Of a stretch of 64,000 bases of DNA, positions 1-64,000 are shown piece by piece. Position 1 is the first letter of the stretch; the number at the start of each line of letters is the position of its first letter. The DNA is from Variovorax sp. TBS-050B. GTDB lineage: Bacteria > Pseudomonadota > Gammaproteobacteria > Burkholderiales > Burkholderiaceae_C. The notes under the pieces are model-generated. The model worked only from the letters and a program-made list of their open reading frames with translations. It was not told the origin of the DNA and searched no databases. Location of the stretch: assembly GCF_029893635.1 (NCBI RefSeq), contig NZ_JARXYR010000002.1:496001-560000 (forward strand), written 5' to 3'. The translations under genes and the position numbers were made by a program.

Positions 1-32
1 CTTTCCGTCGAATCAGCACGCCGAGGGTTTGC

Positions 33-38
33 TACAAT
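33..38 (+). promoter_or_regulatory. Possible -10 box ahead of tRNA-Pro
   Basis: The hexamer TACAAT lies 80 bases upstream of the tRNA and resembles a sigma-70 -10 box. No good -35 box is seen at the right spacing, so this is a weak call. The rest of bases 1-118 shows no gene; a T-run lies around 101-109. Confidence 0.22.
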
Positions 39-118
39 TAGCGGCTCAGTTGCTTGAGCGACGTGCCTGAACACCTCACAAGGTTGGCTAGGACGACTTC
101 TCTTTTTTTGCAACCAAT

Positions 119-195
119 CGGGGTGTAGCTTAGCCTGGTAGAGCGCTACGTTCGGGACGTAGAGGCCGGAGGTTCGAATCCTCTCACCCCGACCA
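119..195 (+). tRNA. tRNA-Pro (anticodon CGG)
   Basis: A 77-nt cloverleaf can be drawn directly. The acceptor stem is CGGGGTG paired with CACCCCG, followed by A and an encoded CCA. The anticodon stem CTACG/CGTAG encloses the loop TTCGGGA, giving anticodon CGG. The T arm contains GGTTCGAATCC. The tRNA decodes CCG, a very common proline codon in GC-rich genomes. Confidence 0.96.
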
Positions 196-208
196 GCCTT
201 TTGGCTGG
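193..208 (+). terminator. Hairpin directly after tRNA-Pro
   Basis: CCAGCC-TTTT-GGCTGG forms a 6-bp stem whose left arm uses the tRNA CCA end. No T-run follows, so it is a weak terminator candidate. It may instead guide 3' processing of the tRNA precursor. Confidence 0.3.
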
Positions 209-221
209 CACAACAAATGCC
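206..221 (+). promoter_or_regulatory. Sigma-54-like -24/-12 element upstream of pilB
   Basis: TGGCAC is followed six bases later by TGC, so the GG (207-208) and GC (219-220) dinucleotides have the spacing required for sigma-54. The -24 half is perfect; the -12 half is ATGC rather than TTGC. It would start a transcript about 75-80 bases before pilB. Sigma-54 control is known for pilin genes in Pseudomonas, but for pilB this is only an inference. Confidence 0.3.
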
Positions 222-309
222 CGTGCCTGTTGCTGTGTAGCGATTTACAGGGACGAGGCGTTCAGCGATGATCGTGAAGCACTTTTTCACATCTCTTGCA
301 ATTCGCTGA

Positions 310-2043
310 ATGGCTGCTGCCGAACTTCCTGTTAAAGACAACTCGCAGATCGCCCTTCCGGGTCTGGCACGCGCACTCGTGTCCGCCGGCAAGCTGCCTG
401 CGAAGACGGCAGAGGACATCTATCAGAAGTCGCTGAGCGCCCGCACCAGCTTCATCGCCGAATTGACCGGCAGCGGCGCCGTCTCGGCCGCCGACCTCGC
501 GCACACCCTTTCGAGCGCCTTCGGCGCCCCGCTGCTCGACCTCGACGCGATCGACTACCAGCGCCTGCCGAAGGACCTGCTCGATCCCAAGCTCTGCACC
601 GCCTATCGGATCGTGGTGCTCAGCAAGCGCAACAACCGCCTGATCGTTGCCACGGCCGACCCGTCGGACCAGCAGGCGGTGGAGAAGATCAAGTTCGCTT
701 CGCAGATGGGCGTGGACTGGGTCATCGCGGAGTACGACAAGCTCTCGCGCATGATCGAAGCCGCCGCGGTGACGGCGGCGGAAACCATCAACAGCATCGT
801 CGGCGCCGAGTTCGAGTTCGACGACGTCAGCACGGACGCGGCGAGCGACGTCAGCGAGCAGGCGATTGCCGAAGTCGAAGACGCGCCAGTGGTGCGCTTC
901 CTGCACAAGATGCTGCTCGACGGCGTGAGCATGCGGGCGTCCGACATCCACTTCGAGCCCTACGAGCACAACTACCGCGTGCGTTTCCGCATCGACGGCG
1001 AACTGCGCGAGATCGCGAGCCCGCCGACGCTGATCAAGGACAAGCTCGCCTCGCGGATCAAGGTCATTTCGCGGCTCGACATTTCGGAGAAGCGCGTGCC
1101 GCAGGACGGCCGCATGAAGCTCAAGATCGGGCCCGACCGGGTGATCGATTTCCGCGTCAGCACGCTGCCCACGCTGTTCGGCGAGAAGATCGTGATCCGT
1201 ATTCTCGATCCGAGCAGCGCGCGCCTGGGCATCGACGCACTGGGCTACGACCCGGAGGAAAAGGAACGCCTGCTCCATGCGATCAGCCGGCCCTACGGCA
1301 TGGTGCTGGTCACGGGGCCCACGGGCTCGGGCAAGACGGTGTCGCTCTACACCTGCCTGAACCTGCTGAACCAGCCGGGCGTGAACATCGCGACGGCGGA
1401 AGACCCGTCCGAAATCAACCTGCCCGGCGTGAACCAGGTGAACGTCAACGAGCGCGCCGGCCTCACCTTCGCGGCCGCGCTGCGCGCGTTCCTGCGCCAG
1501 GATCCGGACATCATCATGGTCGGCGAAATCCGCGACCTCGAAACCGCCGACATCTCGATCAAGGCCGCGCAGACCGGCCACCTGGTGCTCTCGACGCTGC
1601 ACACGAACGACGCGCCCACCACGCTCACGCGCATGCGGAACATGGGCATCGCGCCGTTCAACATCGCCTCGAGCGTGATCCTCATCACCGCGCAGCGGCT
1701 TGCGCGCCGCCTGTGCCAGGCCTGCCGCGCGCCGGCGGACGTTCCGCGGCAGGCGCTGCTCGACGCCGGCTTCAAGGAAGAGGAGCTCGACGGCACCTGG
1801 AAGCCCTACCGCCCGGTCGGCTGCCCTTCGTGCAGCAGCGGCTACAAGGGCCGCGTGGGCATCTACCAGGTGATGCCGATCTCGGAAGCCATCCAGGCCA
1901 TCATCCTGCGCGACGGCAGTGCGCAGGACATCGCGCGCCAGTCCGAGGCCGAAGGCGTCCGCTCGCTGCGGCGGGCCGGCCTGCGCAAGGTCATGCAAGG
2001 GCTCACCTCCCTCGAGGAAGTGGTGGCGGTCACCAACGAATAA
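310..2043 (+). CDS. pilB: Type IV pilus extension ATPase PilB
   Basis: Cytoplasmic hexameric ATPase of the GspE/PilB family that drives pilus extension. At 577 residues it has the family's usual length. The N-terminal part (about 30-180) is the GspE/MshE-type regulatory region, and the motor domain follows. Walker A GPTGSGKT is at 336-343, the Walker B region ends in GEIRD at 405-409, and a His box (STLHTND) follows. A tetracysteine zinc motif (C469, C472, C505, C508) is typical of PilB and absent from the retraction ATPase PilT. It is the first gene of a pilB-pilC-pilD run. The ATG at 310 starts the conserved N-terminus. GspE of a type II secretion system is the nearest alternative; the pilC-pilD neighbours favour PilB. 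Confidence 0.96.
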   Translation: MAAAELPVKDNSQIALPGLARALVSAGKLPAKTAEDIYQKSLSARTSFIAELTGSGAVSAADLAHTLSSAFGAPLLDLDAIDYQRLPKDLLDPKLCTAYRIVVLSKRNNRLIVATADPSDQQAVEKIKFASQMGVDWVIAEYDKLSRMIEAAAVTAAETINSIVGAEFEFDDVSTDAASDVSEQAIAEVEDAPVVRFLHKMLLDGVSMRASDIHFEPYEHNYRVRFRIDGELREIASPPTLIKDKLASRIKVISRLDISEKRVPQDGRMKLKIGPDRVIDFRVSTLPTLFGEKIVIRILDPSSARLGIDALGYDPEEKERLLHAISRPYGMVLVTGPTGSGKTVSLYTCLNLLNQPGVNIATAEDPSEINLPGVNQVNVNERAGLTFAAALRAFLRQDPDIIMVGEIRDLETADISIKAAQTGHLVLSTLHTNDAPTTLTRMRNMGIAPFNIASSVILITAQRLARRLCQACRAPADVPRQALLDAGFKEEELDGTWKPYRPVGCPSCSSGYKGRVGIYQVMPISEAIQAIILRDGSAQDIARQSEAEGVRSLRRAGLRKVMQGLTSLEEVVAVTNE

Positions 2044-2069
2044 CGAACGCATTGCAAATCGGAGATCGA

Positions 2070-3299
2070 ATGGCAACAGTGGCATCCACCCGCACCCAGA
2101 GCACGCTCAAGGAATTTGTCTTCGAGTGGGAAGGCAAGGACCGCAACGGCAAGCTGGTGCGCGGCGAGCTTCGGGCCGCCGGCGAGAACCAGGTGCAGGC
2201 CGCGCTGCGGCGCCAGGGCGTGCTGGCGACCAAGGTCAAGAAGCGCCGCATGCGCTCGGGCAAGGCGATCAAGCCCAAGGACATCGCGATCTTCACGCGC
2301 CAGCTCGCCACGATGATGAAGGCGGGCGTTCCGCTCCTGCAATCCTTCGACATCGTCGGCCGCGGCAACGCGAACCCGAGCGTCGCGAAGCTGCTGAACG
2401 ACATCCGCAGCGACGTGGAGACCGGCACCTCGCTGTCCTCGGCCTTCCGCAAGTTCCCGAAGTACTTCGACAGCCTCTACTGCAACCTGGTCGAGGCCGG
2501 CGAAGCGGCCGGTATCCTCGAAGACCTGCTCGACCGCCTCGCCACGTACATGGAGAAGACCGAGGCGATCAAGTCGAAGATCAAGTCGGCGCTGATGTAT
2601 CCGATCTCGGTGATCGTGGTCGCGTTCGTGGTGATCGCGATCATCATGATCTTCGTGATCCCCGCCTTCAAGGAGGTCTTCACCTCCTTCGGCGCCGATC
2701 TGCCCGCACCCACGCTGTTCGTGATCGGCATGAGCGAGTTCTTCGTCTCCTACTGGTGGCTGATCTTCGGCGTGCTCGGCGGCGGCATCTACTTCTTCCT
2801 GCAGGCCTGGAAGCGCAACGAGCGCGTGCAGCGCGTGATGGACCGCGCGCTGCTGCGGATCCCGGTGTTCGGCACGCTGATCGAGAAATCCTGCGTCGCG
2901 CGCTGGACCCGCACGCTAGCGACCATGTTTGCGGCCGGCGTGCCGCTCGTGGAAGCGCTCGACTCGGTCGGCGGCGCCTCGGGCAACACCGTCTACGGCG
3001 ACGCCACGGCCAAGATCCAGCAGGAGGTCTCGACCGGCACCAGCCTCACGACGGCCATGACCAACGTCAACCTGTTTCCCTCGATGGTCATTCAGATGAC
3101 CGCCATCGGCGAGGAATCAGGCTCGATCGACCACATGCTCGGCAAGGCGGCCGACTTCTACGAATCGGAAGTGGACGACATGGTCGCCGGCCTCTCGAGC
3201 CTGATGGAGCCGATCATCATCGTGTTCCTCGGCACCATCATCGGCGGCATCGTGGTCTCGATGTACCTGCCGATCTTCAAGCTGGGCCAAGTGGTTTGA
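2070..3299 (+). CDS. pilC: Type IV pilus inner-membrane platform protein PilC
   Basis: Polytopic inner-membrane protein (409 residues) that couples the PilB motor to pilin polymerisation. It has the duplicated T2SSF/GspF fold: two cytoplasmic helical domains, each opening with a 'FTRQLATMMKAGVPLLQ'-type motif (near residue 75 and again near 280 as 'WTRTLATMFAAGVPLVE'), and three hydrophobic segments, including one around 180-205 and one at the C-terminus. The start at 2070 is preceded by GGAG and begins a normal-length protein; the frame stays open further upstream only as overlap with pilB. It ends in an ATGA-type overlap with pilD, so the two are probably translationally coupled. Confidence 0.95.
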   Translation: MATVASTRTQSTLKEFVFEWEGKDRNGKLVRGELRAAGENQVQAALRRQGVLATKVKKRRMRSGKAIKPKDIAIFTRQLATMMKAGVPLLQSFDIVGRGNANPSVAKLLNDIRSDVETGTSLSSAFRKFPKYFDSLYCNLVEAGEAAGILEDLLDRLATYMEKTEAIKSKIKSALMYPISVIVVAFVVIAIIMIFVIPAFKEVFTSFGADLPAPTLFVIGMSEFFVSYWWLIFGVLGGGIYFFLQAWKRNERVQRVMDRALLRIPVFGTLIEKSCVARWTRTLATMFAAGVPLVEALDSVGGASGNTVYGDATAKIQQEVSTGTSLTTAMTNVNLFPSMVIQMTAIGEESGSIDHMLGKAADFYESEVDDMVAGLSSLMEPIIIVFLGTIIGGIVVSMYLPIFKLGQVV

Positions 3300-4264
3300 T
3301 GCTGGTCTCTCAGGAGGTCGACGCCGCGCTGGCCGGCGTCCTGGGTCTGCTGGTCGGCAGTTTTCTCAATGTGGTGATCTACCGCACGCCGGTCATGATG
3401 TACCGGGGCTGGCTGGCCGATGCGGTGGGCAACCTGATGTCGTCCAAGGACGTGCCATCGCTGTGGTCGCTGGTGTTCGGACCCAAGGCAGCGCCGCCGG
3501 CCGGTCTCGAAGCGGCGGCCGACAAGGCGGCCGTGGCCATCGACGGCCTGCCGCCCTTCGACCTTGCGCGGCCGGCATCGCGCTGCGGGGCCTGCGGCCA
3601 CCGGATCCGCTGGTACGAGAACATCCCGGTGCTGAGCTACCTGCTGTTGCGCGGCCGCTGCGGCGCCTGCAAGACCGCGATCAGCCCACGCTATCCGATC
3701 GTCGAACTGGTCACCGGCGCATTCTTCGCGCTCTGCGCCCATCGCTTCGGCTTCACGCCGACGGCGGCACTCTGGGCCGCGTTCGCGGCACTGCTGATCT
3801 GCCAGTTCCTGATCGATTTCGACACCCAGTTCCTGCCCGACGCGCTCAACTACCCGCTGTTGTGGCTGGGGCTGATCGGCGCCGCGATGGGCTGGACCGG
3901 CGCGGCCCTGCACTCGGCGCTCTGGGGCGCGGTGTTCGGCTACCTGAGCCTGTGGCTCGTGTACCACGGCTACCGGCTCGCGACGGGCAAGGAAGGCATG
4001 GGCTACGGCGACTTCAAGCTGCTGGCGGCACTGGGCGCCTGGCTCGGTGCCGACTACCTGATCGCGATCATCCTGGTTTCGTCGCTCGTAGGCGCGGTGA
4101 TCGGACTCACGCTGCGCTTCGTCGGCAAGCTCGCGCACAAGGACATTCCCATGCCCTTCGGCCCCTTCCTCGCGGGCGCGGGCCTCGTCTGCCTCGCGGC
4201 CGGTCCGGAGCTCGTCAGGCAATGGATCCCGTTCGCCTTCCCGCTCGGCGGCCTCGTCCGCTGA
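3299..4264 (+). CDS. pilD: Prepilin leader peptidase / N-methyltransferase PilD
   Basis: Inner-membrane aspartic protease that cleaves type IV prepilin leaders and N-methylates the new first residue. The protein has 321 residues. The N-terminal 'GLLVGSFLNVVIYR' motif and the cytoplasmic zinc-type tetracysteine (C96, C99, C121, C124) are intact. The two catalytic aspartates are visible in the 'IDFDTQFLPD' segment (173-175) and in GYGD (235-238, D238). About eight hydrophobic segments are expected. The start overlaps the pilC stop (TGATG), and coaE follows ten bases after its stop, so pilBCD-coaE is probably one transcript. An insertion of about 40 residues before the cysteine domain is longer than in E. 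coli-type enzymes. Confidence 0.95.
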   Translation: MLVSQEVDAALAGVLGLLVGSFLNVVIYRTPVMMYRGWLADAVGNLMSSKDVPSLWSLVFGPKAAPPAGLEAAADKAAVAIDGLPPFDLARPASRCGACGHRIRWYENIPVLSYLLLRGRCGACKTAISPRYPIVELVTGAFFALCAHRFGFTPTAALWAAFAALLICQFLIDFDTQFLPDALNYPLLWLGLIGAAMGWTGAALHSALWGAVFGYLSLWLVYHGYRLATGKEGMGYGDFKLLAALGAWLGADYLIAIILVSSLVGAVIGLTLRFVGKLAHKDIPMPFGPFLAGAGLVCLAAGPELVRQWIPFAFPLGGLVR

Positions 4265-4274
4265 AAGGCGCGTG

Positions 4275-4880
4275 ATGCGGCGCATCGGCCTGACCGGCGG
4301 CATCGGCAGCGGCAAGAGCACCGTGGCCGCGATGCTGGTCGCCCAGGGCGGCGTGCTGGTCGACACCGATGCGATCGCACGCGACATCGCGCAGCCCGGC
4401 GGCATCGCCATGCCGGCGATCGAAGCCGCGTTCGGCCCCGGGGTCATCGCGTCCGACGGCGGCCTGGACCGGGCCGCGATGCGGCAGCTCGTGTTCGCGG
4501 ACGGCCATGCCAAGAAGCGCCTCGAATCGATCCTGCATCCGCTGATCGGCGCCGAGACCGAACGCCTGGCCGCTGCGGCGGGCCCGGGCGCCACCGTGAT
4601 CTTCGACGTGCCGCTGCTGGTCGAATCGCGCCGCTGGCGGGCCATCGTCGACCGTGTGCTCGTGGTCGATGCCAGCGAAGAAACGCAGCTGCGGCGCGTG
4701 GTCGCGCGCTCCGGCTGGACGCCCGAGGCGGTGCGTGCGGTGATCGCCCAGCAGGCGCCGCGCCCGCTGCGCCGGGCGGCCGCGGACGCCGTGATCTTCA
4801 ACGAGTCGCTCTCGCTGGAGGAACTCGCTGCGCAGGTCCAGAGTCTCTGGAAGCGATGGGCAGCGCCCACCACGCGATAA
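4275..4880 (+). CDS. coaE: Dephospho-CoA kinase
   Basis: Catalyses the last step of coenzyme A synthesis, ATP-dependent phosphorylation of the 3'-hydroxyl of dephospho-CoA, in the cytoplasm. The 201-residue protein opens with 'MRRIGLTGGIGSGKS', the family P-loop, followed by the DTD/IA motif and an 'IFDVPLLVE' substrate segment. A GTG at 4272 directly before the ATG could also be used and would add one Met. It follows pilD closely, the usual arrangement in beta- and gammaproteobacteria. In related genomes zapD normally comes next; here two acyltransfer genes intervene. Confidence 0.95.
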   Translation: MRRIGLTGGIGSGKSTVAAMLVAQGGVLVDTDAIARDIAQPGGIAMPAIEAAFGPGVIASDGGLDRAAMRQLVFADGHAKKRLESILHPLIGAETERLAAAAGPGATVIFDVPLLVESRRWRAIVDRVLVVDASEETQLRRVVARSGWTPEAVRAVIAQQAPRPLRRAAADAVIFNESLSLEELAAQVQSLWKRWAAPTTR

Positions 4881-4954
4881 TCCAGGGTTTGCCGCCGCAG
4901 CGGCCGCATAACGATCAAGACAAAAGGCGCTTCGCGGAGTGCCGCCCTCCTGCG

Positions 4955-6448
4955 ATGCTCTTCAATTCGTATCCCTTCATTTTTGTCTACTTCCCGCTGG
5001 TCCTGATCGGCTTCTTCCTGATCGGCAAGCGGAACGCGCGGTCGGCCGCGGGCTTCCTCGCGCTGGCCTCGCTGTTCTTCTACGGCTGGTGGAGCATCAA
5101 GGCGCTGCCGTTGCTGGTGGCCTCGATCTGCGTCAACTACTGGTTCGGACTGCACCTCTCGCCCGCGCCGGGGCGCGACGACCGGAAGCGCAAGTCGCTG
5201 CTGGTCGCGGCCCTGGTGGTGAACCTCGGCGTGCTCGCGATCTTCAAGTACGCGAACTTCTTCGTCTCCAACGTCAACGAAGGCCTCGCCGCGGCCGGGC
5301 TGTCGCAGATCCCGATGCTGCACATCGTGCTGCCGATCGGCATCTCGTTCTACACCTTCACGCAGATCGCCTTCCTGGTCGACTGCTGGCAGGGCAAGGT
5401 GCATGAGCGCAGCTTCATCCACTACGTGCTGTTCGTCACCTACTTCCCGCATCTGATCGCGGGCCCGGTGCTGCACCACGCGCAGATGATGCCGCAGTTC
5501 GCGAACCCCGCGACCTACAAGCTCGATCCCCAGAAGGTCGCGCTCGGCATCGCGATCTTCACCTTCGGCCTGGCGAAGAAGCTGCTGATCGCCGATCCGA
5601 TGGGCCAGTACGCCGACATGATGTTCAACGGCGTCCACAAGGGCATCGAGCCCACGCTCTACACCGCATGGTTCGGGGCGCTGGCCTACACGCTGCAGAT
5701 CTACTTCGACTTCTCGGGCTATTCGGACATGGCCGTCGGCCTGTCGATGTGCCTCGGCGTGCAGTTGCCGCTCAACTTCCGCTCGCCCTACAAGTCGACC
5801 AACATCATCGATTTCTGGCGGCGCTGGCACATCTCGCTGTCGAACTTCCTGCGCGACTACCTCTACGTGCCGCTCGGCGGCAACCGCAAGGGTCCGGCGC
5901 GGCGCTACCTGAACCTGTTCCTCACCATGCTGCTGGGCGGCCTCTGGCACGGCGCCGCCTGGACCTTCGTGATCTGGGGTGCGATGCACGGCGTGTTCCT
6001 GATGATCAACCACCTCTGGAACGCCAAGGTCCGCCGCAATGCCACGCCGGGCCGCATCGCCGGCGTGCTGGGCTGGCTGCTGACCTTCCTGTGCGTGGTG
6101 CTGGCCTGGGTCGTGTTCCGCGCCGACGGCATGCACACGGTGATGGCGATCTACAAGGGCATGCTGGGCCTGCACGGCGCACCGGCCTCGGCGTTCAGCG
6201 AACTCGGCCCGGTGCCGTTCCGCAAGCCCGAGTTCTTCCAGACCATGCTCGTCGGGCTCTTCATCTGCCTCGCACTGCCGCCGACGATCACGCTCGAGCG
6301 CTGGATCCCCCATCCGAAGGGGGTGGCGGGCCGGCCCGTCATGGCCTGGGTCTCCACGGCCGTGCTGGCGATCGGTACCTTCGCGCTGTTCGCGTGGTGC
6401 GTCTCCAAGCTGGGCAACTACAGCCCGTTCCTCTATTTCCAGTTCTGA
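4955..6448 (+). CDS. MBOAT-family O-acyltransferase (AlgI-like)
   Basis: Polytopic inner-membrane acyltransferase of 497 residues, of the type that passes acetyl groups to exported polysaccharides (AlgI, PatA, DltB relatives). Family marks are 'YFDFSGYSDMA' at 250-260, 'FWRRWHISLSNFLRDY' at 287-302 with H292, and the catalytic histidine in 'LWHGAAWTFV' (H332). The chosen start (MLFNSYPF) is the conserved family N-terminus; the frame upstream overlaps coaE and reads as non-coding. The next gene, a GDSF-motif protein, starts six bases after its stop, so they form a two-gene acyl-transfer unit. The acceptor polymer is not shown by the context; the glycosyltransferase cluster near 38 kb is far away. 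Confidence 0.88.
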   Translation: MLFNSYPFIFVYFPLVLIGFFLIGKRNARSAAGFLALASLFFYGWWSIKALPLLVASICVNYWFGLHLSPAPGRDDRKRKSLLVAALVVNLGVLAIFKYANFFVSNVNEGLAAAGLSQIPMLHIVLPIGISFYTFTQIAFLVDCWQGKVHERSFIHYVLFVTYFPHLIAGPVLHHAQMMPQFANPATYKLDPQKVALGIAIFTFGLAKKLLIADPMGQYADMMFNGVHKGIEPTLYTAWFGALAYTLQIYFDFSGYSDMAVGLSMCLGVQLPLNFRSPYKSTNIIDFWRRWHISLSNFLRDYLYVPLGGNRKGPARRYLNLFLTMLLGGLWHGAAWTFVIWGAMHGVFLMINHLWNAKVRRNATPGRIAGVLGWLLTFLCVVLAWVVFRADGMHTVMAIYKGMLGLHGAPASAFSELGPVPFRKPEFFQTMLVGLFICLALPPTITLERWIPHPKGVAGRPVMAWVSTAVLAIGTFALFAWCVSKLGNYSPFLYFQF

Positions 6449-6454
6449 TTCGAC

Positions 6455-7471
6455 ATGACGACGCCCGCGAAAGTCTGGCTGCGCTTCTTCCTGATCGGCT
6501 ACATCGTCCTGATGGCGCTGTGGATCGTTTCGCTCACCAGCCCCATTCCCTATGGCGACCTGACCCGGATCGGCCGCCTGTCCGAGCGTGAATTCGGATG
6601 GACCGCCCCGCCGCCCAAGGCCGATCCCGCCTACCTCAAAGGAACCCCGGTCGACAAGGCCGACATCCTGGTGATCGGCGACAGCTTCTCGATGACCTTC
6701 CGCTGGCAGTCGGTCCTGACCCGCGCCGGCTACCGCGTGTCGACCACCTACTGGGGCCAGTACGAGAACGCGCTGTGCAGCGACTTCGACCAGTGGATCG
6801 AGCGTGCCGGCTTCAAGGGCAAGCTGATCATCATCGAGAGCGTGGAGCGCCTGCTCGGCGACCGCACCAGGGACAGCATGAAGTGCCAGAAGATGGTCCG
6901 GCCCTTCGATGCCATGGACCATCCGCTGATCACGCCGGACGAGACGGTGCCGAGCCCGGCGCCCAACTGGAACGTGCAGTTCATGACCGGCGTCACGACC
7001 TACTACAACACCTGGAAAGCGAAAAAGTCTGCAACAGACATCCACTTCGACTGGAACACCTGGGTGCGCCCCGTGCCCGACGGTTGCAAGCTCTTCTCGC
7101 ACCGCAGCTGCGACAAGATGCCCTTTTTCGCCGAAGATGAAGACAACGGCCCCCTCACGCCGGCCCACCTGGAGTGGATGAAGAATTTCACAAAGGCGCA
7201 CAGCCGCTTTCCTATCATGTGGATGGTGATTCCCAACAAGACCACCGTGTACCTGAAGCCGGACTTCTCGAAGGACTTCGAGGCGGGCTTCCGCGAGTCC
7301 GGACTCGGGCCGGACCTCTACGCCTTCACGCGCGAGAAGCACACCCAGGTGCGCGACTTCTACTTCCCGAACGACACCCACATGTCGATGTACGGCCAGT
7401 TCGAACTCGGCGAGCGCATGCTCTCGGCCGTGCGCCAGGTGCTGCCGACGCCCCCGGGAAAGACGCCCTGA
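6455..7471 (+). CDS. Membrane-anchored SGNH/AlgX-like protein, partner of the MBOAT
   Basis: A 338-residue protein with one N-terminal hydrophobic segment (about 9-28), which should anchor it with the bulk in the periplasm. 'ILVIGDSFSM' (GDSFS at 75-79) is the nucleophile block of SGNH esterases, and 'FPNDTHMS' near the C-terminus supplies a matching Asp/His pair (D307, H309). This arrangement is seen in AlgJ/AlgX-type proteins that take acetyl groups from an MBOAT and place them on a glycan. The six-base spacing to the MBOAT supports a shared job. The exact polymer is unknown, and a pure esterase role cannot be excluded. Confidence 0.72.
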   Translation: MTTPAKVWLRFFLIGYIVLMALWIVSLTSPIPYGDLTRIGRLSEREFGWTAPPPKADPAYLKGTPVDKADILVIGDSFSMTFRWQSVLTRAGYRVSTTYWGQYENALCSDFDQWIERAGFKGKLIIIESVERLLGDRTRDSMKCQKMVRPFDAMDHPLITPDETVPSPAPNWNVQFMTGVTTYYNTWKAKKSATDIHFDWNTWVRPVPDGCKLFSHRSCDKMPFFAEDEDNGPLTPAHLEWMKNFTKAHSRFPIMWMVIPNKTTVYLKPDFSKDFEAGFRESGLGPDLYAFTREKHTQVRDFYFPNDTHMSMYGQFELGERMLSAVRQVLPTPPGKTP

Positions 7472-7507
7472 GGCTATGATCCCGCGACAGGAAAGCTATA
7501 GAACCGC

Positions 7508-8263
7508 GTGATCCTCTACGAGTACCCCTTCAACGAGCGCATTCGCACGTATCTGCGGCTGGAGCACCTCTTCCGCCGCCTCGGGGAACTGGTGCCTGCG
7601 GAATCCGCGCTCTCGCATCACTACGCGCTGGTCACGATCTTCGAGATCATGGACGTGGCCGCGCGCGCCGACCTCAAGGCCGACGTGATGCGCGACCTCG
7701 ACAAGCACAAGAACGTCTTCAACAGCTACCGGGGCAATCCGGCCATTGCAGAAGCCGTGCTCGACCAGGTCGTGAGCCAGCTCGAACGCAACTTCGCCAC
7801 CCTCAACAGCGTGGCCGGCAAGGCCGGGCAGTCGCTGACCGAGAACGAGTGGCTCATGAGCATCCGCAGCCGCGCGGGCATCCCGGGCGGCACCTGCGAA
7901 TTCGACCTGCCGGCCTACTATGCCTGGCAGCACCGGCCGGCGGCGAGCCGCCGCGCGGACCTCGAACGCTGGTCGGCCACGCTGTCGCCGCTCGCCGAAT
8001 CGATCTACCTGCTGCTCAAGCTGCTGCGCGAGGCCGACGTGCCCTACAAGGTCATCGCCACGGGCGGCCAGTTCCAGCAGAACCTGCCGCAGGGGCGCAG
8101 CTTCCAGCTGCTGCGGCTGCGCATCGATCCGCGGCTCGGCCTGATTCCCGAGATCAGCGGCAACCGGCTCATGGTGTCGGTGCGGATGATGCGGCACGAG
8201 GCCGACGACCGGCTGCATCCGAGCAGCGAGGACGCCGCGTTCGAACTCACGCTCTGCGCATGA
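7508..8263 (+). CDS. zapD: Cell division protein ZapD
   Basis: FtsZ-associated protein (YacF family) that bundles FtsZ filaments and stabilises the Z ring. The 251-residue sequence begins '[19 protein letters not shown]', the conserved family opening, and is mainly helical in its first 120 residues. The start codon is GTG; no ATG fits the conserved N-terminus. It overlaps yacG by four bases (ATGA), which suggests translational coupling. zapD-yacG next to coaE is the ordinary order in this group, but here coaE and zapD are separated by the MBOAT/SGNH pair. Confidence 0.93.
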
Positions 8264-8475
8264 CCGACGGCGGCCAGAAGATCGGTGAACGCATCGTTCG
8301 CTGCCCCTCGTGCGGCGGCGACAGCGTCTACGCCGAGCGCAATCCCTACCGCCCCTTCTGCAGCGCGCGCTGCAAGGGCATCGACCTCGGTGCCTGGGCC
8401 AGCGAGGAATTCCGCATGCCGGCCGAGGCGCCGGCCGACGACGAGCCTTTCGGCGATCCGAAGAAGGTGCAGTAG
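8260..8475 (+). CDS. yacG: DNA gyrase inhibitor / zinc-binding protein YacG
   Basis: Small zinc protein of 71 residues. The zinc ligands are C15, C18, C34 and C38 in the pattern C-x2-C-x15-C-x3-C, with '[12 protein letters not shown]' as the family signature and an acidic tail. Family members bind the GyrB C-terminal domain and inhibit gyrase in vitro. It starts inside the zapD stop codon region (four-base overlap). Its stop is only 15 bases from the end of a convergent acyltransferase gene, and no obvious terminator is seen between them. Confidence 0.93.
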
Positions 8476-8490
8476 CAGCCGCCGCCCGGC

Positions 8491-10437
8491 TCAGGGCGAC
8501 AGCAGCAGGCGGTCGATGTAGTCCGCGTGCCTGCGGACGTAGGCGGGGCGCAGATGCTCCCGGTCCTTGTAGACCGGCGCGTCGTCCGGCGTGGCGCGCA
8601 GGCACTGGCCGTCGGCGCAGAGCTTCGCGATCACGTCGACCGGCTCCGCACCGTTGGCGCGGGCCAGCGTCTTCAGCGTCTCGTCGAGCTGCGCCTGCGC
8701 GGGCGGCAGCGGCGCCACGGGCGTGCTCGCGAGCGCCACCATCCGGCCCATGCGGCTGCCCTCGATCAGCCGGCGCGGCTCGAAGTCCGGGCCGCTCGCG
8801 TTGTCCAGCAGCAGGTACACCTTCTTGCCGCTGGCCGTGAGCGTCGCGAGGAGCTTGCCCAAGGCGTCGACCGAACGGCCGAGGCCCTCGCCCCCGTTGT
8901 TCACGAGGTACGACGAGCCCGCCTCGTGGAAGTAGAACGGCAGCGGGAAGTTGCCCGTGAAATAGCAGTTCCAGCAGGCCCCGACCACCACCGCATCGAT
9001 GCCCGGATCGAGCGCCAGCGCGAGCATTTCGTTGCGCGCCTGCTCGCAGCCCGGATTGCCTTCGGCGACCATGCCCGGCACGGGCGGGCAGGCGCCGTAG
9101 GTGGCGAAATAGGTCGTCGCCATCCGCCCGGGTGCGCTGCGTGCCAGTTCGAGCGCACGCGGCGCGTACTGCTGTACATGACTGTCGCCGATCAGGAGCA
9201 CCTTGCGCGCGCCCGCGCCGACCGTCTTCACCACAGCGCCGCCGAGCTTCTGCTGGCGGAAGCCGGCGTAGTAGTCGTCGTCCGCCGTCGCGTCGGTCAC
9301 CTTCCGCAGCAGTTCGCTGCCGTTGCGCGGCGGCATGCCGCCGAAGGCGAGCAGTCCGGCCACCCCCACCGCGATGGCGCCGCCCGCGAGCGCGCGCAGC
9401 ATGCCGGGCCGGGTCCGCGCGCGCGTGAAGCGCTCCACGAAGCGGTAGGTGAGCCAGGCCAGCGCCACGCTCGCAACCACCATCGCCGCGCGCACCGAAG
9501 GCGCGGGCTCGCCTTCTTCGACGATGCGGGCGTAGACCAGCAGCGGCCAGTGCCACAGATAGAGCGGGTAGCTGATGAGGCCGATCCACACCATCGGCCG
9601 GCAGGCGAGCAGCCAGCGGTTGAGCACGCCCGCGGGCCCGGCCGCGATGCAGCATGCCGCGCCCAGCGTCGGCAGCAGCGCCCACCAGCCCGGAAAGGCC
9701 TTGTCGCTGCGGATCGTCACGAGCCCCAGCACGATCAGGCCCACGCCCAGGCACGACTGCAGATGGCTGCGCCAGACCGGCGGCGGCGTCTTCGCGGGCT
9801 GCAGGCGCATGCAGGCCAGGATGCCGCCCACCATCAGTTCCCAGAAGCGCGAGGCGGGCGAGTAGAACGCGGCCGTGCGGAACGGATGGATGGTCAGCAC
9901 GTTGACCAGGAACGACACCACCGCCAGCGCCCACAGCAGCCGCAGCATCGGCCAGCGCCGGCGCCAGGCGAGCGCCAGCAGCATGGGCCAGAAGATGTAG
10001 AACTGCTCCTCGATGCCGAGCGACCAGAGGTGCAGCAGCGGCTTGGTCTCGGCCGCCGTGTCGAAGTAGCCGGCTTCGCCCCAGAAGATGAAGTTGGCGA
10101 CGAAGGCGGCGCCCCCCGCCGCCTGTTTGCCGAGCGCGCTGAACTCGCGCGGCAGCAGCGCATACCAGCCGAAGGCCAGCGTGGCGAGCAGCACCAGCAC
10201 CAACGCGGGAAAGATGCGCCGGACGCGCCGCGCATAGAAGTCGCGGTAGCTGAAGTCGCCGGCCGCATGGCTCTGCAGGATGATGGTCGTGATCAGGAAA
10301 CCCGAGATCACGAAGAAGATGTCGACGCCGATGAAACCGCCCGGCAGCGCATCTGGGAAGGCATGGAAGGCCAGCACCGAACCCACCGCCACGGCGCGCA
10401 GGCCGTCGATGTCGGCGCGGTACTTCGGATGCTTCAT
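8491..10437 (-). CDS. OafA/YrhL-type acyltransferase 3 with C-terminal SGNH domain
   Basis: A 648-residue two-part membrane protein that O-acetylates cell-surface glycans such as LPS O-antigen. Residues 1 to about 350 form the ten-helix acyltransferase-3 domain ('YRADIDGLRAVAVGSVLAFHAF' region, H25, and 'GGFIGVDIFFVISGFLIT'). The C-terminal periplasmic SGNH domain begins near 410 with 'VLLIGDSHVQQY' (GDSH at 417-420, nucleophile S419). It is transcribed against yacG and lies just downstream of the nudix gene on the same strand. It interrupts the otherwise conserved yacG-nudix neighbourhood, so it looks like an inserted accessory gene; its composition is not visibly different from its neighbours. 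Confidence 0.9.
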   Translation of the reverse strand: MKHPKYRADIDGLRAVAVGSVLAFHAFPDALPGGFIGVDIFFVISGFLITTIILQSHAAGDFSYRDFYARRVRRIFPALVLVLLATLAFGWYALLPREFSALGKQAAGGAAFVANFIFWGEAGYFDTAAETKPLLHLWSLGIEEQFYIFWPMLLALAWRRRWPMLRLLWALAVVSFLVNVLTIHPFRTAAFYSPASRFWELMVGGILACMRLQPAKTPPPVWRSHLQSCLGVGLIVLGLVTIRSDKAFPGWWALLPTLGAACCIAAGPAGVLNRWLLACRPMVWIGLISYPLYLWHWPLLVYARIVEEGEPAPSVRAAMVVASVALAWLTYRFVERFTRARTRPGMLRALAGGAIAVGVAGLLAFGGMPPRNGSELLRKVTDATADDDYYAGFRQQKLGGAVVKTVGAGARKVLLIGDSHVQQYAPRALELARSAPGRMATTYFATYGACPPVPGMVAEGNPGCEQARNEMLALALDPGIDAVVVGACWNCYFTGNFPLPFYFHEAGSSYLVNNGGEGLGRSVDALGKLLATLTASGKKVYLLLDNASGPDFEPRRLIEGSRMGRMVALASTPVAPLPPAQAQLDETLKTLARANGAEPVDVIAKLCADGQCLRATPDDAPVYKDREHLRPAYVRRHADYIDRLLLSP

Positions 10438-10485
10438 GGGCTTCGGGGCTGCGGCGTCGCCGGGACCGTGCGCCCGGCGGCTGCG

Positions 10486-10941
10486 TCAGGCCGGCGTCGT
10501 GACCGCCAGCGCGGCAGCGGCAGGCAGGCCGCGCTCCTCGGCCATCCACTCGAGCACCGGCAGCGCACCCGGCAGCACCGGCGCCACCTCGAGCGGCAGT
10601 TGCTGCCAGCGCATCTGCTGGCCTTCGCGCATCTCGAAGTCGCCGCTCCAGGCCGAGACCTTGCACCAGTGCAGCCGCACCAGCGCATGCGGATAGTCGT
10701 GCTCGGTGACCTTCCAGACCTCGGCGCGCGCGATGTTGATGCCGAGCTCTTCGTGCAGCTCGCGGCGCAGGGCTTCCTCGACCGTCTCGCCGGCCTCGAT
10801 CTTGCCGCCCGGGAACTCCCAGAAGCCCGCATAGGGCTTGCCTTCGGGCCGCGTCGACAAGAGCAGCGCGCCGTCCGCGGGGCGGATCAGCACGCCGACC
10901 GCGACCTCGGTGTGCTTGCGGTCCGCCGCCGGTGCGCTCAT
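10486..10941 (-). CDS. Nudix hydrolase (MutT-like)
   Basis: A 151-residue protein with a complete Nudix box (GGKIEAGETVEEALRRELHE region, residues 45-67), so it hydrolyses a nucleoside diphosphate linked to another group. Size and position match MutT, which removes 8-oxo-dGTP, but the substrate cannot be read from sequence alone. The start chosen (MSAPAADRKHTEVAVG) leaves a four-base ATGA overlap with the upstream ATPase gene; longer forms would run into that gene. Confidence 0.88.
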   Translation of the reverse strand: MSAPAADRKHTEVAVGVLIRPADGALLLSTRPEGKPYAGFWEFPGGKIEAGETVEEALRRELHEELGINIARAEVWKVTEHDYPHALVRLHWCKVSAWSGDFEMREGQQMRWQQLPLEVAPVLPGALPVLEWMAEERGLPAAAALAVTTPA

Positions 10942-11813
10942 GCGGTGGTCCGCCCGGCGTAGTCGCGCGCGAACTGGTAGGCTACGCGGCCGCTGCGCGA
11001 GCCGCGCTCGAGCGCCCAGACCAGTGCCTCGGGCCGCGCCGCCTCGATGGCCGCCGCATCGGCGCCGAACGACGACAGCCACTGCGCGACGATCGCGAGG
11101 TACTCGTTCTGGCTGAAGGGATAGAAGCTCACCCAGAGGCCGAAGCGCTCCGACAGCGAGATCTTCTCCTCGATCACCTCGCCCGGATGGACTTCGCCGT
11201 CCTCGGTGTGGGTGTAGCTGAGGTTGTCCTTCATGTACTCGGGCAGCAGGTGGCGCCGGTTGCTGGTCGCGTAGATCAGCACGTTGGGCGTGGCCGCGGC
11301 GACCGAGCCGTCGAGAATGGATTTCAGCGCCTTGTAGCCCGGCTCGCCCTCGTCGAAGCTCAGGTCGTCGCTGAAGACGATGAACTTCTCGGGCCGCTGC
11401 GAGACCACCTCGACGATGTCGGGCAGGTCGGTGAGCTCGGCCTTGTCGACCTCGATCAGCCGCAGCCCCTGCGGCGCATAGGCATGCAGGCAGGCGCGGA
11501 TCAGCGACGACTTGCCGGTGCCGCGCGCGCCCGTGAGCAGCACGTTGTTGGCCGGCTTGCCTTCGACGAACTGGCGCGTGTTGCGTTCGATCTTCTCCTT
11601 CTGGACGTCGATTTCCTTCAGGCTGTCGAGCGACATCGCCGCCACGTGCCTCACGGGCTCGAGCACGCCGTGGCCCGAGCTGCGGCGGCGGTAGCGCCAG
11701 GCGATCGAGGCGTTCCAGTCGGCTGGGGCCGCGAGCGGCTGGGGAAGAATCGATTCGATGCGGGTGATGAGCTGCTCGGCGCGCTCGATCAGTTTCTGGA
11801 ACTGCTCGTTCAT
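10938..11813 (-). CDS. P-loop ATPase of the DUF815 family
   Basis: A 291-residue AAA-type ATPase. Walker A is GARGTGKS at 95-102, the Walker B region reads 'FIVFSDDLSFDEGE', and 'IYATSNRRHLLPEYM' is the sensor region. This matches the DUF815 family found between argJ and the nudix gene in Burkholderiales; its physiological role is not established. The start (MNEQFQKLIERAEQL) lies five bases after the argJ stop and is preferred over longer frames that overlap argJ. Confidence 0.85.
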   Translation of the reverse strand: MNEQFQKLIERAEQLITRIESILPQPLAAPADWNASIAWRYRRRSSGHGVLEPVRHVAAMSLDSLKEIDVQKEKIERNTRQFVEGKPANNVLLTGARGTGKSSLIRACLHAYAPQGLRLIEVDKAELTDLPDIVEVVSQRPEKFIVFSDDLSFDEGEPGYKALKSILDGSVAAATPNVLIYATSNRRHLLPEYMKDNLSYTHTEDGEVHPGEVIEEKISLSERFGLWVSFYPFSQNEYLAIVAQWLSSFGADAAAIEAARPEALVWALERGSRSGRVAYQFARDYAGRTTA

Positions 11814-11818
11814 CGAAC

Positions 11819-13048
11819 TTATGACCGGTAGTCGGCGTTGATCGTCACGTACTCGTGGCTGAAGTCGCAGGTCCACACAGTCTCGCTCGCATTGCCGCGG
11901 CCCAGGCCGATGCGCACGGTGATCTCGCTCTGCTTCATCACGCGCTGTCCGTCTTCCTCGCGGTACGAGGGATTGCGCCCGCCCTTGACCGCCACGTGCA
12001 CGTCGTCGAGGAACAGGTCGATGCCCGTCTGGTCGAGGTCGGCGATGCCCGCGTAGCCCACGGCCGCGAGGATGCGGCCCAGGTTCGGGTCGCTGGCGTA
12101 GAAGGCGGTCTTGACCAGCGGCGAATGCGCCACCGCATAGGCCACCTGCCGGCACTCGGCCGCATCGCGGCCGCCTTCGACCTGGATCGTGATGAACTTG
12201 GTCGCGCCCTCGCCGTCGCGCACGATGGCCTGTGCCAGCTCGCGCGCCACGTCCTGCATGGCGGCGACGAGCGCCCGGCCCTCGGCCGAATCGAGCGAGG
12301 TGATGGTCGCGTGCGCGGCCTTCTGCGTCGCGATGACCACGAAGGAGTCGTTGGTCGAGGTGTCGCCGTCGATGGTCACGCGGTTGAACGAGCCGTCGGC
12401 GAGCTGCTTCGCGAGCGGCTGGATCAGCGCGGGATCGATCTTCGCGTCGGTCGCCATGAAGCCGAGCATGGTCGCCATGTTCGGGCGGATCATGCCCGCG
12501 CCCTTGCTGATGCCGGTGACCCTGACGGTGGCGCCGCCCACCTGCACCCGGCGGCTCGCAGCCTTCGGAATGGTGTCGGTGGTCATGATGCCCTCGGCGG
12601 CGCGCGCCCAGTTGGCCTCGGCCGCATCGGCGAGCGCCGCGGGCAGGCCGGCCTCGATGCGGTCCACGGGCAGCGGCTCCATGATCACGCCGGTCGAGAA
12701 CGGCAGCACCTGCTCGGGCGCGATCTCGAGCTGGCGTGCGAGCGCGATGCAGGTGGTGCGCGTGCGCAGCAGGCCGTCCTCGCCGGTGCCGGCGTTGGCG
12801 TTGCCGGTGTTGATCACCATCGCGCGGATGCCGTGGTTGGCAGCCAGGTGCTCGCGGCAGACCTGCACCGGCGCGGCGCAGAAGCGGTTCTGCGTGAACA
12901 CGCCGCCGACCGCGGCGCCGTCGTCGATCAGCACCACGGTGAGGTCCTTGCGGTTGGCCTTGCGCACGCCCGCCTCGGCCACGCCGATGCGGACGCCGGG
13001 CACCGCGAACAGCGCGGCGGGATCAGGAGCAGACAGGTTCACGGGCAT
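11819..13048 (-). CDS. argJ: Ornithine acetyltransferase / N-acetylglutamate synthase ArgJ
   Basis: Cytoplasmic arginine-synthesis enzyme that moves the acetyl group from N-acetylornithine to glutamate; some members also use acetyl-CoA. The 409-residue precursor cleaves itself before a threonine in the motif '[16 protein letters not shown]', so T193 becomes the N-terminal nucleophile of the beta chain. The oxyanion-hole segment ('[10 protein letters not shown]') and the C-terminal '[10 protein letters not shown]' are present. It lies 34 bases after secA on the same strand, followed closely by the DUF815 ATPase and the nudix gene. Confidence 0.96.
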
Positions 13049-13082
13049 GGCGGTTCTCGTCGTCTATCGGGTTGGCGGTCGG

Positions 13083-15875
<2,793 letters not shown>

Positions 15876-16063
15876 TGGCGTGGAGATGGGCGGCACCTGA
15901 CACGACAGGCACTGCGACCGGATTCCCTAAGATATGGTGAAAGCAGTTGGGCGCGCCTTCTTCGAATGCAAGCCTCGAAAGCAGGCAGCTACTACCGATC
16001 CGCCGGCGCAAGCGTCGGCAAACCGGGCATTTTAGCTGCCTTGTCCGCACCTCCGTATTACGC

Positions 16064-16372
16064 ATGAATCGCCGTTCCGTCCCCCCGTTCACCCTGCAGC
16101 AGGCCGCCGAGGATTCGCCCACGCTGGCGGGCCTGATGGCGCGTGCGCGCGACGCCAGCGAGCGGCTGCGCGCGGTCGAGGGACTGATCCCGCCGGCCAT
16201 GCGCCCGGCGCTGCAGGCCGGCCCGGCCGAGGGCGACGTGTGGTGCATCCTGGTCAACGGCAGCGCGGCGGCCGCCAAGCTGCGCCAGCTCTCGCCGATG
16301 CTGGTCACGCGGCTGCGCAACCGCGGCTGGGACGTGAACACGATCCGGATCAAGGTCCAGACCGGACGCTGA
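16064..16372 (+). CDS. DUF721 / DciA-like protein
   Basis: A 102-residue protein with the DUF721 fold, whose characterised members (DciA) help load the replicative helicase in bacteria that lack DnaC. The N-terminal half is helical, and the C-terminal 'MLVTRLRNRGWDVNTIRIKVQ' resembles the small KH-like end of the family. Its place opposite secA is where many betaproteobacteria keep it. The start at 16064 gives the usual size; a longer frame from 15947 would run into the secA promoter region. Confidence 0.72.
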   Translation: MNRRSVPPFTLQQAAEDSPTLAGLMARARDASERLRAVEGLIPPAMRPALQAGPAEGDVWCILVNGSAAAAKLRQLSPMLVTRLRNRGWDVNTIRIKVQTGR

Positions 16373-16399
16373 GCCCCGGAAACCGCAGGAACGCCCGGG

Positions 16400-17380
16400 C
16401 TACTGCGGCTGCAGGCCGATGTCCTGCGCGACCTTGCGCCAGCGCTCGGTCTCCGCGCGCATGAAGGCCCGCAACTCGGCCGTGGTGGAACCCTTGAGCT
16501 GCACGCCGAGCACCGCCATGCGCTCCCGCACCGACGGATGGTCCAGCGCCGCGATCGCCTCGCGCCGCAGCCGCTCGATGACCTCGAGCGGCGTGGTGGC
16601 GGGCGCCACCATGGCCCACCACTGGTCGATCTCCAGGCCCTTGAGCCCGCTCTCAGCCAGGGCCGGCACCTCCTGCAGGCCGGGCAGGCCCGTGCGCTGC
16701 GTGCTCGTCACGAGCAGCGGCCGGATCTTGCGTGCGCCCAGCAGGCTGGCGCCGCTCGCCAGCGTGGCGAAGTGCCCGGCCACCGTGCCCGCCGCCACGT
16801 CGGTGAGCGCCGGGGCGGAGCCGCGGTACGGCACCATGTTGAAGCGGATCTTGGTGCGGCTCGCGAGCAGTTCGGCCGCGAGGTGGCTCACCGTGCCGGC
16901 GCCGCTGTGCGCGATGGCCGGCGGCATCGGCGCCGCGGCCGCGGCCTTGACGAAGGTCCGAAAGTCGCGGCTCGCGTCGTCCATGCCCGCGAAGAAGACC
17001 AGCGGCGAGGTGCCGATCATCGTCACCGGCGTGAAATCGCGCAGCAGGTCGTACGGCAGCCGCAACGTCACCGCCGGCGCGATCGCATGCGGCAGTTCGA
17101 CGATCGCGAGCGTGTAGCCGTCGGGCGCGGCCTTGGCCGCCGCCTCGGTGCCGATCTGGCCGGCGGCGCCGGGCCGGTTGTCCACGATCACCGGGCTGCC
17201 GACGGTCTGGCTCATGCGCTGCGCCATGGCGCGCGCGATGGCGTCGGTGCTGCCGCCCGCGGCCCAGGGCACGATCAGCTTGATCGGCCGGTCGGGGAAG
17301 GCGGCCCGGGCGGGCTGCGCCGTGGCCAGCAGGGCGGCCGATCCGGCGGCAAGGAAGGCGCGGCGTTGCAGGATGGTCAT
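16400..17380 (-). CDS. Bug-family (TctC-like) periplasmic solute-binding protein
   Basis: A 326-residue secreted protein. Residues 1-27 form a signal peptide ending 'AQPARAAFPDRPIK', and the mature start has the family opening 'RPIKLIVPWAAGGSTD'. Bug receptors bind carboxylates or amides. They normally feed TctAB tripartite carriers but are very abundant as orphans in Comamonadaceae; no TctA/TctB is present here. It lies 32 bases downstream of a threonine-synthase-like gene on the same strand, so the pair is probably co-transcribed and controlled by the divergent LysR gene. The ligand cannot be named from sequence. Confidence 0.9.
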   Translation of the reverse strand: MTILQRRAFLAAGSAALLATAQPARAAFPDRPIKLIVPWAAGGSTDAIARAMAQRMSQTVGSPVIVDNRPGAAGQIGTEAAAKAAPDGYTLAIVELPHAIAPAVTLRLPYDLLRDFTPVTMIGTSPLVFFAGMDDASRDFRTFVKAAAAAPMPPAIAHSGAGTVSHLAAELLASRTKIRFNMVPYRGSAPALTDVAAGTVAGHFATLASGASLLGARKIRPLLVTSTQRTGLPGLQEVPALAESGLKGLEIDQWWAMVAPATTPLEVIERLRREAIAALDHPSVRERMAVLGVQLKGSTTAELRAFMRAETERWRKVAQDIGLQPQ

Positions 17381-17412
17381 GGGGCGTGTCCTTTTTTTCG
17401 ATGACGGGGCCG

Positions 17413-18603
17413 TCAGGCCGGATCGGGCCAGCTCGGATCGCGCGCGGCGCCGGCGGTGAGCATCAGCACCACCTTCGCCTCGCGCCCGATGGCGTTGCGC
17501 GCGCGCAATTGGCGCAGCGCGTCGAGACCGGCGGCCGCGCAGAGCTCGGCGCTGATGCCGGCCGCGGTGAGCATGCGGCGCGCCGCGCGCGCCTCGTCGT
17601 CGCCGACCACCACCGCGCCGCCGCCCGAGGCGGTCGCCGCCTGCCACTGGAGGTAGGTCACGGTCGCGCCGGCGGTCGAGAACTGCGCCGTGTGGCCCGG
17701 ATAGGCGCCATCGAGCGCGCCGCCGGCCAGCACGCGCGACAGGCGCGGGAACGGCTCCACCAGCCAGAGCCGCGGCAGGCGCGCGATGCGCCCCGCGGCC
17801 AGCAGTTCGCGAAAACCGGCATGGATGCCCCAGGCGAGGTCGCCGCGCGCGGTCGGCACCAGCACGTGATCGGGCACGCCGCCGTCGGCGACGCATTCGA
17901 GCGCGATCGGCTTGTAGCCCTCGATGCCGAGCGGCGCGCTGCCCAGCGCGGGCAGGCGGTAGTTGGTCAGAGCGAAAAAGCCTTCATGCTGCGAGCGCTC
18001 GTGCACGAACGCCCAGCGGCCGGCGTTGTCGCTGAACACGCGGCGGCGGGCGCCGAGGGCATCGAGCTGCCGCGCGTAGGCGGCAGGCAGGCCGCCATAG
18101 GTCGCGACTTCGCAGCCCAGGCCAGCGGCCCATGCGTAGTACGCGGCCGAGACCGCCGCATTGCCCGACGAGGCCAGCACCAGCGTGTGGGCGCCGAAAT
18201 CCAGCGCCTGCGCCACGCCCACCGCGGTCATGCGGTCCTTGTGGGAGCCCGTGGGGTTCTGCGATTCGTCCTTGAGCGCGAGTCCCGCCACGTCGAACTG
18301 CCGCGCCAGCGCGGGCATGTCGCGCAGCGGCGTGCCGCCCTCGCCGAGCGTGAAGCCCGGTTCGTAGGGCATCTGCAGCGGCGGGCCGCCGCCTTCGGGC
18401 AGGTAGCTGGCACGCAGGCCGACGTGCACGCCGATCGCGCGGCAAGCCGGGCAGCCGTCGTTCGCGAGCGCGAGCGGGTAGTGCGTGTCGCAGCGCAGGC
18501 ACTGGAGCCCCTGCAGGCGCGGATTGCGCACCGGGCGGGGCGCGCGGGCCGGTGGGGCCTGGGGCGGGAGGCCATCGAGAGGCGGAGGCGATGTGGTCGT
18601 CAC
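17413..18603 (-). CDS. Threonine-synthase-like PLP-dependent enzyme with N-terminal zinc ribbon
   Basis: A 396-residue fold-type II PLP enzyme. The Schiff-base lysine is K122 in 'NPTGSHKDRM', with 'LASSGNAAVSAAYYA' as the phosphate/substrate loop. Residues 35-54 hold C35, C38, C51 and C54, a zinc ribbon seen in threonine-synthase-like and diaminopropionate-lyase-like proteins. The usual glycine-rich PLP phosphate loop reads 'VPTARGDLAWG', which departs from the typical 'PxGxG' pattern. The pairing with a Bug receptor and a LysR regulator suggests a catabolic dehydratase/lyase rather than biosynthetic threonine synthase. Confidence 0.8.
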   Translation of the reverse strand: MTTTSPPPLDGLPPQAPPARAPRPVRNPRLQGLQCLRCDTHYPLALANDGCPACRAIGVHVGLRASYLPEGGGPPLQMPYEPGFTLGEGGTPLRDMPALARQFDVAGLALKDESQNPTGSHKDRMTAVGVAQALDFGAHTLVLASSGNAAVSAAYYAWAAGLGCEVATYGGLPAAYARQLDALGARRRVFSDNAGRWAFVHERSQHEGFFALTNYRLPALGSAPLGIEGYKPIALECVADGGVPDHVLVPTARGDLAWGIHAGFRELLAAGRIARLPRLWLVEPFPRLSRVLAGGALDGAYPGHTAQFSTAGATVTYLQWQAATASGGGAVVVGDDEARAARRMLTAAGISAELCAAAGLDALRQLRARNAIGREAKVVLMLTAGAARDPSWPDPA

Positions 18604-18698
18604 GGCGTGGAAAAGCGGTCGTTGCGTGGCCGCATCGTAGGCAGGCCTGAATAAAATCGGACCCGCTGAAATGACTCAGGCGATAACCAAACTTATCG

Positions 18699-19619
18699 AT
18701 GCGCTTCACCGAGATCGAGACCTTCCGCGCCCTGATGCGCGCCGGCTCCACGCGCAAGGCCGCCGCGCTGCTGCATGTGACGCAGCCCGCGATCAGCCAG
18801 TCGCTCAAGCGGCTCGAGACGCAGGCCGGCCTGCGCCTGTTCCAGCGCACCGGCGCCCGCCTCGTGCCCACGCCCGAGGCGCATGCGCTCTGGAGCGAGG
18901 TGGAGCGCGTCTTCATCGGCATGGACGCGATCGAGCACCGGATGCGCAGCCTGCGCGACTTCGGCACCAACCAGCTCGAGATCAGCTGCTATCCCGCCTT
19001 CGGGCTCGGCTTCATGCCGCGCGCGCTCGAACGGCTCAAGACCCAGCGCGGCGACGATCCGTGGCCGCAGGTCTCGCTGCAGGTGCTCAGCTCGAAGGAC
19101 GTGCGCGACCGCGTGGCCAAGGGCCTGTCCGACTTCGGGCTGATGGCCGACGAACTGCCGCTCGACGGCATCGCGCATTCGACCTTCGCGCGCTTTCCGG
19201 GCGTCGTCGTGATGCCGCAGGGCCACGCGCTCGCGCGCTTCAAGCGCATCGAACTCGAGCAGCTCGCGCAGGTGCCCTTCCTCGCGCTGAATCCCGAAGA
19301 TCCTTCGCACCGCTGGCTCGAGGCCGCGCTGGCCGAACGTGGCGTGGTACTGCGCGCCGCGGTGCAGACGCCCTACGCGGCCAGCGTGTGCGAGATGGCA
19401 CTGCGCGGGCTGGGCGTGGGGCTGGTCAATCCGGTCACGGCGCTCGACTACGCCGATCGCGGCCTGGTCGTGCGCCGGCTCGCGGCCGACGTGTTCTTCT
19501 CGTGCGTGCTCGCCATGCCGGCGGGCAAGGTGCTTTCGGCCACGGCGCGCGATTTCCTCTCGCTGATGCGACGCCAGCTGGCGGAGGACGAGAAGCGCAT
19601 CCAGCGCTGCCTGCGCTGA
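18699..19619 (+). CDS. LysR-family transcriptional regulator
   Basis: A 306-residue regulator with an N-terminal winged helix-turn-helix ('MRFTEIETFRALMRAGSTRKAAALLHVTQPAISQSLKRLE' region) and a C-terminal effector-binding domain. It is divergent from the PLP-enzyme/Bug pair across 95 bases, the classic LysR arrangement, so it probably controls them and itself. The effector is likely related to the enzyme's substrate. The ATG at 18699 begins the conserved helix-turn-helix. Confidence 0.9.
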   Translation: MRFTEIETFRALMRAGSTRKAAALLHVTQPAISQSLKRLETQAGLRLFQRTGARLVPTPEAHALWSEVERVFIGMDAIEHRMRSLRDFGTNQLEISCYPAFGLGFMPRALERLKTQRGDDPWPQVSLQVLSSKDVRDRVAKGLSDFGLMADELPLDGIAHSTFARFPGVVVMPQGHALARFKRIELEQLAQVPFLALNPEDPSHRWLEAALAERGVVLRAAVQTPYAASVCEMALRGLGVGLVNPVTALDYADRGLVVRRLAADVFFSCVLAMPAGKVLSATARDFLSLMRRQLAEDEKRIQRCLR

Positions 19620-19629
19620 GACGAGGCAC

Positions 19630-20343
19630 CTACTTCGGTGCGAAGGCGTGGTTCAGTCCGACCACGATGCCGCGCACATGTCCGGGCCCGGTGCGCGACA
19701 GGCCGACGTCGATGCTGATCAGGGGCGTGAGGCTGAAGCGGCCGCCGATGCGCGTGGTCCAGAAGCCGGAGGCGCGGCTGCGCTCCGCGATCAGCGATAG
19801 CTTCTCGTCGATCGCCCATTCGGCCGCCGCGCCGCCGCGCGGCGTGCGCGCCCCGCTGCCGGTGGCCCAGTCGGCCCCGAGGTTGGCATGCAGCTGCAGG
19901 CGGTCCGACGGACGCCAGGTCAGCGGCAGCACGAGCTGCCCGCCGGCGCGTCCGCCGCGCGTGGCATCGAAGACGGCGCCGACCGACAGCGCCGCGGCGA
20001 ACGGCGCATCGGAGGCGGTCCCGTAGAAATTCCACTTGAGCTGCGGCCCCACGGCGACCGTCCGCTCGCCCTGTACCGAGAGCCGGTCGATGTTCAGGCC
20101 CAGCTCGAACGGCCCCACGCGGCAGGCCGGCCCGAGGTGCACGACGTTCACCGGCTCGGCGCCGGTGCGGCCCCACCAGGCCTCGTACTGGCACTGGCCC
20201 GGCTCGAGCGTGCCCGCATCGTCGACGTCGAAATGGCCCGCGGCCTGGGCGCCGGCATGGGCGAGGAGGCAGGCCGCCGCCAGGCAGCGCGCGCGGCCTG
20301 CGGTTCTGCTGAGGATCGTTCTTCTGTTGTTCATGGCTTGCAT
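19630..20343 (-). CDS. Secreted/outer-membrane hypothetical protein
   Basis: A 237-residue protein with a signal peptide ('CLAAACLLAHAGAQAAG'). The remainder is rich in alternating hydrophobic/polar stretches ('LSVGAVFDATRGGRAGGQLVLPLTW', 'RIGGRFSLTPLISIDVGLS'), as in outer-membrane beta-barrels, and it ends 'NHAFAPK'. I do not recognise a named family. A second Met at residue 4 is an equally good start. It lies downstream of nothing obviously linked; the response-regulator gene ends 40 bases before its start on the same strand, so read-through is possible. Confidence 0.6.
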   Translation of the reverse strand: MQAMNNRRTILSRTAGRARCLAAACLLAHAGAQAAGHFDVDDAGTLEPGQCQYEAWWGRTGAEPVNVVHLGPACRVGPFELGLNIDRLSVQGERTVAVGPQLKWNFYGTASDAPFAAALSVGAVFDATRGGRAGGQLVLPLTWRPSDRLQLHANLGADWATGSGARTPRGGAAAEWAIDEKLSLIAERSRASGFWTTRIGGRFSLTPLISIDVGLSRTGPGHVRGIVVGLNHAFAPK

Positions 20344-20383
20344 GCCCCGGGAGGTCGGGCATTCTAGGAAGCGCGCATGACCT

Positions 20384-21373
20384 TCAGATTTCGAACTGCG
20401 GCTGCAGCTCGCGGATGCGCTTGATCGCCACGCCCGCGGCGGCCGTGCGGGTCTCGACGCCGAGCTTCACGTACACCCGCTCCAGGTGCTTCTTGGCGGT
20501 GGCGGGGCTGCTGCCGAGGATCTCGCCGATGTCCTTGTTGGTCTTGCCCTTCACCACCCAGTAGAGCACCTGGGCCTCGCGCGCCGTGAGCTTGAGGCTC
20601 AGGCTCATCGCCTCGATCACCGCGGTGTCGGAGGTCTCGCGCATCACGATCATCCATTCGTCGCCGCCGTCGTCCTCGCCCGTCTGCCGGTGCAGCCGAA
20701 GGCTCAGGCTGCCCGCGCCGCGCGTGATGACGAGCGGCGGCGGCTCGGTGCCCTGCTGCCGCGCCTCGGGCGCATGGCGCCGCAGCCATTCGAGCACCAC
20801 CGCGGGCGTCTCGGGCGCGCGGGTGTCGCAATGGCGCTCGAGCAGCTCGCGCGCCAGCGCGGTCTGCCAGATCAGACGGCCTTCCGGCAGCCGCACCGTG
20901 AAGCTCGCATAGCCGAAGGCATCGAGCGCATTGCGCGCCTGGCCGGCCTGCCGCGCGGCCTGCCGTGCACGCCGGGCGCCCTGCAGGTGCACGTTCATGC
21001 GCGCCAGCACTTCCTGCGGCTTGATCGGCTTGGTGACGTAGTCCACGCCGCCCGCTTCGAGCGCCGCGACCAGGTGCTCGGTCTCGGTGAGGCCGGTCAT
21101 GAACACGATCGGGATGTGCGCGGTCGCGGCATCGGCCTTGAGCCGGCGTGCGACCTCGAAGCCGTCGATGCCCGGCATCATCGCGTCGAGCAGCACGATG
21201 TCGGGACGCGCCTGCGCGGCGCGCTGCAGCGCCTGCTCGCCGTTGGTGGCCACCAGCACGGTATAGCCCGATTCGTCGAGCGCATCGTGCAGCACCGCGA
21301 GGTTGTCCGGCACGTCGTCGACGATCAGCACCAGGTCGGTGCCGCCCGCGATGCTTCTCGCGAGTTCGCTCAT
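20384..21373 (-). CDS. Two-component response regulator, REC plus LuxR-type HTH
   Basis: A 329-residue regulator. The receiver domain has the acidic pair D19/D20, phospho-acceptor D63 ('VLLDAMMPGIDG') and K115. The middle region (about 145-250) is a linker without an obvious family. The C-terminus is a LuxR/FixJ-type HTH ('LTAREAQVLYWVVKGKTNKDIGEILG'). Its start overlaps the stop of the giant kinase gene by four bases (ATGA), so the two are made together and it is almost certainly the kinase's output. The adjacent divergent urease operon is the most likely target, by position only. Confidence 0.92.
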   Translation of the reverse strand: MSELARSIAGGTDLVLIVDDVPDNLAVLHDALDESGYTVLVATNGEQALQRAAQARPDIVLLDAMMPGIDGFEVARRLKADAATAHIPIVFMTGLTETEHLVAALEAGGVDYVTKPIKPQEVLARMNVHLQGARRARQAARQAGQARNALDAFGYASFTVRLPEGRLIWQTALARELLERHCDTRAPETPAVVLEWLRRHAPEARQQGTEPPPLVITRGAGSLSLRLHRQTGEDDGGDEWMIVMRETSDTAVIEAMSLSLKLTAREAQVLYWVVKGKTNKDIGEILGSSPATAKKHLERVYVKLGVETRTAAAGVAIKRIRELQPQFEI

Positions 21374-24300
21374 GGCGCCACGCCCGGTGCGCAATCGATC
21401 TTCTCGAACGCGAACTGCCGCGCGAGCACGCGCTGCGCTTCGGTCCATGCGCGGCAGTCGGGCTCTTCGATGTCGATGGCGTCGAGTGCGTTCATGATGC
21501 CGCGGAAGTATCCCAGGCTCACGGCCTCGCCGAGCGCGCGCAGGCGCTCGGGCGAGGGCGGCCGCAGCGCAGGCGCGCTGGAAGCCGCCGGCGCCGGCTG
21601 CGCCGCGGCCTCGGTCCATTGCAGGCGGAGGCGGCGTTCGAGCCAGTCGAGCAGCTCGCTGTGGCGCACCGGCTTGACGAGGAAGTCCTCGGCCGCGATG
21701 CCGACGTCGTTCTCCAGCCCCTTGTCGAAGGCATTGGCCGAGACGATCGCCACCGGCGCATCGACCAGCCCCAGCCGGCGCGCGCGGCGGATCGTCTCCC
21801 AGCCGTCGATGCCCGGCATGGCCAGGTCGACCAGCATCGCGTCGGGCCGGTAGCCGGCCGCGATCAGGTCGAGCGCATCGTGCCCGCTGGCGGCGCTGCG
21901 CAGCTCGAAGCCGAGCGGTGCGAGCACATGGCCCAGCAGTTCGCGGTCGGCTTCCTCGTTGTCGACCACCAGCAGCCGCCGGCGCGGGCCCTCGTAGCCG
22001 CGCCGCGCACGCTGCGCCGGCGCCGGCCGGCCCGCGGCGGTACCGGCCGCGCCGTGCAGGCGCGGCAGGAACAGCCGCACGCAGAACAGCGAACCCTCGC
22101 CCGGCGTGCTGCGCACCTTCATCTCGCCGCCCATCAGGTCGGTCAGCATCTTCGCGATCGTGAGGCCCAGGCCCGCGCCGGGCGTGGAAGCCGCGGCCGC
22201 GCCGCCGCGCGCGAAGGGTTCGAAGATGCGCTCGATGTCCTCAGCCGTCATGCCGGGACCCGTGTCCTCGATCTCGACGGAGGCGAACTCGCGCGCATAC
22301 GAGAGCCGCAGCGTCACCTCGCCCGCCGCCGTGAACTTGATCGCGTTGCCCAGCAGGTTGATCAGGATCTGGCACACCCGCTTCTCGTCCGCGCGCACCA
22401 CCTCGGGCAGCGCGCCCGCGGCCTCGAAGCGAAAGCGCAGCCCCTTCTCGGCCGCCTGCAGTTCGAACATGTCGGCCAGCTCGCGCATGGTGTCGGCGAA
22501 GCGCATCGGCCGCGCATCGAGCGTGAGCTTGCCGGCCTCGATGTGGGCGATGGCCAGCGTGCCCTCGATCAGCGACAGCAGGTGCTCGCCGCCGCGTTTG
22601 ATCACCGCCACCGCCTGGCGCCGGTGCGGCGGCACCGAGGCGTCCTCGCCCATCAGCTGCGCATAGCCGAGGATGCTGTTGAGCGGCGTGCGCAGCTCGT
22701 GGCTGATCGCGCTGATGTAGCGGCTCTTGGCCTGGTTGGCCTGGTCGGCGGCGCGGCGGGCCTCGTCGGCCGCGAGCTTGGCCTGCTCGGCGACCTCGCG
22801 CGCCTCGTCGGCCGTCTGCTTGGCCGACTGCAGCGCCTGGTCGGTGGCGCGGTGCAGTTCGATCTCGCGCATCAGTAGGTGGGTCTGACGGTTCGATTCC
22901 TCCTGCGCCACCTTGCGGCTCTGGTGCGCGAGCACCAGCCACCAGGCCACCACGCCCGCGATCACGAGCAGCGCCATGTAGGCCTTGAGGAAGCCCGAAC
23001 GCAGCGAGGCCATCTGCGACACGCTGTCCTCCAGCGCGCGCAGCTCCTGCTGGTAGAGCACGCCGAACACCGCCGCGAGCACCGGCACCACGATCAGCAT
23101 CAGCAGCAGGAAGTGGCCGAGGCCCGTGTCGAGGTAGCGCCAGCTGATGCGCGGCAGCAGCCAGCGCAGCGCCGACGACCACTGCGCGGACAGCGAAGCG
23201 TGCGGCTTGCAGAGGTCGCCGCAGCGCGCGTCGAGCGTGCAGCACAGCGAGCAGATCGTGCCCTGGTAGGCCGGGCAGTGGGCCATGTCGGGGCCCTCGT
23301 ACTCGCGCTCGCAGATCACGCAGCGCTGCACCGCAAGGCGCCGGTAGCCGCCCTGGTCCGCCGCCCCGACGACGCGCGCCCAGCGCACCGCGCGCGCACC
23401 GCCGCCGGCCGCCTCGCGCGCCAGGTAGTACTTGCCGCCCGTGGCCCAGGCCAGCAGCGGCGACACCACCAGCGCCGTGCCGAGCGCGATCAGCGCCGAG
23501 AAGGCCTGCGCGAGCGGCCCGAACACGCCGAGGTGCGCGGTGATCGACAGCAGCGAGGCCAGCGCCATCGCGCCCACGCCCACCGGGTTGATGTCCCAGA
23601 GATGGGCGCGCTTGAACTCGATGCCCGGCGGCGAAAGGCCCAGCGGCTTGTTGATGACCAGATCGGCCACCACCGCCATCATCCAGGCGATGGCGATGTT
23701 GGCGAACAACCCGAGCACGTCGCCGAGCGCCTCGAACACGTTCATCTCCATCAGCATGAAGGCGATCAGCGCGTTGAACACCACCCACACCACCCGGCCC
23801 GGATGGCTGTGCGCCACGCGCGAGAAGAAGTTGCTCCACGCGAGCGAGCCCGCATAGGCGTTGGTCACGTTGATCTTGAGCTGCGAGATCACCACGAACA
23901 GCGCGGTCGCGGCCACCGCCCAGCCGTACTGCGGGAACACGTACTCGTAGGCGGCAAGGTACATCTGGTTCGGATCGACCGCGCGCTCCACCGGCACCAT
24001 GTGCGTGATCGCGAGGTAGGCCAGCAGCGCGCCGCCGAGCATCTTGAGCACGCCCAGCACCACCCAGCCCGGCCCGCCCGCCAGCACGCCGGCCCACCAG
24101 CGGCGCCGGTTCGCGGCCGTGCGCGCGGGCATGAAGCGCAGGTAGTCGGCCTGCTCGCCCATCTGCGTGATGAGCGCGATGCCGACCGTGAGCGCCGCGC
24201 CAAACAGGTGCAGATCGAAACCCTTGCCGCCCGATCGCGCGCCGTTGTAGTGCACGATGCCCGCGAACGCACCAGGATCGCGCACCAGCACGAAGACGAA

Positions 24301-24912
24301 GGGCACCACCAGCATCACCAGCCAGAGCGGCTGCGTCCACAGCTGCAGCCGGCTGATCGCGGAGACGCCGTGCGTGACGAGCGGAATCACCACCAGCGCG
24401 CAGACCAGGTAGCCCCACACGGGCGGCACGCCGAGCGCCAGCTCGAGCGCATAGGCCATCACCGCGGCCTCGAGCGCGAAGAAGATGAAGGTGAAGGAGG
24501 CGTAGATCAGCGAGGTCAGCGTCGAGCCGATGTAGCCGAAGCCCGCGCCGCGCGTGAGCAGGTCCATGTCGACGCCGTAGCGCGCGGCGTACACGCTGAT
24601 CGGCAGGCCCGCGAGGAAGATGATCAGCCCGGTGGCGACGATGGCCCAGAAGGCATTGGCGAAGCCGTACTGCACCAGCAGCGTCGCGCCCACGGCCTCG
24701 AGGATCAGGAACGAGGCCGCGCCGAAGGCCGTGTTGCCCACGCGCCATTCGGACCATTTGCGAAAGCGCTGCGGCGTGTAGCGCAGCGCGTAGTCCTCGA
24801 GCGTCTCGCTCGCGACCCAGCTGTTGTAGTCGCGCCGCACCTTGACGATGCGCTGCGGCGCTTCGGCGGTGGTGGCGGAGGTCTCGGCAGGGTTCACACC
24901 TTTTCGGTGCAT
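21370..24912 (-). CDS. NCS1 permease-fused hybrid sensor histidine kinase
   Basis: An 1180-residue receptor kinase. Residues about 25-495 look like a full 12-helix nucleobase:cation symporter-1 (NCS1) transporter ('[15 protein letters not shown]', '[12 protein letters not shown]', '[11 protein letters not shown]'). Residues 531-568 hold eight cysteines (531, 534, 546, 554, 557, 558, 564, 568), probably a metal site. Two more membrane segments (about 600-620, 643-662) and a coiled coil (670-730) lead into the kinase: H738 in 'SHELRTPLN', N box at 852-856 and D883. A C-terminal receiver has D984 and D1029, with K1080. The architecture recalls CbrA, which carries an SSS-type transporter. The response regulator overlaps it by four bases, and the urease operon is divergent 101 bases away. 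Ligand unknown; a purine, pyrimidine, allantoin or hydantoin is plausible from the NCS1 family. Confidence 0.93.
24895..24911. promoter_or_regulatory. NtrC-like dyad between the kinase gene and ureA
   Basis: CACACC-TTTTC-GGTGCA. The right half is the exact NtrC half-site GGTGCA, the left matches four of six positions of TGCACC, and the five-base spacing is that of the NtrC consensus. It lies about 35 bases upstream of the sigma-54 -24 box and overlaps the kinase start codon (24910-24912), so binding could both activate ureA and block the kinase gene. Inference from sequence only. Confidence 0.45.
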
Positions 24913-24945
24913 CTTTCATGCCATCCATACGCCGTTTGGCGGCGG

Positions 24946-24961
24946 CGGCACGACTGTTGCA
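24946..24961 (+). promoter_or_regulatory. Sigma-54 promoter of the urease operon
   Basis: CGGCACGACTGTTGCA matches the -24/-12 consensus TGGCACG-N4-TTGCA at every position but the first. The invariant GG (24947-24948) and GC (24959-24960) have the required spacing. Transcription would begin near 24972, about 42 bases before ureA. Sigma-54 with NtrC control of urease is known in other nitrogen-regulated proteobacteria. Confidence 0.72.
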
Positions 24962-25013
24962 AAGAAGCCGGCCTGCCCATAATGGCCGCCTTCCCGACAT
25001 CGATGCCGATCCC

Positions 25014-25316
25014 ATGGAACTGACCCCGCGCGAAAAAGACAAGCTGCTGATCTTCACCGCGGCGCTGCTGGCCGAACGCCGCAAGGCCCGCGGGCTCAAG
25101 CTCAACTACCCCGAGGCGGTCGCGCTGATCTCGGCCGCCGTGATGGAAGGCGCGCGCGACGGCAAGAGCGTGGCCGAGCTCATGAGCGAGGGCCGCGCGG
25201 TGCTCACGCGGGCCGACGTGATGGACGGCATCGCCGAGATGATCCCGGACATCCAGGTCGAGGCCACCTTTCCGGACGGCACCAAGCTGGTCACCGTCCA
25301 CCAGCCGATCGTCTGA
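25014..25316 (+). CDS. ureA: Urease subunit gamma UreA
   Basis: Smallest structural subunit (100 residues) of the nickel urease that splits urea into ammonia and carbamate. The start '[23 protein letters not shown]' is the family N-terminus, and the C-terminal '[17 protein letters not shown]' is conserved. A longer frame upstream is ruled out because it would overlap the sigma-54 promoter. It is the first gene of the operon. In related genomes ureD usually lies directly upstream; here that place is taken by the divergent kinase gene. Confidence 0.97.
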
Positions 25317-25346
25317 CCCCCTGATTCAGCAAGAAAGATATTTCCG

Positions 25347-25949
25347 ATGCGCCATTCCGCTTTCAGGCCTGCCGCCGCCCTCCTTGCCCTGCTGCTGCCG
25401 CTCGCAGCCGCCGCCCACACGGGTGCGGACGGCGGCACACACCACGGCTTCGCCGCCGGCTTCATGCATCCGCTCACGGGCACCGACCACCTGGCCGCGA
25501 TGGTCGCGGTCGGCCTCTGGAGCGCGCTGGCCGCGCGCCGCGCCTGGCCCGACCTGCTGTGGGCGCCGCTGGCCTTCGCGGGCATGCTGCTCGCGGGCGC
25601 CCTGATGGGGCTGACGGGCGTCCAGCTGCCGGCGGTCGAGCCGATGATCGCCGCCTCGCTGCTCGTGCTCGGCCTGCTGGTCGCCGCGCGCATCCGGCTG
25701 CCGGCCGCCGCGGCGATGGCGCTGGTCGGCGTGTTCGCGGTCTTCCATGGCCTGGCGCACGGCCACGAACTCGCGGGCGGACACGGCGCCGCGCTCACGC
25801 TGGCGGGCATGGTGACGGCCACGCTCCTGCTGCATGGCGCGGGCATCGCGCTCGGCTGGGCGCTGCGCCATGCCAACGCCTGGCTGCCGCGCGTGGCCGG
25901 CGGCGCGGTGGTGGCGCTCGGCGCCGCACTGCTCGCGCAGGCCGCTTGA
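25347..25949 (+). CDS. hupE: HupE/UreJ-family nickel permease
   Basis: A 200-residue inner-membrane protein with a signal-like first segment, the histidine motif '[12 protein letters not shown]' and a second '[10 protein letters not shown]' motif, about six further hydrophobic segments and an Ala-rich end. HupE/UreJ proteins bring nickel (sometimes cobalt) into the cell for hydrogenase or urease. It sits between ureA and ureB, a common arrangement in Burkholderiales, which supports nickel supply to urease as its job. Confidence 0.93.
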
Positions 25950-25965
25950 AGAGGCCGCGACCATC

Positions 25966-26274
25966 ATGATCCCCGGCGAACTCCTGGTCGACGAAGGCGA
26001 GCACACGCTCAACCCCGGCCGCCGCACCCTCACGCTCGTGGTGCAGAACACCGCCGACCGGCCGATCCAGGTCGGCTCGCACTACCACTTCGCCGAGACC
26101 AACGGCGCGCTCGGCTTCGACCGCGAGGCCGCGCGCGGCATGCGGCTCCACATCGCCTCCGGCGCCGCGGTGCGCTTCGAGCCCGGCCAGCAGCGCACGG
26201 TCGAGCTGGTCGACTTCTCGGGCGATCGCATCGTCTACGGCTTTCGCGGCCTCGTTCAAGGGAAATTGGAATGA
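25966..26274 (+). CDS. ureB: Urease subunit beta UreB
   Basis: A 102-residue structural subunit of urease. '[21 protein letters not shown]' and '[15 protein letters not shown]' are family hallmarks, and the last residues '[19 protein letters not shown]' are typical. The ATG at 25966 follows the hupE stop by 16 bases; the longer frame overlapping hupE is not the gene. A 111-base repeat-containing gap separates it from ureC. Confidence 0.97.
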
Positions 26275-26310
26275 CCCCCAGTCTTCGCGCACTTCGTGTC
26301 GCTTCGCCAA

Positions 26311-26351
26311 CCCCCTTCCAGGGGGCGACGCCAGCGACCCGGCAAAGCCGG
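26311..26351. repeat. Double-hairpin intergenic repeat between ureB and ureC
   Basis: Two hairpins lie in the 111-base ureB-ureC gap: CCCCC-TTCCA-GGGGG (26311-26325) and CCGGC-AAA-GCCGG (26339-26351), flanked by CTTCGCGCACTTCGTGTCGC-type sequence. The layout resembles the short GC-rich palindromic repeats scattered through Variovorax genomes (recalled, not checked). It could pause transcription or stabilise mRNA inside the operon. Confidence 0.5.
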
Positions 26352-26385
26352 ATCCGCGGCATCCCACGCAAAGAGGGATGCTGAG

Positions 26386-28104
<1,719 letters not shown>

Positions 28105-28111
28105 GCCCGCC

Positions 28112-28585
28112 GTGGAACTCCGGATCCGCCTGGACGCGCTCGAGGATCCGCGCATCGCGGCTTTCCTCGCTCAGCACTTGGCCGACATGCATCGGGTCTC
28201 GCCGCCTGAAAGCGTTTTCGCACTCGATCTGTCGGAACTGCGCCGTCCCGGGGTTCGATTCTGGTCCGGCTGGATCACAAGCGGCAGCGGCGAAGCGCTG
28301 GTGGCGATGGCAGCGCTGAAGCGGCTCGACGCTGCACATGCCGAACTGAAATCCATGCGGACGGCTGAATCGGTGCGGGGCCAGGGCTTTGCCCAACGGA
28401 TGCTCGCTCACGTGCTCGATGAGGCACGTGCTCAAGGGTTCGAACGCTTGAGCCTGGAAACGGGCAACCAGCTCTTCTTCGCGCCAGCACGGGGGCTGTA
28501 CGCAAAACACGGATTCGAACCCTGCGGGCCGTTTGGCGACTATGGACCCGATCCCACCAGCTGCTTCATGACGCGGCTGCTCTGA
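28112..28585 (+). CDS. GNAT-family N-acetyltransferase
   Basis: A 157-residue acetyltransferase with the GNAT core: the acetyl-CoA motif A is 'SVRGQGFAQRMLAHVL' and motif B is 'ARGLYAKHGFEPCGPFGDYG'. The closest general match is the YsnE/PhnO-like group of small-molecule acetyltransferases, and no substrate can be named. It starts with GTG seven bases after the ureC stop and so belongs to the urease transcript. It is an accessory cargo gene at the point where the minus-strand toxin-antitoxin pair begins. Confidence 0.85.
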   Translation: MELRIRLDALEDPRIAAFLAQHLADMHRVSPPESVFALDLSELRRPGVRFWSGWITSGSGEALVAMAALKRLDAAHAELKSMRTAESVRGQGFAQRMLAHVLDEARAQGFERLSLETGNQLFFAPARGLYAKHGFEPCGPFGDYGPDPTSCFMTRLL

Positions 28586-28598
28586 CGATGGCTGATTG

Positions 28599-28997
28599 TC
28601 AGCAACGCATCAGGTGCGCGCGAATCCAATCGGCGAGTTCCTCTTCGCCCAGTTCACCCGCGGCGAGCGCCAGCGTGGTGGTCACGCAGTCCTCGTCGGT
28701 AGCCGTGAGCGTCCAGCCGTTGAGATCGAGAAAGACTTCCAGTGCGACAAACGCGGCACGCTTGTTGCCGTCCACGAACGGATGATTGCGCGCCAACCCG
28801 AAGGCATAGCTGGCCGCGAGATCGGCAGCGTCCGGTGAACCGTACAGCGCCCGATGCTGCGGCCGCGCCAGCGCCGATTCCAGCATCCCATGATCGCGTA
28901 CCCCGGCGGGACCGCCATGCTCCGCCAACTGCTCTTCGTGGGTGGCCAGAACGAGCCGTACGCTCAACCAGACCCAGTTGTCGTTCGCAGCAGTCAC
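28599..28997 (-). CDS. doc: Doc-type (Fic-fold) toxin
   Basis: A 132-residue death-on-curing family toxin. The core motif HPFVDGNKR (72-80) is complete, with H72 and the GNKR phosphate loop, so the protein should be active. Doc of phage P1 phosphorylates EF-Tu, while other Fic proteins add AMP. The GTG start at 28997 overlaps the antitoxin stop by four bases (GTGA), the usual coupling in such pairs. It is transcribed against the urease genes that surround it. Confidence 0.9.
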   Translation of the reverse strand: MTAANDNWVWLSVRLVLATHEEQLAEHGGPAGVRDHGMLESALARPQHRALYGSPDAADLAASYAFGLARNHPFVDGNKRAAFVALEVFLDLNGWTLTATDEDCVTTTLALAAGELGEEELADWIRAHLMRC

Positions 28998-29221
28998 TTC
29001 GCCAGTTCTCGCAGCACGTTGCGCCGCTTCTTCATCACACGACGTGCTGCTTCCATCTGGCGCGCAAAATCCGCGTCGTAGGGCGAGAGCAAGTAGCCGC
29101 CCGAAGCGGCCTCCGACAGGTAGACGGTGTCGCCCTTGCCGAGGTTCATCTTCGCCAGCATCTCCTTGGGCAGGATGACGCCCACCGAGTTGCCGATTTG
29201 GGTCAGTTTGAGCGCGGACAT
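28994..29221 (-). CDS. AbrB/MazE-type antitoxin
   Basis: A 75-residue protein with an N-terminal swapped-hairpin SpoVT/AbrB DNA-binding domain ('ALKLTQIGNSVGVILPKEML') and a charged C-terminal tail that should bind the toxin. It precedes doc with a four-base overlap. Such antitoxins bind their own operator; a perfect palindrome lies 19 bases upstream of its start. Confidence 0.9.
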   Translation of the reverse strand: MSALKLTQIGNSVGVILPKEMLAKMNLGKGDTVYLSEAASGGYLLSPYDADFARQMEAARRVMKKRRNVLRELAK

Positions 29222-29240
29222 GCTTCAGTTCTGCACAAGT

Positions 29241-29256
29241 TATAACGGACGTTATA
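29241..29256. promoter_or_regulatory. Palindromic operator upstream of the toxin-antitoxin pair and ureE
   Basis: TATAACG-GA-CGTTATA is a perfect 7-2-7 inverted repeat in an AT-rich patch between the divergent antitoxin gene and ureE. It fits an autoregulatory site for the AbrB-type antitoxin and contains TATAAC/TATATT stretches usable as -10 boxes on either strand. Repression here could also touch a ureE promoter. Confidence 0.55.
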
Positions 29257-29285
29257 TTAGCCAAACCATCGAAGTTCACAAGCCC

Positions 29286-29888
29286 ATGCTCACCGCCAAC
29301 AAACTCATGCCCCAGGGCCGCGGCCTCGCGCCCGTGCTGCTCAAGCGCGCGGCCACCATCGAACTCGACTGGGACGTCCGCCAGAAGAGCCGCTTCGACG
29401 CCACCGATTCGCAGGGTCGCCGCATCGGCGTGTTCCTGCCGCGCGGCACCGCCGTGCGTGGCGGGGACGTGCTGGTGGCGGAGGACGGTTCGCTGGTCCG
29501 CGTGATCGCGGCGCCGCAGCCGGTGCTGCGCATCACGCACTGCAGCGCGCACGGTACGCCGTTCGATCTGACGCGTGCGGCCTATCACCTGGGCAATCGG
29601 CATGTGCCGATCGAGCTCAAGCCCGACCACCTCAAGATCGAACCCGACCATGTGCTTGCGGACATGCTGCGTTCGATGCACCTGATCGTGGCGGCGGTGG
29701 AAGAGCCCTTCGAGCCCGAGGGCGGCGCGTATGGATCGCATGCGCATTCCCACGGCCATGGACATGACCACGCGCATGACCATGACCACGGCCACTCCCA
29801 TGGGAGCGGTTCGAAGCCGCTGGTGCTTGCGCCGGAACTGCTCGATGCGCACGACCACTCGCATGGGCATCACGATCATTCGCATTGA
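29286..29888 (+). CDS. ureE: Urease nickel metallochaperone UreE
   Basis: Cytoplasmic dimeric nickel chaperone (200 residues) that passes Ni(II) to the UreG-UreF-UreD assembly complex. The N-terminal peptide-binding domain and the metal-binding domain ('CSAHGTPFDLTRAAYHLGNRHVPIEL') are typical. The C-terminus has two very histidine-rich stretches (about 149-170 and 187-200), which can store several nickel ions. The start 'MLTANKLMPQGRG' lies 64 bases from the divergent antitoxin gene. It therefore probably has its own promoter in addition to any read-through from ureC. Confidence 0.95.
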   Translation: MLTANKLMPQGRGLAPVLLKRAATIELDWDVRQKSRFDATDSQGRRIGVFLPRGTAVRGGDVLVAEDGSLVRVIAAPQPVLRITHCSAHGTPFDLTRAAYHLGNRHVPIELKPDHLKIEPDHVLADMLRSMHLIVAAVEEPFEPEGGAYGSHAHSHGHGHDHAHDHDHGHSHGSGSKPLVLAPELLDAHDHSHGHHDHSH

Positions 29889-29941
29889 GATGGATGGGTG
29901 TGTTTTGGTGATGTGCGGTTCGGGGTGCGATCCCGTCGATG

Positions 29942-30146
29942 GGGTACCCTGCTCCGCGAATGTCCCCCGGCCTGCGGCCTCCTCCTTTATTTCGCTGCGG
30001 GAAGCCCACCATCGGCGGGACCGATCAGAGCACTGGTTGATCAGCCGCAAACCAGCTGCGTGCCCTGTGCACAGGGCACCGGGTGCTCCCCGCAGCGAAA
30101 TAAAGGAGGAGCCGAAGGCGGGGGACATTCGCGGAGGGGAGTACCC
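29942..30146. repeat. 205-bp imperfect inverted-repeat element between ureE and ureF
   Basis: Two arms of about 65 bases (29942 to about 30007 and about 30082-30146) are near-exact reverse complements. They start and end with GGGTAC/GTACCC and share GAATGTCCCCC and CCTCCTTTATTTCGCTGCGG. The roughly 75-base core holds a perfect 20-bp palindrome. No transposase is present, so it is MITE-like or a genus-specific repeat. It fills most of the 311-base ureE-ureF gap; short frames running through it are not genes. Confidence 0.8.
30060..30079. repeat. Perfect 20-bp palindrome in the core of the inverted-repeat element
   Basis: GTGCCCTGTGCACAGGGCAC reads the same on both strands. It sits just inside the right arm of the 205-bp element. 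A related CTGTGCACA sequence recurs just outside the right arm (about 30153-30161). It could be a recombinase or regulator site, or simply the tip of a cruciform. Confidence 0.7.
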
Positions 30147-30199
30147 GGTGGCCTGTGCACACGCCCTGAAGAACAGCGCACCGTAAATCGAACCCCGAT

Positions 30200-30889
30200 A
30201 TGCAAGCCCCCCCAACCGCCTCCCCAGCCTCGAGCCTCCTGCAGCTCATCTGGCTAGCCTCCCCCGCCCTGCCGGTCGGCGGCTTCTCGTACTCCGAAGG
30301 CATCGAGGCTGCGGTCGAATGGGCCGGCATCGACACCGAACCGAAGGCTGCTGAGTGGCTGTCCGACCAGTTGCATCTGAGCTTCGCGCGCGGCGATCTT
30401 GCGCTCGTCGCACAGGCCATCGCCGCCTGGCGTGCGAACGATGCGCCGCGCATCCGCACGCTCAACGACTGGGTGCTGCACACGCGCGAATCGGCCGAGT
30501 TCTTCCTGCAGACCGAGCAGATGGGCCGCTCCTTCGTCGAATGGCTCAAGCTGCACCATGCCGACACCGCCGAAGTGTTCGCGGACCTGCCCCCCAGCTA
30601 CCCCGTGGCCTTCGCCTTCGCGGTCAGCCGCACCACCGCCTCGGTGCACGACGGCTGCCTCGCCTTCGCCTTCGGCTGGGCCGAGAACATGGTCGCTGCC
30701 GCCGTCAAGGCCGTGCCGCTCGGCCAGAGCGCGGGCCAGCGCATTCTCGGCCGGCTCGCGCAGGAGATGCCCGCGGCCGTGGCGCGCGCCATGGCGCTGG
30801 CCGACGACGAGCGCCAGGCTTTCGCGCCGCTGCTCGCCGTGCTCTCGGCGCGCCACGAAACACAGTATTCCCGCCTCTTTCGAAGCTGA
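30200..30889 (+). CDS. ureF: Urease accessory protein UreF
   Basis: All-helical accessory protein (229 residues) that, with UreD and UreG, forms the complex loading nickel into apo-urease and gating GTP use by UreG. Family signatures are '[19 protein letters not shown]' near the N-terminus and '[13 protein letters not shown]' at the C-terminus. It follows the inverted-repeat element and precedes ureG by 17 bases, so ureF-ureG are co-transcribed. Confidence 0.96.
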
Positions 30890-30906
30890 ACCGGACCCAT
30901 CGAACC

Positions 30907-31557
30907 ATGACCTCCGCCCTGCACCACATTCCCCGCCGCACCAAGAAACTGCCGCCGCTGCGCGTGGGCATCGGCGGCCCCGTCGGCTCCGGCAAGACCA
31001 CGCTGCTCGAGATGCTCTGCAAGGCGATGCGCGACAAGTACGACCTCGTCGCCATCACCAACGACATCTACACCAAGGAAGACCAGCGCCTGCTCACCGT
31101 GGCCGGCGCGCTGCCCGCCGAGCGCATCATGGGCGTGGAGACCGGCGGCTGCCCGCACACCGCGATCCGCGAGGACGCCTCGATCAACCTCGAAGCCATC
31201 GACCGCATGCTCGAGGACTTTCCCGATGCCGACGTGGTGTTCGTCGAATCGGGCGGCGACAACCTCGCCGCCACCTTCAGTCCCGAACTGTCGGACCTCA
31301 CGATCTACGTGATCGACGTCGCGGCCGGCGAGAAGATTCCGCGCAAGGGCGGCCCGGGCATCACCAAGAGCGACCTCTTCGTGATCAACAAGACCGACCT
31401 CGCGCCGCACGTCGGCGCGAACCTCGACGTGATGGAGCAGGACACGCGGCGCATGCGCCGCGACCGGCCCTACGTGATGACCAACCTCAAGACCCACGCG
31501 GGCGTGGCCGAGGTGGTGGCGTTCATCGAGAAACGCGGCATGCTCGCCGCAGCATGA
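30907..31557 (+). CDS. ureG: Urease accessory GTPase UreG
   Basis: SIMIBI-class GTPase (216 residues) that binds nickel and supplies GTP hydrolysis for urease maturation. The P-loop is GPVGSGKT at 24-31, the metal-binding CPH motif is in '[15 protein letters not shown]', and the G4-type motif is 'INKTDLAP'. It is the last gene of the urease cluster; the next gene is a convergent LysR regulator 55 bases away, without a clear terminator between. Confidence 0.97.
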
Positions 31558-31612
31558 CGGCAGCAGCGCCCGGCGCGCCGCAAGCGCTTGCGGCCGCCGA
31601 CGCCGACGCCGA

Positions 31613-32569
31613 CTACGGTCCGGGTGCCGCCCGGAACGCGCCAGGCAGCGCCTGAACCGCCTCGGCCGCCGCGTCGGCCACGAGCGAATCGATCAACCCG
31701 CGCGACGCGGCCGAGAGCCGCCGGTGCGGCGCATAGATCAGCGAAAACGGCCGCGTGCGCCCGCGCGCCTGCGGCAGCAACTCGACCGCTCTGCCGGCGG
31801 CCACCAGATCGCGCGCGATGAAATCGTAGGTCTGACAGATGCCCAGGCCGGCGAGCGCAAGCGACACCGCGCCGAGCACGTCGTCGGAGACCTGCACATG
31901 GCCCTGTGGCAGCCAGTCGAGATCGCGCCCGTCGGCACTGCGCAGCAGCCACGGCGAGACCCGTCCGGTGCTCGGCATCACGAAAGGCAGGCAGCGATGC
32001 CGCGCGAGTTCGTCGACGGCGGCCGGCGCGCCTTCGCGCGAGACGTAGTCCGGCGCTGCGATCAGGCACAGCGGCGCGTCCTCGAGCCTGCGCGCGACCA
32101 GGCCGCTGTCGGGCAGCGCGCCGAGCCGGATCGCGAGGTCGTAGCCCTCGGCCACGAGATCCACGTTGCGGTTGCTGATGCCGAGCTCGATGCGCACCTG
32201 TGGATGGCGCGCCGTGAAGCGCCGCAGCAGCACCGGCAACCGGTGGTGGCCGTAGGTGGTGGGCACGCTCAGCCGCACGCTGCCCGCGAGCTCGTCGCCC
32301 TGGCCCTGCATGGCGCGTTCGGCATCGTCGATGAGTGCGAAGGCGGCGCGCGACTGCTCGAGGTACAGCCGTCCCTGCTCGGTGAGGCTCAGGCGCCGCG
32401 TCGTGCGCCGCAGCAGCTGCACGCCGAGCCGGCCCTCCAGGCGCGTGATCGCGCGGCTCAGCACCGACGGCGTGGTGCCCAGCGCCACCGCGCCCGCGGT
32501 CAGCGAGCCTTTCTCGACCACGGTGACGAAGGTTTCCACATCACCGAGGTGATCGAATCGGCGACTCAT
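31613..32569 (-). CDS. LysR-family transcriptional regulator
   Basis: A 318-residue LysR regulator of the subgroup that opens 'FDHLGDVETFVTVVEKGSLTAGAVALGTTPSVLSRAITRLE', followed by a substrate-binding domain with 'VRLSVPTTYGHHRLPVLL'. The start at 32569 gives the standard length; the frame upstream is intergenic. It is divergent from the DJ-1-like and SDR genes and probably regulates them. An 11-bp palindrome TCTTCTGAAGA (32574-32584) lies directly before its start and may be part of an operator. Confidence 0.9.
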   Translation of the reverse strand: MSRRFDHLGDVETFVTVVEKGSLTAGAVALGTTPSVLSRAITRLEGRLGVQLLRRTTRRLSLTEQGRLYLEQSRAAFALIDDAERAMQGQGDELAGSVRLSVPTTYGHHRLPVLLRRFTARHPQVRIELGISNRNVDLVAEGYDLAIRLGALPDSGLVARRLEDAPLCLIAAPDYVSREGAPAAVDELARHRCLPFVMPSTGRVSPWLLRSADGRDLDWLPQGHVQVSDDVLGAVSLALAGLGICQTYDFIARDLVAAGRAVELLPQARGRTRPFSLIYAPHRRLSAASRGLIDSLVADAAAEAVQALPGAFRAAPGP

Positions 32570-32699
32570 CCTGTCTTCTGAAGAACAAATGTTTTCCCGG
32601 GCGCGCAGTTTATCGCTGCGGCAGCCATCAATACAGTGAGGCCATCGGACTCTCCGAATTCTCTTTTCCTCCTGCTTCTTCTCCCACAAGGACCGAACG

Positions 32700-33386
32700 A
32701 TGACATCCACCTCTCCTCGCAAACCTGTTCTGCTGGTGCTCACCAGCCACGGCACCAAGGGCTCGACCGGCGAGCCGACCGGCTTCTATCTCGGCGAGCT
32801 GACCCATCCGCTCGCCGAACTCGAGGCGGGCGGCATTCCCTGGGAACTGGCGTCCATTACCGGGGGCGAGCCGCCGGTCGACGGCCTCGACCTCGATGAC
32901 CCGGTCAACGCCCGCTACTGGAACGACCCCGCCTTCCGCGAGGCGCTGCGCCACACGCGGCCGCTCGGCGAGGTCGACAGCGCGAACTACGCGGCGATCT
33001 TCTTCGCCGGCGGCCACGGTGCGATGTGGGACTTTCCGACCAGCCCCGACGTGCAACGCGTGACGCGCGAGATCCACGAAGCGGGCGGCGTGGTCGGCGC
33101 GGTGTGCCACGGCCCTGCGGCGCTGGTGAACGTGAAGCTCGGCAACGGCGAATACCTCGTGGCCGGCAGGAACCTCAGCGCGTTCACCGACGACGAGGAG
33201 CGCGCCGTGAAGCTCGAGCAGGTGGTGCCCTTCCTGCTCGCAAGCACGCTGGTGCAGCGCGGCGCGCGCCACCATCCCGCGCCCGACTGGACGCCGAAGG
33301 TGGTGGTCGACGGTCGGCTCGTCACGGGCCAGAACCCGCAGTCGGCGGCAGGCGTCGGCGCCGCGATGCGCGACCTCCTGCAATGA
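32700..33386 (+). CDS. DJ-1/PfpI (Hsp31-like) class I glutamine amidotransferase-fold protein
   Basis: A 228-residue cytoplasmic protein. The nucleophile elbow 'GAVCHGPAAL' places C136 next to H137, and an upstream acid (E33 in 'GFYLGELTHP') completes the site typical of Hsp31/DJ-1 proteins. Relatives act as glyoxalase III-type enzymes, chaperones or redox sensors. It has the 'GGHGAMWDFP' loop of the Hsp31 subgroup. It is followed 64 bases later by an SDR gene; both face a LysR gene, suggesting an electrophile or redox response unit. Confidence 0.88.
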   Translation: MTSTSPRKPVLLVLTSHGTKGSTGEPTGFYLGELTHPLAELEAGGIPWELASITGGEPPVDGLDLDDPVNARYWNDPAFREALRHTRPLGEVDSANYAAIFFAGGHGAMWDFPTSPDVQRVTREIHEAGGVVGAVCHGPAALVNVKLGNGEYLVAGRNLSAFTDDEERAVKLEQVVPFLLASTLVQRGARHHPAPDWTPKVVVDGRLVTGQNPQSAAGVGAAMRDLLQ

Positions 33387-33450
33387 ACGGCGCCATCCCG
33401 CCCGCTCCCGCACACCTTCGGCGCTCGACGATCAAGGAATAGACGACATC

Positions 33451-34245
33451 ATGGATCTGCAACTCCAGGGCAAGACGGCCATCGTCACCGGCGCCACGGC
33501 CGGCATCGGCCTGGCCATCGCTCGAACGCTCGCGCGCGAAGGCGTGGCGGTCACGATCAGCGGCCGCCATCAGGACAGACTCGATGCCGCCGCCGCGGAG
33601 ATCGCCGGCGCGGCACACGGCAGCCGGGTGCGCACGGTGCTCGCCGACCAGGCCAGCGCGAGCGGCGCGGCCGCGCTGATCGCCGCGCAGCCCGACACAG
33701 ACATCCTCGTCAACAACCTCGGCATGTACCAGGCCCGGCCCTTCGCCGAAATCGGCGACGAGGAATGGTTCCGGATGTTCGAGGTCAACGTGATGTCGGG
33801 CGTGCGCCTCTCGCGGCACTACTTCCCGCGCATGCTGCAGAAGAACTGGGGCCGCGTGATCTTCATGTCGAGCGAGGTGGGCGCCTTCACGCCGCCGGAC
33901 ATGGTGCACTACGGCGTCAGCAAGTCGGCGCAGCTCGCCGTCTCGCGCGGCATGGCCGAGCTGACCAAGGGCACCGGGGTCACGGTCAACAGCGTGCTGC
34001 CTTCGGCCACGCGCTCCGAAGGCATCGTCGAATACCTGCGGCAGACCGCGCCGCGCCCGGGCATGAGCGACGCCGACATCGAAGCGCACTTCTTCCAGAC
34101 CTACCGGCCCAGTTCTCTGATCGCGCGCATGATCGAGGCCGACGAGATCGCGGCCATGGTCGCGCTTCTGGCCAGCCCGCTGGGCGCGGCCTCCAACGGT
34201 GCGGCAGTGCGCGTGGAGGGCGGCACCTTCCGCTCCATTCTCTGA
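33451..34245 (+). CDS. Short-chain dehydrogenase/reductase
   Basis: A 264-residue classical SDR. The Rossmann glycine motif is 'VTGATAGIG' (12-20), NNLG is at 88-91, and the catalytic residues are S140/S141, Y154 and K158 ('YGVSK'). It should reduce a carbonyl or oxidise an alcohol with NAD(P)H. The substrate is not evident. The preceding DJ-1-like gene and the divergent LysR suggest removal of a reactive aldehyde or ketone. Confidence 0.9.
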   Translation: MDLQLQGKTAIVTGATAGIGLAIARTLAREGVAVTISGRHQDRLDAAAAEIAGAAHGSRVRTVLADQASASGAAALIAAQPDTDILVNNLGMYQARPFAEIGDEEWFRMFEVNVMSGVRLSRHYFPRMLQKNWGRVIFMSSEVGAFTPPDMVHYGVSKSAQLAVSRGMAELTKGTGVTVNSVLPSATRSEGIVEYLRQTAPRPGMSDADIEAHFFQTYRPSSLIARMIEADEIAAMVALLASPLGAASNGAAVRVEGGTFRSIL

Positions 34246-34272
34246 AGCGGCCTTCGCGGCGCCGTCGCGCCG

Positions 34273-34410
34273 TCAGCAGTTGCCTTTCTTGGCCTGGCCC
34301 GGCGGGCAGAAGTTGCCGCGGCCGGGCCCCGGGTCGACGTTGTAGACGCAGGCGCTCGCGAGCAGCGATGCGGCGAACGCGAAGATCATGAGGGCGGCTG
34401 TTCTTTTCAT
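34273..34410 (-). CDS. Small lipoprotein
   Basis: A 45-residue protein. Residues 1-20 are a signal peptide and the lipobox LASA-C puts the lipidated cysteine at 21. The short mature part, 'VYNVDPGPGRGNFCPPGQAKKGNC', has two further cysteines that could form a disulfide. A strong AAGGAG ribosome site lies just before the ATG. Similar tiny lipoproteins of unknown role are common in Comamonadaceae. Confidence 0.7.
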   Translation of the reverse strand: MKRTAALMIFAFAASLLASACVYNVDPGPGRGNFCPPGQAKKGNC

Positions 34411-34676
34411 GCGGACTCCTTCTGGTGGAAACGATGGCGAATATTGTGGACGCACGAGGCGTCCGGTGAAATCCCGCAAAAGCAAGCAGATTCATCACAT
34501 TTCTCTTTGAAATGTTTCATGCCCGGAGCGGGTTTGCGCATGCAGCGAAAACTAAGATGCAACGCTGCCGATTCGTTCATGAATTTGCATCCAACCCGGC
34601 CCGCCGCACGGCGGCGTCCAGGGTGCGATCGACCGACGCCAGACATTCCCATCCATCCACTGAAAGGACATCCGCC

Positions 34677-34958
34677 TTGAACAAGACCGAACTCATCGCC
34701 GCCATCGCACAAGACACCAACCTCAGCAAGGCCGACGCGGGCCGCGCCTTCGAATCGGCGCTCGAGCACCTCTCGCGCGCCCTGGCGCGCGGCGAGACCG
34801 TGCAGATCGTGGGCTTCGGCACCTTCGCGGTGGCGAGCCGCGCCGAGCGCACCGGCCGCAATCCCTCGACCGGCGAGCCGATCACCATCAAGGCCAGCAA
34901 GAGTCCCAAGTTCACCGCGGGCAAGGCGCTGAAGGACGCCGTCAACACCGCCGGCTGA
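34677..34958 (+). CDS. HU-family nucleoid protein
   Basis: A 93-residue DNA-bending protein: 'NKTELIAAIAQDTNLSKADAGRAFESAL' followed by 'GFGTFAVASRAERTGRNPSTGEPI' (the beta-arm region) and a KFTAGKALKDAVN end. No ATG or GTG gives a normal N-terminus. The start is TTG at 34677, preceded by AAAGGA, which is unusual for HU. The 266-base gap upstream (34411-34676) is AT-rich for this genome around 34480-34600 and probably holds its promoter. Confidence 0.93.
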   Translation: MNKTELIAAIAQDTNLSKADAGRAFESALEHLSRALARGETVQIVGFGTFAVASRAERTGRNPSTGEPITIKASKSPKFTAGKALKDAVNTAG

Positions 34959-34983
34959 CCTCGTCTTCCTCCGGGGCGGCGCC

Positions 34984-36409
34984 CTATGCCGCGCTGCCCC
35001 AGCCACCGCCCAGCGCCTTGTAGAGGTTGACCATGTTGACCGCCTGCTTGAGCTGCAGCTCGATCAGCTGCTGCTGCTCGGCATAGAGCTCGCGCTGCGC
35101 GTCCTGGCTGGCAAAGTAGTCCTCCAGCCCGCTGCGGAACCGCGTGCGGGCGATGCCGGCCACCTTCTCCAGAGCCTCCACGCGCGACTGCTGCGCCGCA
35201 AGCTGCGGGCGCAGGTGGTCGTCGGCAATCAGCGCGTTGGCGGTCTCGCGCAGCGCCACCTGCGCCGCGGATTCGTACGACGCCATCGCGGCTGCCAGGC
35301 GCTCCTCGTTGGCCGTGATGTTGGCGGAGCGGCGCCCCCAGTCGAAGATCGGCAGCGACACGCCCAGCACGCCGGCCCAGCTCCTGTTGCCGCTGCTGAG
35401 CAGCGACGACAGCTCGCCGCTCACGCCGCCCGCGAGCGCCGTCAGCGAGATGGTCGGGAACATCGCGGCCTTGGCCGCGCCCACGCCCGAATTGGCCGCC
35501 TCGACGCGCGCGTAGGCGGCCAGCAGGTCGGGGCGCCGCTGCAGCAGGCTCGCGGGCAGTCCGGCCGCCACCCTGGCGGTCGACCACTCGGGCCAGCGCC
35601 GCGCGCTGCCGGTCTCGGGCGACACCGGCTGGCCGACCAGCACCTGAAGCCACTGCAGATCCTGCGCGACGCGCATGCGGTATTCCTCCTGCCGCACGCG
35701 GGCGTTCTGCAGCAGCGACTGCGCGCGGTACACGTCGAGCTGCGCGGCGCCGCCCACGGCCTTGGCGCGGCCGATCATGTCGGCATTGGCCGCGAGTCCC
35801 GATTCGTTGGCATCGGCCAGCGCCAGCAGCGCACGGTCGGCACGCAGCGTGAGGTAGGCATTCGACACCTCGCCCACGAGGTTCATGCGCGCGGCCGCGA
35901 AATCCTTGTCGCCGGCCTCGGCCAGCGCGCCGCCCTGCTGCGCGGTGCTCGCCTGGCGGCCGAAGAAGTCGAGTTCGTACGACATCACGCCCGGCCTGGA
36001 TGTCGAAGCTGTTCGAGACGCGGCCGTCCGACGGCACGTTGCCGAGCGGGCTGAGCGAACCCTGCGGCGTGGTCTTCGCGCGCTGCGCATGGCTCGACAG
36101 GCCGAAGGCCGGGAACAGCGATGCGCGCGTGCCCGCATACACCGCGCGCGCCTCGCGCGCCTTGGCGGCATAGACGCGCAGGTCGCGGTTCTGCGCCAGC
36201 GCGGTCTCGATCAGGCCGCGCAGCTCGTCGTCCTGCACGAAGCTGCGCCAGTCCACCGGCTCGGCGTTCGGCACCGTGGTGCCGGCCGGCCACTGCGCGG
36301 GCATGGTGAGGTCGGGCTGCTTGAGCGGCGGCGTCATGTTGCAGCCGCTCACCGCCAGCACCACGCAGGTCGCCAGCACCAGCAGGCACAGCCGCAGCGA
36401 CAGCCGCAC
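34984..36409 (-). CDS. NodT-type outer-membrane efflux lipoprotein, reading frame interrupted
   Basis: TolC-like outer-membrane channel of the NodT group. With one base removed it would be 474 residues. The N-terminal part opens 'MRLSLRLCLLVLATCVVLAVSGC', a lipoprotein signal peptide with the cysteine at its end, and the outer-membrane-factor repeats follow. At 35990-35992 (CCC on the plus strand) one extra G on the coding strand shifts the frame between 'SFDIQAG' and 'VMSYELDFFG'. The protein continues perfectly in the next frame to its stop at 34984. The GTG start at 36409 lies in the same frame as the upstream glycosyltransferase with no stop between. Sequencing error or recent mutation are both possible. 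Confidence 0.8.
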
Positions 36410-38389
36410 GAAGCCCGCCCCGGGCGCGCCGAAGCCGGCACTCGCCAGCAGCGCCGAGGCGGCGCGCCACGGCCGCACCTGCACCGCCACATGGCTCGGC
36501 GGCACGTTGAAGACATGGCTCACCAGCTGCTCGCGCTGCGCCTCGGTGGCGGCGAAGCGCAGGTCGGCACCGGCCGCGCTCCTGCCCGCGAGCCGGGCCT
36601 GCAGCCATCCCACGGGCTCGATGTAGACCTCGAGCGGCTGCCCCACGCGCAGCCGCTTCAGCGGTGCGCGGGCTTCGAGCAGCGCGCCGTCGGCCGCGAT
36701 GTTGACGAAGCGCGATTCGCCCTCGCCCGCCGCGGTGCGCACCCGCGTGCGCGCGCGCCACGGAAAGCGTTCTTCATGCTCGGGCCGCGGCAGGTCGACG
36801 CAGGCCATCAGCGCGGCCAGGCAGAGCACGAGCGCGATGCCGGTCCACACGAGGTTGAGCTCGTCGCCGGGCGTGAGCGCCTCGCCGCTGAGCGCCACCG
36901 AGGCACCGCCGAGCTGCAGCGCCACCAGCAGCCCGCCGAACATCGCGACCAGCTTCCAGTGCACCACCGTCTTGGTCCGGTCGAGCCCCTTGGCCGTGAC
37001 CTTGAACGGCCGTCCGAAGGGCCGCAGCATCGCGCTGGCCAGCGTGCTCGACACCGCCATGGCCGCCACCAGCTGGCTCACCTCGCTGAAGATCGGCAGG
37101 CAGCGCCGCCCGCTGATCCAGTAGCTGTAGGCCCAGAACATGACGAGCGGCGGCAGCCCGTAGGCCGCGAAGGCCTGCGGCGTCGCATGGAACACCGACA
37201 CGCCCGCATACCAGTAGAGCGCGGGCGCGAGCATGACCAGCGCCATGAACGGCTTGCCGAGCCAGTGCAGCAGGCCGTGCAGGAAGTGCAGCCGCGCCGA
37301 CAGGCTGTAGCCGCGGCCGCGCAGCGGCCCGTCGGGCAGCAGCGCGAGCTGCACCGTGCCCAGGCACCAGCGGCTGCGCTGGTTGATGTAGTCGATGATG
37401 CTTTCGGCCGACAGCCCGTTCGAGAGCCGCTCGCCGAGCCAGCGCGTGATGTGGCCGTGGCGCAGCAGCAGGTAGGTGGTGTGGATGTCCTCGCAGACGC
37501 TGCCCACCGGAAAGCCGCCGGCGGCCGTGATCAGGTCGCGCCGCACGATGAACGAGGTGCCGACGCAGAAGGCGGAATCCACCGCGTCCTTCGCGGGCTG
37601 CAGCACGTCGAAGAACACGCGCTGCTCGTCGACCCAGCTGTCGGTGGCGCGCAGGTTGTGCTGGATCGGATCGGCGTTGTAGTAGAACTGCGGCGTCTGC
37701 ACCAGGCCGACGCGGCGGTCGGCAAACAGGCCCAGCATGCGGTAGACGATCTGCCGCTGCGGCGCGAAGTCGGCATCGAGCACCAGGATGTACGGCGCGT
37801 TCGTCACCTCCGCCGAGAGCTTGAGCCCGTTGTTGAGGTTGCCCGCCTTGGCATGGCTGTTGTCGGGCCGCCGCGCATAGTGCACGCCCTTGCGCTCGCA
37901 GTAGTCGCGCAGCCAGTCGCGCCGCGTGTCGTCGAGCACCCACACCTTGAGCCTCGGATAGTCGATGGCCTGCGCGGCGATGATGGTCTTCTCGAGCACC
38001 GCGAGCTCTTCGTTGTAGGTGCAGATGAACACGTCCACCGCGGGCACGTGGTCCCCGCGGCCGCGCAGCATCGCTTCGCCGCGGTCGGCCAGCGGCCGGT
38101 TGTCGCGGCAGCGCAGCAGCATGTGGATGGACATCAGCGTGTAGACCACGGCCGTCATCTCGAAGAAGAGGAAGACCCATGCGAACAGCGTCTCGAAGCC
38201 GAGGTCCGACGGCGGCATGGTGGCGACCACGCGCCAGACGGCATAGCGCGCGAGCAGCAGCGCGGTCAGTCCGCCGAACACGGCGCGGTGGGAAATGCGA
38301 TCGATCCGCCCCCAGGTCATCAGAAGGAGCGACAGCCCCGCAACGAGTGCGTTGAGCTGGAACTCCGGCGTGGCGATCAGGCTGGACAT
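36410..38389 (-). CDS. Cellulose-synthase-like glycosyltransferase with PilZ domain (no stop before nodT)
   Basis: Family 2 processive glycosyltransferase of about 660 residues. TM helices flank a cytoplasmic GT-A core with 'DDTRRD', 'DADF', 'CEDIHT' and 'QRSRWCLG', the D-DxD-ED-QxxRW set of BcsA-type synthases. The C-terminal PilZ-like domain keeps RxxxR ('RARTR'), but its second motif reads NIAADG where [DN]xSxxG is expected, so c-di-GMP binding is uncertain. The frame continues without a stop into the NodT-type lipoprotein. An extra G in the GGGG run at 36418-36421 could hide the true stop, which would then fall at 36349. No bcsB or bcsC is present, so the polymer need not be cellulose. 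Confidence 0.85.
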
Positions 38390-39723
38390 GATGAATTGGC
38401 TCCTGCTGCGGCGGTCTTGCCGGTGAAGGGGTTGAAACCCGTGGCGGCCAGTGCGACCCAGGCGGTCGCGCCCAGGTGCGGCCAGCGGTAGTAGAAGAAA
38501 TCGGCGCCGGTCGAATCGGGTCCGATGGCGAGGCCGGTGGAGATGCGCGCGCTCGGTGTGGCGTAGTACAGGCCGTTGTCGGCGCGCTGCGCCGCGAGCA
38601 GCTGCCACAGCGCCTCGGGCGCGGCGCCCTTGCGCGCGACCAGCGTGGCGGCGGCCTGCGCGCTGCCCTCGGTCCAGATGCCGTCGGGATTGCGCGAGAA
38701 GCCGTAGCCCTCGCCCGAGCGATGGTGCCGGTCGACCCATTGCAGCCCGCGCGCCCAGGCGCACGAGCCCTCGGGTGCCGCGAGCAGCGGCCAGAGCTGC
38801 GCATCGAGGCCCGATCCGTCGGTGGAGACGGTCGCGCCGTCTTCCTTGGTGCCGATGAAGAAGCGCTGCTCCTGCGCGCTCCACATGCGGTTCACGAAGT
38901 CGAGCGCCACGCGCGCCTGCTGGCGCTCGGCCTCGCCCTGTGCACCGGCCGCGCGCGCGGCCCAGGCGGCGGCCATGGCGATGTCGATGTTGTGCTCGGT
39001 CGACTTCCAGGTCTGCGCGCGCTGCGCGTTGTCCCATCCATACCAGCCGCCGTTGTAGCCATCGGGCGCATTGCGCGCGCGCGTGCGCTGCTCGATCCAG
39101 CCCAGCAGCCTGCGTGCGGACGCAAGGTAGGCCGGCGAGCGGTCGGCCTCGTACAGGTTCAGCAGCAGCAGCGCCGCCCAGGCCACGTTGCCGGTGGCGG
39201 TGCTCACCTGGTAGGCGTCGGCGATCCACTGGTTCTTGGCGGCGTCCCAGCGACCCGGCAGCGCGGCCTTGTCCTCGTTCATCGGGCCCGCGCGGTAGGC
39301 GTTGCGGATGCGGCCGTCGGGCATCGCAGGGTCGCGCTCCATCGCGCGCACCACCGCATCGCCGATCCGACGCGCCGATGCCTTGTCGCCGCAAGCCAGC
39401 AGTGCGATGCCCGCGAGCGCGTTGTCGTAGGTGAAGGCCACGCCCGAGAGCGCGGGCTCGAGCGGCGGGCCCTGCCTGGCGTCGGCAAGCCGGTAACTCG
39501 TGAGGAACAGCGGGCCCGAGGCCGAACCCTTCTGCTCTTCGGCGACCGCGCGGCGCAGGCCCTCGCAGCTCTGCTGCGCGAGCTTCTGCTGCGTGGCCGA
39601 CGGCGGTGGCGCCGCCGCCACCGGCTGCGCCAGGGCCGACGCGGCGGCGATCGCGGTCATCGCGGCCACCGAGGCGGCCGCGCGACGGCGCATCGTCGTG
39701 CGGGGAATGGCGGGGCTCGGCAT
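38377..39723 (-). CDS. Periplasmic alpha/alpha-toroid glycosidase-like protein
   Basis: A 448-residue secreted protein with a signal peptide in the first 40 residues ('RRRAAASVAAMTAIAAASALAQ'; a start at Met11 is also possible). The body contains repeated helical-hairpin signatures ('TYDNALAGIALLACGD', 'YNGGWYGWDNAQ', 'EHNIDIAMAAAW', 'GFSRNPDGIWTEGSAQAA') typical of six-hairpin glycosidases and lyases. In export operons such enzymes trim or clear mislocalised polymer, as AlgL or BcsZ do. It overlaps the glycosyltransferase start by 13 bases and follows the HlyD gene by 18. The precise GH family is not assigned. Confidence 0.72.
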   Translation of the reverse strand: MPSPAIPRTTMRRRAAASVAAMTAIAAASALAQPVAAAPPPSATQQKLAQQSCEGLRRAVAEEQKGSASGPLFLTSYRLADARQGPPLEPALSGVAFTYDNALAGIALLACGDKASARRIGDAVVRAMERDPAMPDGRIRNAYRAGPMNEDKAALPGRWDAAKNQWIADAYQVSTATGNVAWAALLLLNLYEADRSPAYLASARRLLGWIEQRTRARNAPDGYNGGWYGWDNAQRAQTWKSTEHNIDIAMAAAWAARAAGAQGEAERQQARVALDFVNRMWSAQEQRFFIGTKEDGATVSTDGSGLDAQLWPLLAAPEGSCAWARGLQWVDRHHRSGEGYGFSRNPDGIWTEGSAQAAATLVARKGAAPEALWQLLAAQRADNGLYYATPSARISTGLAIGPDSTGADFFYYRWPHLGATAWVALAATGFNPFTGKTAAAGANSSCPA

Positions 39724-39741
39724 CGCGGGTTCCTCGCGCGA

Positions 39742-41073
39742 TCAGGACTTGAGCGTGGCCGAGACCACCTTGCCGGGCGCGCACAGGTTGGTACCGCCGT
39801 CGGCCGGGGCCTGCGGCGCCGGCTGGCCTTCGAGCCGTGCCACCGCGTAGACCGAGCCCTGTTCGGCATAGGGGAAGGGCACGCTGTAGGTGCTCTGCAG
39901 CGCCTCGGAGGCCTCGGGCAGCAGCTGCTCCACGCGCGCGGGCAGCACACGGTCGCTCTTGTCGTCGAGCTTCACGTCGAGCAGCGAGCCGATGCCGAGC
40001 CGCTTGGCGACGCGCGCCGGAAACACCGCCACCACGCCAAGCCGGCTGCAGTCGGTCACGCGCACCAGCGAGGCGCCGGCCGTGACGTAGGCGCCCTCGG
40101 GCGCGAGCACCGTGTGCACCTGCCCGGCCTGCGTGGCCTTGATCTCGTAGGAAGACAGCTTCTCCACGCGCTGGCGCTCCTCTTCCTCGAGCTGGCGCAC
40201 CTGCTTGAGCTGCTGGAAGATCGCGGCGCCGTCCTGCTGCGCACGCCCCACGCTGTTGCGCAGCGCCTCGCGGCGGCTCGACAGCGTCTGGAACAGGTTG
40301 TTGCCGCTGGTGCCCACGAAGGCGCCCTGACCGGCGCTCGCCACCGTCTGCACCTGCCCGGTGAACGCCTGCTCCGCCACCGCCGCGTTGGCGCGCGCGG
40401 TGTTGAGCTGTGCGATCGAGGCGTTCATCACCTGCTCGCTGATCGCGCCCTGCTCCAGCAGCGCCTGGTTGGTGCGGACCTTGTTCTCCTGTTCCTCGAC
40501 CACGCTGTGCGCCACGTCGCGCTGACGCTGCGCGATCTGCCACGACTCCCAGGCCTGCGCCAGCGAGGCCTCGCGGTGGACGTTGGCCTGCTGGCCGACC
40601 GAGCGCATCTCCTGGTTGTCGGCCTTGTACTGGTTGGCGAGCTGCGCCAATTGCGCCTGCAGCGCGAGATGCTGCGAGCGCAGCTGCGTGAGGATCTCCT
40701 GGCTCACCGTCGGGTTGCGCACCGTGGCCACCTGCGTGCCCGGCGTCACCGCATCGCGCGGATGCACCGCCATCTGCGCCACCACGCCGTTGATCGGCGA
40801 GGTGATCAGCGTCACCGGCGCCTGCAGCACCGCCCGCGTCGCCTTGGACGACAGCAGCGGCTGCACGAGCGTGGCGATCATCAGCCACAGCACGAAGGCC
40901 AGCAGCGCATAGGCCGCGAGCTTGGGCACGAAGGCCCCGGTCTGCCGGCGCCGACGACCTGTGGCCGTGGCGGCCGCGGCGGATGTGCGGCCTGCCAAGC
41001 GACGGTCGAGGGCGCCTGCGGCGTGCCGCTGGCGGTGAAGGAAGGGAACCGATTTCGGTTTCGAGACAAACAT
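39742..41073 (-). CDS. HlyD-family membrane fusion protein
   Basis: A 443-residue periplasmic adaptor with one N-terminal membrane helix (about 51-70), a lipoyl-type beta domain ('APVTLITSPINGVVAQMAVHPRDAVTPGTQVATV'), a long coiled coil (about 140-290) and a second lipoyl half ('EIKATQAGQVHTVLAPEGAYVTAGASLV'). It resembles Alg44/HlyD adaptors but has no PilZ domain; that domain is on the glycosyltransferase instead. It is first in the cluster, so inner-membrane synthase, adaptor and NodT-type channel would make a complete export path. The start 'MFVSKPKSVPFL' is chosen because longer frames read into the promoter region. Confidence 0.85.
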   Translation of the reverse strand: MFVSKPKSVPFLHRQRHAAGALDRRLAGRTSAAAATATGRRRRQTGAFVPKLAAYALLAFVLWLMIATLVQPLLSSKATRAVLQAPVTLITSPINGVVAQMAVHPRDAVTPGTQVATVRNPTVSQEILTQLRSQHLALQAQLAQLANQYKADNQEMRSVGQQANVHREASLAQAWESWQIAQRQRDVAHSVVEEQENKVRTNQALLEQGAISEQVMNASIAQLNTARANAAVAEQAFTGQVQTVASAGQGAFVGTSGNNLFQTLSSRREALRNSVGRAQQDGAAIFQQLKQVRQLEEEERQRVEKLSSYEIKATQAGQVHTVLAPEGAYVTAGASLVRVTDCSRLGVVAVFPARVAKRLGIGSLLDVKLDDKSDRVLPARVEQLLPEASEALQSTYSVPFPYAEQGSVYAVARLEGQPAPQAPADGGTNLCAPGKVVSATLKS

Positions 41074-41663
41074 AGCCACCTCTCGTGCAACGACGAAAAC
41101 AACGACGCCGCCAAAAGCGACGCGACTTCGATGAATGAAGAGTTGAGCGGCCGCTTTGAACGAGCGGCCTTCGTCCGCATGTTGCGGCGCAATATCAAGG
41201 TAAGGCCAAACCCGAATCCGGACTGCTTCGGCTCGCAACAAGCTGTGCGCAATTCACATCTGGACAACAGGAACGATCGAGGGAAAGTCCTACATTGCCG
41301 TCGGAGCACGCGCAATTGACCACCAAGGGCCTCAATCCATCGTGGCCCACGGCAGGTGGCGGCTGTAGAGGAAAACCGCGGGGCGTGGTGTATTCCGGGG
41401 TGCCTGCGACGCGGCGTGTTCGCTGACGCCATGGACGTGTCATCGCAGCGTCTGCGAGAAATTCAGTAACGAATCTGATCGTGTCGTCAGGTTGAACGTC
41501 GCAGGCGATCCACGCCGGCCATGCAACTCTCGCCACTGCTGCGACTCCACCTTCAAGCGTTCGCCACAGAAGAGAAGCTGCGGCGGGCCTTGCCGTCGTC
41601 GCGCGCTCCCTGCCGCGCGATCCGCGCCTCGAGAGGCGACTGTCAAATAAACCCGGACCAGGA
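41074..41663. other. 590-base gene-free region between the HlyD and MscS genes
   Basis: The divergent HlyD and MscS genes share this gap and no convincing gene is seen in it. It contains an inverted repeat GGCCGCT-TTGAACG-AGCGGCC (41149-41169), 76 bases upstream of the HlyD start, a plausible regulator site. It is less GC-rich than the neighbouring genes and must carry both promoters. Confidence 0.5.
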
Positions 41664-42602
41664 ATGAACTACATCCGCAACATCGATTGGGAGCGCTGGA
41701 GCGGCCCCGCACTCGCAGGCCTTCGCATCGTCTTCATCCTTGCCGTCGCATGGGCGTCGATCGCGCTGCTGCAGCGCGCCGTGCGTGCGATCCGGCTGCG
41801 CGTCGAGAGCCGCATCGGCGACGCCGACGGCGCCCGCCGCGCCGAGACCCTGGCGCGCGTCGTGCGCTATCTCATCGCACTGGTGATCGGCGCCGTCGCC
41901 GTCATGCTGGTGCTGGGCGAGGTCGGTGTCTCGCTCGCGCCGGTGCTCGGCGCCGCCGGCGTGGTGGGCCTTGCCATCGGCTTCGGCGCGCAGAGCCTCG
42001 TGAAGGACTACTTCACCGGCTTCTTCATCCTCTTCGAAGACCAGATCCGCACCGGCGACGTCGTCAAGATCGCCGACATCGGCGGCTCGGTCGAAGACAT
42101 CACGCTGCGGCACGTGCGGCTGCGCGACTATGACGGCAACGTGCACTTCATACCCAACGGCCTCATCACCACCGTGACGAACATGTCGCGCTCGTTCGCG
42201 CATGCCGTGATGGACATCGGCGTGTCGTACCGCGAGAACGTCGACGAGGTCATGCGCCTCATGGCCCAGGTCGGCGAACAACTGCGCGCCGATCCCGCGC
42301 ACGCGGCCAGGATCCTCGCCGATCTCGAGATCGCCGGCGTCGAGAAGCTCGACGACAGCGCCGTCGTGCTGCGCTGCCGCTTCAAGGTCGCGCCGCTGCA
42401 GCAATGGACCGTGCGGCGCGAGTTCCTGCGGCGCGTGAAGGCGGCGTTCGACGCGCAGGGCGTGGAGATTCCGTTCCCGCACATGACGATCTATGCGGGT
42501 GTGGGCAAGGACGGCGATGCGCCGGCGTTGCCGTTGCGGCAGGTGGGGGCGGAGGCGGCGAATGCCTCTACTGTTCCGAAGGAGGATCGGGCGCGGTCCT
42601 GA
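41664..42602 (+). CDS. MscS-family mechanosensitive channel
   Basis: A 312-residue small-conductance mechanosensitive channel. Membrane segments lie near 18-37 and 68-88. The pore-lining helix and following beta domain are unmistakable: 'VLGAAGVVGLAIGFGAQSLVKDYFTGFFILFEDQ'. The cytoplasmic cage follows ('IRTGDVVKIADIGGSVEDITLRHVRLRDYDGNVHFIPN'). It releases solutes on hypo-osmotic shock. The last 30 residues after 'MTIYAG' are poorly conserved. It stands alone as a single-gene unit. Confidence 0.93.
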   Translation: MNYIRNIDWERWSGPALAGLRIVFILAVAWASIALLQRAVRAIRLRVESRIGDADGARRAETLARVVRYLIALVIGAVAVMLVLGEVGVSLAPVLGAAGVVGLAIGFGAQSLVKDYFTGFFILFEDQIRTGDVVKIADIGGSVEDITLRHVRLRDYDGNVHFIPNGLITTVTNMSRSFAHAVMDIGVSYRENVDEVMRLMAQVGEQLRADPAHAARILADLEIAGVEKLDDSAVVLRCRFKVAPLQQWTVRREFLRRVKAAFDAQGVEIPFPHMTIYAGVGKDGDAPALPLRQVGAEAANASTVPKEDRARS

Positions 42603-42642
42603 GTTTGAGGTTCAGAGATTGGCTTGGCGCGCGACCGCCACA

Positions 42643-43017
42643 TCACGAGCCAGGATGGTCCACCGTCCGAACCCGCCACGGACGCCACCTACCGCAGCGC
42701 ATCCTCGCCAGCACGAGACGCCGATATGCAGCAGAGTCAGGCGTGATGGTGCGCTGCGCATGTCGGCGGTGATTGCATAGCGCACAAGCGGCTGCGATGT
42801 TCTCGCGGCTATCGCGTCCACCATCGCGGCGAGCGTGCAAGTGTTCCGCGGTACAGCGGTGGGTCTCTGTCTGCCGCCGTGTGAGGCCATACCGTGCAGC
42901 GAAGGCGGCAGGCTCGGCGAGCCACATCGGCTCGTTGCAGTAGCAACAGAGGCCTCCTTGACGGATGAAGGCTGAAGTACGAGAAGATATGAGAGTGCTG
43001 GGCACACGGGACTCCAA
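42643..43017 (-). CDS. HNH-domain protein
   Basis: A 124-residue protein with a zinc-type HNH arrangement: 'CCYCNEPMW' (CxxC), 'CTAEHLHARRDGG' (the catalytic His region) and 'NIAAACALCNHRRH' (Asn and second CxxC-His cluster). The most upstream start is TTG at 43017; a GTG at 43005 is an alternative, and no ATG is available. It is an orphan with no restriction-modification partner nearby. HNH domains also occur in small anti-phage or RNA-processing proteins, so the role is open. Confidence 0.7.
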   Translation of the reverse strand: MESRVPSTLISSRTSAFIRQGGLCCYCNEPMWLAEPAAFAARYGLTRRQTETHRCTAEHLHARRDGGRDSRENIAAACALCNHRRHAQRTITPDSAAYRRLVLARMRCGRWRPWRVRTVDHPGS

Positions 43018-43084
43018 AGTGAAAGTTGGGTCCCCGATGGCCTTGGGCTCAGAGCGGGCGCCGGCGGCTCGACCTTCCGGCGAT

Positions 43085-43125
43085 GCCCCAGCGTAGCGCT
43101 GGGGCGGTCGGGCGAGGGTGCCCGA
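43085..43125. repeat. Tandem GC-rich hairpins (REP-like)
   Basis: GCCCCAGCG-TAG-CGCTGGGGC (43085-43105, perfect 9-3-9) is followed two bases later by TCGGGC-GAGGGT-GCCCGA (43108-43125, perfect 6-6-6). The pair lies between two divergent small genes. The layout resembles repetitive extragenic palindromes, but no second copy was noticed in the window. Confidence 0.55.
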
Positions 43126-43175
43126 GCGCTTGCCACTCTAGGTAAGAATCGGGCAAAGCACAAGCCCCCTTCCCC

Positions 43176-43619
43176 ATGCGCGTTCTGCTCACTCTTCCCC
43201 TGCTGCTGGCCGCTCTCTCCGGGTCGGCAGCGCCGCCTGTGTATCGATGCGAGACCGCAGGCAAGGTCAGCTATTCGGACTCGCCGTGCGTCGGCGCGAA
43301 GGTGATCGACGCTACGCCGAACCAGGGCATCGATCAGATGTCGGGTAAGTCGCGGAAGGGCCGTGACGTGCAACGCACGGAACTCAACCACGCATTCGAC
43401 GACGCGCTGCGGCCGCTTACAGGAAAGTCACGCGACGAGATGGACGTGCTGCGCCGGAGAGTCCAGCTTCCAGCACGCGATCAAGGGGAGTGCCGACAAC
43501 TGGACGCCCGCTTGCCCGAACTGGAGGCAGCGACGCAACGCGAGACCGGTGCGTCAAAGGCGAGGAAGGATGTAGACCTGTACCAAGCGCGCAAGCGCTA
43601 CTTCGACCTCAAGTGCTAG
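43176..43619 (+). CDS. DUF4124-type periplasmic protein
   Basis: A 147-residue protein with a signal peptide ('MRVLLTLPLLLAALSGSAAPP') and, directly after it, the DUF4124-like segment 'VYRCETAGKVSYSDSPC', in which the two cysteines are conserved. The rest is charged and helical with a cysteine at the very end. The function of the family is not known. It stands alone beside the HNH gene. Confidence 0.75.
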   Translation: MRVLLTLPLLLAALSGSAAPPVYRCETAGKVSYSDSPCVGAKVIDATPNQGIDQMSGKSRKGRDVQRTELNHAFDDALRPLTGKSRDEMDVLRRRVQLPARDQGECRQLDARLPELEAATQRETGASKARKDVDLYQARKRYFDLKC

Positions 43620-43780
43620 CGACTCGCTGGAGAGGCATTCGTCCAATTCCCTGATTCTGACGCCTGGCGCAGTACCTAGAACGGATCCGCCGGAACGGGA
43701 TCACCGCTGCACTATTAGTTCCTGAAGCCGAAGATGCGAACGTCTGGTCGACGTCCAGTCGAGTCGGAGACATCGATAGC

Positions 43781-43868
43781 TGGCGGAGAGTGTGAGATTC
43801 GAACTCACGGACGCTTTCACGTCGGCAGTTTTCAAGACTGCTGGTTTAAACCACTCACCCAACTCTCC
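43781..43868 (-). tRNA. tRNA-Ser (anticodon UGA)
   Basis: An 88-nt class II tRNA with a long variable arm. The acceptor is GGAGAGT/ACTCTCC followed by G and an encoded CCA. The anticodon stem GCAGT/ACTGC encloses CTTGAAA, giving anticodon TGA. The T arm is GTGAG-TTCGAAT-CTCAC. It lies just beyond the end of hemW on the same strand. Confidence 0.95.
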
Positions 43869-43906
43869 GGAGCCCGCGATTTTACGCCGGCCGCCCGACC
43901 GGCCGA

Positions 43907-45176
43907 TCAGTCCCCGTCGGGCAGAAACAGCGACTGCAGATCGCTCAAGAAATCGAGCCCCCGCTCCGTCGGCCACACGCGATGCAGGTCCCCGCGCAAC
44001 CAGTCCCTTGCGCTCGGCTTCTTCGAGCCCCTTCTGGATGCTCGTCATCGCCAGCCCCGTGCGCTCGCTGAACTGCATCAGCGTGAAGCCTTCCTTGAGC
44101 CGCAAGGCATTGAGCATGAACTCGAATGGCAGGTCGGCGAGCGCGACCTCGTCGCTTTGCGAGACGGCGGCGCCGGCGCGGGCGTTCTCCATGTAGAGGC
44201 GCGGTTCGCGAAAGCGCACCTGGCGCACGATGCGGTGGGCGAAGCTGAGCTTGCTGTGCGCGCCGGCGCCGATGCCGAGGTAGTCGCCGAACTGCCAATA
44301 GTTGAGGTTGTGCGTGCAGGTGTGGCCGCTGCGCGCATAGGCCGAGACCTCGTAGCGCGCCATGCCGGTCGCGGCGGTGCGCTCGGTGATGCGGTCGAGC
44401 ATGGCGTAGGCGATGTCGTCCTCGGGCAGCACGGGCGGGAACTTGGCGAACCAGGTGTTGGGCTCGATCGTGAGGTGATAGACCGACAGATGCGGCGGCG
44501 CGAGCGCCAGGGCCTGCGACAGGTCGGCATCGAGGCCCTCGAGCGTCTGGCCCGGCAGCGCGTACATCAGGTCGAGGTTGAAGGTGTCGAAGGCGCTCGC
44601 GGCCTCTTCGGCGGCGGCGATGGCCTGGGCGCGGTCGTGCACGCGGCCGAGCGCCTTCAGGTGCGCGTCGTCGAAGCTCTGCACGCCCACCGACAGCCGC
44701 GTGACGCCGGCCGAGCGGTAGGCGCGGAAGCGGTTGCGTTCGAAAGTGCCGGGGTTGGCCTCGAGCGTGATCTCGCAGTCGGGCGCGAGCTTGAGGCGCG
44801 CGCGCACGTCGCCGAGCAGACGGTCGATGGCCTGCGGCGAGAACAGGCTCGGCGTGCCGCCGCCGATGAAGATGGTGTGGACGGTGCGGCCCCAGATGAG
44901 CGGCAGCGCGGCGTCCAGATCGGCCACCAGCGCGTCGATGTAGGCGGCTTCGGGCATGCACTCGACTTCGGCCTCGCTCGCGGCTCGCCATTCGTGCGAG
45001 TTGAAGTCGCAGTACGGGCACTTGCGCAGGCACCACGGCAGGTGGATGTAGAGCGAAAGCGGCGGCAGCGCCGCGAGCTGCAGCGGGCCGGGCCGCATCC
45101 AGTGCAGCACGTCGTTGGCCTGCGGCGCGCCGGCGGGCGCCGCGGGCTGGATCGGAAGCACGGTGTTGGAAGCCAT
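43907..45176 (-). CDS. hemW: HemW heme chaperone (radical SAM), reading frame interrupted near the end
   Basis: HemW (once called oxygen-independent coproporphyrinogen oxidase-like) binds heme and a [4Fe-4S] cluster and hands heme to respiratory proteins. The CxxxCxxC cluster is C49, C53, C56 in 'WCLRKCPYCDF', followed by 'FIGGGTPSLF' and the HemW C-terminal domain. In the CCCC run at 43990-43993 one extra G on the coding strand shifts the frame after 'KGLVARG'. Removing it restores 'LHRVWPTERGLDFLSDLQ' and a stop at 43907, giving 422 residues. As written, the frame runs on into the tRNA-Ser and beyond. A sequence error is the simplest reading. Confidence 0.85.
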
Positions 45177-45203
45177 CGATTGATTGGTTGATCGACCGAC
45201 CGA

Positions 45204-45809
45204 TCAGAACCAGCGTTCGCGCATCAGCGCCAGCATGGCGCGGGCGGCCTGGCCGCGGTGGCTGTTCGCGTTCTTCACGTCGGGCGGCAGCTGGGCGAAG
45301 GTCTTGCCGAAGCCCGGCAGGTACATGACCGGATCGAAGCCGAAGCCGTTGTCGCCGATGGGCGCGCGCGCGATCTCGCCGACGACGCGACCGACGGCGA
45401 TCAGCGGTTCGGGGTCGTCATGGCCGCGCAACGCGACCAGCGTGCTCACGAGCGCGGCGCGGCGGTTGACCACGCCGTCGAGCTGCTCGAGCAGCGCCTT
45501 GACGTTGTTCGCGTCGCCCTTGGCATAGCCGAACTGGGTGGCGTAGTAGGCGGTGTCGACGCCCGGCAGGCCGCCGAAGGCATCGACGCAGAGCCCGGCG
45601 TCGTCGGCGATGGCGGGCAGGCCGGTGGCGGCGCTGGCATGGCGCGCCTTGGCGAGCGCGTTCTCGACGAAGGTGCGGAAGGGCTCCTCGGCCTCGCCCA
45701 CGCCGAGCGTCGACTGGGGCACCAGCGTCACGGCCAGTTCGGCGAAGAGCTGCTGCAGCTCGGCAAGCTTGCCGGCGTTGTTCGAGGCCAGGACCAGTTT
45801 CATCGCCAT
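45204..45809 (-). CDS. rdgB: Non-canonical purine NTP pyrophosphatase RdgB
   Basis: House-cleaning enzyme (201 residues) that hydrolyses dITP, XTP and related deaminated nucleotides to monophosphates. The N-terminal 'KLVLASNNAGKLAELQQLF', the 'ADDAGLCVDAFGGLPGVDTAYYA' active-site segment and 'GFGFDPVMYLPGFGKTFAQL' are all intact. Two Met codons (residues 1 and 3) could start it. It follows rph by four bases, so the two are co-transcribed. Confidence 0.95.
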   Translation of the reverse strand: MAMKLVLASNNAGKLAELQQLFAELAVTLVPQSTLGVGEAEEPFRTFVENALAKARHASAATGLPAIADDAGLCVDAFGGLPGVDTAYYATQFGYAKGDANNVKALLEQLDGVVNRRAALVSTLVALRGHDDPEPLIAVGRVVGEIARAPIGDNGFGFDPVMYLPGFGKTFAQLPPDVKNANSHRGQAARAMLALMRERWF

Positions 45810-45813
45810 GGGG

Positions 45814-46545
45814 TCACTTCGAAAGCAGTGCCTGCTTCTGCATCTCGATCAGTTCGCCGATGCCCTTCTCGGCCAGGCCGAGCAGGATGTTCATTTCGTC
45901 GCGCGAGAAGGCGGCACCTTCGGCGGTGCCCTGCACTTCGACGAAATGGCCGGCGCCGGTCATGACGACGTTCATGTCGGTGTCGCAGGCGGAATCCTCG
46001 GTGTATTCGAGGTCGAGCAGCGGCGTGCCGGCGACGATGCCGACCGAGATCGCGGCCACGTGGCCGCGGATCGGCGAGGCGGCCAGGGTGCCGGCCGCGA
46101 GCAGCTTGTTGACGGCGTCCTGCGCCGCGACGAAGGCGCCGGTGATGGCCGCTGTGCGGGTGCCGCCGTCGGCCTGGAGCACGTCGCAGTCGAGATGGAT
46201 GGTGCGCTCGCCGAGGGCGGCCAGGTCGAACACGGCGCGCATGGAACGGCCGATGAGGCGCTGGATCTCCTGCGTGCGGCCGCTCTGCTTGCCGCGGGCG
46301 GCCTCGCGGTCGCTGCGGGTGTGGGTGGCGCGCGGCAGCATGCCGTATTCCGCCGTGACCCAGCCTTCGCCGCTGCCGCGCTTGTGCGGCGGCACGCGCT
46401 CTTCGACGGAGGCGGTGCACAGCACGCGCGTCTGGCCGAATTCGATGAGCACGGAGCCCTCGGCGTGGATGGTGAAGCCGCGGGTGATGCGCACCGGGCG
46501 CAGCTGGTCGGCGGCGCGGCCGGCGCTTCGTGTGAAAGCAGTCAT
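45814..46545 (-). CDS. rph: Ribonuclease PH
   Basis: Phosphorolytic 3'-5' exoribonuclease (243 residues) that trims tRNA precursors. Family marks are '[22 protein letters not shown]', '[39 protein letters not shown]' and '[20 protein letters not shown]', with the phosphate-binding arginines present. It is followed by rdgB and preceded by the PP2C gene, all on the minus strand. Confidence 0.96.
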
Positions 46546-46608
46546 GGATGGGGGTGAGTGAGTGTTGGGAAACAGGCCGCCGCGCCGGATGGCGCGGACG
46601 GCGCGCGA

Positions 46609-47518
46609 TCAGATCTTCTTGGCGGCCGAGCGGCGGATGGCTTCGTTGATCTCGGCGATCGAACGCTCGATGGCGTCTTCGTCGAGGTCGTCGAGTTCGC
46701 CGTCCGCGGGCATGCCGGCCTGGATGGTGGAGGCGAAGACGCCGTCGCTGATGGAGTCGGTGGACACCGCGCGCTCTTCGCCCGCGGTCTTGTCGGGCAT
46801 CTCCCACTCGAGCGCGATCAGCGTGACGTTGTCGCTGTGGGCGCCGCCCTTGCGCAGCGCCATTTCGGCGAGGTCGGGGGCGGCGTCGGACACTGGCTTG
46901 TCGGACGAGAGGGTGTGCACGATCACGGCATCGTCGAGCACGCCCCAGACGCCGTCGGAGCACAGCATGATGCGGTCGCCGCGCTGCAGTTGCAGCGGGG
47001 CCGAGATGTCGAACAGCGGCGTGGTCGGCGAGCCGAGGCAGGTGAGCAGCAGGTTGCGGTTGACGGGCGCGTCGGAGCCGCTCGGGCGCGGGCGCTCCGC
47101 ATGCGAATGGTCGCGCGTGCGCGTGAGCAGGCGGCCGTCGCGCACCACGTACAGGCGCGAGTCGCCGCAGTGCATCCAGATGGCCGACGAGTTCTGCAGC
47201 AGGGCCGCGACCACGGTGGTGCGCGGGGTGTCGAGCATGGCCTTCTGGCTGGCGTACCGCATGATCTGCTGGTGCGCCGTCATGGCCGATTCGGCGAGGA
47301 AGGCCTTCGGGTCCTTGACCATCGGCCGGGCCTCGCGCTGGTAGAGCGCCGCGATGGTCTGCAGCGCGAGCTGCGCCGCGACCTCGCCTTCTGGGTGGCC
47401 GCCCATGCCGTCGGCGAGCACGAAGAGGCCCGACTCCCGCGTGTAGCAATAGCCCATGCGGTCTTCGTTCTTGAGGCGGCCGCCCTTCCGGCATGACCTG
47501 GAATACCGAGAATTTCAT
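46609..47518 (-). CDS. PP2C-type serine/threonine phosphatase, reading frame interrupted near the start
   Basis: Metal-dependent protein phosphatase of 302 residues when corrected. 'VLADGMGGHPEGEVAA', 'HCGDSRLYVVRDG', 'RIMLCSDGVWGVLDD' and 'HSDNVTLIALE' are the PP2C motifs with their metal-binding aspartates. The N-terminus 'MKFSVFQVMPEG' starts in a four-base overlap with the kinase stop. One extra G in the CCC run at 47483-47485 then breaks the frame before 'MGYCYTRESG'. Deleting it gives the continuous 'GRLKNEDRMGYCYT' expected for the family. It should reverse phosphorylation by the neighbouring kinase. Confidence 0.85.
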
Positions 47519-48522
47519 GCGGGACGCGTCGTGGGTGCCGCCGCCTTGGGCAGGGCTTTCTTGTCGAAGGAGCGGATGTTGTCGAGCGAAAGCCGCACCT
47601 TCTCGCCGACGGTGAGCTTGGTGTAGCGCCGCTCGCCTTCGCGGCTCAGTTCCTTCTGGAGCGCGAAGACCGACTGCGGCCGCGAGAGCGGATCGAGCGA
47701 CATGCACCACTCGACCACCTCGATGAGGTTGTCCGAATACACGCCGCGCAGGCGCGACAGCGAAAGGCTGAGCCGGTCCTTTTCGATGCGCCGCGGCGCG
47801 TCGTTGGGCGGATAGCCCTGCATGCACGCGTAGATGCAGGCGCCGATGGCGTAGATGTCGGTCCACGGGCCCATGGAGGAGTCGCGCCGGTACATCTCGG
47901 GCGCGGCGAAGCCGGGCGTGTACATCGGGCGGATGAAGATGCCTTCCTTGCTCAGCACCTCGCGCGCGGCGCCGAAGTCGATCAGCACCGCGCGGTCCTC
48001 GTCGGTCACGAAGATGTTGGCCGGCTTGATGTCGAGGTGCAGCATCTTGTACTGGTGCACGATGCGCAGCCCGCGCAGGATCTCGTCGAACAGCGAGCGG
48101 ATGGTCGATTCGCGGAACACCTTGGGCCGCTTGAGGTCGCGCGCGGTGACGACGAAGTCCTGCAGGGTCGCGCCCTCCAGGTAGTTCATCACCATGTAGA
48201 CGGTTTCGTTCTCGCGGAAGAAATTGAGCACGCTGACCACCGACGCGTGTGAGATCTGCGCGAGCGAGCGCCCTTCCTCGAAGAAGCTCTTCAGGCCCAG
48301 CCGGTAGAGCGAGAGCTTCTCCGGCGGCACCTCGGGCGTGAGTTCGCCGGGGCCGCGCGTGGCGAGCGAGGAAGGCAGGTATTCCTTGATGGCGACCTGC
48401 TGCCCGCTCGGGTCGATGGCGAGGTAGACGACGCCAAACCCACCCGCGGAAAGCCGGCGAACGATGCGGTAACCGCCAATGACCGTATCGGGCGGCAGGG
48501 GCGAAGGCTTGACCTTTGACAT
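47515..48522 (-). CDS. Hanks-type serine/threonine protein kinase
   Basis: A 335-residue cytoplasmic kinase. The glycine loop is 'LSAGGFGVVYLA', the ATP lysine is in 'VAIKEYLP', the catalytic loop is 'LHLDIKPANIF' (HLD in place of HRD) and the metal site is 'LIDFGAARE'. There is no membrane segment or PASTA domain. The chosen start (MSKVKPSPLPPD) fits the family; longer frames overlap the yicC promoter region. Its stop overlaps the PP2C start, so kinase and phosphatase are made together. The order rph-PP2C-kinase-yicC is shared by many Burkholderiales; substrates are unknown. Confidence 0.92.
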   Translation of the reverse strand: MSKVKPSPLPPDTVIGGYRIVRRLSAGGFGVVYLAIDPSGQQVAIKEYLPSSLATRGPGELTPEVPPEKLSLYRLGLKSFFEEGRSLAQISHASVVSVLNFFRENETVYMVMNYLEGATLQDFVVTARDLKRPKVFRESTIRSLFDEILRGLRIVHQYKMLHLDIKPANIFVTDEDRAVLIDFGAAREVLSKEGIFIRPMYTPGFAAPEMYRRDSSMGPWTDIYAIGACIYACMQGYPPNDAPRRIEKDRLSLSLSRLRGVYSDNLIEVVEWCMSLDPLSRPQSVFALQKELSREGERRYTKLTVGEKVRLSLDNIRSFDKKALPKAAAPTTRPA

Positions 48523-48614
48523 AATCCGGGAGTTTCGCCCGAAGGCGATGGTGCGGCAAGCGAACGCCGGGCCGACGCCTCGGTGCATGCAAGCAAAAAC
48601 CACAGAGAGGCGCA

Positions 48615-49530
48615 ATGCCAGTTTACAGCATGACCGGCTATGCCAGCGGCCAGAACGGCCCCGCCGGCAGCCACTCCGGAGCCGAAGCGGGGCCTGCCGC
48701 CGCGGGCCGCCTCGGGGTCGAAATCCGCTCGGTCAACAGCCGCTTCCTCGACCTCAGCTTCAAGCTGCCCGAAGAACTGCGCCAGCACGAAACCGCCCTG
48801 CGCGAGCTCCTCACGGGCAAGCTCAAGCGCGGCAAGGTCGAAGTGCGCGCCGCCATCGAGAGCAGTACCCAGTCGGGCATCGTCGAACCCTCGGTCAAGC
48901 TGCTGCAGCGGCTGAACGGGGTGCAGGACGGCATCCGGGCCTGGCTGCCGGGCGCACGCGAACTGAGCGTGGCCGACGTGCTGCGGCTCGCGGGGCGGCG
49001 AAAGCGCCGCGCGCGGCGACTGGGGCAGCGACCTGCTCGATGTGGCCGGCAAGGCGCTCGAGGCGCTGATGTCCGCCCGCCAGCGCGAGGGCGCGCGCCT
49101 TGCCAAGATGCTTGAAGCGCACGTGGCGCAGCTGCGCACGCTGGTCGAGCAGGCCGGCCCGCTGGTTCCGCAACTGGTCGAGCAGCAGCGCGCACGCTTC
49201 CTGGAGCGCTGGCAGGAGGCCATGGGCCTGACCGGCGGCACGCTGCCGGAGGCCGCCCAGGACCGGGCGCTGACCGAGGCGACCGCGTTCGCGATCCGGA
49301 TCGACGTGGCGGAAGAGCTCACCCGGCTGAAGTCGCACCTCGACGAGATCGAGCGGCTGCTCAAGAAAGGCGGCGAGATCGGCAAGCGGCTCGATTTCCT
49401 GATCCAGGAGCTGCACCGTGAGGCCAATACACTGGGCTCGAAGTCGGCGGCGCTGGAACTCACCCGCATCGGCGTGGACATGAAGGTGCTGATCGAGCAG
49501 ATGCGCGAACAGGTACAGAACATCGAATGA
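48615..49530 (+). CDS. yicC: YicC-family endoribonuclease, reading frame interrupted
   Basis: YicC-type protein, 304 residues if corrected; E. coli YicC is an endoribonuclease affecting the small RNA RyhB. The N-terminus '[13 protein letters not shown]' and '[21 protein letters not shown]' and the C-terminus '[19 protein letters not shown]' are diagnostic. One extra G in the GGGG run at 48992-48995 breaks the frame after 'VADVLRLAG'; removing it gives '[25 protein letters not shown]'. It overlaps gmk by four bases, a normal arrangement that argues the second half is still under selection. Confidence 0.88.
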
Positions 49531-50159
49531 ACGAGCCCATGGACTACCCAGGCAACATCTTTGTGGTGGCGGCGCCGAGCGGTGCCGGCAAATCGAGCCT
49601 GGTCAAGGCGCTCATGGAGCTGGATTCGGCCGTCCAGCCCTCGGTCTCGCACACCACCCGGTCGCCGCGCGGCCAGGAAAAGCACGGCCGCGAGTACTTC
49701 TTCGTCTCCCCGGTGGAGTTCGACGCCATGGTCGCGGCCGACGGCTTCGTGGAGTGGGCCCATGTGCACGGCCACCGCTACGGCACCTCCAAGAAGGCGA
49801 TCGAGGAACGGATCGCGCAGGGCGCGGACGTGATCCTCGAGATCGATTTCCAGGGCGCACTGCAGATCCGCCAGACCTTTGCCAATGCGGTGATGATCTT
49901 CATCCTCCCGCCGAGCTGGGAGGAACTGCGCTCGCGGCTCGAACGCCGCGGCGAGGACAGTGCCGCCGTGATCGAGCTGCGCCTGCGCAATGCCGCCGAA
50001 GAGATGGCCCGGGCGGGAGAATTCGACTTCGTTATAATCAACGAGTTATTTGAGCGCGCGCTTTTCGATCTCAAGGCGATCGTCCACGCGCAGCGGCTTC
50101 GGTACTCTGCACAGCGCCGCGCACGTGCCGACACATTCGCCGCACTGAACATCCCCTGA
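49527..50159 (+). CDS. gmk: Guanylate kinase
   Basis: Phosphorylates GMP to GDP with ATP (210 residues). The P-loop APSGAGKS is at 16-23, followed by the GMP-binding '[20 protein letters not shown]' and '[12 protein letters not shown]' segments and the lid region. It overlaps the yicC stop (ATGA) and is followed by rpoZ 34 bases later, a conserved gmk-rpoZ-spoT order that ties nucleotide supply to the stringent response. Confidence 0.97.
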
Positions 50160-50193
50160 TTTCCTGTCTGCTCACCGACCGAAAGATCCCACC

Positions 50194-50397
50194 ATGGCCC
50201 GCATCACCGTCGAAGACTGCCTGACGCAGATCCCCAACCGTTTCCAGCTGGTTCTGGCCGCCACCTACCGTGCGCGCATGCTGAGCCAGGGTCACGCGCC
50301 CAAGATCGAGAGCAAGAACAAGCCCGCCGTGACCGCCCTGCGCGAGATCGCCGAAGGCAAGATCGGCCTCGAGATGCTCAAGAAAGTGCCGGGCTGA
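50194..50397 (+). CDS. rpoZ: RNA polymerase omega subunit
   Basis: The 67-residue omega subunit that helps fold beta' and forms part of a ppGpp site on RNA polymerase. '[30 protein letters not shown]' and '[17 protein letters not shown]' are conserved family stretches. A strong terminator follows 24 bases after its stop. Confidence 0.97.
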
Positions 50398-50421
50398 TCT
50401 GACGCAGCCCTGCAACGAAAG

Positions 50422-50445
50422 GCACCGCTTGGCGGTGCTTTTTTT
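50422..50445 (+). terminator. Rho-independent terminator after rpoZ
   Basis: GCACCGC-TTG-GCGGTGC forms a perfect 7-bp stem followed by seven T residues (50439-50445). It should end yicC-gmk-rpoZ transcripts, so spoT, 45 bases downstream, needs read-through or its own promoter. Confidence 0.88.
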
Positions 50446-50489
50446 ACGCCTGGACGCGCCCTTACGGCGGTCACGCTAAAGTGATAGGC

Positions 50490-52745
50490 ATGAGCGCGGT
50501 CGCCAAAAGCCAGTCCCATGCCCCGTCGGGCACGCCGAAGCCGAGTCCGGCGGCGTTGAACGCGGCTGCCGCGAGCTTTGCCGCGCTGACCGCCCGGCTC
50601 GACTACCTGAGCGCCGAGGACACCGAACTGGTCCGCCGCGCCTACCGCTTCGCCGACGAGGCCCACCTGGGCCAACTGCGCAACAGCGGCGAGCCCTACA
50701 TCACCCACCCCATCGCCGTGGCGGCGCAGTGCGCCGAATGGAAGCTTGACGCCCAGGCGCTCATGGCCGCCCTGCTGCACGACGCCATCGAGGACTGCGG
50801 CGTCACCAAGCCGGAGCTGATCGAGCGCTTCGGCGCGCCGGTGGCCGAACTGGTCGACGGGCTCACCAAGCTGGACAAGCTGCAGTTCAACACCCGTGAG
50901 GAAAACCAGGCGGAATCCTTCCGCAAGATGCTGCTGGCCATGGCGCGCGACGTGCGGGTGATCCTGGTCAAGCTGGCCGACCGCACCCACAACATGCGGA
51001 CGCTGGCCGATGCGCCGCGCGAAAAATGGGCCCGGATCTCGCGCGAGACGCTCGAGATCTATGCTCCGATCGCGCACCGGCTCGGCCTGAACCAGACCTA
51101 CCGCGAGCTCCAGGAGCTCTCGTTCCGCCACCTGAAGCCCTGGCGCTATGCCACCCTGTCGAAGGCGGTCGCCAAGGCGCGCGGACGCCGGCGCGACCTG
51201 ATCCAGAAGGTGCAGCGCGAGGTCGAGACCGCCTTCGCCAACGCGAACATGACGGTGCGCATCGCCGGACGCGAGAAAACGCTCTACTCCATCTACCGCA
51301 AGATGGAAGAAAAGCACCTGAGCTTCGCGCAGGTGACCGACATCTACGGCTTCCGGCTGATCGTGCCGAACGTGATCGCCTGCTACACCGGCCTGGGCAT
51401 CCTGCACCAGATGTACAAGCCGCTGCCGGGCAAGTTCAAGGACCACATCGCGATCGCCAAGCTCAACGGCTACCAGTCGCTGCACACCACGCTGGTCGGG
51501 CCGGCCGGCGTGAACGTCGAATTCCAGCTGCGCACCGAGGCCATGCACGTGGTGGCCGAATCGGGCGTCGCCGCGCACTGGCTCTACAAGGCCGCCGAGC
51601 CGAACGCGGCCAGCAACGACCGGCTGGGCACCAAGTGGCTGCAGTCGCTGCTCGACATCCAGGACGAGACCCGCGACGCCGCCGAGTTCTGGGACCACGT
51701 CAAGGTCGACCTGTTCCCCGACGCGGTCTACGTCTTCACGCCCAAGAGCCAGATCCTCGCGCTGCCGCGCGGCGCCACGGTGGTCGACTTCGCCTACGCG
51801 ATCCACAGCAACATCGGCGACCACACCTCGGCGGCGCGCATCAACGGCGACCAGGTGCCGCTTCGCACCGAGCTCAAGAACGGCGACGTGGTCGAGGTCA
51901 TCACCGCGCCGGTGTCGACGCCCAACCCCGCCTGGCTCGGTTTCGTGCGCACCGGGCGCGCGCGTTCGAAGATCCGCCACTATCTGAAGACGCTCGCGCA
52001 TGCCGAATCCGAAGGCCTGGGCGAAAAGCTGCTGGCGCAGGCGCTGCGCGCCGAGGGCCTGAGCAAGCTGCCGGCCGACGACGCCGAGCACCAGCCGCTG
52101 TGGGAGAAGCTGCTGCGCTTCACGGGCAACCGCACCCGCTCCGAACTGCTGACCGACATCGGCCTGGGCAAGCGGATCGCGAGCATCGTCGCCAAGCGGC
52201 TCGTGGCCATGCTGTCCGAACTCGGCGAGCGGCCCGATGCGCTGCTGCTGAGCCGGGAGCGCTTCATCTCGCACGAAACCATTTCGCAGGGCGCGGTGAC
52301 GCTCGACGGCAGCGAGAACTCGTCGGTGCGCTTCGCGCTGTGCTGCCGGCCGATCCCGGGCGACGAGATCGTCGGCTACCTGGGTCACGGCGAAGGCCTG
52401 GTGGTGCACACCGAGGCCTGCGGCGTCGGGCAGCGGCTGCGGCACAAGGACAGCGAACGCTTCTTCGCCGTGGAATGGGCCGACGAGCCGACGCGCCCCT
52501 TCGAAACCGCCGTGGTCATCACCGTGCGCAATGACAAAGGCGTGCTCGCGCGCGTCGCGGCCACGCTGGCGGACGCCGAAGCCGACATCACGCACGTCGA
52601 AATGGCCGACGAGACGCCGCAGGATTCGACCGATCTGCGCTTCGTGATCGCCGTGCGCGACCGGTCGCACCTCGACGCCGTGCTGCGCGCGGCGCGGCGC
52701 ACCGCCTCGGTGCTGACGGCCGCGCGGACCGTGCCCTCGCCCTGA
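50490..52745 (+). CDS. spoT: Bifunctional (p)ppGpp synthetase/hydrolase SpoT
   Basis: RelA/SpoT homologue of 751 residues that makes and degrades the alarmone (p)ppGpp. The hydrolase HD site is intact (H73, H97-D98, E101-D102 in 'ALLHDAIEDCG'). The synthetase domain has 'YGFRLIV' and 'YQSLHTTL', and TGS ('DAVYVFTPKSQILALPRGATVVDFAYAIH'), helical and C-terminal ACT domains follow. Having both activities fits SpoT rather than RelA. The ATG at 50490 is preferred; a GTG three codons earlier is possible. Confidence 0.96.
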   Translation: MSAVAKSQSHAPSGTPKPSPAALNAAAASFAALTARLDYLSAEDTELVRRAYRFADEAHLGQLRNSGEPYITHPIAVAAQCAEWKLDAQALMAALLHDAIEDCGVTKPELIERFGAPVAELVDGLTKLDKLQFNTREENQAESFRKMLLAMARDVRVILVKLADRTHNMRTLADAPREKWARISRETLEIYAPIAHRLGLNQTYRELQELSFRHLKPWRYATLSKAVAKARGRRRDLIQKVQREVETAFANANMTVRIAGREKTLYSIYRKMEEKHLSFAQVTDIYGFRLIVPNVIACYTGLGILHQMYKPLPGKFKDHIAIAKLNGYQSLHTTLVGPAGVNVEFQLRTEAMHVVAESGVAAHWLYKAAEPNAASNDRLGTKWLQSLLDIQDETRDAAEFWDHVKVDLFPDAVYVFTPKSQILALPRGATVVDFAYAIHSNIGDHTSAARINGDQVPLRTELKNGDVVEVITAPVSTPNPAWLGFVRTGRARSKIRHYLKTLAHAESEGLGEKLLAQALRAEGLSKLPADDAEHQPLWEKLLRFTGNRTRSELLTDIGLGKRIASIVAKRLVAMLSELGERPDALLLSRERFISHETISQGAVTLDGSENSSVRFALCCRPIPGDEIVGYLGHGEGLVVHTEACGVGQRLRHKDSERFFAVEWADEPTRPFETAVVITVRNDKGVLARVAATLADAEADITHVEMADETPQDSTDLRFVIAVRDRSHLDAVLRAARRTASVLTAARTVPSP

Positions 52746-52758
52746 CCGACTGCCCTCG

Positions 52759-53331
52759 CTAAGGCGCCGCGCCGGGCGCGGGGTAGCTGACCGACAGCAG
52801 CTCGATCTCGTGTGCGCCGCCCGGCGTGACGAGCTTCACCACGTCGCCCTCGCGCGCCTTGAGCAAGGCACGGGCGATCGGCGAAATCCAGCTGACCTGC
52901 GATTGCGCGCTGTCCGCCTCGTCGATGCCGAGGATCGTCACGCTGCGCTCGTCGCCGGTCTCGTCCACGTAGCGCACCGTCGCGCCGAAGAACACCTGGT
53001 CGCTGCCATGGTGCACCGTGGGATCGGTCACTTCGGCGATCTCGAGCCGCTTCGAGAGAAAGCGGATGCGCCGGTCGATCTCGCGCAGGCGCTTCTTGCC
53101 GTAGAGGTAGTCGCCGTTCTCGGAACGGTCGCCGTTCTTCGCGGCCCAGTGCACCGCCTCCACCACCTTGGGGCGTTCCTCGTCCATGAGATGGAGCAGT
53201 TCATCGCGCAGCCTGGCGTAGCCCGCCGGCGTGATGTAGTTCTTGCTGCCGCTCGGCAACGCAGGCATGGCGCCGTCGCCGCCGTCCTCGTCGCTCTCGG
53301 TGTCGGTTTCCTTCGTGAATGCTTTGCTCAA
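52759..53331 (-). CDS. greB: Transcription elongation factor GreB
   Basis: Cleavage factor (190 residues) that rescues backtracked RNA polymerase. 'NYITPAGYARLRDELLHLMDEERP' begins the coiled-coil arm, whose tip carries the acidic 'GDRSENGDYLYGKKRLREIDRRIRFL' segment with the catalytic D/E pair. The C-terminal FKBP-like domain ('SWISPIARALLKAREGDVVKL') is complete. The first 28 residues are an acidic extension. It is convergent with spoT, 13 bases away. Confidence 0.95.
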   Translation of the reverse strand: MSKAFTKETDTESDEDGGDGAMPALPSGSKNYITPAGYARLRDELLHLMDEERPKVVEAVHWAAKNGDRSENGDYLYGKKRLREIDRRIRFLSKRLEIAEVTDPTVHHGSDQVFFGATVRYVDETGDERSVTILGIDEADSAQSQVSWISPIARALLKAREGDVVKLVTPGGAHEIELLSVSYPAPGAAP

Positions 53332-53394
53332 GGCATGACCTCTGGATTCAAAAAACCGGTCCGCAACGCCGTCGCGGGCCGTGCTTCGATTGTC

Positions 53395-53844
53395 TCAACC
53401 CATGTCCGAGCGCTTGCAGTCGAACACCGTGGCCGGTTCGACGCTGCGCAAGGCGGGCACCTTGCTGATGAATGTCACGCCTGCGCTGATCAGTCGCCAC
53501 TCGCTTGCCTTGAACAACCGGTAGAGGCTCATGACCTCAGTGCCGGCCGCCGGAATGGCGTTGAACACGTAGATCGGCTCGCCGGACTGGTTCTCGTCCA
53601 TGCTCAGCAGTTCTCCGCGCATCTTGCCCATCGTTTCCGTGTCCTTCGTGCGGGCGCGGACGATGTCCATGTTGACGGTGCGCGCGTGCTCGTCGATCGA
53701 GATCTTCCGGATCGGGTTGAACGCGGCCGCCGCACCACTTCCCGGCGCGGCCGGAACACAGGTGATCGTTCCCGCCGAGGCATGGCCCGCGGCCACGCAG
53801 AGGAGGAGTCGAAGAAATGCCAGCCGCTTCGCGTGAACGCCCAT
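53395..53844 (-). CDS. Secreted hypothetical protein
   Basis: About 149 residues with a signal peptide ('LAFLRLLLCVAAGHASAG') and two cysteines (in 'TITCVP' and 'VFDCKRSD') likely to form a disulfide in the periplasm. No known family is recognised. The start at 53844 is preferred because it has AAGGCA upstream and gives a standard signal peptide; an in-frame Met at 53880 adds 12 residues. Confidence 0.6.
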   Translation of the reverse strand: MGVHAKRLAFLRLLLCVAAGHASAGTITCVPAAPGSGAAAAFNPIRKISIDEHARTVNMDIVRARTKDTETMGKMRGELLSMDENQSGEPIYVFNAIPAAGTEVMSLYRLFKASEWRLISAGVTFISKVPALRSVEPATVFDCKRSDMG

Positions 53845-53960
53845 GGTTGCCTTGTGGTTGCGGGAGAGAGCTGAATGCACTGTAGCGCCGCGACGCGCTG
53901 CCGTTGCCGGCCGCCTATGCCATCCGGACTAATGGTTACTGGCGCCGTAAATCATTAACA

Positions 53961-53980
53961 TTTTCACGACTTCGTGAAAA
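53961..53980. promoter_or_regulatory. Perfect 9-2-9 AT-rich palindrome
   Basis: TTTTCACGA-CT-TCGTGAAAA lies in a 120-base AT-rich patch between the secreted hypothetical gene and the short plus-strand gene at 54069. The symmetry and composition fit a repressor operator, and another TTCAC follows nearby at 53983-53987. No regulator is adjacent. Confidence 0.45.
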
Positions 53981-54068
53981 AGTTCACATTCTTGGCGTGC
54001 CTTGCACCCCCACTGCTGAGTGGGACAACGGTAAAGCTTCGGGCCTCATCGATTCTTTGCGGAAAGCA

Positions 54069-54338
54069 ATGCTCAATCACATCATCCACACCGCGACGAT
54101 CACGTTGCAGTTGCCGTACAGCACGAGCCCGGCCGCCGAGATCGCCGCGCTCAGGGCGGCCGGCATTCCAGTGGATTCGCTGGGCAATGCGACCTCGGGC
54201 TACCTGTTCGTGCGCACCACGGGCCGCGGCCGCCAGCGGACCAACACCTTCCGCTGGTTTGCGACCGCGATCGGCAGCTCGGCGTCCAGCGATGAAGGGG
54301 CCCCGAGGGCGGACCCGCAACTGTCGTTCCTCTTCTGA
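54069..54338 (+). CDS. Small hypothetical protein
   Basis: An 89-residue frame starting 'MLNHIIHTATITLQLPYSTSPAAEIAALRAAGIPV' and ending 'DPQLSFLF'. No family is recognised. Support comes from the AT-rich, promoter-like region upstream and the strong terminator directly downstream. It could be a small soluble protein, but similarity data are lacking. Confidence 0.5.
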   Translation: MLNHIIHTATITLQLPYSTSPAAEIAALRAAGIPVDSLGNATSGYLFVRTTGRGRQRTNTFRWFATAIGSSASSDEGAPRADPQLSFLF

Positions 54339-54383
54339 CTTGCCTCAGGAGGCGCATCGCGCCCCCGCAGAAACCGTTCGGGC

Positions 54384-54420
54384 AAAAAAAATCCAGGACG
54401 TTTTCACGTCCTGGATTTTT
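54384..54420. terminator. Bidirectional rho-independent terminator
   Basis: AATCCAGGACGT-TTTC-ACGTCCTGGATT is a perfect 12-bp stem with an A-run on the left (54384-54391) and a T-run on the right. It should stop the small plus-strand gene and also transcripts of tRNA-Arg coming from the minus strand. Confidence 0.92.
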
Positions 54421-54428
54421 ACGAAGAG

Positions 54429-54505
54429 TGGTGCGGCTGGCAGGATTCGAACCCACGACCCCTTGGTTCGTAGCCAAGTACTCTATCCAACTGAGCTACA
54501 GCCGC
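54429..54505 (-). tRNA. tRNA-Arg (anticodon ACG)
   Basis: A 77-nt cloverleaf: acceptor GCGGCTG/CAGCCGC with A and encoded CCA, anticodon stem CTTGG/CCAAG enclosing CTACGAA (anticodon ACG, A34 normally edited to inosine), and T arm GTGGG-TTCGAAT-CCTGC. It lies 62 bases from a second minus-strand tRNA. Confidence 0.96.
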
Positions 54506-54567
54506 ACAGCTTGCAAGTATAGCATGCGTTTTTGGGCTCCCCGCGGAGCGACGCAAAAAGATGCGGT

Positions 54568-54644
<77 letters not shown>

Positions 54645-54704
54645 ACGAGAGAGGCCACGATTCTATTCGCGCCCGGTGCCTCGCCGGCACGCGGCGTGGC
54701 GCTG

Positions 54705-55712
54705 CTATTTGCGGTGGCTCAGCGCGTTGCTGACCAGCCGCGAGGTGATGTCCACGATCTGGATCATGCGCTCGTAGGGCATGCGCGTCGGCCCGATGAC
54801 GCCCAGCGTGCCCACGACCTGCCCGTCCACCTCGTAATTGGCGCTGACGATGGAGAGCTCCTCGATCGGCACCACCTGGCTTTCGCCGCCGATGAAGATG
54901 CGCACGCCCTCGGCCTTGCTCGACACGTCGAGCAGCCGCATCAGCTGCGCCTTCTGCTCGAACAGTTCGAAGGCTCGGCGCAGCTGGCCCATGTCGCTCG
55001 AGAAGTCGGACACCGAGAGCAGGTTGCGCTCGCCCGAGATCACGACGTCGTCTTCCTGGGCTTCGGTGAGCACCTCGGAGCTGACCTTGACGGCCGCCTG
55101 CATCAGCGCCGCGATCTCGCCGCGCAGCTTCTCGACCTCGGACTGGAGGCGGTCGCGGACCTGCTCGATGGTCAGGCCCGCGTAGTGGGTGTTGATGTAG
55201 TTCGAGGCTTCGACGAGCTGCGACTGCGAGTAGTCGGCCTCGGGCACGATCACGCGGTTCTGCACGTCGCCGTCGGGCGACACGATGATCACCAGCAGCC
55301 GACGCTCGGAAAGCCGCAGGAATTCGATCTGCTTGAACACCGACGCGCGCCGCGGCGCCATGACCACGCCGACGAACTGCGAGAGGTTCGACAGCAGGCT
55401 CGCGGCGTTGGCGATCACCTTCTGCGGCTGGTCGGGGGCGAGGCTCGGTGCGTTCACCTGCTCGCGCTGGGCGGTGAGCATGGTGTCGACGAAAAGCCGG
55501 TAGCCGCGCGCCGTGGGCACGCGCCCGGCCGAGGTATGCGGGCTGGCGATCAGCCCCAGCGCCTCGAGGTCGGACATCACGTTCCGGATGGTCGCCGGAG
55601 AGAGGTCGAGCCCCGGCGCACGCGACAGAGTCCGCGAGCCGACGGGTTGGCCTTCGGCGATGTAGCGCTCTACGAGCGTCTTGAGGAGCAACTTGGCACG
55701 GTCGTCCAGCAT
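54705..55712 (-). CDS. hrcA: Heat-inducible transcription repressor HrcA
   Basis: A 335-residue repressor of chaperone genes. The N-terminal winged helix ('[55 protein letters not shown]') and the GAF-like core ending '[23 protein letters not shown]' are typical. HrcA binds CIRCE elements ahead of groESL/dnaK and needs GroEL for activity. It is divergent from nadK with only 28 bases between start codons. No CIRCE inverted repeat is seen there, so autoregulation through CIRCE is not supported in this window. Confidence 0.97.
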
Positions 55713-55740
55713 TGCAAGATTTTAGTGTTGTAATTTGTAG

Positions 55741-56652
55741 ATGACTTCCCGCTTTCGTCACGTCGCTTTGATCGGCAAGTACCAGGCTTCGGGCGCCAGG
55801 GCGCAGGCCGACGCCCGCGATGGCGTGATGGAAGATATCGGCGCTTTCCTCGAATCGCAAGGGTGCACGGTGTTCGTCGAGAAGTCGGCGGCCGAGGAAG
55901 CCCCGTCGAACGCACCGGTCGGCGGCCGCTACGAGCCGCTGAGCGTCGAGGAGATCGGCCAGCGCTGCGACCTCGGCCTGGTGGTCGGCGGCGACGGCAC
56001 CATGCTCGGCATCGGCCGGCAGCTCGCGTGCTACGGCATTCCGCTGATCGGCATCAACCGCGGCCGGCTCGGCTTCATCACCGACATCCCGCTGGACAAC
56101 TACCAGTCCACGCTGATCCCGATGCTGGCCGGCGAGTACGAGGAAGACCACCGCAGCCTCATGCATGCGCACGTGATGCGCGACGGCGCCTCGGTGTTCG
56201 AGGCGCTGGCGATGAACGACGTGGTGGTCAACCGCGGCGCCACCTCGGGCATGGTGGAACTGCGCGTGTCTGTGGGCCGCCACTTCGTGGCCAACCAGCG
56301 CGCCGACGGGCTGATCATCGCCTCGCCCACCGGGTCGACCGCCTATGCGCTCTCGGCCGGCGGTCCGCTGCTGCATCCAGCGGTGCCGGGCTGGGTGCTG
56401 GTGCCGATCGCGCCGCACACGCTGTCGAACCGCCCGGTGCTGCTGCCGGACGCCGACGAGATCGTGATCGAACTGGTGGCCGGGCGCGACGCGAGCGCGA
56501 ATTTCGACATGCAGTCGCTGGCCTCGCTCGCCATCGGCGACCGCGTGGTGGTACGCCGCTCCGATTACCGGGTGCGCTTCCTGCACCCGCGCGGCTGGAG
56601 CTATTTCGACACGCTGCGCAAGAAACTTCACTGGAACGAAGGGGGCTCCTGA
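55741..56652 (+). CDS. nadK: NAD kinase
   Basis: Makes NADP from NAD and ATP (303 residues). The nucleotide-binding GGDG motif is at 83-86 ('[15 protein letters not shown]'), followed by '[11 protein letters not shown]' and the NE/D-type loop '[20 protein letters not shown]', then '[19 protein letters not shown]'. Its ATG directly follows AT-rich sequence next to divergent hrcA; recN starts immediately after its stop. Confidence 0.97.
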
Positions 56653-58335
56653 ATGGCGCTGCGACGCATCGCACTGCGCGACTTCGTGATCGTGCGATCA
56701 CTCGAACTCGACCTGTCGGGCGGCTTCACGGTCCTGACGGGTGAAACCGGGGCCGGCAAGTCGATCCTGATCGACGCGCTTCAACTCGCGCTCGGCAACC
56801 GCGCCGACGCGGGCGCGGTGCGCGAAGGCGCCGAGCGGCTCGACGTGAGCGCGGAATTCGACGCCGACCCGGCCTTCGACGCCTGGCTCGACGAAGGCGG
56901 GTTCGAATCCGGCGACGCCCTGCTGCTGCGGCGCACGGTCGACCTGCAGGGCCGCAGCCGCGGCTGGATCAACGGCGCGCCGGCCACCGCCACGCAACTG
57001 CGCGAACTCGGCGACCGGCTGCTCGACATCCACGGCCAGCACGCCTGGCAGAGCCTGACGCGGCCCGACGCGGTGCGCGGCCTGCTCGACGCCTACGCCG
57101 GCGTGCGCACCGACACGCTCGACGCGGCCTGGCAGGCCTGGCGGCAGGCGCTGTCGGCGCTCGACCATGCCCGCTCGGCGCAGGACTCGCTGCAGCGCGA
57201 ACGCGAACGCCTGCAGTGGCAGATCGCCGAACTGGCGAAGCTGGCGCCGGCCGAGGACGAGTGGGAAGAGCTGTCGGCCAGCCATGCGCGCATCTCCAAC
57301 GCGCAGTCGCTCATCGATGCGGCGCAGGGCGCCAGCCAGGCGCTCGAGGACGACGACAACGGCGCCCTCGCCGCGCTCTCGCGCGCGGTGACGCTGCTGC
57401 AGAACTGCGCGCACATCGAGCCCGAGTTCCGCGCGCTCGGCGAGGTGCTGGCCTCGAGCGTGGCGCAGGCCTCCGATGCCGCCCACTCGCTGCACGGCTA
57501 CCTGCGCAACGCCGAGGTCGATCCGCAGCGGCTGGCCGAACTCGACGAGCGCATGGGCCTCTGGATGTCGCTCGCGCGCCGCTACAAGCGCACGCCCGAG
57601 GATCTGCCGGCGCTGCTCGCAGGCTGGCAGGCCGAACTGCAGGCGCTCGATGCGCAAAGCGACCTCGAGGGCCTGGAGCACGCCGAGCAGAGCGCGCAGC
57701 AGGCCTATCTGAAGGAGGCCAAGGCGCTCGCCAAGGCGCGCAAGCAGGCGGCGCCCCGCCTGTCGGAAGCCGTCACGCAGGCGATGCAGGGCCTGGGCAT
57801 GCAGGGCGGCCGCTTCGAGGTCGAACTGCAGCCGCTGGCGCAGCCCGGACGCTCGGGCCTCGAGGACGTGGCCTTTCTCGTGAGCGGCCATCCGGGCAGC
57901 ACGCCGCGGCCGATCGGCAAGGTGGCGTCGGGCGGCGAGCTCTCGCGCATCGCGCTGGCCATCGCGGTCACGACCAGCCAGCTCGGCGGCGCGCAGACGC
58001 TGATCTTCGACGAGGTCGATGCCGGCGTGGGCGGGGCGGTGGCCGAAACCGTGGGCCGCCTCATGAAGCAGCTCGGGCGCGACCGCCAGGTGCTGGCCGT
58101 GACCCACCTGCCGCAGGTGGCCGCCTGCGCCGACCACCATCTGGTGGTGGCCAAGCGCCAGACCGCGGGCGCCGGCGCGGAAGGCCCGCGCACCGAAAGC
58201 GGCGTCTCGCGGCTCGACGACGACAGCCGCGCCCGCGAGATCGCCCGCATGCTCGGCGGGGAGAAGGTCTCGCAGACCTCGCTCGCGCATGCCCGCGAGA
58301 TGCTGGGCCACAAGACCTCGGCCGCGCTGCAATGA
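56653..58335 (+). CDS. recN: DNA repair protein RecN
   Basis: SMC-like ATPase (560 residues) acting in double-strand-break repair. Walker A is GETGAGKS at 30-37, two long coiled coils flank a hinge-less middle, and the signature '[16 protein letters not shown]' and Walker B '[17 protein letters not shown]' lie near the C-terminus. It starts directly after the nadK stop and overlaps rapZ by four bases, forming nadK-recN-rapZ. Confidence 0.97.
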
Positions 58336-59207
58336 AGCTCGACCTGGTGCTCATCACCGGCATGTCAGGGTCGGGCAAGTCGGTCGCGCTGCATGCGCTC
58401 GAAGACGCGGGCTACTACTGCGTGGACAACCTGCCGCCCGAACTGCTGATGCCGTTCATCGCGCTGCAGCACGAGCAGGAGGCCACGCGCGTGGCGATCG
58501 CGATGGACGTGCGCAGCGGCGTGTCGCTGCCGACCGTTCCGCAGCAGCTCGAGACCCTGCGGCAGGACGGCGTCGCGCTGCGCTCGCTGTTCCTCGACGC
58601 GACCACCGACGCGCTGCTGCGCCGCTATTCGGAAACCCGAAGGCGCCATCCGCTCTCGCGCCAGGAAGGCCGCACGGACGCCCCCGAGCAGCAGCGCGTG
58701 CTGATGCAGGCGATCGAACTCGAACGCGAGCTGCTGGCCGACCTGCGCGACGGTGCCGACGTGATCGACACCAGCCTGATCCGGCCGGCCCAGCTGCAGA
58801 GCTACATCAAGGCATTGATCTCGGCGCCGCAGAACGCGCTGACGCTGGTGTTCGAGTCCTTCGCCTTCAAGCGCGGCGTGCCGCTGGACGCCGATTTCGT
58901 GTTCGACGTGCGCATGCTGCCCAATCCGCACTACGTTCCCACGCTGCGCCCGCTCACGGGGCGCGACACGCCGGTGATCGAATGGCTGCGCGAGCACGAG
59001 GACGTGGCGCGCATGTACGAGGACATCGAGCAGTTCCTCTCGCGCTGGCTCGACGCGATGGCCCGCGACCATCGCAGCTACGTGACCGTGGCCATCGGCT
59101 GCACGGGCGGGCAGCACCGGTCGGTGTTCCTGGTCGAGCAGCTCGCGCGCGCCTTCGGCACGCGCTGGGGCGCGCTCAAGCGCCACCGCGAACTCGACGC
59201 GGTCTAG
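58332..59207 (+). CDS. rapZ: RNase adapter protein RapZ
   Basis: A 291-residue P-loop protein of the YvcJ/RapZ family; in E. coli it binds glucosamine-6-phosphate and directs RNase E to the small RNA GlmZ. Walker A is GMSGSGKS at 10-17. The C-terminal RNA-binding domain with '[18 protein letters not shown]' is complete. It overlaps the recN stop. Its TAG stop lies on a CTAG that also supplies the mutY stop on the other strand. Confidence 0.95.
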
Positions 59208-60292
59208 GCGGGCGCCGCTTCCAGCAGCAGCTTGCGCACCGGCGCCGGCAACCCCAGCCCGGCCCATGCGCCGGCATCCACCCACCGCGCGGCCTCGCCC
59301 TCGGGCTGGACACCCTGCAGCAGCACCGGGTGGAGATGCAGGTCCCTGTGCGTGAGCACGTGCACGAAGGCCGGCAGGTCCTGCGCAACGGCGGCCGCGG
59401 TGCGCGGCAGCGCGGCGAGCAGTTCTTCGCGGCTTTCGAAGACCGGAAGGCAATAGAGCCCGGCCCAGATGCCCTTCGGCGGCCGCTTCTCCAGCCACAC
59501 GCGGCCCTGTGCGTCGCGCGCGAGCAGCAGCCACAGCGCCTGCGCACTGCGCTTGAGCTTGCGGGTCTTGACGGGGTAGCGCTCGGGCTGGCCTTCGCGC
59601 AGCGCAACGCAGCTGCCGTTCACCGGGCAGATCATGCAGCTCGGCTTGCGCGGCAGGCAGACCGTGGCGCCGAGATCCATCAGCCCCTGCGTGTAGCCCG
59701 CGATGGCCTCCTTCTGCGCCGCCGGCGGAAGCAGCTGCGTGGCCAGGTCCCAGAGCGCGCGCTCCTGCGCCGACGACGAAAGATCGCCGCCGAAGCCGAG
59801 CACGCGGGTCAGCACCCGCTTGACGTTGCCGTCCAGGATCGCGACCCGCTCCCCGAAGCAGAAGGCGGCGATCGCCGCGGCGGTGGAGCGGCCGATGCCG
59901 GGCAGCGTCATCAGCTCGGCGGCGGTGCGCGGAAACTCGCCGCCGAACCGCGCCACCACCTCCTGGGCGCAGCGGTGCATGTTGCGCGCACGGCTGTAGT
60001 AGCCCAGGCCGCTCCAGAGGCCGAAGACCTCGTCCTCGGTGCCCGCGGCCAGGTGGCGCACGCTCGGAAAGCGTTCGAGAAAGCGCGCGAAATAGCCGAG
60101 CACCGTCGACACCTGCGTCTGCTGGAGCATCACCTCCGACAGCCAGACGCGGTAGGGATCGCGCGTGTTCTGCCAGGGAAGCTCGCTGCGACCGTGGCTG
60201 CGCTGCCAGTCCACGATGCGCGCGGCGAAATCGGCCGGCAACGGCTGCGCCGGCACCGCACCGCCGGCCACCCCCGCGCGATCAGGCCGCAC
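59204..60292 (-). CDS. mutY: Adenine DNA glycosylase MutY
   Basis: Removes adenine mispaired with 8-oxoguanine (362 residues). The HhH-GPD core has E53 in '[11 protein letters not shown]' and the catalytic Asp in '[31 protein letters not shown]'. The [4Fe-4S] ligands are in '[17 protein letters not shown]', and the C-terminal Nudix-like domain reads 8-oxoG. The start is uncertain: GTG at 60292 overlaps the GTPase stop by 11 bases, and a GTG at 60271 is also possible. Confidence 0.96.
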
Positions 60293-62249
60293 GCAGTTCG
60301 CCGACCGGGGCGCCCGCCGCGGCGGCGGGCCTTCCCTGCTGGGTGATCATCGAGGTGAATTCGTGCAGCCGCAGCTGCAGCTCGGCCAGGCTGCTTTCCT
60401 GCGCGGCAAGTTCGAGCAGCCGCTCGTCGAGGTTGCCGGCCGCACTCTGGATGCGCTCGATCGCCTCGATGCGCTTCCTGAAATTGCGGCGGCGCTCCTT
60501 GAGCTGCGCATCGATCTGCGCGCTCGCGCCCTTGCTCCAGCGCTCCACCTCGGTCATGGCCGCCTCATTGACGAGCCGCAGCCGGCTCGCGAGCGCACGC
60601 ACCAGCTTGTCGCAGAAATCGGCCTGCGCGAGCTTCAGCAGGTTGCCCACGCCCAGGTAGTGGATGTGGCTGCGCTCGATCTGGCTCAGCTCCTGCTCGA
60701 AACCCGACAGGTCGGGCTCGGCGGGCGCCTGCAGCGTGAAGCCCTGCTCCGCATTGAGCTGGCGGAAGGTGGCGTGCAGCATCGACTGGATCTCGGCCGT
60801 GGTCGCCTGCACCTCGCGCAGGTTGTTGCGCAGCGAATCGAAGGTCTCGCCGTAGACCTTGCGCACGTTGAGCTTGACGCCGGGGCGCCTGAGCGCGGCC
60901 GAGAGCCGCACCATGTCGGCCTTGAGCGCGGTGCGGCCGAGCACCGCGTACACCTCGCGCAGCAGCTTGCCCTGTACCGAGCGCAACGCGAGGATGCGCG
61001 TGTTGCTGCCCTCGAACTCGGCCTGCTCCTGGTCGATGCGCGCACGCATGTGGCGGATGACCGAGACGTTCTTGCCGCGCAGGCCCTGCAGTTCGAGCGC
61101 CTGCTCGGAAAGATCGCGCTGCCGCACCTTCAGGATGCGCTCGGCTTCGATGCGCAGGGCCGCCATGCCCGCGTCGACGGCGAGCCGCAGCATCGTCTCG
61201 CGCCTGGCCAGGACACCCTCGGCCAGCAAGGTCTCGAGCGCCGGCAGGCGGCTCGCCTCGAGCAGGCGCGGGTCGCGCTGGATCTTGGCCTGCAGGCCCT
61301 TCTGTGCCGAGACCGGCAGCACCTGTACCAGCGGCACCTCGAGGAACCTGGCCGCCACCTCGCGCTGACGCTCGATCTGGAGTTCGATCTGCGCGGGCGT
61401 GCTCAGCGAGTCCCACATGGTGTCGATCTTGTTGAGCACCACGAAGCGCGTGTCGCTGCCTTCGCTCTCGGTGACGAGGTGCTCGCGCCAGATCGTCAGA
61501 TCGGAGCGGGTCACGCCGGTCTCCGCGCCGAGGATGAAGACCACCGCATGCGCCTGCGGAATCAGGCTCACGGTGAGCTCGGGCTCGGCGCCGATCGCGT
61601 TCAGGCCCGGCGTGTCGAGGATCACCAGCCCCTGCTCGAGCAGGGGATGCGGCATGTTCAGGATGGCGTGGCGCCAGCGCGGAATCTCCACGTGGCCTTC
61701 GGCATCCTGCACCGGGTTGTCGTCGGGCGTCTCGTCGTTCCAGAAGCCGAGCGCACGCGCCTCGTCCTTGGTGACCCAGCGCACCTCGGCCACCTTGCCC
61801 ATGGCCTGGGCCAGCTGGTCGGCGTTGCCGACGTCGATCGCGATCTCGGTCCAGCGGATCGGCTTCTCGCGCCAGTGCGTGAGCGAATGCGGTTCCAGGC
61901 GGGTCTCGATCGGCAGCAGCCGCAGCTTCGGCGACACCGCGGGGTCGTAGCCGAGCTCCGTCGGGCACATCGTGGTGCGCCCGGCGCTCGCCGGCATGAT
62001 GCGCCGCCCGTAGCCCGCGAAGAAGATCGCGTTGATGAGCTCGGACTTGCCGCGCGAGAACTCCGCCACGAAGGCCACCATCACCTTGCTGGTGCGAATT
62101 TGCAGTTCGAGCCCGCGCAGGCGCTCGGCCACGGCCTGGTCGAGCAGCTCGTTCTCGTTCAACCAGCGGGACAGCCACTGAAGGCGATGCGCGAAATTGC
62201 TCCGCCAGGCGCCGTGCTGGTCGAGTTGTTGGTTGAAAGAGCGGCTCAA
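60282..62249 (-). CDS. Bacterial dynamin-like GTPase
   Basis: A 655-residue large GTPase. G1 is 'EFSRGKSEL' (63-71, K68 S69), the switch threonines are in 'GRTTMCPTE', G3 is DTPG (212-215) and G4 is NKID (273-276). Long helical stretches follow (about 350-640), as in dynamin-like proteins that bind membranes. The start codon is TTG at 62249; no ATG or GTG precedes the conserved region. It lies between mutY and mutM. The 'GTPase' label is firm; a membrane-remodelling role is inferred from the fold. Confidence 0.88.
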   Translation of the reverse strand: MSRSFNQQLDQHGAWRSNFAHRLQWLSRWLNENELLDQAVAERLRGLELQIRTSKVMVAFVAEFSRGKSELINAIFFAGYGRRIMPASAGRTTMCPTELGYDPAVSPKLRLLPIETRLEPHSLTHWREKPIRWTEIAIDVGNADQLAQAMGKVAEVRWVTKDEARALGFWNDETPDDNPVQDAEGHVEIPRWRHAILNMPHPLLEQGLVILDTPGLNAIGAEPELTVSLIPQAHAVVFILGAETGVTRSDLTIWREHLVTESEGSDTRFVVLNKIDTMWDSLSTPAQIELQIERQREVAARFLEVPLVQVLPVSAQKGLQAKIQRDPRLLEASRLPALETLLAEGVLARRETMLRLAVDAGMAALRIEAERILKVRQRDLSEQALELQGLRGKNVSVIRHMRARIDQEQAEFEGSNTRILALRSVQGKLLREVYAVLGRTALKADMVRLSAALRRPGVKLNVRKVYGETFDSLRNNLREVQATTAEIQSMLHATFRQLNAEQGFTLQAPAEPDLSGFEQELSQIERSHIHYLGVGNLLKLAQADFCDKLVRALASRLRLVNEAAMTEVERWSKGASAQIDAQLKERRRNFRKRIEAIERIQSAAGNLDERLLELAAQESSLAELQLRLHEFTSMITQQGRPAAAAGAPVGELRAA

Positions 62250-62257
62250 GGGAAAAA

Positions 62258-62275
62258 TGTAAAAATTTATTTACA
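62258..62275. promoter_or_regulatory. AT-rich inverted repeat upstream of the dynamin-like GTPase
   Basis: TGTAAA-AATTTA-TTTACA is a perfect 6-6-6 palindrome starting nine bases before the TTG start, within an island of about 30 AT-rich bases. It could be an operator overlapping the GTPase promoter, or the -10 region itself. The remaining gap up to the mutM stop (62276-62337) shows no gene. Confidence 0.4.
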
Positions 62276-62337
62276 AATATAGCATCGCGGGTTCCGAAGC
62301 GCCGCCCGCAGGGTCTTGCGGCGGCGCCGCCCGGACC

Positions 62338-63150
62338 CTATTTCTGGCACTTCGGACAATAGTAAGTGGAACGCTGCCCTTGGCGCAGTTGCCTGATCGG
62401 CGTTGCGCAAACCCGACAGGGTTCGCCGGCCCGGCCGTAGACCGTGGCTTCGAGCTGGAAGTAGCCGTTCTGCCCGTCCACGTTGGAGAAGTCGCGCAGC
62501 GTGCTGCCGCCCTTGTCGACCGCGCGCGCGAGGATCTCGCGGACCGCCGCATGAAGCCGGGCCGCCCTCGCCCGGCTGATGCGCGCCGCCGACAAGGTCG
62601 GGCGGATGCCGGCCTGGAACAGCGCTTCGGAGGCATAGATGTTGCCCACGCCCACCACCACGTCGCCGGCGAGCAGCACCTGCTTCACCGCGGTCCGACG
62701 CTTGCGCAGCCCCGCATGGAAGGCATCGAGGTCGAAGCCATCGCCCAGCGGCTCCATGCCGAGGCCGCCGAGCAGCTTGACCGCCCATGGGGCGGCCTCG
62801 TCCTCCACGTAGACCACCGCGCCGAAGCGGCGGGGATCGTTGAGCCGCAGCGTGCCGCGGTCCGTGACCAGGTCGAAGTGATCGTGCACCCCCGGCGCAG
62901 GCAGCGCCGCGTCGAAGCGCAGGCTGCCCGACATGCCGAGGTGCAGCAGCAGCAGGCCGCGGTCCAGGTCGATCAGCAGGTACTTGCCGCGCCGCCGCAC
63001 CTCGCGCACGCGGCGCCCGACCAGGGCCCCGGGCTCGATCATCAGGGCCCAACGCAAGGGTTTGCCGACGCGCACCGCATCGACGCGCGCACCCGCGATG
63101 CGCTCGGCAAAACCGCGCCGGGTGACTTCGACTTCGGGAAGCTCAGGCAT
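62338..63150 (-). CDS. mutM: Formamidopyrimidine-DNA glycosylase MutM
   Basis: Excises 8-oxoguanine and ring-opened purines (270 residues). The mature N-terminus PELPEVE supplies the catalytic P2/E3, which fixes the start at 63150. The H2TH region ('[19 protein letters not shown]') and the C-terminal zinc finger (CxxC...CPKC in '[15 protein letters not shown]' and 'YYCPKC') are complete. Together with mutY nearby it forms the two-enzyme defence against 8-oxoguanine. Confidence 0.97.
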
Positions 63151-63221
63151 GCAAGGACAAACTCCGGCGGCGCGAAGCCCCACGACGGGGCCCGTTCAAA
63201 GGCTTGGATTATTATGGTTCG

Positions 63222-64000
63222 ATGATTCCATCGCTCCGCCGACACCGCCTCGCGGCGGCCGCGTCTCTCGCCCTGCTGGCCTGTGCCGTGCAGGCGCAAA
63301 GCTCCGATCCCGCGGCACCTCAGAGCCCGGCACCCGTCATCGAGCGACCCGCGCCTTCGCGCACCTCGCCGGCCCGTCCCGGCACCCGGCCCTCGCCGTC
63401 GCCGACCGCAGCCAAGGCGGCCGCGGAACCCGCGGTGGCGCAGCCGTCCGCACTGACTGCCGAACTGTTCTACGAGATCCTCATGGGCGAGATGACCGCG
63501 CGCGGCGGCGATCCGGGCTCGGGCTACGCGCTGGTGCTCGACGCGGCCCGCCGGCTGCGCGACGGCAGGCTGTTCCAGCGCGCGGTGGAGATCGCCCTTC
63601 AATCGCGCTCGGGCGATGCGGCGCTCGCGGCCGCGCGCGCCTGGCAGGAAACGCTGCCCAATTCGCGCGATGCACGCCGCATCGAACTGCAGATCCTGAT
63701 CGCGCTCAACCGCATCGGCGACACCGTCGAGCCGCTGCGTGCGGAGATCGCCGCCACCTCCCAGGTCGAGCGGCCGCTGCTGATGGCGGTGATCGTGCGC
63801 AACTATGGGCGCGCGCCGGACAAGAAGCTGGCCGCCTCGGTGGTGGAGCAGGCGCTGGCGGACGATCTCAAGAACCCCGCGACCGGCGGCCTCGCATGGG
63901 CCACGGTCGGCCGGCTGCGCCTGAACGCCGGCGATACCTCGGGCGCGCTCGACGCCGCGTTCAAGGGCCAGCAGATCGATCCCGCCTCGGACGCGCCGGC
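63222..64000 (+). CDS. TPR-type exported protein (partial, cut by window end)
   Basis: Open from ATG 63222 to the window edge (259 residues seen). An N-terminal signal segment ends 'ALLACAVQAQSS', with a possible lipobox LLAC (C21). A Pro/Ala-rich stretch (about 27-72) leads into helical repeats resembling tetratricopeptide units ('LTAELFYEILMGEMTARGGDPGSGYALVLDAARRL', 'LFQRAVEIALQSRSGDAALAAARAW'). In related genomes a TPR protein sits between mutM and lolB, which fits. It is divergent from mutM across 71 bases. Confidence 0.82.
   Translation, partial: MIPSLRRHRLAAAASLALLACAVQAQSSDPAAPQSPAPVIERPAPSRTSPARPGTRPSPSPTAAKAAAEPAVAQPSALTAELFYEILMGEMTARGGDPGSGYALVLDAARRLRDGRLFQRAVEIALQSRSGDAALAAARAWQETLPNSRDARRIELQILIALNRIGDTVEPLRAEIAATSQVERPLLMAVIVRNYGRAPDKKLAASVVEQALADDLKNPATGGLAWATVGRLRLNAGDTSGALDAAFKGQQIDPASDAP

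Follow-up and report, generated by a model that had tools for sequence, protein, structure and literature searches.

The CrbS/CrbR system of Vibrio and Pseudomonas, also named MxtR/ErdR, employs a LuxR-type regulator, as does the locus described here. In this system, a transporter-like domain and a hybrid kinase form one protein, and the utilisation genes have an imperfect palindrome upstream of them; the source speaks of an OmpR/LuxR family (PMC5715377). The fusion recurs at the present locus together with a predicted palindrome, which is likened by description only. For the comparison with the CrbS/R partner regulator, the locus offers an adjacent LuxR-type regulator and a predicted promoter palindrome. 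CrbS, however, carries an SLC5 and STAC sensor and is linked to acetate utilisation genes, whereas here a remote NCS1 relative and a cysteine cluster are found together with urea and amide genes. CbrB of the Pseudomonas CbrA/CbrB system is NtrC-type, in contrast to the LuxR-type regulator here. CbrA is likewise a transceptor kinase with a transporter domain coupled to the kinase (PMC13022988), but it is an SLC5-STAC-PAS kinase for histidine and not one with a remote NCS1 relative.

A nitrogen-compound transporter domain is also fused to a histidine kinase in the Kuenenia ammonium sensor kinase (PMC5764959). That domain is of the Amt type and linked to ammonium, whereas the sensor profile from the present locus matches no PDB transporter. 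In another report, the accessible part of which gives no function for them, a hybrid kinase and two-component genes of the LuxR family adjoin a urtABCDE operon (PMC13296017). For the Methylophilus methylotrophus fmd cluster, the accessible part of the source names a putative positive regulator and no transporter-kinase. None of the titles and abstracts listed from the open literature searched describes a sensor kinase of the NCS1 type, or one for urea or formamide. Discussions of urease and urea uptake usually centre on NtrC/Nac, UreR, NikR or acid control.

Kinase, regulator and urease genes of the locus

The locus is part of a 64,000-nt stretch of Variovorax sp. TBS-050B, referred to as the window. 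Its features are as follows.

20384..21373, minus strand: response regulator with receiver and LuxR-type HTH, 329 aa (ORF, Pfam)
21370..24912, minus strand: hybrid sensor kinase of 1180 aa whose sensor is permease-like (ORF, Pfam, homologues)
21643..21972, minus strand: kinase receiver (Response_reg), residues 981-1090 (Pfam)
22066..22389, minus strand: HATPase_c, kinase residues 842-949 (Pfam)
22531..22731, minus strand: HisKA, kinase residues 728-794 (Pfam)
23209..23322, minus strand: cysteine cluster, residues 531-568 (alignment; present too in free-standing permeases)
23398..24855, minus strand: permease-like domain, residues about 20-505, remote NCS1 relative (hhalign; without Pfam match)
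24928..24943, no strand: predicted regulator site TACGCCGTTTGGCGGC, degenerate TACGYC-N4-GRCGTA (2 mismatches), between kinase and ureA
25014..25316, plus strand: ureA, urease gamma subunit (Urease_gamma; Pfam), divergent from the kinase
25347..25949, plus strand: HupE/UreJ family protein (Pfam)
25966..26274, plus strand: ureB, urease beta subunit, its start taken from the sequence (cluster named by us)
26386..28104, plus strand: ureC, urease alpha subunit (PF00449 at C2:522392-522757)
29127..29888, plus strand: ureE
30355..31557, plus strand: ORF containing ureG (CobW/HypB/UreG domain), which probably starts further downstream

A ureD gene was not found within the window using one distant UreD query. 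The kinase and regulator genes share positions 21370-21373, and the kinase start codon is separated by 101 bp from the divergent ureA, so that the four-base overlap and the divergent arrangement of the original prediction are confirmed. The regulator comprises Response_reg (residues 15-126) and GerE (262-315) domains by Pfam, with SPATAKKH as recognition helix. The predicted composition of the kinase also holds by Pfam and alignment: HisKA, HATPase_c and receiver all score above the Pfam cut-off, and C531, C534, C554 and C557 of the cysteine cluster are invariant across 60 aligned relatives. With the phospho-site motifs SHELRTPLN and DLAMPGIDG intact as read by eye, the protein is a hybrid histidine kinase. 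Two extra TM helices and a coiled coil had been proposed as well; what is seen, by eye only, are hydrophobic stretches at about 601-620 and 643-662 and a helical linker.

The sensor had been described as an entire NCS1-type permease, a claim of which the remote kinship stands but not the expected Pfam match. Residues 1-506 match no Pfam family even at E 10, and the curated PF02133 model (Transp_cyt_pur) matches neither the sensor nor its free-standing relative. Among PDB sequences, a 60-sequence sensor profile found no transporters of any kind. In a profile comparison with ten proteins from PF02133-positive places, however, the sensor reached an hhalign probability of 97.6 (E 4.6e-12, 398 columns). 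Because of this match, and because some homologues are labelled 'purine-cytosine permease-like' by their sources, the domain is regarded as NCS1-related by profile comparison, outside Pfam's NCS1 model. A 552-aa open frame that is 30% identical to the sensor contains a 497-aa ORF matching PF02133 at 36 bits. An SLC5/SSS symporter domain was not detected in residues 1-506 (Pfam, E 10), and STAC is not among the Pfam matches of the kinase, which are limited to HisKA, HATPase_c and Response_reg in a Pfam copy that may lack a STAC model. The STAC position is taken by the cysteine cluster and the two hydrophobic stretches.

Neighbours and distribution of the homologues

Urease, Urt-type ABC or formamidase/amidase genes are found in 82 of 100 stretches from other genomes, while ure, urt and fmd/ami neighbours are absent from the other 18. 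The proposed link to urease is upheld among the nearest relatives, where ureA is present in 72 of 80 loci, divergent and within 500 bp in 62; five of the eight loci without ureA start within 250 bp of the end of the stretch. Beyond these near relatives, the recurring partners are genes for urea and amide uptake and breakdown (urt, fmdA, fmdB, amidase, urease), and the genome's own kinase paralogue faces a urtA'-E'-fmdA operon. In the sensor tree, the context changed between fmd and ure/urt at least five times.

The sensor is common: a match was obtained in 50 of 300 sampled members of the host's order and in 52 of 398 sampled members of the phylum. Within the order, urease genes accompany 48/50 genomes with a sensor match versus 72/250 without, and FmdA (>500 bits) 33/50 versus 6/250. 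The 50 positive genomes include one with a free-standing permease only (G530) and one with a fragment (G435); sensor matches left unfetched number 12 (G038, G344, G354, G363, G387, G389, G397, G435, G450, G495, G507, G554). Free-standing relatives, 52-55% identical to the sensor, are accompanied by fmdA, zinc ribbon and amidase genes in two of the three cases seen. Plasmid records with a sensor match amount to 516, of which 340 are from Klebsiella. Some of the plasmid records label the sensor as ArcB, response regulator or ATP-binding protein.

Predicted regulator sites and the urtA promoter

Formamidase loci supplied most of the regions from which an 18-bp palindrome was learned, and this palindrome also lies upstream of canonical urtA, at a distance of 226 kb. 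It is found in 42 of the 46 training regions, which took in two canonical-urtA loci, five loci of the host's own family and one without labelled context; the matrix was retrained on the 38 regions left after removal of these. The window site TACGCCGTTTGGCGGC scores 8.5 where shuffled sequence reaches 4.2 at the 99% level; the retrained matrix gives 8.8 and 5.6. These scores are under 9.0, the level of the 400-bp training regions. Across kinase/ureA intergenic regions, the palindrome is present in 27 of 63, the remaining 36 having no site over the 99% level. Among sampled members of the host's family, it precedes urtA in 26 of 29 kinase-positive versus 2 of 10 kinase-negative regions, the latter two from G962 and G975. 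These derive from 41 urtA matches, of which two kinase-negative ones were left out: G955, where the gene runs into a contig end, and G972, where the match starts at residue 75. The retrained matrix repeats the counts for intergenic and both sets of urtA regions, and 100 permuted matrices gave a maximum of 3/39 and 3/46.

Genome-wide, the palindrome is not enriched at up to two mismatches (292 places versus 1228 for the backwards-read pattern). Perfect copies number two, with about 1.5 expected by chance by our own estimate; the one at C2:1067003, adjoining pantothenate-kinase-like and LysM-like ORFs as read from sequence, was taken as chance. Direct-repeat motifs were not above shuffles.

Sigma-54-like sites show the opposite distribution, with 8/10 kinase-negative versus 1/29 kinase-positive urtA regions, and the kinase gene is split in the sole kinase-positive genome concerned. 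The search for NtrC-like sites upstream of urtA gave a single loose match, in G956. In the host's family, the kinase-regulator system appears to take the place of urtA control of the sigma-54/NtrC type; the kinase-negative genomes with sigma-54-like sites may represent few lineages.

The recognition helix of the regulator covaries with the predicted palindrome, albeit with few independent contrasts. With N at helix residue 6, sites are of the T..A type in 21 of 24 loci; with D, T or K, they are C..G in 14 of 14 (of 44 loci, the 6 whose sites are mixed were excluded). A looser count gives T..A sites at 2 of 11 D-type helices. On the tree, the direction is right, but there are only two to three independent pairs (median sign-test p 0.5).

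Possible ligand and signalling route

Architecture, gene neighbourhood, motif distribution and the sigma-54-like alternative, all read from sequence, suggest that the kinase and its partner switch on genes of urea uptake and breakdown, and the sister copy those for formamide. The transceptor-like architecture with a coupled regulator, as originally predicted, is supported, and the locus probably encodes a urea/short-chain-amide transceptor system that activates ureA and urtABCDE. We infer that the ligand is likely urea or a short-chain amide itself, that control is by activation with phosphotransfer, and that transport may be retained. The permease-like domain of the kinase would bind urea; in the sister copy, the ligand would be a short-chain amide, for example formamide. 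A transporter-like conformational change would reach the HisKA/HATPase core via the cysteine cluster, the two TM helices and the helical linker, and phosphate would pass on to the LuxR-type regulator. The regulator would bind TACGCC-N4-GGCGTA and activate ureA, perhaps the kinase gene too, and by the same motif the distant urtABCDE operon. The paralogous pair would bind TACGTC-N4-GACGTA and run urtA'B'C'D'E'-fmdA-fmdB.

According to the original prediction, the sensor takes up or detects a precursor of urea (purine, pyrimidine, allantoin or hydantoin) and tunes urease. The remote NCS1 kinship agrees with such a ligand, since the PF02133 description lists cytosine/purines, uracil, thiamine and allantoin, and a PNP_UDP_1 phosphorylase (cluster d29) is encoded in five fetched loci, the only nucleoside-type Pfam match among 19 further neighbour clusters, several of which are without identity. 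Yet these five loci all belong to one clade of the tree and also carry the urtA'-fmdA operon or end at a contig edge. Because the homologues adjoin urea and amide uptake and breakdown genes, a nucleobase or hydantoin ligand is not supported, and formamide breakdown is not known to include a nucleobase step; a precursor is thus very unlikely to be what is sensed.

Urease and formamidase both release ammonia, and the kinase could respond to this common product or to nitrogen status instead of the substrates. This would fit the lack of sigma-54-like urtA promoters where the kinase system is present, and the repression of the M. methylotrophus fmd cluster by high ammonia (PMC10781810). In one fmdA operon, however, a free-standing sensor relative replaces the ABC transporter and therefore indicates substrate handling, which leaves sensing of ammonia or nitrogen status unlikely. 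The least probable explanation considered is that the conserved cysteines sense redox or a metal, either zinc or the nickel that urease requires, with the permease domain as mere membrane anchor. The cluster is retained in free-standing permeases without a kinase and in formamidase-linked kinases, and of the 64 columns that are invariant in the 60-row alignment, 58 fall within the permease part.

A urea/amide transceptor system of this kind may belong to a wider class, for which we consider the case evenly balanced: transceptor-kinases across Pseudomonadota whose urea/amide sensor derives from NCS1, with repeated switches between formamide and urea, replacement of sigma-54/NtrC control in the host's family, and co-change of helix and palindrome. 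The class would have descended from, or be sister to, free-standing amide permeases, and the co-changed helices and palindromes would separate urea and amide branches within one cell. If true, a transporter-kinase that senses urea and formamide as substrates would amount to a membrane urea sensor and to a second transceptor-kinase lineage besides SLC5-STAC. One predicted kind of DNA site would serve three promoters in one genome, and a swap from sigma-54-type to two-component control would be documented across related genomes.

Genomic context of the kinase and its near relatives

The host genome (5.5 Mb, two contigs) encodes a hybrid kinase whose nearest named relatives are from Variovorax. 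The features of its locus are as follows.

19630-20343, minus strand: 237-aa ORF with a signal-like N-terminus, which begins 41 bp past the regulator gene
20384-21373, minus strand: receiver-GerE regulator, 329 aa, 4-base overlap with the kinase gene
21370-24912, minus strand: ORF of the hybrid kinase, 1180 aa
from 25014, plus strand: ureA, 101 bp from the kinase start
28112-28585, plus strand: GNAT acetyltransferase, flanked by ureC and ureE in the urease operon

The kinase architecture and the coupled regulator are as originally predicted, with ureA on the opposite strand. ureA is followed by HupE/UreJ, ureB, ureC, the GNAT acetyltransferase (cluster c19, 11 members), ureE and ureG. The 237-aa ORF matched no Pfam family. 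Its cluster (c9) has members in 22 of the 81 sequences inspected, the window counted, and by analogy with the fmd porin of M. methylotrophus it could be an outer-membrane partner.

The near relatives were taken as the best 80 of 579 relatives' loci in species-representative genomes. The expectation that urease lies beside the homologues is borne out, as ureA is present at 72 of the 80 loci (at L048 only as a fragment, near the far edge of the stretch) and is divergent from the kinase and less than 500 bp away at 62. Five of the eight loci without ureA start at a stretch end. Two ORF clusters were read from their sequences as urtA-like (c10, 19 loci) and urtB-like (c17, 14 loci). At L038 and L046 the regulator is followed by urtA-, urtB- and urtC-like ORFs. 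At L055 a further kinase-regulator pair stands back to back with urtA- and urtB-like ORFs.

The host genome encodes a single paralogue with this sensor (53% identity across residues 8-1157); the next-best match covers the kinase part only (33% identity). The paralogue has its own LuxR-type regulator and is located back to back with urtA'-urtB'-urtC'-urtD' (NCBIfam), followed by a urtE'-like ORF, a formamidase gene and a zinc-ribbon-type ORF. The urtA' gene is split over two frames here (L089, G000:C2:3643182-3644262).

Urea and amide genes around distant relatives

Sensor residues 1-680 were matched (E 1e-30) in 16/274 genomes of the class, 50/300 of the order and 52/398 of the phylum. From these matches, 100 stretches were fetched and 12 matches were left out. 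Neighbors were classified by tblastn thresholds and by ORF clusters that we named, with representatives checked by Pfam. At least one urea or amide gene type is found in 82 of the 100 stretches: urease in 25, canonical urtA in 17, urtA' (about 40% identical to canonical urtA) in 50, fmdA in 54 and amidase in 28. The 18 stretches without such genes include a distant NCS1 protein (L234) and a free-standing permease (L216, an 8-kb contig with no informative neighbors). Contig ends limit five more to 4.8-12.8 kb (L180, L201, L255, L257, L267), and three belong to genomes with urease elsewhere (L192, L199, L263). A deep branch (L177, L185, L186, L194, L195) also lacks these genes, and no regulator of this kind was found there; L185, L186, L194 and L195 have longer kinases with the same sensor (ORFs of 1223-1415 aa).

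Within the sample of 300 genomes from the order, urease occurs in 48/50 with a sensor match vs 72/250 without (Fisher p 5e-20, kinship ignored), and FmdA above 500 bits in 33/50 vs 6/250 (p 2e-25, likewise). A quick ML tree built on the permease part shows at least five context changes between fmd and ure/urt, with 86 of 102 rows labelled and loci carrying both contexts scored as fmd. The pair adjoins ureCBA, ureD and urtEDCBA on a plasmid of Methylosinus trichosporium OB3b, is divergent from ureA in Mitsuaria and lies near an amide ABC operon, formamidase and FmdB on pBVIE02 of Burkholderia vietnamiensis G4. For the match on Sinorhizobium pSymB, the nearest such neighbor is urtA, about 8 kb off. 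Homologues occur in 516 plasmid records, 340 of them from Klebsiella; in one of these (L294) an AmiF-type amidase and ABC genes stand next to the homologue, which is also near a clpK/hsp20 heat-resistance locus.

Two further arrangements were observed. The kinases of L224 and L254 are shorter (885-894 aa) and precede a further signalling ORF (in L254 a receiver and second kinase core) and a formamidase-cluster ORF; the same sensor is here wired differently. One clade (L221, L227, L232, L235, L257) is also accompanied by clusters d24, d29 and d30, comprising an IF-2B-type ORF, a PNP_UDP_1 phosphorylase and a flavin monooxygenase-like ORF.

Identity of the permease-like sensor

The sensor permease has no Pfam match, and no solved transporter was matched at the sequence level. 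Despite the lack of a Pfam match, hhalign aligned it over 398 columns (probability 97.6) to ten proteins of related genomes, taken from PF02133-positive places, and by this profile comparison it is a remote branch of the NCS1 (PF02133) superfamily. The proposed NCS1 kinship of the permease is retained, with the caveat that it is no ordinary NCS1 protein.

Two of the three free-standing relatives with known surroundings lie beside amide genes. In an Acidihalobacter genome, a 559-aa permease (L174:11267-12946) is transcribed divergently from the kinase-regulator pair. It is 52-55% identical to the sensor domain, keeps its Cys cluster and heads a run made up of a formamidase, a zinc-ribbon ORF and then a CN-hydrolase amidase. 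It occupies the place of the ABC transporter in other genomes. On pHY1, a Methylovirgula plasmid, the genes are arranged fmdB-fmdA / kinase-regulator-permease / amidase. At least 5988 relatives of similar length were found among 8000 scored candidates; the 120 listed (P0122-P0241) span 498-571 aa, none with a precomputed Pfam domain, and a few are named kinase or sensor and may be fragments. The permeases, about 550 aa each, form a large family with several members from acidophiles (Acidithiobacillus, Acidiphilium, Leptospirillum). The Cys cluster is kept in all ten aligned. The closest non-kinase relatives of the sensor look like amide carriers, which is the best clue to its ligand. A nucleobase-type urea precursor, the ligand originally predicted, appears very improbable.

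Predicted regulator site and proposed mechanism

Kinase upstream regions with a divergent urtA-like gene (mostly urtA') numbered 41 after redundancy was removed, and 19 contain the palindrome TACGT-N6-ACGTA; in eight sets of shuffled sequences the most frequent palindrome reaches 2-4. A symmetric 18-bp matrix from 46 such regions marks 42 of these training data and, on other data, 27/63 kinase/ureA intergenic regions of near relatives. The window's region is one of them (score 8.5, shuffled 99% level 4.2). Exact TACGYCNNNNGRCGTA is found at only two places in the host genome, one about 90 bp ahead of the canonical urtA start codon, 226 kb from the kinase, and one whose surroundings show no evident link. 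With up to two mismatches it has 292 places, and the loose pattern is not enriched, as its backwards-read counterpart has 1228.

The urtA promoter was compared across 60 family genomes, one per genus, 40 with a strong urtA match and 36 with a sensor match. The 41 urtA matches yielded 39 upstream regions, that of the host genome taken from L092. The palindrome, about 70-210 bp ahead of urtA, exceeds the shuffled 99% level in 26/29 kinase-positive vs 2/10 kinase-negative regions (Fisher one-sided p 1e-4, relatedness among the negatives ignored). A matrix retrained on 38 regions, with own-family, canonical-urtA and unlabelled loci removed, gave unchanged counts (26/29, 2/10, 27/63). In 100 symmetric permutations of the first matrix at most 3/39 regions were marked (mean 0.45), vs 29/39 for the real matrix with shuffles drawn anew. 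Sigma-54 sites (-24/-12, no more than one mismatch) show the opposite distribution (8/10 kinase-negative vs 1/29 kinase-positive regions; 24/1950 shuffled sequences). In G983, the sole kinase-positive with such a site, the kinase gene is split into two separate fragments. The other two kinase-positives without a strong palindrome are G947 (weak, 7.0) and the second urtA of G970 (71% identical); the two kinase-negatives with one are G975 (assembly 74% complete) and G962 (340 contigs, 99% complete). Kinase presence predicts the type of urtA promoter.

Helix and site were compared at the 44 loci that combine a single regulator helix, a single kinase and a site; at 38 of these the site is cleanly T..A or C..G. 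With N at recognition-helix residue 6, the site is TACGT..ACGTA in 21/24; with D, T or K it is TACGC..GCGTA in 14/14. In a looser count, 2/11 D-type helices have a T..A site. Only two to three of the contrasts count as independent on the tree, so the joint change of helix and site is suggestive. In the regulator of the window this residue is K (SPATAKKH), and the predicted sites at ureA and urtA are of the C..G kind, whereas in that of the paralogue it is N (SPRTVNKH), with a predicted T..A site ahead of urtA'. This suggests that the host genome holds two insulated circuits.

No description of this kinase class was found among the titles and abstracts listed in searches of an open literature collection. 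PMC13296017 notes a hybrid kinase and two-component genes of the LuxR family next to urt genes and gives no function. The kinase would work like CbrA (PMC13022988) and CrbS/R (PMC5715377), which offer a parallel to the proposed mechanism, but it was found to lie outside their SLC5-STAC family. The physiology would resemble that of the M. methylotrophus fmd cluster. The kinase is probably a urea transceptor, a reading in which we infer the ligand, the sign of regulation and transport. The sensor would bind urea through a carrier fold of the alternating-access type, the linker and kinase would change on binding or transport, and the regulator would switch on ureA and urtABCDE.
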